Below are positions 1 through 64,000 of a DNA stretch of 64,000 nt, in pieces. The stretch lies in the NCBI RefSeq assembly GCF_000001735.4, contig NC_003071.7, forward strand, positions 10,285,151-10,349,150, read 5' to 3'. The notes below the pieces were generated by a model. That model did no database searches. It saw only the letters and a list, made by a program, of their open reading frames with translations, and was not told the origin of the DNA. The DNA is from Arabidopsis thaliana. Taxonomy: Eukaryota; Streptophyta; Magnoliopsida; Brassicales; Brassicaceae. The first letter of the stretch is position 1, and the number at the start of each line of letters is the position of its first letter. Both the position numbers and the translations under genes were made by a program.

Positions 1-745
1 ATAACAAAATCTATATATATGTAAAGCTGAGGCGATATATATGGTAATCAGAATGTGCAGAACAAACAGATTAAATTATGTGATGCGACTTGTTGGAGGA
101 AAACTCATTATGCAGAAGAAAAACGCTACAAACAGCTCAAAATAATGTGTGAATAATGAGAAAATAATATGTTATCCAGTATGAATGTTTGAATGGTGAA
201 AAAGTTTTAAACAAATATTTTATAGTTTTTAATAGATTAATTTATATAATAGTAGTAATTTGAACAAATATTTTTCAGTTGTGTTATTTTATCGCAATTT
301 TTTGTTAAATATATGATTCTGAAAACAAAAATTATATTGTATGATTTTGTTTTTTTTCAGAAAACTGTAATCCGAATAAATACCTTCTATTGTTGAACGT
401 AATTTTTTTATAAATGGTTACAATCGTTTAGTCGAAAGTTTAGTTTATTTTACAAATCATTGTTTTTTTTTTTTTTGACACGATCTTAATAAAACCGTCC
501 ACCTTCTTCTCCTGAAAACTTTACATTTTCAAGAGTTGGACTAATTCATAGAAAATCTTACATTTTCAAGAGTCACATACGCATTTTCATTGTATATTGA
601 AAATGAAACACGCTGAGAGATATAATAATATATTAGGTTCACATATGAATTTTCAATTTTTCATTGCACGCGGGACACACCAAACCATTTTTTTGACCTG
701 GTTTCATTTATAAAAAAGAATACTGTAAAACGTGGGCTTCATTTA
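1..745. other. AT-rich intergenic region upstream of the secreted-peptide gene
   Basis: No coding sequence is supported here. A 16-bp direct repeat (TTACATTTTCAAGAGT) occurs at 521-536 and 558-573, a period of 37 bp. It is followed by short inverted CATTTTCA/TGAAAATG pieces near 582-606. These lie 230-290 bp upstream of a small peptide gene and could be regulatory, but nothing in the sequence proves it. Confidence 0.5.
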
Positions 746-746
746 T

Positions 747-760
747 CTCTCTATATATAT
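747..760 (+). promoter_or_regulatory. TATA-like box of the small peptide gene
   Basis: A run of alternating TA (CTATATATATAT) sits about 50 bp upstream of the ATG at 806. This is a plausible TATA position for a short 5' leader. An in-frame upstream ATG at 761 overlaps the end of the run, so it would lie at or before a transcription start set by this box. That favours 806 as the real start. Confidence 0.45.
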
Positions 761-805
761 ATGCTTGAATTACATTTTGAATTCATAGATCTAAATCAAC
801 CCAAA

Positions 806-1440
806 ATGTATAAATTCGTCGTTTGCTTATTAACTTTGAGTTTTCTCTTGCTCTCTGGACTATCAAACACAGCATTGGCCCGAGTACATCATGAGTCTTC
901 AAATCCAAGTAATTTTTATATTCCAAGCAATTTTGTATACTATTCGATTTTTGTTTAATTTGATTGTAGAGTATTAAATATACACTTCAAATTTTCCGTT
1001 TTAGAAAACAGAGATATTGAATGAAAATCGAATGTTATATAGTTTTGGTTATAATTCCATGTTTGCAAATATATCTTTAAAATCAAAGAATATCCATAGA
1101 AAATAGTCGTCAATTTTACTTTATCATCGCAGTTTGAATTTACGATTTGCTCATTATATATGAAAACTAAAACTGAATCATTGTAATAATATCTCTTCAT
1201 TTTTGGCTTTTGTAATAATTATTCCGGTATGGACATACAGTTCTTTTTCAATTTGGATTGGTTCCTCTAGATACGTAAGCAATAAACTGGCATAACAGAA
1301 ATGATTTGTTAATTGTTGCTTCTTTTTTTTCTGTTTTGAAAGAAATAGGAAACAGGGTTTGGGATCAAAAGATCTTCAACAATGTGAAGGTTCGTGTACT
1401 TCCCAGTGCTTCAAGGCGTGGACCTGGGCAAACCGGTTAG
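806..1440 (+). CDS. Small secreted peptide precursor (SCOOP/PIP-like phytocytokine candidate)
   Basis: Two exons, 806-908 and 1349-1440, join in frame across a GT-AG intron to give a 64-residue precursor. Residues 1 to about 25 form a clean signal peptide (MYKFVVCLLTLSFLLLSGLS, then NTALA). The mature part is short, basic and free of cysteine. It ends in VRVLPSASRRGPGQTG immediately before the stop. The two-exon layout, with signal peptide in exon 1 and active C-terminus in exon 2, is the plan of PROSCOOP and PIP/PIPL precursors. The SxS (SAS) resembles the SCOOP core, and the Pro-Ser then Arg-Gly-Pro-Gly arrangement resembles the PIP SGPS motif. I cannot decide between the two families. If it acts like them, it would be processed in the apoplast and perceived by a leucine-rich-repeat receptor kinase. 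That role is inference. I do not recall an annotated gene name here. An in-frame ATG at 761 would add 15 residues before the signal peptide and is disfavoured. Confidence 0.7.
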
Positions 1441-1866
1441 AAAATCAGTACTAAGGAACAAAAGGAGTATTAAGTAGAATAGTTACTTCAAAATATTATC
1501 AAAAAAATATTTTATTTTATGATAGATAAAAGTCATGTTTTGTAACCACTCATATGCTGTTTTTTTTTCAAAAGATGTTCAATTATTGCATTTGACATTA
1601 TGGTTCATAAAATTTGAAGTGGTTACCGAAAAAAGTAATGAAAAGGAGAACCCAATGTTGAAGACTTCAAAAGTAGAAATTTCAGACAGTATTTTTGCAC
1701 GACTAAAACAAAGTACCACTTTATTCAACTTTTGACGATTTTACTTTTCATAACAAGTTAAGAACATCTGAAAACATAGTAACTTTTGAGACCTTATTAA
1801 AAACCAGCAATCATTTCAACACCCGAAAAACTCTACAGTCTCTCCCTCACGCTCTCTAGGTTTCAT

Positions 1867-4300
1867 TCACGAAGATGAATTCTTCTGTACCCATTCAACA
1901 AGCGTAGCAACACCAAACCCGGTCCCAGACTTCTTCTTCTCGTTCCACACCGGTCCAGCCATGTCGATATGCATCCATTGCACCTTCTCACTCACAAACT
2001 GCCATACCACAGAAAATAGAGGATGGTTTAGTTACTTTCACCGACGAATTTTTTGTCAAAAACATGTATGTATAGCCTCTAAAGGGACTTTGTTTTCACC
2101 TGTTTCAAGAAGAGAGCCGCGGTGATGGATCCTCCTGCCCGCCCGCCTGTGTTGACCATATCAGCCACTCCAGACTTCATCATCTCCCAATAGCTCTCTT
2201 CCAGTGGCATCCTCCACAGCTTCTCTCCACTCCTTTCTGATGCAGCAATCACTTCCTTTGCAAGCTCGTCGCTAGGTGTATAGATTCCTATCAAGTAATG
2301 AACACAGAATGATCATCATGAGCCAATTTTGGACTCAAAAACGACACAAAGATTGAGTTTTTCTGCAGGGTTTTTGAGCTGTGTACCTGCCATTGAAGTT
2401 CCAAGAGCAATAACACAGGCCCCGGTCAAAGTAGCGAGGTCAACAATCTGCAAGATATTTGACAATGTTTAACTGAAAGGATAAATTTAACAGAAACAAG
2501 CTCCTTTAGCTTCTCATATCAATAAAGTAATGCAATACCTTGTCGACGCCTTGGTTACAAGCATACACTAGAGCATCTGCGAGTGTTAGACGACCTTCAG
2601 CATCTGTGTTGTTGACCTACACACACCATCGCCAACAATTAGCATTTCATAGGAAAAACAGTAAAAGCTCAACTCTGAGGGGGAAAAAATCATCAGATAC
2701 CTCAATGGTCTTTCCGTTTGAGGCAGTGATGACATCTCCAGGTCTCATTCCGGTTCCACTAATCATATTTTCACAGGCTGCAACGATGAAATGAACCTGG
2801 TTGTGGAAGACGAATCTGTTCAGTTCGGTTAACAAACTATAGCTTTCAAAAGAATCTGATGGGAGAAACTAACCTCAACACCAGGAGGCTTAATCTCACC
2901 AATAGCTTTCGCAGCGCCAAGAACAGCAGCTGAACCGCCCATGTCGAATTTCATGAGCTCAATTGAGCAGCCAGGTCCAGTCTTAATGTTGTAGCCACCA
3001 CTGTGTACACAAGATATTCAAATCAACAACCACTAAAATAACAAAGAAAAGATACCAGCTCGTAACAGAGTAAAATTCAAAGCAATACAGAATGATTAGT
3101 TACCTGTCAAAGGTCAATCCTTTTCCAACAAGAGCAAGTTTGGTCTTAACAGAGCCATTCGGAGGTTTATAGACAAGGTGGATGAAGTGAGGAGGATTAG
3201 CCGACGCAGCAGCAACAGCTAGGTAAGAACCCATCTTCAACTCTTTGCATTGCTCTTCGTTCAAGATGTTTGCAGTGAAGACATCACTGTACGTAGAAGC
3301 CACCTTTGCTGCTTCCTCAGCTAGTACAGCTGAAACGATACAAAAATCAAAGCAGTTTAGGAAAACTCAGCGAACACCACACAAACACGAAAATATTTGA
3401 TTTCATAAATGACAACAATTCATACCAGGAGTAAGCACATTGGCAGGAGAATTAATGAGCTCTCTCCCGAAAATTACACCGTAAGAAACATCTTCAGCAT
3501 ACTTCAGCTTCTTTTCTACCTCAGCCCCAGTTCCAAATCCAATAATATCAACAGCTTTCAAAGATGGTTTCTTTGATTCAGACTTATACCTACCATCTTC
3601 AAATAAACCAAGTACTATGCCTATCCAAAAATAAACAATGAGACCCCAAATCAGTTCCAATTTCCAAAACAGTACTAAACAAGACTCGAACTTGTGTTAT
3701 ACTAATTGAAGTTACCTGAAGCTAAAGCTGATACAGAACTAAGCTTAGATTCATCAGAAACACTTGAAGCAAGCACAATAGCAGCACTAGTAGATTGAGA
3801 AGCTTTTGAAACTGTAGCTACAGCTTCACCAAGGCTATGAAAAGCCACCGGAGACGAAACAGACTGTCCAAGACCGATCAAAGCGATTCTCTTTGATCCT
3901 AAACCCGGAAGCCTGAGAACAGTCGATTGACCAGGTTTCCCAGTGAAATCTTCCTCGGAAGAGACTTGAGCTAAAAGTCCACTTAAGTGAGCATCGACCT
4001 TGCTCAAGATCGGATTCTCAAACTTTGAGTTACCGTCTTTGGCTAAGTCCTTCTCTGTCACACCAACTACGAGTATGTCTCCTTTCCATTCAATTACATC
4101 GATCTCCTTCGCAGTGAACGAGATCTGCATAATCGTCACCAAAAGATCAAAACTTCAAACTCGAATCAATCAAAAAATCAAAACTTTGAACTAAATCAAA
4201 ACTGGATTCCATACAAAATCATTTCAAAATCACAGTGAAGGAAACAAACCTTGTGAGGCTCAGTGGAGTTGGGTTGAGTGAGACCGAGAGTGTGAGCCAT
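1867..4300 (-). CDS. LAP1: Leucine aminopeptidase 1 (M17 family, cytosolic)
   Basis: Ten exons on the minus strand: 4250-4300, 3716-4124, 3426-3620, 3104-3329, 2874-3000, 2701-2796, 2539-2616, 2387-2447, 2100-2287 and 1867-1998. They join in frame to 520 residues, the length I recall for Arabidopsis LAP1. M17 aminopeptidases are di-metal hexamers that remove N-terminal residues, leucine preferentially, and act in peptide turnover and Cys-Gly hydrolysis. The C-terminal catalytic domain shows the metal-binding GKGLTFDSGGYNIK stretch and the family signature [14 protein letters not shown]. The N-terminus ([17 protein letters not shown]) lacks the long transit peptide of the chloroplast paralogues, so a cytosolic location is expected. 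All introns are short with GT-AG ends. No disruption is seen. The start is the first ATG of the exon and agrees with the known protein. Confidence 0.97.
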
Positions 4301-6242
4301 GGTTATTGCTATTGAAGAGAGGTGTTGTGTGATTGAACTCTGAAAAGGAAGACGAAAGAGTAAACAATGAAAAGTTAGGATTGGTCTTTCAAAGGCGTAT
4401 ATATAGAAGGAGAAGTTAGGTGTGATTTACACATGTGTGATGTGTGTTAGTGAGTAGCTCAATTAGGCTTGAACATTCGGACTTCGGATTGGATTTTATT
4501 ACGATAATTCGGGTTTTGGATTTGTAGGGTAAAATAGGGTTTTGGATTTTTTAGACATTCGGACTTTGAATCGGATTTTATTAGGGTAATTCGGGTTTTG
4601 GATTTGTAGGGTAAGACATGGTTTTGGATTTTTTAGATAGGGAGATTTCGGAAGGTACTGAATATGTTTCGATCGGTTCGTTTTGGATTTATACGGGTTC
4701 GGAATGGTTCTCGAAAAAAAAAAAATGCGACCATAGAATCGAAATATGTTCTGATTCGATTTTTGAATCGAAAAACTCCAAAAACCTAAACGATGTATAT
4801 AGAAAAACGCTCCAAATGATCCTTAAAATCCAAAAATATGTGTATATATTGTTTTGTGTTTTTTGGGTTTACGTTTGGATTTTATTTTTTGGTATAATGG
4901 TTGGGTTGTAGGTGTTTTTGAGTATCCGTTTGGGTTTCAATTTTTTTTTAATGTTCGGATTTCAGATTTTACCAGTATATAACCGAAAATCGAAACATAT
5001 AATTTAAGATCTGTTAGGATAATAACAACTTTTTGATTTGGAAATTTTTTTGGGCGAATTTCTTAAGAGAAGGTCGAAATAATAAAAGACAAAATTATAG
5101 TAGAAGTTGTTATTTTCAGCAACCTTATCAAACATATCTCTATGAGATATGCAAAAGTTTTAGCTTCAGTCGTGTTGAAGTGTTCTAGGTGGAATGGTTT
5201 AAATGGGTGAAAGGGCATCGATCATGCTATCGAGCTAGTCACTTCTGACTCTGATTTTGGGCACTGTTTCGTCGATCGTTGGTCATTTTGTGCCGCCTTT
5301 GATATCTGATCAAGTATCCACAAATCCGTCCACACCAATATTTTGAAGGTAAACCCCATTTCCTAATATCAAAAATACTATTCGCCGTCCGGAACATTGA
5401 CAAGTACACGGCGTACCAGTCAAACATGGAGCCTAATCAATTCAACTATTTTTTCTATTTTGTTTTGTCGACAATGGTCTAATTGATACATGAGAAATTA
5501 GGCTGTATGACCATAAAAATTTAATAATTCAATAACTAACTTAAAAAAAGTTGACTACATGATTATGTGTATAACATGTAATATATACTAATCTACCCAT
5601 TTGTTCACATGTCATATGTATCTTTTGATTCTTTTTCTGAATTTTGTCTTCTTTTTTTCTTTTGTATTTTGAAGTATGATCATTTTTAATTGTGTTTATG
5701 TTAAAATTTTAATAATATTATTGTTACTAATAAAATTTCACATTATGACTTTTACTATTTTAAAATCATTTTTTATTTTATTAGTTTTTTGTTAATAATT
5801 AATATTAATAGAAATAAATATTTATTAAATGAACATTGTAATTATAATTTAGTGTTAAAAAAAAAAAATGGTGACATGGCTTTGTTTGATTGGATGTTTA
5901 CCATGATGATATGTACACATTAAGAGAACAGAAAACTCTTCCATAATATATATTAGTTAATAACACTAAGAATGGTGAGAGTGATATTAACATGGACATG
6001 GTTCCATTTTCATAATGCGTTTTTTGAAAGACAATCGTTACATTTTCAACTCTTTTTCAATGTTGGAAACCGCAAATTAATTACCAAATAGGCAAATAAA
6101 TACTCGAACGAGTTTCATTAAAGATAATTAAAGCCAGTTCTTCATTTCTTTCATATAAATCAGACAATAATCCCATGTTATTTTCATCACCCAGTTACAA
6201 ACTTGAAAAAGAATCACACATCAGAATATTTTAATTTTTCTT
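4301..6242. other. Intergenic spacer with tandem repeat and a possible gene fragment
   Basis: The promoter and leader of LAP1 occupy roughly the first 150 bp. Beyond that lies an 82-bp tandem duplication at 4473-4636, annotated separately, followed by Brassicaceae-type degenerate TTCGGATTT-rich sequence to about 4990. A patch near 5239-5430 has higher GC content than its surroundings and may be a decayed coding fragment (see findings). From 5450 to 6240 the sequence is AT-rich with no supported gene. Confidence 0.5.
4473..4636. repeat. 82-bp tandem direct repeat, two copies
   Basis: Copy 1 (4473-4554) and copy 2 (4555-4636) both begin ACATTCGGACTT and both end with TTTTGGATTTTTTAGA. They share a long identical core around GTAATTCGGGTTTTGGATTTG (copy 1 has ATAATTCGGG there). 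A handful of substitutions separate them. The repeat lies about 170 bp upstream of the LAP1 ATG and could fall in its distal promoter. Confidence 0.8.
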
Positions 6243-6267
6243 TTGTTTTGCCATAAGAATATATATC

Positions 6268-6612
6268 ATGACGATAAAGAATGTACTTTTTGTTCTAGTA
6301 ACCATTTGTGTAGCAGTTTCTGTAAATGCTCAACTACAGCAATATCCGATTATTTTCTCAAACCCGCTTCCATTTCTGCGCTCGACTGGTATACTAAACC
6401 TACCAGACGTAAAAAAATGTTTCTCGTCCGTGAGGAATGTTCCAGGATGCTTATTAGAGATCTCTCAAGCTTTTGGAGAGAAATTCGGTCACATGATGCC
6501 CGCTTGTTGTAAGGCTTTCATGGATAGCATAAAATGCATGCCAAATATTCTATACAGTGTACTTTTCCCTCCTAATTTGAAAGAACAATGTAATCAGGCA
6601 GGGATCCACTAA
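6268..6612 (+). CDS. ECA1-like / prolamin-like six-cysteine secreted protein
   Basis: Single-exon gene of 114 residues, matching what I recall as At2g24205. A signal peptide spans residues 1 to about 21 (MTIKNVLFVLVTICVAVSVNA, cleaved before QLQQ). The mature part holds six cysteines in the order C, C, CC, C, C (KKCF, GCLL, ACCKAF, KCMP, EQCN). This is the spacing of the Prolamin_like domain in the ECA1 gametogenesis-related family. Members are secreted and many are expressed in the egg cell, ovule or synergids; the EC1 subgroup activates sperm at fertilisation. Expression in reproductive tissue is a family-based inference. The stop at 6610-6612 is created at the junction of a 37-bp tandem duplication, so the C-terminus may be shorter than the ancestral one (see findings). 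The overlapping ORF from 6243 in another frame is a shadow. Confidence 0.85.
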   Translation: MTIKNVLFVLVTICVAVSVNAQLQQYPIIFSNPLPFLRSTGILNLPDVKKCFSSVRNVPGCLLEISQAFGEKFGHMMPACCKAFMDSIKCMPNILYSVLFPPNLKEQCNQAGIH

Positions 6613-6642
6613 TTTGAAAGAACAATGTTCTGAGGGATCCAC
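6573..6642. repeat. Short imperfect tandem duplication at the 3' end of the ECA1-like gene
   Basis: Copy 1 (6573-6609, 37 bp) and copy 2 (6610-6642, 33 bp) both start with TAATTTGAAAGAACAATGT and end with GGGATCCAC. The linkers differ: AATCAGGCA versus TCTGA. Copy 1 is read through in frame. Its 37-bp length shifts the frame so that the first codon of copy 2 is the TAA stop. Confidence 0.9.
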
Positions 6643-6857
6643 GCCTAGTAAAGAGGTGGTAGTTGCCACCACTTAAAAAACAGTTTTTAATATAACTTTA
6701 CTAAATATAAATAATTGCCACCGTAACAATTTAACTCTTTCCATGATCCCATTTTTTTAAAAATAAAAATATTTAAGATGGCCAAAAGCTCACTTTACTA
6801 GTATTTTATAAATAAAAGCGTAATTTGTAAACTAAATCTAACTTAACTAATTAAAAC

Positions 6858-7470
6858 TAGGCTTGGGCGTTTAATCTGAAACCGATAATCCAAACCGGAA
6901 AATCGGATTAAAATCCGAATCGCATTCAATATCCATAGGTACCAGATTATACTTGATCCGATGCAATATTCGATATGTATCCGAATTTGTGTCTTTTGTT
7001 GTACCAGGGACATGTCCAAGTTTGAAAATGTAGCTAATAAGAAGCTTGAGGCTGGCTTGTTTTCACTATCTTCCAAAATTTTTTTACTACTTTCGATTGA
7101 ATTCTGCTACTTTTTTAATTTTTAGGATGTTATGGTTTACCTTCGCTTTAAAACTTTGATATATTGGCATCGTTTTATGTCTCACTTTGGTTTCCCAACT
7201 CTATGGTTTGCTAAGGTTTCATGTTAGTTCAACTAGTCATTTCAGTTTTGTTTTGCGGTTTTCGGATTGTTTGGATTATGTTTAGATTTTTTGTTTAAAT
7301 CAGATATTGAATATCACATGCATACCGATTCAAAATCCGAAATATCCAAACCGAAGTCGAACCACATTCTATAATTATTTTTATAGATATTAATTAGAAT
7401 CTATTTCCAAAAACTCGAAATCCGAAAACACCAAACCGAATTCGATTCGATAATCAAACGCCCAGACCTA
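6858..7470. mobile_element. hAT-type MITE (non-autonomous), about 613 bp
   Basis: The left end TAGGCTTGGGCGTTT pairs with the reverse complement of the right end, TAGGTCTGGGCGTTT (13 of 15 matching). Flanking 8-bp sequences ATTAAAAC (6850-6857) and AGTAAAAC (7471-7478) match at 7 of 8 positions, as expected for a decayed 8-bp hAT target-site duplication. Subterminal regions are rich in short CCGAA/TTCGG units in opposite orientations, typical of hAT transposase binding regions. It encodes no transposase. The 77-codon ORF inside is not considered real. Confidence 0.75.
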
Positions 7471-9179
7471 AGTAAAACCCTACAACTTTTGAATCCAATT
7501 TTTTTTGTCGTTCTTTCTTTTTCCTCCTAGTTTTTCTCCAGACGAGAACTCCCTGGTAAGTTTTTGTTCTTTGTTCAATTATAACTGTTTATTTCAAATT
7601 TTAATCATTGTTTTTTCATTAATCATTCTAACTGTAGAAATCTAAGGACAAGTTTGTTTCTTCTTATTGTAGAGGTTTAGTTCTCGTGTGATTTGATGAT
7701 ACTTTACACATGTGCTAATAATGATTTTGTGTTTAGTTTTCCAAAATAACGTTGTTGCTTCATTTCGTTTGAATTTGTGTTGGATCCGACCCAAGCTCGA
7801 CTCTTTTACTATTTAAGAGATGTTATGCCACATTTTAACCTAAGATTTAAGATAGGTTTATTTCGCTGAATTGTCTAAGAGTTTAGAAAGGCAATATAGA
7901 CCTAAGTTTTTACTATTTAAGCAACGTTTGCTACATTGTCGGTGAAGATATCCCCCCCTCTAGCAAGTAGCAACATTAGTGAAATTGTTTTATGAATCCA
8001 TGTATCTTTACGCAGTCACTACGTATGTTGTCTCATATCGATCGAAGTGCATGCTTTCAATATATTCATTAGTAAGTAGTCCCGATGGGAACAGTGAATT
8101 TGGTAGATTAGGGAGATTGTGATCTATGATGCTTAGGGTAGAAATATATGTTTCTAATTTGAATGCACTTAAAACTAGATTTGAATTTGCTAAAGATATT
8201 AAAAATTGTTATTTTTGTGTGTCGAAGGTGTTTGATGCACAGTTTAGGCCAATCCTAATAGTGTTCATGATACTTGGTCAATGAGAATTGATGATTAAGG
8301 TGAGATTAGTGGACTAAAATGGACCTGTTGTTTTCATTGCCAATTGATTTCCTAATTTGCAAATGGAAGTTCAGATAAATTGGGTGTTTAATAGAGCAAT
8401 TAAAACCATGGAAGTAATCTACCTTATTTAATTGTTTCACCCATGATCCATAGCTTATCTTATTTGCTAATCTGGTTTCATTATTTTGTTTAATCTTATT
8501 GTTTAGTAGTTTCCCACTTTTCCTTTCGAATTGAATGTCTCTTTATTTACTTGTTTACGCCATCTATCCACCTAGTTTAATTAGTATAACATACACTTAA
8601 GTGTGTTATAGTCTAATTCTTTGTGGATTCGATCACAATATTGTGCTACAAGTGACTTAACTGTACTCTTCCCGTTTTACAATTCATATTTAAAATTTGA
8701 CGGACCTATAGTCCACTCAATTTAGCTGGTATTGTAAATGTCTACAAAATGAAAGTCATGAATACATTTTCACTTCAAAGTACGTTTTTTATTTGTTTGA
8801 GATGTCAAGCACATGTTTATTTCGTTGTTTTCCAAATAATATCTAGGAGAGGAAGGTTATCAACTATGATCTCTATCTTTCTAGTTTGTGGTCACGCATG
8901 AGTGACTTCACCGGTCATTTCATACCTTCGACTTTAACATATGACACTGTACACGTACCATGTTAAAAATGTGTGGATAGTAACCTTTTCTAGAAACCCC
9001 CTTATTTGATTTTTGTATATCGAATGACAAATCCATGTGATGTGACCTAACCATAATAATACAATGCAAAACTAAAACGTGATTCGGCCAAAACTATGAC
9101 AACCTAAAAAGCTAGAGAGTAATATATATAGACATACACCTGAAGAGTTACGTATAGCATAATAATACATTTATTCAAT
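7471..9179. other. Spacer upstream of TPS10: leader-like patch and probable LTR-retroelement remnant
   Basis: 7471-7560 has a telo-box (AAAACCCTAC), a pyrimidine-rich run and a good splice donor (CCTGGTAAGTTT), so it looks like a 5' leader exon. No following coding exon was found. 8100-8700 has the texture of a decayed Athila-like LTR, including the TTTGTGGATTCGATCACAAT motif near 8620. The last 330 bp (8850-9179) is TPS10 promoter sequence, a recognisable copy of which lies at 12640-12948. A TATA-like AATATATATAGA lies near 9121. Confidence 0.4.
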
Positions 9180-12100
9180 ATGGCCACTCTCCTGCAAATA
9201 GGTTCAGGTGTGATTTATAGTAATGCCCTTAGGAAGACGCTTCGACGTCCTCAGTCTTCTACATGCATCATAGTGACCGAAACCACACCATGTAATAAGT
9301 CTCCCACAGTTCAGCGTCGTTCTGCGAACTATCAGCCTTCTCGTTGGGACCATCACCATCTCCTCTCGGTCGAAAATAAATTTGCGGTACGTAGATATCC
9401 CGTAAACACTCTAACTTTTTTACAGTGACGTAATGTTGAATACTATGTTGATAAATTTTTTGTAATGTTCCATATATTGCATACAGAAAGATAAAAGGGT
9501 ACGAGAGAGAGATTTGTTGAAGGAAAAAGTGAGAAAGATGCTCAATGATGAGCAAAAGACTTATCTTGACCAATTGGAGTTCATTGACGATCTACAAAAA
9601 CTCGGGGTTTCTTATCATTTTGAAGCGGAAATCGACAACATTTTAACATCTTCTTATAAAAAAGATAGAACAAACATCCAGGAGAGTGACCTACATGCCA
9701 CCGCACTCGAGTTCCGACTTTTCAGGCAACATGGTTTCAATGTTTCAGAAGGTTATTATCTTAACCTAATATAATAATTGTTTATATATATATGTTAAAG
9801 TTTTCTCATCAATGTGGAAAGATAATTGCTTATATATATATGTTAAAGTCTTGCTGTCTAAAAAATATCTGGTCTTATATACTAGTGAATTTTGTATTAC
9901 AGATGTATTCGATGTTTTCATGGAAAATTGTGGGAAGTTTGACCGTGATGATATATATGGTTTAATATCTCTTTACGAAGCATCATATCTTTCGACAAAA
10001 TTGGATAAAAACCTGCAAATATTCATCAGACCTTTTGCTACACAACAACTCAGAGACTTTGTTGATACTCATAGTAATGAAGATTTTGGGTCGTGTGACA
10101 TGGTGGAAATTGTGGTCCAAGCGTTGGATATGCCCTACTATTGGCAAATGAGAAGGCTATCCACCAGATGGTACATAGATGTGTATGGAAAAAGACAAAA
10201 TTATAAGAACCTTGTCGTCGTTGAATTTGCCAAGATTGATTTCAACATCGTACAAGCTATTCATCAAGAGGAACTCAAAAACGTTTCCAGGTAATATTAA
10301 AATACTAAAATTCATATAACTACTTTTTAAGATATCTTAAATCTATTTTAAACTCTTTTTATAATTATGACATTATCAAGTACCTAAGTCATATATTAAC
10401 TTATCAATATTGTTAGTCAGTTTGAGATGATAATTCATGAACTTCTGTATAATTTTAATTGAAACTCGTACGTACGACACATATATATCCATTTTTGTCA
10501 ACAACATGCATTCTACCGAATATAAACATGGGTTTGTCGCGCAACACTCTTACAAATCACATTGTTAAGTTACATGGATTGGTCACACAAAAATATTTAT
10601 TTTCGAGATCTTGAATAAGTATATATAAGATATTTTACCTTCTTAAATTTTCCTCTTGCTATATATGTGGTGTGAAGCTGGTGGATGGAGACAGGTTTAG
10701 GTAAGCAACTCTACTTTGCAAGAGACAGAATAGTGGAGAATTATTTCTGGACGATTGGACAAATCCAAGAGCCTCAATACGGATACGTTCGACAAACAAT
10801 GACGAAAATAAATGCACTCCTTACTACAATTGATGATATCTACGATATCTATGGCACTCTTGAAGAACTTCAGCTTTTCACTGTCGCGTTTGAAAAGTAA
10901 AGACCCATACACTCTTAATTTTCTACTTCAACTTGTTATTTCGTAATATAATTAATTAAATATCAAATAAGATTTATTTTTTGTCAAAATATATCATAGA
11001 AATTAAAATTACTGATTGAATTGTCTATATATATGTTGCAGCTGGGATATAAATCGTCTTGATGAACTCCCCGAGTACATGAGGTTGTGTTTTCTTGTTA
11101 TATACAATGAAGTCAATAGCATTGCATGTGAGATTCTCAGAACTAAAAATATCAACGTGATCCCATTCCTCAAAAAATCTGTAAGTGTATATATATACTC
11201 TTTTCAACAAATACTTTTGGTGAATCTATTGTTCTTACAATTATTTACAAAAAAAAGATAAAAAAATTGATGTAAAAAAAAAAAATTCCCTTGACATTTT
11301 TTATTATTTTTAATAATTTATACATCTCGTTAATAAATTTATTAAAACATAAAAACCATTCTTACATAATTTCAACTATGGATACTTTACATAACTTAAA
11401 CCATGGAAACTTGCATGTGTTGGTACCTAATGCTAAATTTTCAATTATCTTAAATTTAGTGGACAGATGTATCCAAAGCGTATTTAGTAGAAGCAAAGTG
11501 GTACAAAAGTGGTCACAAACCAAATTTGGAAGAGTACATGCAAAATGCTCGGATTTCAATCTCGTCCCCAACGATATTTGTTCACTTCTACTGCGTATTC
11601 TCCGACCAGCTCTCTATTCAGGTCTTGGAGACTTTGTCCCAACACCAACAAAACGTCGTCCGATGCTCCTCCTCAGTGTTCCGTCTAGCCAACGACCTTG
11701 TAACCTCACCGGTAAACAATCTCTTCCAAGTATAAATTTTTTTTTTCGCTCAAATATATTTTAACTAATATTCAAATCATTTGTCAACGATCCCTTCCCT
11801 TCCTGTTTATACCTAACCGTCTCTTTTAATCTTTTAAACCACCAATATAATTTTACAGCTTTGTTAAAATTAGGGTTTACACCATCCCTATTCTTTAGAA
11901 TCGCATGTAAATATTCATATAAAATGTGAATGTACGTGTATATAGGATGAATTGGCGAGAGGAGACGTCTGCAAATCCATCCAATGTTACATGAGTGAAA
12001 CTGGAGCATCAGAGGATAAGGCGCGTTCGCATGTTCGACAGATGATCAATGACTTGTGGGATGAAATGAATTATGAGAAAATGGCACATAGCTCTTCGAT

Positions 12101-12251
12101 ACTCCATCATGATTTTATGGAAACAGTGATAAATTTGGCACGCATGTCTCAATGCATGTATCAATATGGCGATGGCCATGGCTCTCCCGAAAAAGCCAAA
12201 ATCGTTGATCGTGTCATGTCCTTACTCTTCAATCCGATTCCTTTAGATTGA
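9180..12251 (+). CDS. TPS10: Terpene synthase 10: myrcene/(E)-beta-ocimene synthase, plastidial
   Basis: Seven exons: 9180-9386, 9487-9751, 9903-10290, 10678-10896, 11042-11180, 11460-11711 and 11946-12251. They join in frame to 591 residues. This is a class I TPS-b monoterpene synthase that ionises geranyl diphosphate in plastids; At2g24210 is known to give mainly myrcene and (E)-beta-ocimene. A Ser/Thr/Arg-rich transit peptide precedes the RRx8W motif ([11 protein letters not shown], near residue 47). Exon 4 carries the DDxxD metal motif ([12 protein letters not shown]). The second metal site NDLVTSPDE spans the exon 6/7 junction and is followed by LARGDV. The seven-exon plan is normal for TPS-b genes. 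No frameshift or in-frame stop is seen. ORFs that read through the introns, such as the one at 11291-11764, are artefacts. A truncated copy lies 700 bp downstream. Confidence 0.97.
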
Positions 12252-12639
12252 ACTTCATATTGATTACATTAAATATCATATGGTTTTTTGAATTCTAGGA
12301 CATAGGGTTCCATGAAACTATATATATTTGGTGTAATTTTATAACAAAATAATATATATTATATGTTTATGAAACATCAACATTACAACTTTAACAAGAG
12401 CTGGTATATATGCATGAACAAATAATTTCAGGTAATAACTTTTAATAGATCTTACGAGATTGGGGACCCAAAGCCATAGTTCCACTATATATGTTGTTAT
12501 ACATGTGTCGACCACAGATAAACATGTTAATCACTTGACCATCGTAAATCGGTTGGCCTTGTAAACCTCTAAAATAATTAAAACATGTTAACCACTTTAC
12601 ACTTCAAAGAAAAAAAACTGGAATGACACCTAAACAATT

Positions 12640-12948
12640 TTTGTTTCAAATAATATGTAAGATGGTTATAACCTATGATATCTTTTTGTCTTTTTCTATT
12701 TTTGGTGACGCATGACTTCACGGATCATTGGCGTCTTCTTCGACAACATGTGATATCTTTCACTATCGTTCATCATGTCCACATGAAGTACGTCATTAGT
12801 AGATTCTTTTTATCTAGAGACAAATTAATTGTAACCAATTATAATAATACAATTAAGAAACGTTTTTTGCGGACAACGTAAGAAGCTTGTACAATATTAT
12901 ATATAGAGACAATTACATCTAGGGTAAGTGGTGTAATACTTTTGTTCA
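12640..12948 (+). promoter_or_regulatory. Duplicated TPS10-type promoter in front of the relic copy
   Basis: Recognisable blocks shared with 8850-9179 include GTGACGCATGACTTCAC against GTCACGCATGAGTGACTTCACC, a TATA-like ATTATATATAGAGACA near 12897, and the sequence into the start ATGGCCACT. The tandem duplication therefore began upstream of the coding region. Whether this promoter is active cannot be judged. Confidence 0.5.
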
Positions 12949-13396
12949 ATGGCCACTTTACTGCAGATAGGTTCAGCTCTAATTTACAATAATGCACTTG
13001 CGAAGACTCTTCCAGGTCCTCAACCTTTCACATGCACCATAATGGCCAAAATGACACCTGGTGAGTCTCCCGTTGTTCCTCGTCGTTCCACAAACTATCA
13101 GCCTTCTCTTTGGGACCACCGCCCATCTCCTTTTTATAGAAAATAAATATGTGGTATATATATGTAAGTAATTAATACCTGTATAATATTAATCTATAAT
13201 GAGGTCATATATATATTGAGTACTATATTGTTGATAGCTATATATGTTCAATACACAGCGTTCAAAAAGATGAAAGTGTGTGAGATCAGAGAGAGAGAGA
13301 TTTGTTGAAGGAAAGGGTGAGAAAGATGCTATAAGAAGAAGAATTATCTCGACCAATTGGAGCTAATTGACGATCTACGTACATAAACTTGGGGTT
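12949..13396 (+). pseudogene. Truncated TPS10-like terpene synthase relic
   Basis: The first exon (12949 to about 13166) encodes a product very close to the TPS10 N-terminus, including the RRx8W motif (RRSTNYQPSLW). A one-base insertion in GACCACCGCCCATCTCC, compared with TPS10, shifts the frame and ends translation at 13146 (65 codons). After a recognisable intron, a decayed exon 2 runs from about 13270 (GAGAGATTTGTTGAAGGAAA onward) to about 13396. It carries several indels and stops. Similarity then ends abruptly. Exons 3-7, including both metal-binding motifs, are absent, so no synthase can be made. It is a 5'-only tandem duplicate of TPS10. Confidence 0.9.
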
Positions 13397-14988
13397 CCCA
13401 AAAATAAGACAATACTAATAATACGATGTGGCCATTGGTTTTAACTTTTAATAGAAAAGTATCTTTATTCGAATGCACATCTCAAAGCTTGGAACGTTTC
13501 ATATTTTTCATTCGACTTGTGGGAGCCATATATTGCTGGCCACATGACAGCATGATACGACATGTGATAACACTAAGATCACACAAACATTTGAGACTTA
13601 ACCTTTACACAGATAAACACATGCATAACCAAATCATTGGCCTAAGGTGGGGTCAAAACTCAAAAGGTTTCACAAGCCATCGATCGTAGTATCTGAGAAA
13701 TCTTCCCCATTAAATTTTTTGAACTGAGGGATCTGCAACGTAAAAAAAAACCAGCTTAAAATTATGTTCTTATTTTATAACTCTAAATTATATTGTGTCT
13801 AAACGTTGTTAGGAGTGGGTTTCTTTAATGTTTTCACATGTAATACGTCTAAAGTCATTTGGATGCAAACATGAAAGTTGAAGATCAAATAATATGGAGA
13901 AATATCCTAGCATGGTACGTATTCAATGAGAAGATGCCAACCGTTGGATCAAATTAAAAGTTGGAAAATTATAGGGAAACAAGTGAGGTTTAATTTAGCT
14001 CTGGTTTGAGTTCTGTCAGACCAATGAACTAAATGCTAATGCTATAGTGTTATTGAAGAAGTTGATGCGAAATTGAGATTTGTTTTGCAAAAGCTCGAGT
14101 TCAATTGTTGAATGAGCATATAAATAACTCCTGAGAAGGCAGCATCGATCAGTCCACCTATTGGATTGATCGTTTCACCTATTGGCTTTAACATTCCAAC
14201 TATTGGATATATCATCCAGCAAGAGCATCATCAATCGATCCCTTGTAGAATTGATTGATCATTTTTCCTAAGGGTCGATTAATTGATATGATTGTTGTGT
14301 TTATAAGTATTCGTAAATTTCAATTCAGATTTATCAACAACATGAAATGAGATGACAAGAAAAGTAAAATAATAATCAACGATTTTACTCCTTTAATTCA
14401 CCTATTATACAAAAAGTGATTTTTAGATAACATGCTTTTATTTTATGTGACTTTCTAATTTATCAAATGAAAGTAACAAGTGGTGTCACTTGTGTCACAT
14501 AATTTTCACGAAATGTATGGTTTTCCTCTCTACCATATTTATTTACGTGAAGTCGTGAACATCTAATTTGTCAAAATAGATTAAAATTTTCGTCATATGA
14601 ACTGATTACATGTTATTAATTAGTACGTACTCTAAACATTAGTACATCTCTTCAGAAAAAATACCATATTTTATGTTTTTAAGTACATTAAATAAAATAG
14701 AATATACCGTCACATTTCATTTAAAGGGTAAAGTAAAAATTAGTGTCAGACATTATTAACAATATGGCAAATAGACCAAAAACGTGCCAAAAAAACAGGT
14801 AAGTGGGTCATTGTCAATTTGTCATGGCAATAAGTAACGAATGAAAGATCTCAGCCGTTAATAGCCAGTTAGCGAATCCGACGGCTATGGATCCGTACAT
14901 TCCTAAAGCTCATGAGGCCTAATCGCATGCTCTGTTTCTTCACCGGAAAAATTGCAACTTAAAGAAAAAAAGAAAAGGGATTTAAAAA
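13397..14988. other. Intergenic spacer before PUP5
   Basis: No gene is supported. Between 14130 and 14290 there are repeated short units (CACCTATTGGATTGATCG, CACCTATTGGCTTT, CAACTATTGGATATATCATC and two GATTGATC blocks), which suggests a decayed retroelement piece. The last 150 bp should hold the PUP5 promoter and leader. Confidence 0.4.
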
Positions 14989-16538
14989 ATGACAACTTTC
15001 AAAGACGATAATCCTCAGTCAAATTTATCAGTCAGTGAGTACTCTCTTATTAACTCTCAAATTTAGGGTTTTTTTTTTTACTCTGTTTCTTCTTTCTCAA
15101 TTTTGGTTGTTACGTTATGAAATTTGACTCTAATCCTCGAAAACTTCAGTAAATTTGAATAATTTTGTTCTTCGTAAACAATCGTGTGGCTTTTCTTGTT
15201 GAACAATTCTGTTTCTGTACTTAGGGCTGGGATTAGATCATAAGAATCTGATCAAAGCTGAGATTTTTAAGATTTTGTTGGTAACCTGAGACGATTTTGG
15301 TCTTGATTCACTCGAGAAACTCCAAAAAAGTTTTGATTTTTAGTGTTAGATTCAGATAGTGTGTCTAGGGTTGTTGATTGATGAAATAGTGAATAGTGTT
15401 TCAGATAACTTTGCAGAGATTCTGAGTCAGGTTTTATGTTTCAGGACTACTAATGGATGAAACAACAGAACGCCCAACTGTTTCGTTTTCATATTCAAAT
15501 TGGATATCAAACATCAAAAAATCAACACGAGAAGCTTACGAAGCAAAGCCCTTTTCACATTGGATTCTTTTGTTCTTCAGTGGTGCGGCAATGCTCATAG
15601 CTTTCCCAGCTTCTAGTCTACTCTCTCGTCTTTACTTCTCCAATGGTGGTAAAAGCAAATGGATCATTTCTTGGGTTGCTGTTGCTGGATGGCCAATCAC
15701 TTGTCTTATTTTACTTCCTACATATATCTTTCAAAAGATCAAACCAACACCTCTCAATACAAAGCTTGTTCTCTCTTATGTTGTGCTCGGTTTCTTGAGT
15801 GCTGCAGACAACCTTATGTATGCTTATGCCTATGCGTACCTCCCTGCTTCGACTTCTTCTCTTCTGGCTTCTTCGTCGCTTGCCTTCTCTGCTTTGTTTG
15901 GCTATCTCATTGTTAAAAACCCGCTGAATGCTTCGGTTATCAACTCCATCGTGGTTATAACCGGTGCTATGGCTATAATAGCGCTGGATTCAAGCTCTGA
16001 TCGGTACAGTTATATAAGCAACAGTCAATACTTTGCAGGTTTCTTTTGGGACATAATGGGATCTGCGCTTCACGGGCTCATTTTCGCGTTATCTGAGCTT
16101 CTCTTTGTGAAATTGCTTGGAAGAAGGTCTTTTCACGTTGCTTTGGAGCAGCAAGTCATGGTTTCTCTCACAGCTTTTGCGTTTACCACTATTGGGATGG
16201 TTGTGAGCAATGATTTCCAAGGGATGAGTCACGAAGCTAAGAGTTTCAAAGGCGGTGAGTCTCTGTACACTCAGGTTCTTGTCTGGAGTGCAGTCACGTT
16301 TCAACTGGGTGTTCTTGGGGCGACCGCGGTCTTGTTTCTGGCATCCACAGTCATGGCTGGAGTCCTTAACGCTGTGAGAGTTCCCATCACGAGCGTAGCC
16401 GCTGTTATATTGATGCATGATCCAATGAGTGGCTTCAAAATCCTGTCTTTGGTTTTGACGTTCTGGGGATTCAGCTCTTATATCTACGGGAGCTCGAGCT
16501 CGAACTCAAGTACTCAAGCTTCCTCTTCTTCATCCTAA
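14989..16538 (+). CDS. PUP5: Purine permease-family transporter PUP5
   Basis: Exon 1 (14989-15034) and exon 2 (15445-16538) join in frame across a 410-bp GT-AG intron to give 379 residues. If translation began only at 15453 the product would be 361 residues. The upstream exon adds MTTFKDDNPQSNLSVRLL and uses a consensus donor (CAGTGAGT) and acceptor (TTTCAG). The protein is a polytopic membrane protein of the plant PUP family in the drug/metabolite transporter superfamily. It has about ten hydrophobic segments, the first near PFSHWILLFFSGAAMLIAF. Family members take up adenine, cytokinins and related compounds with protons; the substrate of PUP5 is not evident here. Small aromatic and Ser-rich loops (YAYAYAYLPASTSSLLASSS) are typical. 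The C-terminus is a poly-serine tail. The two starts may be alternative transcripts. Confidence 0.93.
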
Positions 16539-16828
16539 TATGCGAGCTTTTCCACTGTCTCCATTCCTTGAAGTAAATTATTCCTTGAGTGTGATCAAAT
16601 ACCATTCGTGTAAGATAAGATTATGTTCCGGGTCAAGTTGTAGTTGCAAGGTCTTATTATCTCTTTGTGCAACAAGTTTTATGTGAAGCAAGAAGGTTTG
16701 ATATAGAGGTTAACGCAAACAAGCTTATATATACAACAATGGGAAACAGCAAAACATTGGAAAAAGGTAAAGAGATAAAACTTTCAAGGGAAAAAGAACA
16801 TTGTTGTAGAGATTCAGAAAGTGATGTT

Positions 16829-19390
16829 TCACTGGTTAGATTTTGGTTCAATATCTTTAAGAAGACCAACTACTTGCTGCATACTTGGCCGCTTTGAAGG
16901 AAGATCAGCTGTGCAGAGGTAACCAATCTTGAGAGCTTCTTCCATCTGTTCTTCTGAGCCTGTCTCTTGGATTTTTGGATCAATAGCTTTTGATGCTTGA
17001 TTCTTCCTAACTAAACTTCTAACCCAACTCACCAAGTTAGTATCTTTCTCATCAAGATAATCATCTTCAATCGGCTTTTTCCCTGTCATGAGTTCAAACA
17101 GAACAACTCCAAAGCAATAGACGTCAGATTTCGGTGTTGGCAGCTCGTGTTCGGGTTGCAAGAACTCAGGAGGGAGATAACCAGGTGAGCCATGAATAAT
17201 CTCATCGTCCAAACCATTTCCAAAAACTTTGGCTAAACCAAAATCAGATAATCTTGGTTCCCAGTTCTGGTCAAGATAAACACTACTAGCTTTCACATCC
17301 CTATGGATTATTGGCGGTGAACAACCGTGGTGAAGGAAAGCTAATGCTCGGGCAGTTCCAAGTGCTATCTTGTGCCTAAACCGCCATGTCGCCACAGGGC
17401 CTTCAGTCCCTATGTTTTGGGTTCCATTGTCAGTTTCTTCTTCCCATGTATCCGTGGTCCAATCATCTGTTGTCTGAACTCCAAATGGCAGATCATGAAG
17501 CAGGTTTTGCAAGTTACCGTTTTCCATGTACTCGTAAATGGCGATCCTTTGATCACCGGCTATGCAATATCCAGTTAATGGGACAAGATTTGGGTGCTTG
17601 ATCCTTCCAAGAAACTCGAGCTCTCTAGCTGCTTCTTGGTCACTAAGAGTTGAGCCATGAACCAAAACTTTTACAGCTACATGTATCCCACCGGGGAGGA
17701 AACCTCGATAAACAGGACCAAATTTGCCGTCCGCTAAGAGAGTGTCTCTGTCGAAGTTGGAAGTTGCAGACAAGAGATCCGAAAACGTTATGTTCAACAA
17801 TGGCTTCTCAAAGATAACCACAGGAACTGCATTTGCTTGCTTCACATCAGCCACCCATGTAGTGGAATCTGTTTGGAAAGAGAATGGACCTGAAATGCTT
17901 TGTTCCTCCTTTACTGAGAGATCTTTGGCTTCACCGGATTTAGTTTTCCTTCTGCAGCCAAATGCTACAAAAATCAATGCTCCTATGAGTAAACACATCG
18001 TAGAAAGCGTCACTGCTAAAGCCAGCTTAAGTCCTCCAGTGACTGATCTTTTTCTCTTGAAAAGTGCTGGGTTTGCAGCGATAGGGCAGCTATTTGTAGA
18101 ACCAAAGAAGGATCTGTTCAGAGTTTCAGCTGAGAACTTTCCGGAACAAAATGTTAAGTTGTTGAAAGAGAAGTTGAATCTCTCCATCCAAGGGAGCTTC
18201 TCAAGGATAGACATCGGTATCTCTCCCGTCAAATTGTTCCTCGACACATCGATAGCCACAAGGTTCTTGATACTCAAAATCGGGATATGTCCTGCAAGAT
18301 GGTTTCCAGAAACATCGAGTGTACTCAAATCACTCAGCTTTGAGATCTCTCTAGGTATGTGACCAGAAAGATTTGTGTTTGACAAGTTAAGATACTCTAA
18401 ACCAGAAAGCATCTCAATCCTCGGAAACATTCCTCTGTTGAATCTATTCCAAGCTAGATTTAAGTGCTTGAGCTTCTTTAGTAGTGTCAGATTCTTGATA
18501 ACTCCACTGAGCTCATTCTCAGACAAGTCAAGATAAACCAAACTAAACCAGTTGGAGTCTACCTGAGATGAGATATGACCTTGAAACCGGTTTTTGCTGA
18601 GATCAGCCACTTCTAAAGTCTCCTTGAACACACCTGTCACTGAACCATCAAACTGATTTCCTGAAATGTTGAGAAAACTGATGGATTTCATATCAGCAAA
18701 ATCTGTGTCCCTGCCATGAATCTTGTTTCCTGCAAGGCTCAAAGTCTCAAGCTTTGGAAATGCAGAGCCAAACCCATCAGGAAGAGACCCTTCAAGCTGG
18801 TTAGAGGAGAGATCAATAGAAACCAGGGATTGGCAACCAAGAAGTCCTCGTGGAATCGACATCTGAAACCCATTATGATCAAGCTTCAAGACTCTCAAAC
18901 TAACAAGAGAATCCACAGCTTCAGGGATTGCACCAGAGAAATTGTTGTAAGAGATATCAAGTAACTCAAGCTGCCCAAAATTGCCAACATTACTAGAGAA
19001 AGACCCAGAGATCTTGTTGAAAGAGAGGTTGAGATTCTTCAAAGTGTTCAAACTCCAGAAATCAGATGGTAAAGCAGAGATTTTGTTGTTGCTAAGATCC
19101 AAAGATTGAAGCTTGCTGAGTTTACCAATTGTGTTATCAGGGATTTGACCAGATAAACTCATTCCAGAAGCAATTAACATAATCACATGCTCATTCTTGG
19201 AATCACAGAACAAACCTTGCCATGAACAAAAAGGAGCAGAGAAGTTATAAGCTTGAGAAGAGCTTAAACCCATTTGCTTATAGAATTCAGAGACAAAGAA
19301 ACCATCTGTGTTTGGTTCTTGGCAATGAGATTGCTTCAAGAACAGAGAAAGAAACAATGCATAACCCCAAAAACCAAGACCAAGACCCAT
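16829..19390 (-). CDS. Leucine-rich repeat receptor-like kinase (At2g24230 type)
   Basis: Uninterrupted 853-residue reading frame. The start at 19390 ([10 protein letters not shown]) is chosen because it begins a signal peptide. The frame is open for 64 more codons upstream, but those residues precede the signal peptide. Order of parts: signal peptide 1-23; Cys-containing cap (CSWQGLFC, 55-62); about 14 LRRs over residues 90-415; transmembrane helix 454-478; kinase 545-845. The P-loop ([10 protein letters not shown]), VAVK lysine K574, E590, HRD 696-698, DFG 716-718 and [10 protein letters not shown] are all present. The catalytic-loop Asn of HRDxxxxN is Ser at 703, so phosphotransfer may be weak. 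An acidic insert occupies about residues 635-668. Plasma-membrane location is expected and the ligand is unknown. The ORFs on the opposite strand, such as 17724-18362, are shadows of it. Confidence 0.93.
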
Positions 19391-20314
19391 TGAAGAAAGC
19401 TTGGAGCTAAACAACAAAATCTGCCTCCAGAAAAAAGAAAATCTCACTGAAGCTACTTTAGGGTACTCATGCAAGAAACAGTTGAAGACAAATATTAAGG
19501 AGAGATCTGAAGATAGAAAAAGTGTTTGTTTAACTCTGTGGTGCTTCTCAAGAACACGAGAGACCAAAGGACATAAAAACAAGAAAAAGGAGGATTTTTG
19601 TCATAGATTAATATATAATATTAAGCTTCCCCTACCTCTGATTATGACAAGAGTATCTTTTTTTAATTGGGAATTCTGAAATACCAAAGAGAAAGAGAGA
19701 GAGAGAAGAGGTAATGTAGACAGTTGGTAGCAGAAAGAAGTTGAAGCTTTTTCATAAATGAGAGAATTCATTCACTCAGATTTTTCAGAAACAGTATCAT
19801 TGGTTTCTTTTTCTAGTTGAACAAATTTAAATCATTCATTCTTCTCACTGAAAACCCGTTTCTTTTTTCTTTTCTTTTGTGTGGATAAAACCTGTTTGAC
19901 ATTTTTTTTTCTCTTATTCTGTAGAGAAAAAGGTTTAAACTTTTTCACTTTCGGAAATAAATTATTAAAGTTCGGGTGTCTATGAAAGTTTTTTGTAAGA
20001 GTTCTTTATTCTTCTTTTTATTCTCAAAAGATATCATCTTGTACTTTACTGAGAAATCTATCTCCATTGATGTGTCATGCCATTAAAGGAGAGTGTGCAA
20101 AGTATGAACTTTACTTTTTCTAGATTGTCGGTAGAATTTTTCTACATGTTTCTAAGCAAGCACTGATTTTTTTTTTTGGTCATCAGTAAGCAAGCACTGA
20201 TTTCTTACGTATAGGATCAATAATATTACACCATTATCATCAGTAATGCTACATTATTCGTTTATGAAAAATATTTTAAAAGTTTAACCATTATCAAAAT
20301 TGAGAAAATATATA

Positions 20315-20400
20315 CAGTAAAACTTCTATATATTTATAATATATCAGAACCGTGAGATTCTATTAATTTATAAAGATATTTGGCTAATTTATAAATTTTT
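20315..20400. mobile_element. Emigrant-like Tc1/mariner MITE end (fragment)
   Basis: TA followed by CAGTAAAACTTCTATATATT, then ATTCTATTAATTTATAAAG, closely resembles the terminal inverted repeat and subterminal region of Arabidopsis Emigrant elements as I remember them. The matching right end was not found, so only one end or a decayed copy is claimed. Confidence 0.5.
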
Positions 20401-23400
20401 GAAAACAATTTATCTAAAAAAAGTTTTTTTTTTTGTTATAATCAATATTATGTTTAGAAAACAACCAAAAAGTTTTCTATATTAGAAATGAGCTCACTAC
20501 AAAAGAATGATGTAAGTGTTTTTTAAAAAAACAAAAAATACTAGAGTCATATTCATGTCGTGTGAATCCAACGTAATCATGAATTAATCTCGGTTAGTAT
20601 ATTGTATTATCAACAGAAAGAAAAAAGAAAAATCTCGGTTACTAAATGATCATGTCTTGTGAATCCAATGTAATCATGGATTTGATCTCGGTAACCGCTG
20701 GTATGATAGCAACACAAGTTGTTCAAATATAAAATGTTTCTTTTCCTTATTATAACAAATGTCATGCTTGGTTAGTCATAGACTCATAGTTGCCATGAAA
20801 TTCAATACTTTTGCTATAAAACTAACTTGATAATTATTATATGAGATTGACTCGCAATAAGAGGAATCCTTATTTTGTAGTGAATCACTAACGTAATACG
20901 AGTAATTTTTCGATGAGAAGAGTTGGCGTGTATAAGTGACGTGTTACATCACTCACGTTGTGAGAGGCAAAAAATTTTTTTTTCTTTATTCTTTAAATTT
21001 AAGAGGTTCTGAGGCGAAGCCCGTAATTTACTAGATCCAAAACCACAGCATGTAATATTAGTTTCGTCTCAAACATCACTCAAACCGAGGAAAAGAATTA
21101 TTGCATGAGAAATGAAAGAACATTTACTCGTAGAGAAAAAAGAAAAAACATTGACGTATAGATTTTGCTTTTAATGAATAACAACGAGTTACCGGCATAT
21201 ATTTATTTCTTTCAAAAATTATTTACTGTCCATTAATTCTCTATATATTTATATATATCAAATACTATATACATTTTAAATTAAAGAAGGAATTTCTATG
21301 TTAGTTGTAGATTTTAATTGATTGGAAAATTCAATTAAAAATATACTTTATAATTGAATTACTTAGAATTTTATCTTACATTTTAGTAGATTTGGAAATA
21401 TTTTAAACGGTCTTATAGTCCATGTTATATCAGTGGTCATGTACTCAACTTGGTTATAGACATATATATTTGGTTTGCCACTTGTTTGTGTTTTCTTACC
21501 GGCTTGCTCTTTGTCATGTGTATTGCACATCCGGTTCCTCAATCGCGTTCAAACATGTACCTCATTTGGTTCTCGTCTTGCCGCTTCACCCGTGTATTCG
21601 AACTAGCAGTTCCCTTTGATAGAGTAAGAAAATTAGAAGACAAAAAGAAGTCTAAATCTAAAATTTTAGACAACAAAAAAAAAAAAAAAAAGAAGAGAGA
21701 AGTCTAAATCAAAAAGGAAAATTTGCATAAATTAGAAACCCAATTGATCAAGACTTGAAGATCACATGCATTCAGGGATTTGGTGTTTACTTCATTGTAA
21801 AAAGACGAAAAAAAACATATGAGAAGTAGACGCCAATAAAAAAAAAAGCCTCGTTGTTGGTTTGTGCGATGCGGCATGTGGTTGTTTTGTTTTTGAGCTG
21901 ACGAAGTGTGTTGGTATGTTCGTGAATCCCATCTATGTATTTAAGATTCTAAAATTAATAGAATGGATTCTAAAACACATACCTTAATTTCTCCTTAGCC
22001 TCAAATTAATCAATGTCTAGTATATATCATAGTTATACTTATACATGACCTGATGACCATATTAGTATATTATATTAGCCACATATTGGACGTACAAAAG
22101 AACATGGGATGCAATGCTAGCTAATTTGAGGTAGACCTTGTAAGAATAGTAACTACACGTATCAATCATGGAAACACAAAGTAATCATAACCGAAATCGA
22201 TGTTTAAAGTGTGATGATGAAGAAACCAAAATGCTTGAGTTTGAGATTGGAAAAGGAAATGATGGTTCGCTTGACAACAAGATTGACTCAAAAATGTTGT
22301 TTGCCTTTTCTACATGAATCATAACACTTGTTCATGTTTCCGGCAAAATCATTTCTACAGTCACACGCATGGTCACTTCCTCGTATTTCCAACTTTTTTC
22401 TATGCATTACATACGTATGAATGATGCGTGTTGTTTTTTGCCAAATATATATACATACGTATTTTCTGGCATCCCATATGGCGAGATTCTATAATTCATA
22501 AAATGGATTTTGGGATCTTTAGGTTATGACTTATGATTAAAGACTGAGCTAAATTGGGTTTTGATTATTAAGATAATTAATTAATTTATACCAAAATCAC
22601 TATATGCAATACAACGAATAATACGTTTTAAGTGCGATTAAATAATTAAAATTGATTTTTTAAACATCTAACGTAAGATACAATACTATAATCATTTGTG
22701 TATTTCCTTAACAACTAAACAAATAAAGGCAACAAATAATTAGGTTGCATATAATTATAAGTAACAGTATGAAATAACACAATGATTTGGAAATATCTAA
22801 TCATAATTCTGATGTGTCATTTGTTTTCTGATTTTTTATTTTTCTTACCCATTGTTTTCTGATAGTTACTAGAGACTATAATGAAAATATGAAATCAGGG
22901 AAAAGAAAGTTGCCCAAAAAAAAAAAAAGAGTGGATCAACGTCTTCTTGAAGCACCGTGGGCCTACTGAGGCCCAACAAAATAAATTCAAATTATGGGCT
23001 ATTATAAACTTAGCATCGAAAAATGTGAGCCGTTAAATGCAAAGCAGAGAAAAAAAGTGAATTAACTAAAAACAGTAAAACACACAGAATTTGGGAGATG
23101 GGTCGTCTCTCCTTCACTGTTCCTTCGCACGTGAGTGTGATTTTATGCATGTTGATGTTATTTATGACTTATGATAATGTTACTCTCAAGTCTCACCGTT
23201 TCTCCATTCATCGATATGCTTCTTCTCTTTATTGGTCTTGGTCAACAATAAAACATGTTCTAATATGATAGCTACAAGCTACAAAAGAAAAATTATTGTT
23301 TGTCAACTTCTTGATAACAGTTAATTACAAATTCATTTAATACATATCATAAGTAAAAACAAGTTCTTGATGACCACCTAGTTGACCTTGAGTCCTTGAC

Positions 23401-25368
23401 GATGAATGTAAATCAACTTTCCAACTAGCGTCAAACTTAAAAAAAAAACAAATATTGCTTATTACATTGATATTCGTCCACCAATATTTCTGAAATTTTT
23501 TTATTGAGTTGGCATATTTACCTAATACCTGAAAAAAGCAAAAGCAAGAGATGTGGAGGTGGTTAAGTGGTTCTGAGGTAACTTAAGTATAACTAAAGAA
23601 GAAGACGACAAGTTAACCAACTCATTAACCAAATAATTTTCCTCCATCTAAAAGTATGAAAACACGAAAATGTATATGGCATATGTAATATAGGTTGATA
23701 TCTATAATTTTCTGGTTTTATTAATTTGAAACAATATCACAAAATTGTTGATATCTAATCATCCAAATTCAAACTTGTAAACTAAAAGAAAGTTGCCAAA
23801 AAAATAAGTAAGAAGAGTTGAAAAGAAAAGACGAAAAAAAACACAGAGGTATCCCAATAAGACGAGTGCCTTGAAAGTACAAACAATCGAAGTTTAATAG
23901 GAAATAATAGGGGACAAGTGGACAACTAATATTGTTGACTATTAAGTTTTCCTTAATATAGTTCGAGAATTTAAAGTATGGTTTATATAATACTCTCAAT
24001 CATGTTTGGACCGAAACACGAAGAAGAAGCCGACGTTGGTGTGCCGTCCACGACCCGCATGACCCTCCTTGACGTTGAACTTGTACACTTATTATATAGT
24101 TATATACAAAAATGATTTATGACATATATAAAGTAAATTCAACATAAAATCCTATTAAAAATGTTAAATAGTTTAATGACGTTAGCTAAACCCTATCCCG
24201 TTCTCTCGGTTAGCCAAGACCAAGAGGACCGAAAAAATGTAATCCATTTGGATTTGGTGAACGAAACTTATATATTTGATCGTTGCTTTGTAAAGTAATA
24301 TATTCATTTTATACATCATATGTTTGTTTTGGTAACAGAACTGTAGTATATTATAACAAAATAATATTTTTGACCCGTTTCAGATTCTGCAACTAAAAAG
24401 TATATTATTGCTAAACCTGAACCATAATAAACTAAGTTATATGATTTAAAATATGTTTCGAATTTAACCGATACGTTGTCTTATTCGAGTGGATATTAAT
24501 GTCGCCAAACGTATGCCAATTCTGTAGCCTTATGGTGCGCAATAAATCACTTTGGTCCTCTCTTATCTCGAAGAACATAAATTGCATACCTTATCTTCTT
24601 ATTTACTCATTCTCACGAAAACATCTTATCGTTTCAAAAGCATATAGTTTACTAATCGTCTCATATTTTTCTAATTGTATAAATTAACATGGACGTACAA
24701 ACAATATCTAATAAGATTTTTTTGTTTGTTTTTAAGTTTTCCTATTATAAAATTTAGAATCCTAATATCTTTTTGTAATTTGATAAGGACAACATATAAA
24801 TTATTAATATTTGACATTCAACAAGTCACAAATGAATAATGATTGATTATTCTTATATTGATTTGGATTGTTCCACTAACATGAACAAATTGTTTAAAAA
24901 TGGATGAAATATTTGAGAAAGTTTGTATGGCTAAACTTATTTTTTTTTAAACTAATCATATATATTATCGTCGAAATTTCAAATTTCCTATTATAAAATT
25001 ATAATCCTAATTTATTTTGTAATTCCATAAAGAACACACATAGATAACTAGAACCTAACATACAATAAGCCAAAAAATGATTGTATATTTAAGTTATCTG
25101 ATTGTGAAATGTTCCACTAACTCGAACAAATAAAATATCCGAGAAAGTCTCTTCTTATCATTTATATTAAAGTTGTGTTCTTAAATCAATAAATCAAAGA
25201 TAAGGACATCACACTTGTGATATTACCCAAACTATTGATATTTTTCTTTTTGCTTATCTCCCCAAATTCAACTTTACGTGTGTATAAAAACAGGTAAATC
25301 AATAAACCAATGAGGTGTGATCATCTGAGAATGTTCTCCCGATTTAGCAATCTACTACACTAAATATC

Positions 25369-25420
25369 AACCGTTGGATCAAAAAACCAATACCCTTGAG
25401 AACACTAACATCCAACGGTT
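25369..25420. promoter_or_regulatory. Inverted pair of MSA-like (AACGG) elements upstream of the BTB gene
   Basis: AACCGTTGGAT (25369-25379) and ATCCAACGGTT (25410-25420) are perfect 11-bp inverted repeats about 270 bp upstream of the ATG. Each contains TCCAACGGTT, which matches the mitosis-specific activator core bound by MYB3R factors except for the last base. A role in G2/M expression is inferred from the motif only. Confidence 0.45.
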
Positions 25421-25687
25421 CTTTCTTATGTATAAATGTAGAAACAACTGTTGTGTGTAAACGGAATGAAAAAAAAACAGAAGCAGAGAGAGAAAAGAGA
25501 AGACAGAGTCAATTCAATTTCTGAAAAAAAGTTCAAATTTTTCTAATAAATTTTGATTTCCCATTAGTCAGAAACATCTTCTTTCTCGTGCCCGGAGCTC
25601 AATTTTTCAAATTTCATTGAAAAATCGAAGCTTTCCTGGAAAATTTTTGCATTCTCTATTACATCGTCTTCACCTAATTTTCCATTA

Positions 25688-27013
25688 ATGGGTATCTCAA
25701 AAGACAGGATCAAATTCAACGTTGGTGGACGACTCTTCGAAACGACGGCGACGACGTTAGCAAACGCAGGTCGTGATTCTTTCTTCGGAGCATTGTTCGA
25801 CGACGAATGGAATCTTTCACCACTTGAAGATTCCATTCTTTTCGTAGACAGAAACTCAGATTGCTTCGCAGTTCTTCTTGATCTTCTCCGTACGGGAGAC
25901 CTTAACGTTCCGGCCAACATCCCTGAGCGTCTCCTTCATAGAGAAGCTTCTTTCTACGGTTTACTTGACCATGTACGGACCGCTAAATGGGGTCCGTTTG
26001 ATGGTAACCGTCTTCGTCTATCGGATTCTGTTAAAGGAATTGCTCCCGGAGACGGAACCGCCATCAGGGCAGGTCCTGATGGCGGTTGTTGCGTCGCGCA
26101 CGGGAGTGTTGTTCATGTTTTTGATTGGATGTTGGAAGAACATTCTCCGATCAACCTTGATTACCAGAGAGTAAACGATGTTGGCTGGATTGATTCAGAC
26201 AACATCGTACTCTCTGCTTGTGAGAAATTGGGAAGAGGAGATGGAGGAATGGGACTGTTCAGTTCATCTTCCGGTGATCTTCGGTATAAGTTTCAGGTCT
26301 GTCATGAGAATCAGGTGAAGAGTTATACAGCTGGAGCTTTGAGTTTTTCGCCGGATTATGAGATTTTTGCGAGCTGCAAAGGTCGGAGTAATGAGTATGG
26401 AATCGGAGTTTGGGATCAGATAACTGGAAAGCAAACCGATTTCTTCTACGAGAGTCCTGGTTGGTCACTTGGTGATGCTGACAAGCTTCAATGGCTGAAT
26501 GGTAAGAACTGTCTTCTTGTGGCTACATTGTTTCCAAGAAAGGACAACTGTTACATTAGTTTGTTGGATTTTCGGGACAAGAACATGGTTTGGTCATGGT
26601 CGGATATTGGGTCTCCTATGGCGATAGACGAGAAGAGAGTGAGAGATGCAATAGCTATGGAAGATAGCAATTCGATTTGTGTGGTGAATGAGTTTGAGGA
26701 TTTGGGGTTTATTGATCTGAGGATGTATGGAGGAAGCGTGAGGTGGAGTTCGAGAAGTAAACTGATGAAGAGTAAGATGCCTGATGAGCCTTGTTACCCG
26801 AAACTAGCTTTGCATGAAGGCCAGCTTTTCTCATCAATGAATGATTCTATCTCTGTGTTCTGTGGACCAGACTGGGTCTTAACTTCTAGGCTAAGAAGAA
26901 GCTATGGTGGCTCAATCTGTGATTTCTCCATTGGTGGCGACCGCCTTTTTGCATTGCATAGCGAGGAGAATGTGTTTGATGTCTGGGAGACTCCGCCTTG
27001 TCCGATCATATAA
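25688..27013 (+). CDS. BTB/POZ (KCTD-type T1) protein with WD40/YVTN-like C-terminal propeller
   Basis: Intronless gene of 441 residues, matching what I recall as At2g24240. The N-terminus carries a potassium-channel-tetramerisation-type BTB domain at about residues 7-100 (IKFNVGGRLFETTATTLA, ending in HREASFYGLLDHVR). The remainder (about 120-440) consists of repeated beta-strand units resembling a WD40/YVTN propeller (GSVVHVFDWML, YGIGVWDQITG, NCYISLLDFRDKN, FDVWETPPCP). KCTD-type BTB proteins often act as substrate adaptors of CUL3 ubiquitin ligases; that role is inferred from the family. The start is the first ATG of a long pyrimidine- and GA-rich leader. A TATA-like TATGTATAAATG lies near 25428. 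No disruption is visible. Confidence 0.92.
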   Translation: MGISKDRIKFNVGGRLFETTATTLANAGRDSFFGALFDDEWNLSPLEDSILFVDRNSDCFAVLLDLLRTGDLNVPANIPERLLHREASFYGLLDHVRTAKWGPFDGNRLRLSDSVKGIAPGDGTAIRAGPDGGCCVAHGSVVHVFDWMLEEHSPINLDYQRVNDVGWIDSDNIVLSACEKLGRGDGGMGLFSSSSGDLRYKFQVCHENQVKSYTAGALSFSPDYEIFASCKGRSNEYGIGVWDQITGKQTDFFYESPGWSLGDADKLQWLNGKNCLLVATLFPRKDNCYISLLDFRDKNMVWSWSDIGSPMAIDEKRVRDAIAMEDSNSICVVNEFEDLGFIDLRMYGGSVRWSSRSKLMKSKMPDEPCYPKLALHEGQLFSSMNDSISVFCGPDWVLTSRLRRSYGGSICDFSIGGDRLFALHSEENVFDVWETPPCPII

Positions 27014-28285
27014 TTCACTACCTTAATACTCTGGTTTGCTTTTGTTCACGTTTAGTTTGCTTGTTTTAATAGAGTCCTTAGAAAACTACAGAGAAAAGAA
27101 TAGCAATAGACAAAGACAACTATAGCAATAGACTGATGATCTTAGTTTTGTTCTATACAAAGAAAGTGTTGCTTCTTACTAAGAAATGATATCGATTTTA
27201 TACGATTTTATGTCTCTTACACCGATCAACGATAGCCAGGTCTTCACTCGATACAGAGTTCTTAGTATTAGCTGTGTTTTATTTTATTCTCGTTAGACTT
27301 ACTAAGCTGTTTCCATGGTGGTCCAAAATCTCAACCTCAGCTTCTTTAAGGTTTTTTGAGGATTCGTTACCTTAGTACATGTGAGTGGTTGCAACTGCTA
27401 CTGTCTTTTGGGGGCAGTTAAAGTTTATATCTTCATTTCGCTTTTCCTTAAAGATTCAAGATTTTAGCTTTTAGTTTTTGGAAGGAATTTTCTTTTCTCA
27501 TTTACACTTTCCGGGAAAGTTTGTGGCATAACAATGTGAGCTACCACATTGGATAAGCTCTGACCTTTAAAGAATCTAGTTCACTTCTTACCATCACTTT
27601 GCAAAATCAGTCTCTACCCTCTCTGTTCCATTTCCATTCTTAAAAGCTATATTCTCATTCAAGAATATTGGAAATCTGATATGTTAAAAAAAAAGATGGA
27701 AAAGCTTACCTAACCGTTGAGAAAATCAAAGACTCCCTCAAGGCAAGTACAATCAGCTCGAGTAGTCAAAAGCAATGTAGTTTTCCTGATTATCACCTTC
27801 TTTCTTGAAAGCTTCCCTGAATCACAGAAAAGGCTTAAATTTGATACAAAACTCAAACGTACCAACTGTCAAGATCTTCACTATCCCAAGGATACAAACT
27901 AACAACGAAGTGATCCTGTTTACCGCTTTCGGACCAGTTTTACCTACGGACTATGCAACACATGCACCACTACTTCAAACCAAAATGTAGTAGCAATATA
28001 CAACGATCAAAAAGCTCTTAACAGAATAAAAGCAAGAATAGTAGTTGTATGAGGGTATGGCATAAGGGGACGACATTGCTGCTATGCCTGCAACAAGTTT
28101 GATAAGAACATAGCTGGTTACCAACAAATCTTTCTAGACTAACTACAATAGACCATTGCACATTTGCTAGAGATCATGTATAGTTCGAGTTTTCAAGTAC
28201 ACAAAATCTAGACTTAAAATCAAAGGAAAACATAGCCTTTGATCTAATAAAAACAGAATAACAGTCTGAAGTGAGAATTTGCGGC
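27014..28285. other. Spacer between the BTB gene and F-box gene A, with a duplicated 3' block
   Basis: No complete gene. The block 27450-27800 is the counterpart of 30200-30560, downstream of the second F-box gene. Shared stretches include TTTTGGAAGGAATTTTCTTT, AAAGAATCTAGTTCACTTCTT and AAAGCTATATTCTCATTCAA. The tandem F-box duplication therefore included this flank. A short decayed coding-like stretch (minus-strand reading ENYIAFD) lies near 27765. Confidence 0.6.
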
Positions 28286-29410
28286 CTAGCGTTCAACCCG
28301 GAAAGACAGGACCGGATCATATCTGTTGCGGAACAACACACGATTCTCCCTTGAGGATCTCCAACAATTGATATTGTCTTCAGCCTTTCTTTTATTTGTA
28401 TGTACTCCATATTTATAGGGGTAAGTTACATTGCGTGACCCAACGGTGAACAAAATCGAGTCCCCAGTCAAACCACAACCATGAGGAAGCTCCTTAGCGG
28501 AGCAGTAGAAATTCCCCAGGTGTCCACCAAGAAACAAAACACGGTCTCCCAAATCGCTGACCTCAACCCATTCAGCAGCCTCCTCATCTAGCCTACTTAC
28601 TCTACATCTTAGGAAGTCTGTCTTAACCAGGAAAAGCTCCTCATTGCCAGATGGAACCAGAAAGTTGGAGTCGATATGAGGTGTTAGGGGAGTCGCTTCC
28701 AGCGAAGAAGGATCGATAACGAACGTGTCCCCATTAAAGAAAGTTGCATAGAACCTTCCTCTAAAAGTGAATAACTCCTTACATGAAGCAGTTGAGGGTT
28801 TCTCAAGCCGAATCCATCTCATTTCAGTACTTCTTAACACCAAAAACAAATCAGTGCAGTCGAGGAGCGCAACGAATTCGCCTCCTCCTCCTTGTTCGTT
28901 TAGCGGAAGAAAAGCTGCACTGTATTCTTCAGGATTGCAACCGATCATCAATCTGTACTTATGGCCCAGAGGGATGATCTGGCAGTCAAGCATGTTCATC
29001 AAAATTGGCTCAGTTCCTGGAACATTGACTTTCACTGAGCACTGAAGAGGAGATGGAAGCTCCACATGATCATTTGACTTATCTTGGCCTAATCCTCCCA
29101 GAAAATATTCGGAGGAAGCATCAGCAGCATCAGGAGGAGTTAGAACTCTAAAGAGGAACAAAGGGACCTTCTCCAGGGTGCAGCACAAGTCTTTGCTTTC
29201 TAAAGGGAAAGCGGGAAGAGAGTAACTTTGGCGTAATAGAGAAGAAGGAAATGGAAATGTGGATCGCCATGAGCGGCAAACAGAGCGGGCATGAACAGCA
29301 TCGAAATAGTGATCCTCTAGATGCGTTGAGATAATGTGAAGTAGCTCTTCAGGGAGCTGAGACCAGTCTGGCATTATCGATGATGTTGATATCTTCTTTT
29401 TCATTGCCAT
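28286..29410 (-). CDS. F-box protein with DUF295 (KIB-type) domain, copy A
   Basis: Intronless 374-residue protein, matching what I recall as At2g24250. The F-box lies at about residues 14-58 (PDWSQLPEELLHIISTHLED, then VHARSVCRSWRSTFPFPSSLLR), where it would bind a SKP1-like adaptor. The C-terminal two thirds is a DUF295 domain (EMRWIRLEKPS, FTFRGRFYATFFNGDTFVID, GDRVLFLGGHLGNFYCSAKEL, GCGLTGDSILFT). Arabidopsis has several hundred such lineage-expanded F-box genes acting in SCF ubiquitin ligases; targets are mostly unknown. The start at 29410 (MAMKKKISTSS) aligns with the start of the tandem copy B. This copy reads cleanly across the segment where copy B is frameshifted. Confidence 0.92.
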   Translation of the reverse strand: MAMKKKISTSSIMPDWSQLPEELLHIISTHLEDHYFDAVHARSVCRSWRSTFPFPSSLLRQSYSLPAFPLESKDLCCTLEKVPLFLFRVLTPPDAADASSEYFLGGLGQDKSNDHVELPSPLQCSVKVNVPGTEPILMNMLDCQIIPLGHKYRLMIGCNPEEYSAAFLPLNEQGGGGEFVALLDCTDLFLVLRSTEMRWIRLEKPSTASCKELFTFRGRFYATFFNGDTFVIDPSSLEATPLTPHIDSNFLVPSGNEELFLVKTDFLRCRVSRLDEEAAEWVEVSDLGDRVLFLGGHLGNFYCSAKELPHGCGLTGDSILFTVGSRNVTYPYKYGVHTNKRKAEDNINCWRSSRENRVLFRNRYDPVLSFRVER

Positions 29411-30902
29411 GCTTGCTGCTGAAGAACACAGAAATTTACTGCTGCAATTTCGAAAATTTACAACTTTTTTTTAGGGGTTTGATGAAATTGCTGAAACGAT
29501 CCAACTCTTCCATTTTTAGAAAATTCTCAGTTCATTCTTGGAAAATAAAACCCAACAGGAAAAAATTGATTTCACTGAAGCTCCAAAGGTCATAATCAAT
29601 TCTGGGTTTGATCAATTTGCCACAGGAAAAACTAAAAGTTGGTAACAGAAAATTCACAGTTCATTATAGAATATTCGCAGGGATTAAAGAGATAGGTCGT
29701 AGTAGTACCGTAACTTGGAGAAAAAGTTGGAGCTTCCTGCAGATTCTTCAGAGCCCTTTCGTAGCGTCGACAAATGGGGATAGAGACTAGTTAAGATTTA
29801 GAGCGAATTTGGTTTGGGGTTGGATTGATTGGGAAAGCAAAGAACCGAAGGGATTGAGACGGTTTATATCAAATGAGCCGGTTAAGACTTTGGTTTTCGG
29901 ATAGACTTGAGATGACGTCGTTTTTGCATTATGTTGTTGTTATGTTTCTTTTCTTCGTTCTGTTGATTGTTTTGTACTCTTGTTTCTCTCCTCTGTACCC
30001 AAGAATATTTTTGATACTGATTTGCCAAGAGGTATCTTCGATCGGTTTGAATCTTAGGAACTCGTAAAGTGATGTGAGTTCTTGTTTTTGGAACGGTTAA
30101 TAAACGCTAGTACGCAACATTAATGAAATAACACAGAGCTTGGTAACCCCATCAATGAAACTCCCTAGGCTAACTATAGAAGTAAGTTTCATTTTCCTTT
30201 AAAGATGATTTCAAGAACTTAGCTTTAGCTTTTGGAAGGAATTTTCTTTTCTCATTGACACTCTCTGGGAAAGTTCTGGCGTAACAGTATTAGTATGTGA
30301 GCTACCACAGTGGATATGCTCTGATCTTTAAAGAATCTAGTTCACTTCTTTTCATCACTTTGAAAAAACAAATGTCTACCCTCTCTATTCCACTTAAAAG
30401 CTATATTCTCATTCAAAATGACATCGGTATAATATGTTAAAAAGATGGAAAAGCTAACTTAAACGTCGAGAAAAATCAAAGACTCCAGGGAAATATCAAC
30501 GAGCTAGAGTAATCAGCCATTGCTTTATTGAGGAAGTCTTCGGGAGCTACACGGTCAAAAGCAATGTAGTTTTCCTACATTTAGTCCATATCGTCGTCAT
30601 CAAGCGCCAGTTCCATTCAAGTAGCAAGATTTTTAAACTGCACAAGGCAGCACACAATAAAAGATCAGTGACCAAGAAAAGAGTTTCTATATCGTGGCTA
30701 AACGTTTCAGTTTTGGACAGTGTCAAATTGTTCAAAAAGATCATGATGACGAAAAAAAGTTATAAGAACTCAGAACTGAGATTTAACTTCAACATTAAAT
30801 ACCAGTGATCCAACAATGGGTAACATGAGATATCACAAAATCCATACCTAAAAATATGATAGGAATTTATGTTTTTATTTCTCTAAAGCAGGATTTTACT
30901 GC
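29411..30902. other. Spacer between the two F-box genes
   Basis: The first 400 bp (29411-29830) is the promoter and leader of copy A on the minus strand. The block 30200-30560 is the partner of 27450-27800. At 30480-30640 the minus strand reads as one frame of about 55 codons, including MELALDDDDMD and ENYIAFDRVAPEDFLNKA, broken by three stops. It is therefore taken as a decayed exon. Nothing else is seen. Confidence 0.5.
30480..30640 (-). pseudogene. Decayed exon of unknown origin downstream of F-box copy B
   Basis: Read on the minus strand from a possible acceptor (TTGTGCAG), one frame gives FKNLAT-stop-MELALDDDDMD-stop-M-stop, then ENYIAFDRVAPEDFLNKA continuing for about a dozen more residues. 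The acidic and mixed composition looks coding, unlike the AT-rich surroundings, but three stops interrupt it. The copy near 27765 keeps only ENYIAFDYSS before a stop, as if an internal piece were lost. I do not recognise the parent gene. Confidence 0.35.
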
Positions 30903-31913
30903 CTAGCAGTCTTCATGGAGAGCCATAACCGGAAAAAATGGTTGAGTATCATCACACGATTCTCCCTTGAGATCTTTTACCGCACTTTGTTTATAGTATA
31001 AAAATGCATTGCCTGACTGATCGCCGAACAAAACTGCGTTCTCAGTCAAACCAAAACCCCGAGGAAATTCCTTAGCCGAGCAAGAGAGATTTCCAAGTAA
31101 CAATACACAGTCTCCCAAATCACCGACCTCAACCCATTTACCAGCCTTCTCATCTACCCTCCTCACTCTACGAGCTAACCGACTAAAGTCTATTACAACA
31201 TCATTTGGGATGATTACCTCAACCAGGAAAAGTTCATCTTTGCCATATGGAACCAGAGACCGTAATTCTCGCGGGTCCTGAGGTGAGGACAACAGAAGAG
31301 TCACCTCCAGCGAATAAGGATCGATAACGACGATTTGTCCTGAAAGAAAAAGTGCATAAAATCTGCCTCTAAAAGTGACTATATCAACGCATATAGTATA
31401 TGGGACGTTCTCAAGCTGCTTCCACCTCATTTCAGCACTTGTTAACACCAGCAAAGTGTCAGAGACTTCGAGAAGCACAACAAATTCTCCTCTTCTTCCC
31501 TCCTTGTCTAGCCGAAGAAAAGTCGCGCGATTATATTCCCAACCGATCATTCTGTACTTATGGCCCAAAGGGATGATCTTTTTTGGAATAGATGCTGGGA
31601 TCTTCACGTTCACTAAACATTGAAGAGCATCGGAAAGCTGATCATCAGCAATATCAGGAGATGGACCTTCTCGAGGGTGCACATGTTTTTGCTTTCTGAA
31701 GGGAATTCGTTGAACGAGGGAAGAGAGTAACTTGGGCGTAACAAGGGAGACAAAGGAAATGTGGATCGCCACAAGCTGCAAACAGAGCGAGCATGAACAA
31801 CATCGAAACAGTTGTCCCCTAGATACTTCAAGATACAGTAGCTCCTCAGGGAGCTCAGACCAGTCTGGGGTTATCGATGATGTTGATGTCTTCTTCGTTT
31901 TGGGTTCTGCCAT
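30903..31913 (-). CDS. F-box/DUF295 protein, tandem copy B with internally frameshifted F-box
   Basis: Open frame of 336 residues from 31913 (MAEPKTKKTSTSSITPDW), recalled as At2g24255. An alternative in-frame ATG at 31943 adds 10 residues. It matches copy A at both ends. The N-terminus PDWSELPEELLY begins an F-box, and the C-terminal DUF295 region (EMRWKQLENVPY, FTFRGRFYA-like VTFRGRFYALFL, GDCVLLLGNLSCSAKEFPRG, GFGLTENAVLFG) is intact. Between about 31662 and 31830 the normal F-box sequence (HARSVCSLWRSTFPLSPLLR) lies in a different frame. A 5-nt deletion near 31830 shifts the frame and a 25-nt deletion near 31661 restores it. The protein as read lacks most of the F-box, so SKP1 binding is doubtful. 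It may be a young pseudogene or a shortened DUF295 protein. Confidence 0.75.
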   Translation of the reverse strand: MAEPKTKKTSTSSITPDWSELPEELLYLEVSRGQLFRCCSCSLCLQLVAIHISFVSLVTPKLLSSLVQRIPFRKQKHVHPREGPSPDIADDQLSDALQCLVNVKIPASIPKKIIPLGHKYRMIGWEYNRATFLRLDKEGRRGEFVVLLEVSDTLLVLTSAEMRWKQLENVPYTICVDIVTFRGRFYALFLSGQIVVIDPYSLEVTLLLSSPQDPRELRSLVPYGKDELFLVEVIIPNDVVIDFSRLARRVRRVDEKAGKWVEVGDLGDCVLLLGNLSCSAKEFPRGFGLTENAVLFGDQSGNAFLYYKQSAVKDLKGESCDDTQPFFPVMALHEDC

Positions 31914-34495
31914 GTTTGCTAATGGAGACAGAAAACGCTGCAATCTACGAATTTGCTAAAAAAATTCTAATTTACATTTGAATTGATTGTACAGTAAAAT
32001 CGCAACAAAATATTGGGGAAAAAACCCGAAGATTCATTTGGCATAAAGAGATATGATCGTACCGTAACTTGGAGCCCAAGGTCTCTGGAGAATTTGAAGG
32101 AAGAGAGAGTGATTTTGATTAAGCTTTAAAGAAATTGAGTATACAAAGGAAGAATCGCTTCCGCTGTAGCAATTTACTGTTAGTGTCGATTGTGAAGTTT
32201 GCCCTAGACTAGTGTCGTAGACGAGAAGATTTGAGGTGGGACATGAATTGAGAAAGAGGTGGGATTCGGTTCGAGATTGAATTGGGAAATTAACCGAAGG
32301 AATTGGCCGGTTAAAATCAAGTGAAGCTGATTAAACAATTCGGGTTTTGATTTTGAATATAAAGATCACGTTTGATAGTGGATTGATAGGCAAAGCTTTG
32401 CGAGATGTATCTTTGATCATTTGGAACACGCAAAGTGTTGTGTTCTTGTTCGTTCAATTCTAAAACAAAACGATTGATTGAAAAGGTATGAGTTTGTGAA
32501 GTTTGTGCAATAGATTGCAAGGTTAAAGCGATTGGCTTTGATCGAATGGGAGCATTTCCGATACATGTAGCGCCTGGATATTCAAAAAATGGAAAATTGA
32601 AAATAGAGAGGCTGCTCGAAAACACTCAAAGTTAAAAATAATGTATTAGACTTAGGGCTTGATTGGTTCTCCCTTTACCACCCGCAAACGCTTGTTAGCG
32701 ATTGACACCAATCATAGAAATCGTTAGATATCGTTTTGGACCGCTCGAAATCGCCCGTTTTTCAAAAACTCTTTTCCGCAATCGTTTGCGGTTGCGAGCG
32801 GTAGCGGTTAGGTTAAAAAAAAATATCATTTTTTAATTAAATTAAATAATTGTGGCTTCCATCCAAACTCTAATTACTATAATTAAAATAATCTAATCTT
32901 TTATATATCTGATTTTTATTAGAAAACCTTAATCAATATATTGTAATCGTATTGTCTCAATTATGGCATCCGATGAAAATCAAAATCAAGAATCAAACAT
33001 AAGTATCATCTATCCTTTTATTCATTCATTACCTAGTGTAATTCTTTAACTATTTCATAGCATCGTTGTTTTTATTTTATTTTGTATTCTTTTGAGTTTT
33101 TTGATTGAATACATGTTTCGATTTGTTTTCTCGATTAGAAATCATTTGGTCGGACGAGATGATATATTGTATTTTTATTTGGTCAGAAAATCAAATTTTC
33201 TAATATTATAAATTTATCATAATATATTGTATTTTTATTTCTTTTAATAGTAATATATTATATTTATTTTGGTTATTTTTTATTTAATTACTATCGCATC
33301 CGCTGGTTTACCAGTCAAACCCCGCAAACGCACCCATTATCAAACGCTCAACCAGTCGTTCAAAACTCTTGATAACGCTTAAAACCGCAACCGTCCGTTT
33401 CCGCAAACTCCCGCAATCGCAACCGCATCCGCTGTGTTTAAACCAGTCAGGCCCTTAATTTGGAAATGTCGTTTGCTAAGATTATTTTTCTTTAAATCGA
33501 TCTGTATATGAAAGAGTATGCACGTCTCAAAGTGTTTAGGAAGATATTTTCAAGAGGAAAGGCATTAAACAAAAAGAGAGTCATAAGGATATTTCAAAGA
33601 TATGATAAATATATATTGAAATATTGGGTTGTATAGAGAGCAATAATTTCCTAATGGAAAGTAGGAAATATGCTAGTTTGGCAAAAGGGAATGAGGACAT
33701 GAATTTTTTACATAAGAGACAGGCTTTGTTTGGGTTAGCCAAAATATTTAGGAAAAAAAAAAAGAGAAAAAAAACAAGTTTTGTTAATTAGCGAGCTAGA
33801 GTTTCCTCGATGGAATACGTTTTGGTTTCTAGGTTGTGTTCATAGATCAAAGATGTAATTTAAAAAGAAAAATTAATTTTGTAGTGTGGATTTGAGATAG
33901 ACGTGTGTTGTGATAAAAAGTTAATGGTGTCAAGTTAAGAAAATGTTTTAGACTTTTTAGTATTGAGTAGGTCCATTTAAACAGACTGCTACTGTAAAAT
34001 TGTTAAATGATGATTGATGTCTATAGTGAAAATGTATAGACGTACGTACCTCTTTGTTTTGTACAGAATTTGTATATTCTTCAAACTCATATCCTAATAT
34101 TTAGACTTGTGCGATCCATAAACATCTAAAGTCTTGGATTCAATATTTGAGATTTGAGAGACGAGATTATAACTCCATCTCTAAGTGAAAAACCAATATA
34201 CTATTTTTTTCTTTTTCTAGCCTAATATTCAGATCAACGATACCAACTTTATTTAATAAAAATAAAACATATTGCAACCATATATTTAAAAAAGAAAAAG
34301 AAATGTCCCTTGAATGGTTTTGTAGTGCGTAGGTAAAAGAACCAAAACTCTACGAAAAATATGGCTTCGTTCAGAGAACACATCAAACAACCTCAACCTC
34401 ATTCTTCGTAGACTTTGACTTTATCTCCCACTTCACCCCACTTTCTCTTTGTTTTTGGTATCTCTCTGCCTAACCCCAAAAGTAAACGGCCGTTA
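31914..34495. other. Spacer with F-box copy B promoter and a hAT-like element
   Basis: 31914-32340 is the minus-strand leader and promoter of F-box copy B. 32654-33455 is a hAT-like element, annotated separately. 33460-34495 is AT-rich with no supported gene and includes the 3' flank of the bHLH gene. Confidence 0.5.
32654..33455. mobile_element. hAT-like non-autonomous element, about 800 bp
   Basis: The left end AGGGCTTGATTGGTT pairs imperfectly with the reverse complement of the right end, AGGGCCTGACTGGTT (13 of 15). Both subterminal regions carry many CCGCAAACG/CGTTTGCGG units in opposite orientation around an AT-rich centre, as in Arabidopsis hAT MITEs. I could not find a convincing 8-bp target duplication. 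No transposase is encoded. Confidence 0.65.
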
Positions 34496-37027
34496 TCACG
34501 CTTTCGAAACGGATACGGCCTCTTTAACGGCGATAGAAGACGACCTCTCGGTCACGCCGTTACCGTTTAATTTCCCATTACCGCTACCCATTTTTGTACT
34601 CGTCGACTGTATGGTCATGCCAGAAAGATTGGGAGGGGAAGGACCTCCGACGTCGGCAACAGCTCCAGGGATCAAAGGGTTACGGGAGTGACACGTGGCG
34701 GTTGAGATGGCGGTGGCTAAAGAGATTGGCATGAGACAAAGACCTTTCCCTTGAAGATATTGCATGGCCGAGCCCATGTCTTCTTCCATTAGTTTGGCCA
34801 CTTGATGTTCCGTCATTGTAACGCTGTCGTTGGAGTTTCCGGCCGTCTGGCTACCGCCGACCATGGCGGAGGATGCGTTCCCGTGGGATCCACCAGCCTA
34901 AGCAAAATAAAACAAAACATTTTGAAAAACAAAAAGACAAAGAAAGCGAAACCCTAAGTGATTAGTCGGCACGCGTGCTCTCTTTTATATTTCTCTATTT
35001 TAGAATTATAAAATTTGTCTTATTTGTTTTCTGTTTCTGGAAACTTTTTACATTCATTTTGTTTTCAACGTCTTGCACGATTTATCTATTTTTACACACC
35101 AAAATAATATTTTGTAAAATCTAATTAACATTATAAGAGAAAAGTGATTGTCTAATTTCTTAATTTTGTCCATTGGCTTTGATGTTTATTGAAATTTATG
35201 AAAAATGAGTACGTAGAGATAGTAATATATTAGTTACCTCGGAGATTTGAGAAGAAACGGAAGCAGCACCTCCCAATCTGCTCATGCTCAGTACCTAAAA
35301 CGCATAATTAAATTCAAAACAGAATGATTAAGTACACTGGTCCACTAATTTATAACTTAAAAACATTATTTATCATGTATGTATTTATATGACATAATAA
35401 TCCAGAATGTATATATAAAATTTGAGGAGGGAGCATAAGGAATTTTAGTTGCAGAGGCCCATAAATTTGATATATTGGTATGTAAAGATTGTACTAATAT
35501 GTCAGCTTTTCTTTTTGTTTAATATGTCAAACTAAAAGGCAAAAAAACGAATCTTCCATCTATATTGAAGAGAATAAAATAAAACAAATTGCACTCTGTA
35601 AAAGAATTACCCCTTGTACGTATGAAAAACAAACTTAATAAAATAATAACTGTAAATATATGAGAGAGAGGGAGAGATTCACCTTGACTTGGAGTTGTAA
35701 AAACTTGACATAATCTATGATCTCATCGAGCATCGATGCCTTGTCTGTCTGTCCATTATTATACAAATAAAATACAAAAACAAAACTGTCAGAACTGAGA
35801 TCCTAACTCATTTATTACTGCATTAGTTAACTTTATTATTGTAGCCTAATTAATTAATTAGCTAATCAGTGTTTAATCATTTGATTGATATATACTACTA
35901 GCTACTCCTATATATAGATAGACTACACAACCACCAATTATATGAGTAAAACAAAAAATATAAATTTACTTGTTAACTCCTGAAAGTTCTAGTTGACAGC
36001 CTAAAACTATCTCTTGAACAACTAGCTCCAAGAAAGTTCCTGATCATTTCGACACTTATTTTCATTATTTATTTTGTATTTTTTCAATTTTAGGTCTAGA
36101 AGATGAGAACTATAAATAGACGATGGAGTTTAAATTGTAAATTAGATGGAATTATGGATCGCACGAATCAAGAGTGGATGATGAATAAAATGATGGAAAG
36201 TGAAGTTTATTTTCATAATGATCCATTTAATATTTTAACTAATCTTAATTTTTGGAAACTAAACTGAAAATGAATTGAATAAAAATTTACCTTATTGCCG
36301 TTAGGAACGAGTTCTTGAAGAGCTTTCATTCTTTCCGCAATTCTCTCTCTTCGTAACTGTCCCATAAAAACATTTTTTCCAGAAAATACTCAAATCTTTT
36401 CTTCAAAAAGCTAAAAAAAATTCAATTTCGACACCTTTCTCGGTAACTGATACAAATTAATGCATCGAACAAAGTAAAATAAAAAACAAAAACAACTAAC
36501 CCTTTCGGCGATACTATGAGGATCAGTTGCTTGACCTCTCCTAGCTCGGATTTTAGTCCTACTCTGCGGCGGAGCCGCCACCGTACCACCAGTAGCTGTA
36601 GACGCGCTCGCCTGAGGTTGCGTTTGCGTTTGCGTTTGTCCTTGTTGGTTCATCAATCCTCCTCCCGATCCCTATATTTCACCATAAGTCTCGTTTTCAA
36701 GAAGAGAAAAACTTAGAAAAGAGAAAGAGATTATACCTGAGGGATTTGAAAGTTAGGAAGAGATCCGGCGACGGAGAAGCCATTATAAAGAGCGTGGACG
36801 GAGGAGCCATCATTCAAAGGCATCATCATGATCGGCTGATTCCTTGAGTCGACATCGTGGCCGTGGAAGCCATCGGAGGGAAGAGGATGAGCATCATCGA
36901 CGACGGAGGGCCACGGGGCCGAGGAAAAGATTTGATCGAGGAAGTCTTCGTGGTCGAAAGTTGTTGATGGAGTTTGGATATGGGAAGAAGATGAAGAAGA
37001 AGGAGTTAGAAGAGAAGAGTTCATCAT
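34496..37027 (-). CDS. LRL1: bHLH transcription factor LRL1 / bHLH66
   Basis: Six exons: 36737-37027, 36501-36671, 36291-36356, 35683-35748, 35238-35294 and 34496-34897. They give 350 residues. The bHLH domain, about residues 143-196, spans exons 2-4. Its basic region [19 protein letters not shown] has the His, Glu and Arg used to read an E-box, and the second helix is [20 protein letters not shown]. The N-terminus is Ser- and acidic-rich and followed by a Gln-Thr stretch ([12 protein letters not shown]). The C-terminus is Ser/Gly/Asn-rich. LRL1 (LJRHL1-like 1) is a nuclear factor promoting root-hair growth downstream of RSL factors. All splice sites are GT-AG and all six exons are in phase 0. 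The product matches the known length. Confidence 0.97.
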
Positions 37028-40000
37028 GATGATGATGGGTTTCTTCTGCTTCTACACTTTTTTTTGGGAAGAGGTTGAAAAATGTTGAGGTTTATAGCTT
37101 TATTATAAAGCAGAATTGTTGTAGTCTTGTAGATATATTATTTTAATTTTAGGTTTTAATTATCATTTTTGGTGATATATTATTAAAACCTTAAAAGAAC
37201 TTTTGTTTTTCTATTGTGGTTAGCAACCCATATTATATCGTGATGATGAATCGATGATTATCATCTTTTGTTTCGTTTCCGTCTTAAACTTTGGTTTCTC
37301 TTTACCCCAAATCTTAATCATTATTTTTTACAGCTTAATACGTATGAAAATAAGTCTTTTTTTAATGTACATATTGCTATCTAAAGAGTTTTATTTGATT
37401 ATACTTTTTCAGATGCAAACTAGTTTTATTTTACTATACAAATATATATTAAACATTGATGGATAAGAAGTTTATTTATATGGTGCTAAGTGTAATAGCT
37501 AGCTTTTGTATACAATTATAGTTTTCTTAGATAACATTTATTGTTTAGCAATTTTATTATTTTTGTGTTTTCATGTAGTTTAATGATTTGTTTTGTTGTT
37601 GTAAAATAAATGTTGTTTTCATTTTTCTATACAAAAATTAAATATATTTAATATTTTTGATCAATTATATTTTGTTACATATTTTTTATTAATTAAATTA
37701 GGTGTAATTAATAATGTTTTTATAGAAAGGAAATAATTTAAATGAGATTTTTGTGTTTTGTTAATATGTGTAAAAAATCTTATATAAATATTATACTGTA
37801 TATGGGTGATGATGGCATGCCCGTGATTATTAGTGCCTTTCTTACGTTTCAATTGTGGCTTCTAAAAATTTTACATGGACCAAGGAGTTACCTAATTAGT
37901 CCCACCAAAAACCAAATACAAGGAGGATATCCTTGTCCAATCCTAGATCTGATCGATTAAATAGAGGCTTGGATATTCACTCAAAAGGTTTTCCTAAGAA
38001 GTTGATTAACCATTTGGGTGGAATTCAAAATGTTCGAGCCATTTAGCCGGATAAACGTGAATTTATCCGAACCATACCAAAATCAAAAATACTTACTTAC
38101 CCATTGAAAAATCCATTCGACCTAACGACGTTAACCTATTTTTTTTCTTTTCAGAGAGTACATCATTTTAAGGAGAATGATGAAACCAAACGACCCTTTG
38201 GATCGATGGAATTCAAGAGATGTACATTGGAGCTACCCAAAATGGTCTCGGACCACCTAAGTGTTACCCAATGATTAATCTAGCTACTTGACTATCTACA
38301 GATATACCTTAACTTCAAAATTCACTGGAAAACCAACCATTTTAATGAGAATGATCAAAAAATATTGGCTTTGGATTAAAGTAATTTAGGAGATGGTTAA
38401 AAGAGCACAGCCGCTGGTCGTTTACCCATATCTATGACCAGTTTCCAACCCATTTACTTCTAGCCCGACCAAAAACACTTGTAGTCCATCTTGGTAAGCT
38501 AATTAGTTTTACATGGTACTGCAAATTTGTTCACACACACATGGTGCATTTGTTCAACTCATATATACGAATGTTAAATAAGTTTTAAAATTGTAAATAA
38601 GTTTCTCATTATATAAAAATTTAGAATTTTCCGCAATTGATCATTAACTGAATTATGTATAGTACAAAATTACTCATAAAATGAAACATATTATATATTT
38701 ATTAATACAATCCGAGAATGAAATATTACATTCATGTTTTAATAATCTTTTCACGATGATAATTGACAATGGTCTAAAATTATAAACTCGAGCAGGTACA
38801 TTCATCAATGATGCTAGAGCTCTCGAAATTCTACTGTTTTTTTCTATGCCCCCAAGATCACAAACATCCTATCCCAAAGACGATACTCGTAAATTAATAA
38901 TTACAAAATATGATAATAACTTTTTAAAATGAAATTCCCTATCAATATGATAACTTATCTTTTGAGCTAATCACGTACGACGTGGAGCTTTTTCTTTATA
39001 AATAGATAGTTATTATTCTTCTTTTTTTTTATTTTTATATGTAGCTGAAAATTTGGTATTTCTTTAGATTGTGCCACATTCACCATATACTCTTTTTGGG
39101 ATAAATAATAACATTAAAATATTTGCAAACTTAATTTTTGTGTCCGGATGTTTGACACTTCTTCATTTGGATTCATTAACTAATACATTTAAGGTTTCGA
39201 GGTCTGTATTTTGTAGTCAGAAATATTGTTTTCCTCTTTTCCATTAATTGCTAACATGAACACATTTTAATGAAACAAAATCTCTCTATTCATTATATTT
39301 TTTTTATATAATTGCATTTTTTCACAATAAAGTTTTCTAATAATAAAATAAATCATAATAAATGCTTACGGGAGTTACGTCTCATTATCATAAAATATTT
39401 TTTGATTTCTTGTTAAAATATTCTTTTTGAAAAGTTATCTCAATTCATAGCTATTTTCTTAATTATAGTTATAGACAACAAAATTCGTGAAAGCATACTT
39501 ATAAAAATCATATATGTGTGACTGTGTGCATGTATCTTCTCATGTTATAATGCACATTCATGCATATATGTATGTAGTGGTTCGTACCATGGAATAAGTT
39601 CATTGAAATAATATTCCCAAGTCAGAATTCTTTCAAAAATTTAACGATTAAACAAACATATATAGGCTCATCTACGTTCATGTATGTCTACGTATGTGCA
39701 TGTGTGTATTGCATATTACGCATATAAATACGTATACATGCATATCGAGCTTTACAAGTTATATCCAACAATCTAAATGGACACGTCTTGTGTTGGCGTG
39801 TTCACTTTCCACTCTCCGAGTTATAGGTTTCAAAATGATAAAATTTTATTTTCGGTTAATCGATAGAATGTTACAGTTTTGTGTCACTCACAACTCACAA
39901 GTCACAATTTGGTCAATTAATGGTCTTTAATTTAATCAATAGAATGTTACATTAGAAGCCTCAAACTTTCACGGTTCTTTCGATAGAATGTGCACATTCT

Positions 40001-42174
40001 CTACGGCAATTAAGAAAGCAGAACAACCCATCTTAAAACAGAAAAAAAGAGTATAACAACCCATAATCATTGTTAAATTGTTATATCAATATTTTTATGA
40101 ACAAAATCAAACCATAGTTATATTAAAGGTTTGTTAGAAAGATAAACAATATTGGAAGATAAGTTAACTTCAGTTAGGAGGTTTTATTGGTTTATAATTT
40201 TTACAATTTTTTTTGATAACTTTAGTAATATCATAGAAGATAAATAAATTAATGAAAGATTCTAAACTATTGGTAGAGAGTTTTTATAATATTATTGATT
40301 AATTTTTTACAATTTTGTAAACTTTTTTTAACAATCTCTATTTTGATATTGGTCGACAAATGTCCATGTCTACATAAACCAATAACACAATAATTTAATT
40401 GATTAACAATCATACATTTTTTTGTTTCAATTAAATAACAATGACTTTATAAAAGTATGAATCCAATAACTTTAGTTTTATAAAGATTTTAGATAATTTT
40501 TAAAAAGTTTTAAACTGTTAACACCAAACCTTAATAAACTTTAAAATTTTTTTGATTAAGTAACAACAAATTTTACGTAATATTTTAAGTCATTAAAAAT
40601 TTATTTAGATCATAAACAAAAGAGGTGTAGATTTGAGTATGAAACAAGTACATATTGGTCCAAATAAACTAGATTTTGTTTTTGCCAGGAAACCAATGCA
40701 ACATATAAGTATTTGTTCTTCAGTATATATATGGAAGATATATATTTATATAAATAGTATATTTAAATGGGATTAGTCTTATTTAAGAAGAAATATTCAT
40801 ATTCTGCGTGATTAAGCACATGGGACATTCTGTGTTTGCACAAACTCACAAGGGAGAAAGATGGGCTTTAATTACATTCATTTATTAATTGCAAATGTTG
40901 GTCAAATAATTAATGTACTACGCAACAAAGCTAGAGAGCAAAGAGATCGATGAACTGATATAATTATTATTATTAAGACAGAGAAGTACTTAAACAGGTA
41001 TAATTATCTTTGTTTGTTCTTAATAAAGTAAATCGAAGTCATAAAATATGAATTTTCACATTCTTCTGTATAATAAATACATATTGGTATACGTCTTTGT
41101 CATTTCTCCCTTTACACCTCAATCCGCATATACCACATAATTTTAACGAATTGTAGTTTACATTTTTTTGTGTAAAGCAAAATAAAACTCGCTGAATTGT
41201 AAGTTATTATATTTTCTATACAATGACTATAACTTTAAAATGTAACTAAATTATTTAAACTGAAAATAGAGCATTACACTTCCACAACTTCTTAGGATAT
41301 TCTTCCACCTAATAATCTGGTGATCATATTTTAAAAATAAAATATCAATGTCTCAATGTCTAATGCAAGCAAGGATGAGAACTGAGACTTGAGAGTGGAC
41401 TTTCTTTCTTCCATCAATTGGAAACTGAATTTGTTTTTTTTTAGATCTCTTCGATTATCTCTTCTTGAACTTCCGCTGTCATTGTCAACTAAAAATCTAC
41501 AGTTGTTTGAAAAAAAAAAACTATTCTGTTTAACTTTAATCTCGACTGCAATTACCATTCAATTACCATAAATCGACTTATAATTTATTAGTGTGAATGT
41601 CTTAAAATGGTAAATCCGTAAATGGTACGTACTCCCACATTTATTTTTTCTTTACTCCCACAGTTATTCTTATTCGGTTAATTATATTCAGACAGAACTT
41701 GATACTTTTTTTTACCACATTAATACTCCATACAAAAAGTATTCATCTGACCAGTTTGTACTTTCGATACCATCTGAAAGAATACTTTATTGTAGTAAAT
41801 TTTTGGAAAATTCCAACGGAGAAATCAATGAGATTGGTCTCAAACGATTATCTTAAAATGGAATATATTTTCAATTATTACCATTAACCAAAATCAAAAT
41901 TATTTTAAATGATAAAACTCCAATTATCAAAAGAAGTTTTCAGTTTTGTGTGCTCGAATCACAGGCGTGAGATGAAACCGTCCCCTGTTATAACACAACA
42001 CAACCAAACCTCTCACTCATCTTTCATAATATCCTCTTATTGGTTACATAGAGATTACAAACCATAATAGTTACGCTAATCACTCCCTTTATTCGCAGTA
42101 TTCGATTGAATCCAATACAAACATGACATGATTGATTTTGATTCTAAGATGAAGAACATAAAAAAAAAGGGAAA
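37028..42174. other. AT-rich spacer between LRL1 and ALDH11A3
   Basis: No gene is supported over 5.1 kb. The LRL1 promoter lies at its left. Around 38100-38400 there are degenerate direct repeats (CATTTTAAGGAGAATGATGA and CATTTTAATGAGAATGATCA) that suggest an old transposon. 39480-39750 is rich in CATATGTGTG and TATGCATATA-type alternating sequence. TAATCGATAGAATGTTACA recurs with one change at 39858 and 39934. A 12-bp inverted repeat bounds 40184-40385. ORFs of 60-80 codons here have no coding character. Confidence 0.5.
40184..40385. repeat. Possible MITE-like element bounded by 12-bp perfect inverted repeats
   Basis: TTATTGGTTTAT at 40184-40195 is the exact reverse complement of ATAAACCAATAA at 40374-40385. 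The interior of about 180 bp is AT-rich. No clear target-site duplication is seen. In such AT-rich DNA a chance match cannot be excluded. Confidence 0.35.
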
Positions 42175-44451
42175 CTAACCCATAGAGTAAGAAGGTGTAG
42201 GCAAGTTAATGACAGTGGTCTTCACTTTAGTCATCAAATTGATGCTATTTGTCACACCTTGTGACCCTATTCCACTGTCCTTAAGTCCCTGTTTATTCCA
42301 ATCCAAAACCGAGTTAATCAAACCGGTCATAACGGAGGCAAAAAAGGGTCTAGACATCGATGGTTTACCTGGAAAGGGAAGTGGTCCGGTCCACGAGCTG
42401 GCGCAGAGTTGATCTGAACGGTTCCTGTCTCCATTGCATCACTGATCAGTATTGCCTTGTTGATGTCTTTAGTGAATACACATCCCTTCAAATGCAATTA
42501 TTGTGTTAGCTCTGGTTAAATGCAAACCATATAAACCGGACTAAACCAAATCCATATAGCCAAACCTGAAGGCCAAAGTTGCTTGCATTGCAATGATTAA
42601 TCCCTTCTTCAACAGAATTGATCCTCAAGACCGGCACAACAGGACCGAATGGTTCCTCCCACGCGATCCTCATGTCCGGTCTAACATTATCCAAAAGCAA
42701 CGGCCAAATCAAGTTACCCTCTCTTTTATACTCTTGACAAAACGTTGCTCCTTTCTCCTTAGCATCCATCACCAATCCTTCAATGAAATTAGCTGAAGAT
42801 TCCGACACCACTGCCGTGATATCGGAGTTCTCTTCGGGCGGTCCCACCGTGAGTTTGGCCACTTTAGCTTTCACTTTCTCAACAAGCTCATCCGCTACTG
42901 ATTCCATCACTAGGACTACCTTAACCGCAGTGCATCTCTGCCCGCTGGTTAAGGTAGATAAAACCGGTTAACACATAATCACAATTGGTTAACTACATTC
43001 ATTGTAACTAGGCTAGCTATAGCATAATACCTGTAAGAGAATCCTCCTTTGATGATATTGGAAGCAACTAAATCAAGATCAGCATCATCTAGAACAATGC
43101 ATGCATCTTTACCTCCAAGTTCCATTTGAAGAGGGATCATACCAGCTTTCTTTGAGATTGAGATTCCGGTATCACCACCCGTGAAACTGAAACCGGTTAT
43201 CAGAAATATTAGCAGTTAAAATGAACATAACCTGTTTTGTTGAATGTGTGTATATATATATACCTAATGCAGTTAACAGCAGGGTGCATAGTGAGGAAAT
43301 CGCCGATCTCAGATCCTTTTCCGGTGATGCAGCTGATAAGACCTTTTGGGAAACCGGCTAAGTGAAAGCAATGTACCATGTGAAGGCAAGAAACAGCTCC
43401 CTAAAGAAACTGACCGTTAAAAAGCATTTTCAAAACATTCATTTTAAAAGAGTGTTAAAAGCTTCTTAGTTACTTGAGTTGGAGGTTTGAGGACAAGGGA
43501 GTTTCCGGCGATCAAAGCAGGAGCGATCTTCGATACAGCGAGATTAACTGGATAATTGAATGGAGGAATAGCCAAAACCACACCGAGTGGAATCTTCAGA
43601 TCAGAAAACAAACACATAATTTGATCAAAACATTTGTTAACAACTTCAACTATTGACGCATACATATGAATCTAAGAGATTATACCTTGGAAGTGAGGCA
43701 GTACTTAGTACGGTCATTACCGGGGAAGCTATCGGAGAGAAGAAACTTCCCTTCACCTAAGATCCTAACACCTTCTTCAGCACAATAAGAGATCAAATCT
43801 CCAGACCTCACAACCTTTCACCAATATCAAACATTAAAGATCTTGAAAAACACAAAACAAAAAGAGCTTCGTATGAAGTTGATGCATAGAGAGGGATATG
43901 GTGAGACCTCAGTAACAGAATCTTTGGCGGGTTTAGCGATTTCTTTAACAAGAGACTCAGCCATGGGAGCTTTGTTGTCCTTAAGGATTGCTGCAGCCTT
44001 GTGAAGAAGCTCAGCTCTTTTCCAAAGAGGAGTTTTCGCCCACGATTTCTGAGCTGATTTCGCCAGTTCCATCACCGCGTTCACTTCTTCTTGCGTGCAT
44101 GCTGTGTTAAACAGAAAAACAGAACATTGTCTTATCTTGAAATCCTCTGTTTTTATCTTCTCTGTTTATCTTCGGAGATTCTTAGGTTGTTATCAAAACT
44201 TGTTCAAGTAATCAATCTACCAAAATTCATCAATATTTCTAGTATATATCTCCAAATTTTTGCCAATATCTGAAATCAAGAAAGAATGAAACTTAATGAG
44301 ATATACCTTGAACCTTGTACTGTGTCTTCCTCGTGGCCGGGTTCATGATGGCAACACTCTTACCTGAGGAAGAAGTTTTCCACTCACCATCAGCGTAGTA
44401 TTTGTATACTTCTCCATCAAGAATCTCAGCAAACAATCCAGTCCCGGCCAT
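42175..44451 (-). CDS. ALDH11A3: NADP-dependent non-phosphorylating glyceraldehyde-3-phosphate dehydrogenase (ALDH11A3)
   Basis: Nine exons: 44307-44451, 43908-44101, 43686-43814, 43474-43593, 43264-43400, 43031-43186, 42566-42944, 42369-42485 and 42175-42288. They join to 496 residues, as known for At2g24270. The enzyme oxidises glyceraldehyde 3-phosphate directly to 3-phosphoglycerate while reducing NADP+ to NADPH in the cytosol, bypassing the phosphorylating GAPDH step. The ALDH fold shows the nucleotide-binding [15 protein letters not shown], the general base Glu in MELGGKDA (near 264), and the catalytic Cys298 in [11 protein letters not shown]. The Cys codon lies just after the exon 6/7 junction. 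[10 protein letters not shown], near residue 400, is also typical of the family. There is no transit peptide. A GA microsatellite lies about 160 bp upstream of the start. No disruption is seen. Confidence 0.97.
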
Positions 44452-47400
44452 TGATCTCTGAAACAAAACTTAAAGAACACAAAGTTGTGTGTGTTGTGTT
44501 GATTTGTGTTCTGTTCACACAATGTTTGAATATATATAGCCAAAGAGACAAAAACAGAGAAGAAGACTAACTCTCTCCTCTGTGTCTCGCTTCTTGAGTG
44601 TTGTATAAGAGAGAGAGAGAGAGAGAGGAAGTGATTATTGATAGATTTTTATGGAAGGAGTGGTGAAAGAGCATGAAAGGTAGATAGATAGAGATAAGTG
44701 ATTGAAGGGTAAAAAGAAAATCTAGAAAAGGATAAAGAGAGGGAGATGAAAAATTGTATGGTGAGAAATGAGAATGAGAATTAGAGAGAGTGAAGAAGAG
44801 TTTCTTGGTGTGTGATCGTTTTGTTGGTTATTGAATAGCTATTGGTCCTACATCATTGTTTATTAACGAAGGGACTCATGATAGCCACAACCACAAACAT
44901 GTCTATGTATTCATCATACACAAACAAACATGCATGTATTTATTTTCCAAGGTCCGGTTGTTATGGAATATTCCAAACAAATTCAAAAAAAAAAACAATT
45001 TGGTCATATTATTGAAATTTCAAAAAAAATCTTGAAAAGTTTTAAACATTTTAATCCATCTTCTATAACATTAAATAATCAAGTGATATTATTCATGAAT
45101 TTTACAACAATTATATGTAAGCCATTGAAAAAGATGATATGTAATTTGCATAGCAGACATATTCTCAAGTGGAACTACAACTCTATAACATGATCAAAAA
45201 GAAAAACAAGTTAGAGATTTCATCAACTGAAACAAGAATAATCAAATGTTTATAAACCAAAAAAAAAGTAAGCAGAAACAACATATTTAAAGTATACCAA
45301 GATTTTTTGAGAAGATGAAGATGTTTAGGTTGCATTACAAAATTAACATCTCAAAATAACAAAAAACGCTATGGAGTGAAATCACATTGTTTGAATGTTG
45401 GATGTGTAAGTATTATTAAAAAACTATAATATTTTCATATAGAAAGTTTTAACATAGATGTTAATTTTGCATAGTGAAATCACAAACATATATTTTTGCA
45501 TATGAGATACAACATAGATGTTAGTCAAATTATCAAAATTTAGATTTATCTTTAATTGTTGTTATTAGAACAGTTTGGGCTCTATATGATAAGAGTTTTA
45601 CCTTTAACATAATAACTAGTTGAGATATAAACACAATAAGAGATAAGTGGTGGCCTTCAATACAAATAGTTCTTCTTTTTGTGATTGATGACATATATAA
45701 CAATAAAAACAATATACTATGTTAGTAATGTCGAAAATATATAAGATTTGATTAATTTATAAAGTTACTAATTGATTCAAAAATAGTAATTTAAGACCAA
45801 AATATATTAATCTATCAAAATACTAATTACGGAGTATTGTTGTAGATGTTTTACTATACTCTTAACCACAATACTATTATCATTCAAACTGAATAACAAA
45901 GATGCTACGATACTATGATAAACAAGGAAATTGAATAAAGCCAAAAGCGGTTTTGGAACTAGACGTAGTTATCTTGGTTCAAGGCCTTACACGTTTTGTT
46001 TGTCTCTGTAAGTTTATTCTGATGTCGTGTAACATAACTAAATTTTAAGTAAACTAAAATTTTACCTCATTTGTTCCTTACAAAGTTATGGAAAATTTAA
46101 ACGACGGTTAGAAGCTTTTGTACAGAGTTCGTTATCTTCTTTGGGACAATAAAAGACGATAAGATTTTTTTATTTTTTTTTAAGAAAACATTTTTCTCTT
46201 TTGTGATTTTAATCTTTTGAAATGCATGTTAACACTTGATTTAATTCATAAGTTAACTGCTGATTAACTCTTAATTACTCTTGATTAGATCTTACAAAGT
46301 GATAAAATATTAATTTTTGCATATCCTATTAAGAAAATAAAAATTATATTCAACAAAGAGTTATTTAGGTGGCATAGAAAATATATTTCAAATTCAGAGT
46401 GTCATAATAGAATTTCATGTTATAAACTGTGATGGTTTGAGACATTTAGTATTCATCATATAGATCCTACTAAGATATTCGAAGATGTGATAATATTTGT
46501 CAAATACATTTCAATTCAGTTGAGAAACTAACGGCTACACAAAATTTGTAATGGATCTACAACAAATACATCCACTGATCATAACTAAAATTTTCGCCAA
46601 AAAAGCTAAGTCATGGGTAATTGAGTAGGTGAAGAGATGGGAAGAAAAGTAGATGCGAAATCTCATCACATAATAATTCTTGGTAGTTAAGAAGATCGAG
46701 GAACCACAAGAGTTCGGATAAAGGACGAAAAAAAAAACTTGCAAAGTGATCAATTTTTAGGACCACAAAAACCATACCATAACATCAATATCCCCACCAA
46801 TTGGGGTATCAATCAATCACTCTTCCATTAATCTTGCGAACAAACCATAGCCTTGGAAATCTTTAGTTCATTTTGAGAGTGACTATTGTAAAATATATAT
46901 CGTTTGGCTTACAAGTTGTTAGGTGAATTAGAATTGATGCATTGTCGTAAAAACATATCATGTAAAGCTTTTTCCAACTCGTAAAATAAATAGTAAGTTA
47001 AAAACTAAACCAAATCATGTTAGTAATATTAGAGTATTAGACCATAAGTTCACTAGTTCATGATTCACATTTTGCAGTATGTAAAGGTTATAAATTCTGA
47101 AATGAGTCCCTCCAATGCATTCACATTTCCCTTTTTCTTTGTTCTTTATATTTTGCTTTAAGAAATAAAAAAAAAAGTTTTCTTCTTTCTTGTTTTTGCC
47201 GGAATGAGTCATTGACATGTCATGATCATTATCATGTATTTACGAAAAAAGAAGTAATAATCATGGGCTTGCACTATCTATATCCACTCGTCTCTATCGG
47301 CAGGCCTCGTCATATCACGTGTCTATGAACCTCTTTTCTTCTCCGACTATCTTCTTCTCTTATGTTTCAACTACCAAGAAGTTCTTCTGGACCTAACACT

Positions 47401-49471
47401 ATCACATCTCTTTAGAAGAAAAACTAGCAAGAAGTTCTTTGATTATGGTAATCTAAGAAGAAAACATTTATTTTTAGTACTTATAAAAGAAGATTAAAAT
47501 TGATGGACTCTTTGCAAATGCACTCCCAAGTCGCAACACATGTATTTGAGCCGGACATGGTATAAAATAAATATGTACATGTTTTCATGATCTTTGTTGA
47601 TTTAACTACTTTTCAAGCAGCATTCTACCATACATGGAAGCAAAGAATTAATGCGGTCACAACCAGCAATCTATTCACTCTTCCACCGTCTTCAAGAAAT
47701 CCACAACACAATCACCGCAAGAAGACATAAAAAATCTCTCAAGCAACCTTATGCAACTCTGGTTAATCTGAACTCACATCGAGTAACGTTTCTACTATGG
47801 ATTCCTTGTTTATCTGTTTTTGCCTAGGATTCAAAGCCATAGGCTCTTATTTTGTAAAGCAAAACCTATTGATTTTATAGAGATACTAAACTCATAGCAT
47901 AAAACAAAACCCAACTATTTTTCAATTCTAGTTTTAGTTTATGTATTGAAGTTAATTACTGTTGTGCACAAAAAAAAAAAGAAGTTAATTACTAATCAAT
48001 CCGGTTTATTCCGGTTCATCCCGGTCTGCTCACGGGTAAGTAAATGCATCTTCTTTGTTTCTTTTAGAAGCGCTGTGACTTGGACTTTGCATAGACTCTC
48101 TGAATCGTCTCGGTTCTCTCATTAGTTTAAGTATGAGGCTTTGCTCCCAGAAGTGCCAATGGTCTAGCCGTTCTCACTTTCCGGTGGAAGCGAAGCCAAT
48201 GATCTCAAACTATCTCATCAAACGAGTCACATTCGCGCAATGATGATCTCTTTAGCGCTCTTTCTATCATTTTCCCCTGTTTTTGTCTGCTCCTTCTTCT
48301 TCTTCTTCTTCTTTGAGGCTATTTGATGATACATTCGAAGTCAACTGAACAGAAGTTGATGTCGCTCTGTTTTTTGGCGGGGCTACAAAATTTGTACACA
48401 TTGAAGAGAGGTCTTCTCTTCTTTGCTACCTTTTTTTGTTAGCAGCCATGGCTGAGTGAATATTCTTCCACCTGTCTGAGAGAAGGGTATTCTGATTTGC
48501 TCAATAATACTTATATGTTTTTAATTTTGATTAATTCTGTTCAATTGGTAGTCTGAGTGATGAAATTAGATAGATCTCAGAGCAGCAACAGAAGCAGTAT
48601 CTGAGAAAAGGTCTAGTCTTTGTATTAGTTGAAACTTGTAAACCATATTCTTTCTTCTTAGCTACTACCTTTTCAATGACATGCTTCTGAATGGTTATTA
48701 CAGCAATAAGGATACATCAGTGTTTTGCTTGAAAAGTAAATTGTGGGCCTAAAACCATTTTTAAAGAATGAATGAAACAATTATGAAAGTGGTCAACTTT
48801 GGGAACAAAGTTTGTGCCTTTGTGGTGCTCTATTCAGCTTTCTCTAAGTTTGTGACAACAAACTGATGTGAGTTGTATCTTGTTTTTGTTCAAGATTGTG
48901 ACTTTTGTGGTGGGATTATTTCAATTTATCAGTTTAGCCTACCTAGGTTCTGTTGAGTGGAATTATTGGTTCTCAGATCTCAATTAATTTGAGAACTCTT
49001 ATCAGAAACTATTCCAAGATAAGAAGGTGTTTTTTTTCTCTATCTCATAGCCTCATTGGTATAGACCTTTTTGTGTTTTGGCAGTATTGTTTTGGGAGAA
49101 ACCAACTGGATTTTAACGAAATATTGTTAAACCAAAGGTTTGTTTTCTTGGAGATTGAGCTTAGCTTTGTTTGGATCATTCGGCCACTTGTGTGAGAGTT
49201 TGATTGATGGTTAGTCTTTTTTATATCATCATCATGCTTTGATAGTTGAGAGAGAGGAAGAGGCAGAATCATCACAAGTTCTGATAAAGGACAAAACCTT
49301 TTCTGATGCAACTCACGTTTTCACTTCACAAGCTCCAAAAGAGTTTACTTGGGAAAACAAAAGTTTGACGAATGCAAAACCAATTTTGTTAGCATAAGAC
49401 CAAACCTACTTCTTCGTCTGCCTCTTTGCCTGTATTTGAGTTGTTCTTGTTTTGAGAGAAAGGGTGAGAAA
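44452..49471. other. AT-rich spacer and long leader region before the S28 carboxypeptidase
   Basis: 44452-44800 is the ALDH11A3 leader and promoter. It includes a (GA)n microsatellite at about 44608-44628. 44900-47250 is AT-rich with no supported gene. 48010-48500 is richer in GC, with CCGGTTTATTCCGG/CCGGTTCATCCCGG repeats near 48000 and a (CTT)n run near 48291-48314. It may be a transcribed leader or a promoter. No coding exon linking to the gene at 49472 was found. The short ORFs at 46535, 47015 and 48953 are not supported. Confidence 0.4.
44608..44628. repeat. (GA)n microsatellite upstream of ALDH11A3
   Basis: About ten GA dinucleotides in a row, read on the plus strand, followed by GGAAGTG. 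It lies about 160 bp upstream of the ALDH11A3 start codon, probably in or near the 5' leader. Confidence 0.8.
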
Positions 49472-51777
49472 ATGTCTGCCTGTTTGTGTCTTGTTTTCCT
49501 GTTCTTCTCTATTGTTGCAGAAGCAACGTATTCTCCAGGAGGTTTCCACCATCTTTCTTCTCTAAGACTAAAGAAGAAGGTGTCCAAGTCAAAACATGAG
49601 TTACCTTTTGAAACTCGTTACTTCCCTCAAAATCTTGACCACTTCAGTTTCACACCAGACAGCTACAAAGTCTTCCACCAGAAGTACCTCATCAACAACC
49701 GTTTCTGGCGAAAAGGTGGTCCCATCTTTGTTTACACTGGAAATGAAGGAGACATCGACTGGTTTGCTTCCAACACCGGTTTCATGCTGGATATTGCTCC
49801 CAAGTTCCGGGCTCTTCTTGTTTTCATTGAAGTATGAGCTTTTGCAAACCACTTAACCTCATCTGTAGTTTGAAGAAAGAGACTCCAAATGTTTATAATG
49901 GTGTTTTGTCTGCTTGTTGCAGCACCGGTTCTATGGAGAATCAACGCCATTTGGGAAGAAGTCGCATAAGTCAGCTGAGACATTGGGTTACCTAAACTCT
50001 CAGCAAGCGTTGGCTGATTATGCAATCCTGATAAGAAGCTTGAAGCAGAATCTATCGTCTGAGGCATCGCCTGTGGTTGTCTTTGGTGGCTCTTATGGTG
50101 GAAGTAAGCTCACACCCACCACTTTCAGTGCTATAATCAATTGATGAGACCTCATTATTACTCATCATTTCTCATAAACTATGTTATGTTGTGTGTCACG
50201 TCTTGTGACAGTGCTTGCAGCGTGGTTCAGACTCAAGTATCCCCACATAACAATCGGTGCATTGGCATCCTCCGCTCCAATACTTCATTTCGATAACATT
50301 GTACCATTGACAAGCTTCTATGATGCCATTTCTCAGGATTTTAAGGTGCTGTATGCTCTGTTTCCCGCAATTTTCATACAAAAGTGGCATTCCAATGAAC
50401 TTTTGTTATAAGCAGGATGCAAGTATTAATTGTTTCAAAGTCATCAAGAGAAGCTGGGAAGAGCTAGAGGCAGTTTCAACTATGAAAAATGGCTTGCAAG
50501 AACTCAGCAAAAAGTTCCGAACTTGCAAGTAAAATATGCTTTAAATCCATTGTTCTTTTCTCTAAGCTCTCCAAACAAAAGCTTAACCGAAACTGTTTTG
50601 CTTGAATTTTATAGGGGCCTTCATTCTCAATATTCAGCCAGAGATTGGTTAAGTGGAGCATTTGTTTATACAGCCATGGTTAATTATCCAACTGCAGCTA
50701 ATTTCATGGCGCCACTGCCTGGTTATCCCGTAGAGCAGGTGAGATATTCATTCGTTAAAGTGTGTCATCGAGTATTTTCTTTTTCCCGACCGTCATTTTC
50801 TCTTGCATCAGATGTGCAAGATCATCGACGGGTTCCCTCGAGGATCCAGTAATCTTGACCGTGCCTTTGCTGCTGCAAGCTTATACTACAACTATTCGGG
50901 ATCAGAAAAATGCTTCGAGATGGAACAACAAACTGATGATCATGGACTTGATGGTTGGCAATATCAGGTAAACTCATTTAGACCGTCATTTAGATATTTG
51001 AACATATTCTAATAGATTTGACGATTTGCAGTCGCTAGAGCAAGAAATGGTTTTATGTTATGAAACTTAAAACTTATAAATGACACAAAATGATTATTGA
51101 ATGGAAACAGGCGTGTACAGAGATGGTGATGCCAATGAGCTGCTCGAACCAGAGCATGCTCCCTCCGTACGAAAATGACTCTGAGGCATTCCAAGAACAA
51201 TGCATGACTAGATACGGAGTCAAGCCTCGACCCCATTGGATCACCACAGAATTTGGTGGAATGGTCAGTTTTTTTCTTCCCCTCCATTGGATCAGTTTCT
51301 TCGGCTGTAAGATTCAATATCCTGCTCTTTGGTCATCTTTTGCAGAGGATAGAGACAGTACTGAAGAGATTTGGAAGCAACATCATATTCTCCAATGGAA
51401 TGCAGGACCCTTGGAGCCGTGGAGGGTAAGTGGTACTACACAGTACTATTCGGTTTTGGTTCTTAAACAGATGGATTATTTTCATCAAATTTTCAGGGTT
51501 CTGAAGAACATTTCAAGTAGCATCGTTGCGCTTGTGACCAAGAAAGGTAAACACTTCTGTTATGTTTATGAATGTTGGGGAAAGTTAGACAGAGATAGAT
51601 TTGAGTGAAAAATCGAAACCTAACATTGTTTTGTGTGGAACAGGAGCTCACCATGCAGATCTCAGGGCTGCTACAAAAGATGACCCAGAGTGGCTGAAAG
51701 AGCAGAGGAGGCAAGAGGTTGCCATTATAGAGAAATGGATCAGTGAGTATTACAGAGATTTAAGAGAAGAGCAATAG
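49472..51777 (+). CDS. Serine carboxypeptidase S28 family (lysosomal Pro-X carboxypeptidase-like)
   Basis: Ten exons: 49472-49831, 49923-50103, 50212-50345, 50416-50528, 50615-50738, 50812-50967, 51111-51263, 51346-51425, 51497-51546 and 51644-51777. They give 494 residues, matching what I recall as At2g24280. A signal peptide spans residues 1 to about 18 ([18 protein letters not shown]). The S28 catalytic triad is complete: Ser177 in FGGSYGGM, Asp428 in NGMQDPWS, and His453 or 454 in GAHHADLR. The oxyanion-region motif [13 protein letters not shown] and the HRFYGES stretch are also typical. Family members cleave a C-terminal residue following proline, or act as dipeptidyl peptidases, in acidic compartments such as the vacuole or apoplast. 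The start is chosen at the signal peptide. An upstream in-frame ATG at 49349 would add 41 residues in front of it and is disfavoured. All introns are GT-AG. Confidence 0.93.
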
Positions 51778-52230
51778 AGGAGCCAAACAAAAGTTTATTG
51801 CACTAAAAATCAACAAATAAAGAAACTAGGTGTTTTTGATTCGGTTCGTGTAACAAAGTAAAAGCTTCACCAGGAATTTGTATTCCCTCAAACAAAATAA
51901 TCTGATGTTTGTTTCTCTATGGAGTGAATTCTGTAACTAATATCTGATTATATCGTGGCATTCATGAAAATGTTATGGAACAAAGAGGGTATCATCGCAA
52001 ATAGTCAAAAATGTCACGCGTATTTAAACCCTAATTAGACACCGAGAACATAAGTAACGTACGACACATTCTTCATGAAACAAATGCGAATTCAATTAGA
52101 TTCCTATTCTTCTTCTTCGCTCTCTTGGTCCAAATCTGTTGTCGAGGTAGGAGAGTTACAAGTCCCGAAAGTGTATCCCTTCTGTGTCAACTTGACGGAG
52201 ACCATCATGAATAAAGGTTCTTGTGGCAAG

Positions 52231-52581
52231 TCAGATTTTTGACTTCTTATCCCGTTTGGCTTGGACAATCTGATCAGCTATATGTTCGGACAAGACATGA
52301 TCGTGGAATTGGCTTAGGAGAAGTTGATAGACGTAGTTTGGTTCGAAGTTTCTGAAGTCTAGAAAGATTAGTGGGTCGGGACCTCGAGAAGGATTCTGGT
52401 AAGATCCGAGACTCGTGACGCTACCATCCCTGTCGTTTATGATAAATTCCTCGAAGTCTCTGTCTCGACTGATCATTACCGAGTTTAAGAAACCTGACGA
52501 TGATGGAGTACGAGACCAAGCGGTTACATGAACATCGAGTTTCATTAATTCAGTATCCATTGTCGAATTTTTATTCGACAA
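52231..52581 (-). CDS. Unknown small protein, probably truncated by a homopolymer frameshift
   Basis: Open frame of 116 residues from 52581 (MSNKNSTMDTELMKLDVHVT). A TATA-like box (TTATAAAAA on the minus strand, near 52633) lies about 55 bp upstream. I do not recognise the family. The middle is acidic-aromatic (SVMISRDRDFEEFIIND, FLDFRNFEPNYVYQLLLS) and the end is a Lys/Arg-rich KRDKKSKI. Directly beyond the stop, in another frame, the sequence stays coding-like for about 42 more codons. These run from SDLPQEPLFMMVSVK to an acidic tail DLDQESEEEE and a stop at 52104. The two frames meet at an A5 run (52236-52240 on the plus strand as T5). No signal peptide or membrane segment is seen. Confidence 0.55.
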   Translation of the reverse strand: MSNKNSTMDTELMKLDVHVTAWSRTPSSSGFLNSVMISRDRDFEEFIINDRDGSVTSLGSYQNPSRGPDPLIFLDFRNFEPNYVYQLLLSQFHDHVLSEHIADQIVQAKRDKKSKI

Positions 52582-53628
52582 AATCAGAGAGAAAATATGA
52601 TTCGTGGAGAATTAAAGTGTAATGTTATGTTTTTATAAGCATAGATCTGATTATAATTTGTTCTAACTTCTAACGCGTTTATGGAATTTCCTTTTTTGTC
52701 TCCATTTTTTTTCTTTTTTCGTTCTTATTTTCTTTTTGTTTAAATTGTTTAATATTATTTGCGGGTTTACGATGTGTTTATAGATAAGATATTTTATAAA
52801 ACAAAGAAAAAAAGAAAATCTTTCTAAAAACTGTAATTAATATTTGCTATAATACAATAAAAAGTAAAGTTTGGTAGTGGATCATGCTGAAATTTAACCT
52901 TGAAATAACTAAGTTAATGAAATTTGATCATTTTATAAAAAGTTAAACTAAATTTTAGGATTTAAGTGTTTTTTCGAAAGTTCATAATTTTTTCGTTCAA
53001 AATTTAAAAGTTTTTTTTTTTTTTGGTTCAGACTATGAATGATCATTTGATCGATAACTTGTTTTTTATTGGGTTTTGTTGGATTTCTCATAGTAATTTC
53101 ATTGTTCCTCCTTGTCTTTGCGATTGTCCTCTTTGACTTCATGGTACTGAAATCTTTTTTGGATCTTTCTATTTTTTGGAAATTGCTTGGATAGCTCCCG
53201 ATCGTTTATCTTTCAATCAAACTACGGTTTCATTTTTCTAAGCCCAAATAATCTCGATTTCCGAAATTTCATTTCACAAGGCTTCAAACTAACTCCGAAA
53301 GATGTGGAAAAATTTAGTGAATACGAAAAGATGTGGGACGCTTCATAAATAAAGATGTGCGGCAATTTTGTAATTACGCAAAGATGTAGGCAATTACGTA
53401 ACTACCCAAAGATGTGAGGGGATTTCGTAAATAGGGGAAAGGTATGGGATAATGTCGTAATTACCAAACGATGTGGGGGTGATAGAGTTACTAGTGCCAA
53501 TCTTGGAATAGATAGTCTCCCTCCAGTTACAGTGCTCTCTTTTCCACTATCGCCATGATTGCTCAAACGTGAATTGAATGATCTGATCCATAATCTAAAA
53601 AATTGAGCTTTCATCAGTAACCGAAGCA
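52582..53628. other. Intergenic region between the small unknown gene and the DUF1068 gene
   Basis: AT-rich, with no supported gene. From 53290 to 53480 there is a string of degenerate repeats about 30 bp long. Each contains a version of AAAGATGTGGG followed by a TTCGTAA/TTTGTAATTACG unit (for example at 53300, 53328, 53353, 53382, 53408 and 53467). This forms a short decayed minisatellite directly upstream of the DUF1068 gene's leader. Confidence 0.5.
53295..53480. repeat. Degenerate minisatellite, roughly 25-30 bp units
   Basis: Repeated cores GAAAGATGTGG, GAAAAGATGTGGGAC, TAAAGATGTGCGGCAAT, CAAAGATGTAGGCAAT, CAAAGATGTGAGGGGAT and AACGATGTGGGGGTGAT are each followed by TTTCGTAA or TTTTGTAATTAC-type sequence. 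Unit spacing varies slightly. It lies 150-330 bp upstream of the DUF1068 start codon. Confidence 0.65.
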
Positions 53629-54709
53629 ATGGCACGGAGGTCTGGAAATTGCATGAGATGTCTAGTGATATTCTCGGTGGTTTCAGCATTATTAGTGTGT
53701 GGACCTGCTCTTTACTGGAAATTGAATAAGGGTTTCGTTGGATCTGCTCGTAGCACCAACTCCATTTGTCCTCCTTGTGTCTGCGATTTTCCTCCTCCTT
53801 TGTCTCTCCTCCAGATTGCTCCCGGTACTGTTGTTACATCTGGGTTTTCAATTTGATTCATAAAATAGGAGACTTTATAAATCTGGAAATGCTTAGATCG
53901 TGCTTGGAACAATCTTGTGGTTTCTGTGATGGATCTTTCTATCAAAGCTACGGCTTTTAAATTGTATACATAAGAAGAGTCTCAATTTCTAATGAAGTTT
54001 CATTCTTTTGCAGGGCTTGCAAACCTCTCTATTACAGGTTAGATCTCGTTCCCAAGCTTTGAAACTCTGTATGTATTGTTTCTTCAGTTTCTCTAGTATC
54101 TCTACTGATTTAGTATGAATGAGAATGCCTATCTGATGATTTCTCACTGAGAACCCTTACTGAATCGTTTGAAAACCTAGGAATTTGTGAATCAGTAACC
54201 AATGGGTGCAACTATATCTCTTAAAGTTAGACTTTATTTGGGTTTCTTGATCAGACATAGGAGCCTAAGATTCTCTTATCTGTTGCCAATTGCATTAGGA
54301 ATACTTTTAACAAATAGTTTTTTTAGTTATCTGTTGAGAAGATGTTCCTCTTTTAGTCCATGGAAAAGTAGAATATGATATATCTGTTGACTTGTGTTAT
54401 GTATCAGGTTGTGGCAGCGATGATCCAGAGCTCAAAGAGGAGATGGAGAAGCCGTTTGTGGATCTTCTCACAGAAGAGCTGAAGCTTCAAGAAGCAGTGG
54501 CAGACGAGCATAGTCGTCATATGAATGTTACACTTGCCGAAGCTAAAAGAGTTGCTTCACAGTACCAAAAGGAGGCTGAGAAGTGTAACGCTGCCACTGA
54601 AATTTGCGAATCAGCTAGAGAGAGAGCTCAAGCATTGTTGCTCAAAGAGCGGAAGATCACTTTTTTGTGGGAGCGCAGAGCTCGGCAATTAGGTTGGGAA
54701 GGTGAGTAA
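53629..54709 (+). CDS. DUF1068 single-pass membrane protein with a 24-nt microexon
   Basis: Three exons: 53629-53824, 54014-54037 and 54408-54709. They join in frame to 173 residues, matching what I recall as At2g24290. An N-terminal hydrophobic segment at about residues 10-30 (CLVIFSVVSALLVCGPALYW) is a signal anchor. A Cys-Pro-rich linker follows (CPPCVCDFPPPLSLLQIAPG), then exon 2 (LANLSIT), then a charged helical region at about 80-170 (LTEELKLQEAVADEHSRH, AEKCNAATEICESARERA, ending GWEGE). DUF1068 proteins are plant-specific, and several are reported at the Golgi in pectin and cell-wall matrix function. That role is taken from the family and was not shown for this gene. The stop lies inside a GTGAGTAAG that is also a good donor, so an alternative 3' exon is possible. 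Confidence 0.9.
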
Positions 54710-55750
54710 GTAATTCACTGTTTAGTGACTTCTTCACAGTCTACTCTGACGAGTTTCTCAATGGAAGCAAACTAGATTTTCTCTTCCGTATACAACTCGT
54801 GAGAACATGGGAATCGCTTAATTCGCAAGGCAATGTTTTTGTCTCACATGTTCTCTATATATGTAGTTCTTTTTTGTTTTGCTCTTGGCTCTAGACACTG
54901 CTAAAGAAAGGGTTGGCCTTGTATTGACTTTTTTCTTCAGATATATATTTGTCAGTCACACTGGACAAAGTCACCGACTTCTGTATTTTATTGTTCATGT
55001 TTATTGGCAAACGCAACCATCATTTTCTCACCAGGCAAAAGCAAAATATATAATTATGATCTTATTGAACTTGGATATTGTGTTTTTTGAGATGTGCATC
55101 TGATTGAGACAGCAAGCCTGATTTGATTTGTAAGAGGATTTGTTTTGCAGCTAATGTTGGATGCATCTGTGATTATGGTTTAAGCATAAGTGTGGGTCAA
55201 GAGTCACTAACAAAGACTTTTGAGATGTTTAACTAACACTAGAATTTGTGAAGAGGGACAAGAGCAGAGGAAGAGACAAAATTAGAGAAAAGTCAAGAAA
55301 GGGTTGACATAATGCAGCATATGATCTCTCCAGGTATTACACAGCACCAACTTTCAATACTCATTCATGCACAAAAACAGCTGCTTTTTTCTGTTTATTT
55401 GATTTGTTTATTTTTACTAGTGTCAGCCATTAATAATACTCTCTTTCTCTCGTTGCATTATTCTAATGCTCACATGGACAGATTCCTTAAAGGTTTTTAT
55501 TAACACTTTAGATCTACCATTAAAGAACAGATCTCGGTTCAGTGACTTCTGCAAACCGTCTAGACCCATGTGGGTTGTCCAAACTCTATAGCTTGAGGCT
55601 ATTTGTTCTATATTCAACTTATTATGTGGTTATGTTTCTTTTATGTTCTTCTCTGAAGCTTCCTTTGTGGACTTCTGCTGTTTTTTTCCTAACTTTGGAA
55701 TAGTTTTTGTTTATCTCTGGACACAGAGATCGCAAATTCTTTTTTCTTAA

Positions 55751-58307
55751 ATGGAAGGTTCCATGAACAAGCGAGGATACGAATGCAGTCAAGAGGATAC
55801 TGACAAGCTGCCAGAATCAAAGAGACAAAAAGTGCCTGCTTTAGCAAGGTAACTTCCTTAAGGATTTTCTGTCATTTTCTAGTTCAAAGTAGCTCAATGG
55901 TTAAACATCACAACTATTGAGGAAGAACATGCTTTGTTGTAAGATTCATGGAGGAGAATGTGTTCCATTTGAAACTAAGATTCTTTACTCTTTCTGAGTG
56001 AGATTTGTTCTTTGTTGAGAGGTTCTTTTGTAAGCTCTCAAATTTTAGTTTTTATGTTTCCAGACCTCTTGATTATCTTGCAAGTTTGTTGATTTTCTCA
56101 TATGAAACAAACTTTTTCTAGTGTTATTGTGGAAGCTGTCAAAGTAGATAGTCTGCAGAGGCTTTGCTCGTCTTTGGAGCCGTTGTTTCGCAGAATTGTG
56201 AGTTTCTATTCTACCCCTGATCTAGCCACGTAATGCTATTATAGTAAATTGTGAGATGCTTGTGGAGGTGTTTACTGGGTATGGTGTGGACAAACACACA
56301 GGTTAGCGAAGAAGTGGAACGAGCCTTATCAAGGTTGGGAAACGCAAAGTTAACCTCGAGGTATTTGCTCCATTATACCTTTTCCTCTTGAAATGGCTCT
56401 ATGATCTTTGTAGCGCTTAGTTTCTGATTAACCCAACATAAAATCTCCAGGTCACCAGAACCAAAGAGGATCCAAGACCGCAATGGAAGAAACCTGCAAC
56501 TTCACTTTAGGACGCGAATGCCTCCTCACTTATTCACAGGCGGGAAAGTTGAGGGAGAGCGAGGCTCGGCAATTCATGTGGTTCTTATAGATGCAAACAC
56601 AGGAAATGTAGTTCAAACAGGAGAAGAATCAGCTTCAAAGCTGAATGTTGTAGTGTTAGAGGGTGACTTCAATGATGAAGACGATGAAGACTGGACCAGA
56701 GAGCACTTTGAGAGCTTTGAAGTGAAAGAGCGAGAAGGGAAACGCCCCATCTTAACTGGGGACACACAGATAGTGCTTAAGGAAGGTGTGGGAACTCTTG
56801 GAGAACTTACTTTCACTGACAACTCGAGTTGGATACGTAGCCGAAAGTTTAGGCTTGGTGTTAAGCCGGCTTCAGGGTATGGTGATAGCTTTTGCATTCG
56901 TGAAGCCAAAACAGAACCTTTTGCTGTCAAAGATCATAGAGGAGAACGTGAGTTTCTAATCATTTGGATTGTATTGATGAGTGTTAGTTACTACTAACTT
57001 GGCTCTGTCATCGACCATCAGTAAAATTCATTTTCTTTTGACAATGTTTTGCAGTATACAAGAAACATTATCCACCGGCTGTACACGATGAAGTCTGGAG
57101 ACTGGATCGAATAGCGAAAGACGGAGTGCTACACAAGAAGCTATTGAAAGCTAATATTGTGACAGTCGAAGACTTCCTTCGACTCCTTGTTAAGGATCCA
57201 CAGAAGCTGAGAAATGTAAGCATATTATTTGTTAATGTGAACAAACCACCAATATTGCCAAAGATATCCTAGTTAAATGTTCTTTTTTCTCCCTGATAAT
57301 GTAGTTGCTTGGGAGTGGAATGTCGAATAGAATGTGGGAGAACACGGTGGAGCACGCAAAGACGTGCGTGTTGGGTGGGAAGCTTTATGTGTTTTACACA
57401 GACCAAACTCACGCTACAGGCGTTGTCTTCAATCATATATATGAATTCCGAGGCCTAATTACAAACGGACAGTTCCTATCTCTAGAGTCTCTTAACCATG
57501 ACCAAAAGGTAAAGTGTAAAGACAGTCATATTTCTGTCTTGATTTGAAAAGAATTTTTTGGTCATAAGCTGATAATTGGTTTGCTCACAGATTTCTGCAG
57601 ACATTTTGGTGAAGCTGGCTTACGAGAACTGGCATAAAGCTATTGAGTATGACGGTAAGCTGTTGAATTGCTTACCAGTTGCCGAGAAGGAAATAAAAAG
57701 CTTACTGGAACCAAAAATGGTCTCAGCACAAACTGCTCCGAACCATCAACAGCTGCATAACCAGAACAATAGGCAAACTGTGCAAGGTCATCAGAATGCG
57801 ATTACCTATTCACCGGTCCCTCAACCAATAGATTATCCTCAGTTTGCGCAGCAACATTGCAACCAATTATTACCCTCATTCCCTTGCAACGTACAAGACT
57901 ACAACAGGTCGATGGAAAGCTCCAATGATTCAAGCTCATACAATGGAGAAGATTGGTGTCCACCAAGAGCTGCAGGACAAGGTCTTGAAGACATTTTCAG
58001 CGAAGAAATCAGACTAAGGAGTTCTGAAATGCTTGAGACTGACGATATGCAGAGACTGTTGAAGACGTTTGGTATCGGTGTGAACACTGTGGGAACACAA
58101 GGAGGGTTTGGTCAGACTGATGAGTCTTGTTACGGTTATAGCATCCCGTACCAAGCTCAGATCGATAACACGTACCGAAGAGAACGTAATAGAGGCTCGG
58201 GGAAAGCTGTTGTTGGATGGCTAAAGCTTAAAGCTGCTTTGAGATGGGGTATCTTTATACGCAAGAAAGCTGCAGAGAGAAGGCCTCAGATTGTGGAGAT
58301 CGATTGA
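55751..58307 (+). CDS. CBP60E: Calmodulin-binding protein 60 E (CBP60E)
   Basis: Seven exons: 55751-55848, 56122-56197, 56302-56360, 56451-56947, 57055-57215, 57305-57508 and 57591-58307. They join in frame to 603 residues, recalled as At2g24300. The N-terminus has a basic patch ([13 protein letters not shown]). The conserved CBP60 region begins at [20 protein letters not shown] and runs through [37 protein letters not shown] and [20 protein letters not shown]. The C-terminus carries a basic amphipathic helix ([20 protein letters not shown]), the position of the calmodulin-binding site in CBP60a-f. The family contains nuclear DNA-binding regulators of immunity (CBP60g and SARD1 are the best known). 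The role of CBP60E itself is less clear. No disruption is visible. Confidence 0.93.
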
Positions 58308-59210
58308 CAAAAAGGGATAGAGAGCTTCTTGAGGTTTTAATCCGTTGAAGATTTTTCGTTTTCGTTAAAGCTTGAAGACAGTTTCTGTGTGTTCATCTTT
58401 TGGATGAATAATCTAAGAGTAGAGAGTGGACTTTGCTTTGTATTACATGTAACGCTTTTTATGTTTCTCTCTTATATTTCGTGTCAATTTTTTACGTTTG
58501 TGTCGTTTTCATGTTAATTATGTTAGCAATCTATATCTTTCTCTAAGTTTTTATATTGGAATAAGTGAACACTATGACATTAACTTATAACATATTAACT
58601 AATTTAAAACTAAGTTGGCTTGTTTGGTGGAAAGTGGAATCTATAAAAAAATGAATCCATCAGATAAGCTTCAACCACTTTTGCCATCTAATATTTACTT
58701 ATTTTGCTATATAATATTTTTTCAGCTATTTTGTTAGCCAACCACTTTTAAATCTACCAAAAACATTCATCAATTTATTTTGAAATATTGATTTTCAACT
58801 AGTATGTTTTTATGTTTTTTTTTATTAACCGAACATAACTAAACAATATATACCAAAATAACCAGTGGATACATACATAAACTTCTAATTTCAATCCTAA
58901 AACTGTCATTTTTTAACAAAAAAAAGTTAACTTCTAATTTCATTTTCATATCACCTCACTTATTTGAGTTTTAACTTTAATCGACGAGATTGGTTGGACA
59001 TGTTGAGTGTGGCTCGAGGTTCTGACGTAGCGACTAAATTAACCAATAGGATTCATTGCATTTAAGATCATTAATTAATTTCGTTAGTAATACCGGTGTA
59101 AACCGGACCGGGATTAATTTTACTAAACCAGACTTGGTTACTACACTGAGCGCTCCTTTTAACGGAAGAGACTGAGACAGTGGAAGAGTCACTCACTCAC
59201 TCATCAAAAA
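58308..59210. other. Intergenic region between CBP60E and the Ser/Thr-rich gene
   Basis: The 3' flank of CBP60E is followed by AT-rich DNA. No gene is seen. The sequence just upstream of 59211 (AAACCGGACCGGGATTAATTTTACTAAACC near 59100) and a CACTCACTCACTCATC run at 59190-59205 belong to the promoter and leader of the next gene. Confidence 0.4.
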
Positions 59211-60179
59211 ATGGCGGAAAATGTTGGAAGCGACTCGAGCGAATTCGAAAGCATCTCTTCTTCTCAGAAATCTTACCTCAAAAACTGTCCTTTCGCCGGT
59301 CACGAAGCTCTTCCGACAAAATCGACGGATTCTGACAACACTGAGGTTCTCGGGAACCAGATTTCTCCGGCGGTTGTTAAAACTCCGATTCTCTCGTTCT
59401 CTTCTCCGACTAGCCTCGATTCTATCAACGATGACGTCTTTCGTACTCCTCCTGAGAACGCGTCTCTCTCCTCTGCCGCTGAATCGGAACCCAGAGTTGG
59501 GGTTTCGGAGATTAAGCTCCAAGGAGGTTCGAATCTGACAACTCCGTTTTCTATGGCTGAGACGACGCTTGTTTCTTCTTCGCCGTCTCTTCCGGCGGAA
59601 AATGTTAGGGTTTCAGAGTCGAATTTGAAATCTTCTTCTTCTACGGCCAAAACGACGCCTGTTTCTGCTTCACCGTCCGTAAATGCTAGGGTTTCGGAGT
59701 CGAATTTGAACTCTTCGTCTTCGACGACCCCTGTTTCTGTTTCACCCTCAGAAAAAGTTAGGGTTTTTGAGACGACCCCTGTTTCTGCTTCACCGTCAGA
59801 AAAAGTTAGGGTTTTTGAGACGAAATGTCATTCTGATTCCGGTGATTCCGTTCCTTTGTCTTCTTCTCCGCCGTCTGTTGCGGCCGACGATGTTAGGGTT
59901 CCGGCAAAGCATCTTGATTCTGATTCTTCTCCTCCGACTGCAATCGGAAGAACTATGGTTTTAGTAAAACAACGAATTTCTGCTTCTGACAATTCTGCTT
60001 CTTCGTCTGCAAGTGAAGGGACCAAGGTCTCTAAAACTGAAAATTCTGGTGAGGTTTTGCCTTTTAAAGAAATTATCGAAGCTCTTCTTCGTAACAGTGG
60101 AGAGAAACTCAATGAAAGAGATGATAAAGTTAGCTATGTTGAGATTCTCAAGCAATGTGGTTTGAAATTCCCTAAATGA
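59211..60179 (+). CDS. Unknown Ser/Thr-rich protein with repeats and a conserved-looking C-terminal helix
   Basis: Intronless 322-residue protein, matching what I recall as At2g24310; function unknown. The N-terminal 270 residues are low complexity, dominated by Ser, Thr, Pro and Val. They contain repeated units of the form TTPVSASPSEKVRVFE, with variants such as ARVSESNLNSSSS. Two of the units are a recent 48-bp tandem duplication (59724-59771 and 59772-59819). The last about 45 residues (VLPFKEIIEALLRNSGEKL, then SYVEILKQCGLKFP) have normal composition and predicted helices, and are the likely functional part. There is no signal peptide or membrane segment. The start is the first ATG after a CT-rich leader. 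The other-frame ORFs here arise from the repetitive codons and are shadows. Confidence 0.8.
   Translation: MAENVGSDSSEFESISSSQKSYLKNCPFAGHEALPTKSTDSDNTEVLGNQISPAVVKTPILSFSSPTSLDSINDDVFRTPPENASLSSAAESEPRVGVSEIKLQGGSNLTTPFSMAETTLVSSSPSLPAENVRVSESNLKSSSSTAKTTPVSASPSVNARVSESNLNSSSSTTPVSVSPSEKVRVFETTPVSASPSEKVRVFETKCHSDSGDSVPLSSSPPSVAADDVRVPAKHLDSDSSPPTAIGRTMVLVKQRISASDNSASSSASEGTKVSKTENSGEVLPFKEIIEALLRNSGEKLNERDDKVSYVEILKQCGLKFPK
59724..59819. repeat. 48-bp in-frame tandem repeat inside the Ser/Thr-rich gene
   Basis: The two copies start ACGACCCCTGTTTCTG and end GTTAGGGTTTTTGAG, and differ at only a few bases. Each encodes 16 residues, so the duplication keeps the frame. The unit contains GTTAGGGTTT, which resembles the telomere repeat. 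Weaker relatives occur at 59607, 59682 and 59891. Confidence 0.9.
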
Positions 60180-60508
60180 TCCTGATTAGTAAGTATTATC
60201 TTTCTCTGTTTTAGTTTGTTCTTTTTGTTTCTGTTTCGGGATTACGCGTTCAGATCTTTCCTTTTTTGTTGATATGAATGCGTCGGGGTAAAAAGAGTTG
60301 GGAGCTTTTTAATGTTCTGTAGCTTCAACTACAAGTAATGATAAGTATTTTGTTCGAATGACAAAGGCTATATCCTACAAAGATGATTTCTTGTTCTACT
60401 GTTATTGCATTCGATAGCATTGTCTGAGGAAATGACGCCTTTGTGTGTTGTCGCAACTTGCACGCAAGGAATTAGTTATGTGTTTCTATCTTCAAAATCC
60501 AGCTCTCT

Positions 60509-61700
60509 CTATCTTTTGCTGAATCTCAAGCACCGATTTTGTTTAGTTTCCTTGATGCTTGGCTCGTCGTTTTGTTGTTTGTTTGGTGGATTGTTGAGAG
60601 CGAGTTTCTCCATGGCGTTCATGAACTTTCGCATATGCTTGATGTACTCGGGGTATGTTTCCAAGTTGCAATGCCCTCCTCCTTTTACCCACAATGGATC
60701 ATACTTGTCCTTTGCTAGTTCCCACAATCGCTTCCCATGTGACATATTCACAATATCATCTTTTGTTCCCTGTAGTTTTCATAAAACCGAGTTTAATGAT
60801 CTCTCATCTGCCTAGTGAGAAAAAGTGATGATGTAAAATGTAAACTTACATGTATGACAAGAACAGGGCATGTTACATGGCGTATCTTGTCAATGTTCTG
60901 CAAAATTCCAGAGTTTGAGAGACTGACCCGATAGTAATAACCAGAGACAAGAGAGATCAAGCTTACTTTGTACATATCGAACCAGAATGTCATTTTGACA
61001 GGATACAGAACTCTGAGGCCGGAGAGAATTGCGCTATGAAGAACAATCCCTCTTAGTCTCTTTACTCGAGATGCTAAGTGCAATGTTGGTCCGCTTCCAA
61101 CGGATTGACCATATAGAATCATTTCCTCTTGCATGATCCCGTACTCGGTCCTCAAGCAATTGTACACAGCCTCGATATCATAGTACGTATTGAGCTCAGT
61201 TGGCTAAAGAACAATCAAAGGTTAAACCAAGAGCCAAATCATGAAACGTGTTTGAAATTATCTCTCTTACCTTGCCTGTTGAAGCTCCATAGCCTGAATA
61301 ATCATAGCTGGTTCAATCACATATAAAGAAGTTCAGGTTCAAGTTCGTTCATCATTATCAACAAAGAGAGAAGTGTTTTTTGACTATTTGTATGTATAAA
61401 CCTCATAATGTTGACGCGGAGATGAGCTCGAAGCTCGATGAAGAGATCAACCATTTGGCCGAGATCCGCGGCATTGCCATGTGAATAAAGAAGAGTGAAT
61501 CTAGAGAAAGGGTGTTTCCAAAACGTGGCAATGACCTTGTTGCCAGATTTGGTGGTAAGCTGATGAACATCCATGCTTTTTTCTGGTGTTATCCCGGTGA
61601 ACATAAGCTTTCCGGTCTCCTCGTCTTTACCCACGTCGTATGTTGGTGGCGGTGGGAAGAAAGCGAACTTTGCAGCCATGTTTGACGTCACATTACCCAT
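60509..61700 (-). CDS. ABHD17-like alpha/beta hydrolase
   Basis: Five exons: 61402-61700, 61271-61307, 60967-61203, 60850-60897 and 60509-60769. They join in frame to 293 residues, matching what I recall as At2g24320. The hydrolase fold is complete: oxyanion region [14 protein letters not shown], nucleophile Ser146 in YGQSVGSGP, Asp near 211 in HGTKDDIV, and His240 in GGGHCNLE. The N-terminus [19 protein letters not shown] has Gly2 and could be N-myristoylated. Animal ABHD17 relatives are membrane-associated depalmitoylases, so a protein-deacylating role is possible but not shown. The C-terminus is basic and asparagine-rich. Exon 2 is only 37 nt. All splice sites are GT-AG. Confidence 0.92.
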
Positions 61701-62189
61701 ATCAATTAGTATTATTGTTCAGCAAAAGGGTAAAAGAAAAAAACTTTCAATGAGAAAGAAGGAGAAAACAAAAACAAAAACCCAAACCCCAAAATCTCTC
61801 CCTCCCTCTCTCTTTGGATCTAAGAAAAGAAAACAAAGAAAATGGTTAAATTTTTGTGTTTCGTGGGTTTATGTTTAGGGGAGAGGAAGGAAATAAAATG
61901 GAAGGTGATGGTGGAGAATATTTGGCGGGAGAAAGAAGTTGAGCTGTTTCATTAACAAATTTAATATAGATTCTGTTATATATATTAAACTCAGCTACAA
62001 ATTTCAACTGTGAATAAATTTGATGCTATATGATTTTCACCATGAAATGTGATATCTCTTCATTCCACAATCAAAATTGCAAGCAGCTACAGATTTTAGC
62101 ATATCAACCTCATTTTAACACAACCATCTCTCTCTCTTTTGGCACAAACACTTGAAACCCTTCTTTTACCTCACATGAACTTTCTCGGG

Positions 62190-64000
62190 TCAGTTTGGTG
62201 TCTCATTCTCAGCTGTTTCCGGGACTTCTTCCACGATTTCTGGAGTGTGTAACAAAGGGATTGGACTGTTACCGCGTTCACTAGTCGAGCTACTGCTATT
62301 GATCACTTCACTTTCCATTGGCTTTAGAGAAACTTTAGGGAGTGTATCTGCAGGAGCAATAAGTGAATGCTCTTCTGAATGTTTCGGCTTGTTCAGAGCT
62401 CGACAGTGAGGACAGTAGTAAGTAATGTATGGGAAATCCTCTTTCCGGGCGAGTCCTGCATGTTGAGAGAGGAAGAGAGACATTGTACAATTAAGTTATC
62501 AATGGTATTGCATCTAGTGTGTATTAGAAGACAAAAGACAGAGATAATGTCTCACTCACCGTTATGCATACGGCAGTTTCCACAGATGAGTGCATATGAC
62601 TGACTTGGATCTTCGCCTACAAGGAGAGCCGCAATGCGTGAGATCCAGCTACCATCATGAGCAGCATATTCCTGAGGATTATAATGCTCAAACACCATCT
62701 GTTGGTTTTGTTCTGTGCCGGTGATTCTTTCGCTTGTTCCAGAATGGTTAGACTCATTATCCGAATGATGAATTGGAGTGGTCTCAGCGCTGTTGCCTCT
62801 TGTATTTGTCTGTTTTCGGTTCCTGAGCCCTCCCGAGTGTTTGGCATTGTTCTTTCCTGCGGTGGGCTCAAGTTGGGATTCATCTCCTACAAATACTTTC
62901 AAGCCTGACTCAGCACCCAACTTGGATGCCAGAACAGTTGCAGCAGCCGCCTTTGCAGCTGGGTCAGGGTCATACCTCTGATACAAAATAGCTCATGTTA
63001 TAACAAGTTCCAGTCTCAATAGTGATAAAACCCACAATAACAAGTATCCGTTAAGATATAACAGCAATTCAATTCTTTTTAAAGTTTCTGAACAAATTGC
63101 AAATCTAGGCTACCAGTAGAAGAAGTAATTCCAGAACTCAAAAGTGCAGGTCTTCCTGTCCTTTAGTAGTATCATTTCCAATTAAGTCAAGTTGGGAGGC
63201 ATCACACTAAGAATTTCAACTGTAACACTTAAGTTCTAGATTCATAACCACCCTTTATCCAAACTTACAATATAGCTTTGCCTAACACATTGAGCCACTA
63301 GTTTCACAGTTACAAAGCTAGCGCCTAGCGGAACTTGAAAAGCGAAAAAGAGAGACTCTCAATAAGGATAATCCTTGTATAATGGCTGTACTGTCCTAAA
63401 GGAATTCCAATACAAATTTTTGAATACCTAGCTCTTTGCTAAGGTTAAATTTAAGGTCATCTTCTAATTCAACAAAGACGGATAACTTGCAACATAAAAC
63501 AGAAATGAAAAATGATCTAATCCTACGACAAAGCTAGAATCTTTTAAGTGATCTGTATCTCTATCAGAACTAGGTAAAGTAGTGCAAGCAAAGAATAACA
63601 GCAGCACACATCAAAACATGACAATTAAAATAATCAGGAATACCAGAAACACCAATAGAATTCGAATGAACTAGCCTCACTCACACAGAACAAGTTGTAT
63701 CTTACCTGAATAAGTTGCTGTGTAATGTAATAATTGGTCCTTTCCTTTAACTCATTAATCTTTCCCAACATTTCTGCTTGAAGTTTTTCCAAGGTATGCT
63801 GATCTCTGCGGTCACCTAAACCAAACCATTTCACACACAACGACACGGCTTAGACACACCAAGCCTAAGACAAATTCATGAGCATATAACAGAAGTAAAT
63901 CACAAGACTCACACATCCTCCAGAAGCCAACAAGTGAAGAATAGAGAAGAAAGGCAACAGCAGGTAAAAGAAACATTGGCAAGATCCTGAAACTCCTCAG
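62190..64000 (-). CDS. Lunapark-type ER network protein, 3' part (runs off the window)
   Basis: Four exons are visible: 63913-64000 (partial), 63706-63815, 62560-62977 and 62190-62455. They are separated by GT-AG introns; the longest is 728 bp. The first visible exon ends in a transmembrane segment (ILPMFLLPAVAFLLYSSLVG). A coiled-coil stretch follows (HTLEKLQAEMLGKINELKER), then a region rich in Asn, Ser and Thr. Next is a Lunapark zinc ribbon with C-x2-C (ICGNCRMHNG) and C-x2-C (YYCPHCRALN), split by the last intron. Lunapark proteins sit at ER three-way junctions and shape the tubular network; plant LNPs do the same with RHD3. It is what I recall as At2g24330. The start codon and first transmembrane helix lie beyond position 64000. 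Confidence 0.92.

Follow-up and report, generated by a model that had tools for sequence, protein, structure and literature searches.

The window analysed here is a 64 kb stretch of Arabidopsis thaliana chromosome 2 (10285151-10349150), and close to its left end, on the forward strand, there is most likely a small gene with two exons. Its left neighbour, outside the window, encodes a short-chain dehydrogenase (Pfam adh_short) in divergent orientation, and its right neighbour is an M17 (cytosol/leucyl) aminopeptidase gene on the minus strand, in convergent orientation. The reading frame opens with an ATG at 806, and the coding part of exon 1 (806 to 908, 34 codons plus one base) is followed by a phase-1 intron (909 to 1342) that begins with GT at 909-910. 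Exon 2 (1343 to 1440) then continues in frame to a TAG at 1438-1440, which stands directly after the C-terminal residues VRVLPSASRRGPGQTG. The signal-peptide exon, the intron with GT-AG borders and the second exon, which keeps the frame and has this end, can all be read directly in the sequence as the earlier note described them. No Pfam family was matched by the protein or by the two relatives (of nine) that were submitted.

Two in-frame acceptors lie close together at the end of the intron, the AG at 1341-1342, which gives a precursor of 66 residues, and the AG at 1347-1348, which gives the 64-residue form proposed earlier (intron ending at 1348, exon 2 starting at 1349). The 66-residue form is preferred, because its acceptor adjoins a T-rich tract immediately upstream and because it restores a homologous IGK-VW stretch. 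The protein then reads ...NPKIGNRVWDQ..., in which KIGNRVW matches KIGKEVW in two relatives on chromosome 1 (L010 and L015) and EIGKGVW in a third (L018). The gene as first proposed is retained, and its length is corrected by moving the acceptor six bases upstream. The predicted mature peptide is identical in the two forms, and the acceptors, being only 6 bases apart, could yield two precursors with a length difference of two residues. For a third acceptor in the same frame, which lies further upstream and would give 87 residues, there is neither T-tract nor homology support. Retention of the intron would stop the protein at 958.

The first 25 codons (806 to 880) encode a predicted signal peptide, MYKFVVCLLTLSFLLLSGLSNTALA, with Lys3, a hydrophobic core and A-L-A ahead of the expected cut after Ala25 (ALA, then R). 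On these sequence features the gene has the N-terminal signal peptide that is described for PROSCOOP precursors (PMC6382344; PMC7846792). The pro-region is short and carries the family block VWDQK...VK. It is followed by the SxS motif of the PROSCOOPs, here Ser-Ala-Ser at residues 56-58 (1405 to 1413). In the SCOOP 13-mer the essential serines are at positions 5 and 7 (PMC7846792), and in this numbering the peptide is predicted to be RVLPSASRRGPGQ, perhaps extended by TG, and thus about 13-15 residues long; the predicted mature peptide in this frame, RVLPSASRRGPGQTG, is encoded at 1393 to 1437. A glycine-rich end is described for the 13-mer (PMC7846792); the GPGQTG end here counts three glycines and lacks the GGG seen in SCOOP10#2. 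No dibasic site precedes SxS in the precursor sequence, a weak point of the SCOOP reading; when SCOOP12 was assayed with an extract, cleavage is reported to have followed a dibasic pair (PMC8448819).

Related genes were sought in the 119.66-Mb genome. A DNA search returned six other matches at four loci (best E 1.1e-28), and a protein search found nine other places with exon 1 (E 2.8e-9 to 0.37, some of the single matches being weak). Together the searches bring the number of related loci to at least 12, the gene itself not counted, and eight chromosomal places are occupied when its own is included (chr1 13.84 and 20.49 Mb, chr2 10.286 Mb, chr4 18.39 Mb, and chr5 9.83, 14.20, 20.50 and 20.905 Mb). 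Spliced models of nine of these loci were put into one alignment with the chromosome 2 gene, their acceptors being picked by us from several in-frame options; L042, L044 and L047 lie outside the alignment and the counts that follow. All ten rows have a signal-peptide exon and a phase-1 intron, and N21, T22, A25, R26, W41, K50 and S56 are invariant. S58 is kept in nine rows (Thr in L011), so that SxS stands at the same position in 9/10 and SxT in one, which supports the earlier proposal of a two-exon precursor for a secreted SCOOP-type peptide. In a protein tree the gene has no supported placement beside any single paralogue.

The three loci outside the alignment are varied. L042 (chr1 20497974) is intact and carries SNS. 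Near it lies L044 (chr1 20495124-20495219, with exon 2 downstream), in which exon 2 is frameshifted just before SxS; decay therefore occurs among the relatives of the gene. L047 (chr4 18393343-18393435), a second member on chromosome 4, has an exon 2 tail of SNSRRAGQGN, near the SASRRGPGQ of the chromosome 2 gene, together with a first exon that differs from the others and perhaps three exons in all.

A short frame in AT-rich intergenic sequence that lacks a Pfam match might be a chance open frame or an unrelated artefact with two exons. Profiles were built from the nine paralogues, leaving out the row of the gene itself, and run against the window translated in six frames (2,314 fragments). 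The full-length profile puts exon 1 at the top (E 3.3e-16) with exon 2 next (E 5.2e-9); the exon-2 profile has exon 2 at the top (E 2.4e-11). This is a strong test although not a fully independent one, because the nine paralogues were found from the window sequence. The best other fragment among those listed scores E 0.23 (full-length profile) or 1.3 (exon-2 profile), giving no sign of a second copy in the window. Paralogues have counterparts of the two exons, of the intron at its position and of the promoter. The two-exon frame is not due to chance, and the likelihood left to an artefact is negligible.

Over the promoter and the intron the closest relative is L018, on the minus strand of chromosome 1 with its ATG at 13836925. 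Identity reaches 93/105 aligned bases in the upstream DNA (z 12.2 over shuffles, as for the following values), 79/103 in exon 1 (z 19.8), 202/247 aligned bases in the intron (z 9.9), where the alignment is gap-rich (27 openings in another alignment), and 72/95 aligned bases in exon 2 (z 12.0). The downstream DNA of the two genes has no similarity (z 0). By eye, the DNA 3′ of L018, at about chr1 13835.3-13835.6 kb, resembles the beginning of a copia-type element.

We infer that L018 is AT1G36622, because Chr1:13837861 is entered as ‘3kb up’ of AT1G36622 (PMC8301139, Table 4) and this row agrees with the position of L018 but not with that of L015, its neighbour on the minus strand. AT1G36622 and AT1G36640 are reported to show sequence similarities to SCOOPs, and it was this likeness that set Hou et al. 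on the search in which SCOOP15-23 were found (Hou et al., 2021; PMC8448819). Through L018 the gene is thus homologous, in upstream DNA, intron and exons, to a gene that has been reported as SCOOP-like, provided that the identification from coordinates is right. The gene has in common with the AT1G36622/AT1G36640 branch the NT.LAR region around the cut, the phase-1 intron, the VWDQK block, SxS and the spacing of TATA and W-box, and with L018 (presumably AT1G36622) it additionally shares intron DNA. It differs from this branch in its donor, which lacks G at +5, and in its separate place on chromosome 2; after SxS it reads RRGPGQTG, whereas L018 reads VRAHSKDHKSNPNG.

The upstream DNA carries a W-box (TTGACC, 693 to 698), an AACGTG element (729 to 734) and a TATA box (TATATA, 752 to 757, the start of a TATATATATAT run) on the forward strand, 113, 77 and 54 bases before the ATG; a TATA box had been claimed in the earlier note. 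The same three elements are spaced at −108/−74/−56 in L010 and −107/−84/−55 in L018; the remaining members retain only part of the set. A forward TTGACC is found 77 to 141 bases 5′ of the ATG in six of the ten members, the chromosome 2 gene included, and at −349 in L012. AACGTG also occurs at −75 in L011 and at other positions in L012, L015 and L019, and is absent upstream of L013, L014 and L017. TATATA lies at −50 in L014, and was not found by pattern search in the upstream DNA of L011.

The gene was also compared with PROSCOOP10 (AT5G44580), located at chr5:17980113 by an exact match of a published peptide. Read by eye, PROSCOOP10 has a signal-peptide exon and a phase-1 intron, as have the two-exon models of the chromosome 2 gene and its nine paralogues. 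SCOOP10#1, SAIGTPSSTSDHAPGSNG, has been found in leaf apoplastic fluid (PMC9784617), and it has in common with the present peptide a PSxS-like core followed by A/G-P-G-x-x-G at the end. Unlike the chromosome 2 gene, PROSCOOP10 has two peptides, a third exon and a different signal-peptide sequence.

When the tail was aligned with ten peptides, as had been suggested, the outcome was mixed. Shuffle p values were 0.0025 for StPIP1_1, 0.0035 for L014, 0.0145 for SCOOP10#1, 0.076 for L047, 0.0835 for SCOOP10#2, 0.084 for L013, 0.19 for AtPIP1, 0.37 for L017, 0.67 for SCOOP12 and 0.70 for L018. The tail aligns with SCOOP10#1 and StPIP1_1, and not with AtPIP1; with SCOOP12, and with the tail of AT1G36622 itself, the score is no better than with shuffles. 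For the founding cluster on chromosome 5, one 10-kb stretch was searched; its best fragment, an exon containing GPSKSGQGGGR, scores weakly (exon-2 profile E 0.0046, full profile E 0.25). Conservation of SCOOPs outside the two serines is described as poor (PMC7846792), so weak tail matches and a weak profile score on chromosome 5 are expected and not decisive. The tie to the founding SCOOPs accordingly rests more on structure, motif and published statements than on these scores.

Precursors of the founding 14 PROSCOOPs have 72-117 residues (PMC6382344), a range that describes these genes and is not given as a requirement for belonging to the family. The precursor described here, with 66 or 64 residues, falls outside it, and its paralogues have 60 to 80. 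The earlier note had held that the peptide matched no SCOOP exactly; this is not supported, as homology, intron phase and motif all fit the PROSCOOP family. The gene is almost certainly a member of that family, whether working or decaying, and most likely belongs to a known family of signals and does not represent a new kind.

The earlier note had also pointed to PIP peptides, and StPIP1_1 from potato, RLPSGPSPRGPGH (PMC10667265), does give the best score of the ten against the tail, with likeness in LPS and RGPG; PIP1-type peptides (StPIP1_1, AtPIP1) likewise come from secreted precursors. A PIP/PIPL gene acting via RLK7 would account for this tail. The SGP(S) core, as described for PIP/PIPL peptides (PMC10667265; PMC11331138), is however absent from LPSASRRGPGQTG, and the peptide ends in GQTG, whereas StPIP1_1, AtPIP1 and a PIP-type precursor on chromosome 4 end in GH. 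This precursor (chr4:17549992-17550048, 17.55 Mb) has its signal peptide and its C-terminus in one open frame, with no intron between them, and at its own locus it is not within the best four fragments for either family profile. AtPIP1 does not outscore shuffles, and homology to L018 extends over promoter, intron and both exons. Lacking the SGP core and the terminal GH, and having an intron that the one PIP-type precursor located here lacks, the gene was rejected as a PIP member, and a PIP/PIPL identity is extremely improbable. Only the resemblance of the tail is left of the earlier suggestion, and it is best read as convergence. A SCOOP precursor with a PIP-like tail (RxLPS...RGPGQ) might also be a two-faced ligand that engages both MIK2 and RLK7, or might antagonise either receptor, which we regard as very improbable.

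Membership of the PROSCOOP family leaves two readings, a working gene and a decaying duplicate from the AT1G36622 branch, silent or with poor splicing, from which little if any active peptide would come. Decay would suit the donor, GTAATT, the sole one among the ten spliced models without G at +5, and splicing may therefore be weak. It would also suit exon 2, where dN exceeds dS in four of six comparisons (0.48/0.32 against L018), the invariant residues apart; this pattern fits fast divergence, as well as relaxed constraint. The relative at chr1:20495124, with its frameshifted exon 2, is a precedent. Against decay, the gene has kept an intact frame and start, its splice dinucleotides, and W, K and SxS, and the core promoter is retained. 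Exon 1, with dN 0.09 and dS 0.37 against L011, shows constraint. For the whole gene, dN/dS against the nine paralogues ranges from 0.48 to 1.06.

The survival of such a gene under neutrality was simulated with assumed branch lengths, survival meaning that frame, start, W and SxS were all kept. At 0.2 changes per site the surviving share of runs is 4.5% if indels are left out and 0.2% at a rate of 0.1 indel per change; on a branch of 0.1 changes per site it is 19.6% and 4.6%. Intact survival by neutral drift would thus be at most 4.5% at the longer of the assumed branches, although up to 20% at the shorter, which argues against decay. Judged on the sequence evidence, the gene is likely to be functional. 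We consider it probable that 806-1440 is a working PROSCOOP gene encoding a secreted SxS peptide; that it is a decaying duplicate seems rather unlikely.

If the gene works, its processing, receptor and response may be carried over by analogy from the family. Transcription would be induced by stress from the W-box/TATA promoter, and the precursor, judging by its anatomy, would be secreted via its signal peptide. In the apoplast or cell wall, subtilases could then free the C-terminal peptide RVLPSASRRGPGQ(TG), and its two serines could bind the MIK2 ectodomain together with BAK1, as described for the family (PMC11331138; PMC8448819). Sensing by MIK2-BAK1 would lead to calcium, ROS and MAPK responses.

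Among the signalling-peptide families that flowering plants possess, the SCOOPs are one of the largest (PMC11331138), and 50 PROSCOOPs at 19 loci have been published for Col-0 (cited in PMC11331138). Outside that 50-member list and supplementary files, literature searches with candidate locus names and with peptide strings of the gene and its relatives found no paper that mentions the gene or these strings. By our estimate, presence of the gene on that list is more probable than its absence, because family similarity finds it easily. Small two-exon genes can easily be overlooked by annotation, since two of the 14 founding PROSCOOPs were unannotated (PMC6382344). If absent from the list, the gene would extend the family by one member, whose tail is divergent and whose definable peptide of 13-15 residues can be tested directly on MIK2. 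As copies in the family are numerous and change fast, each further member helps to show which residues besides SxS matter. In the neighbourhood of AT1G36622, L010 (chr1 13853476-13853583) and L015 (13838997-13839095) are very similar (dN 0.049, dS 0.11), which points to a recent duplication.
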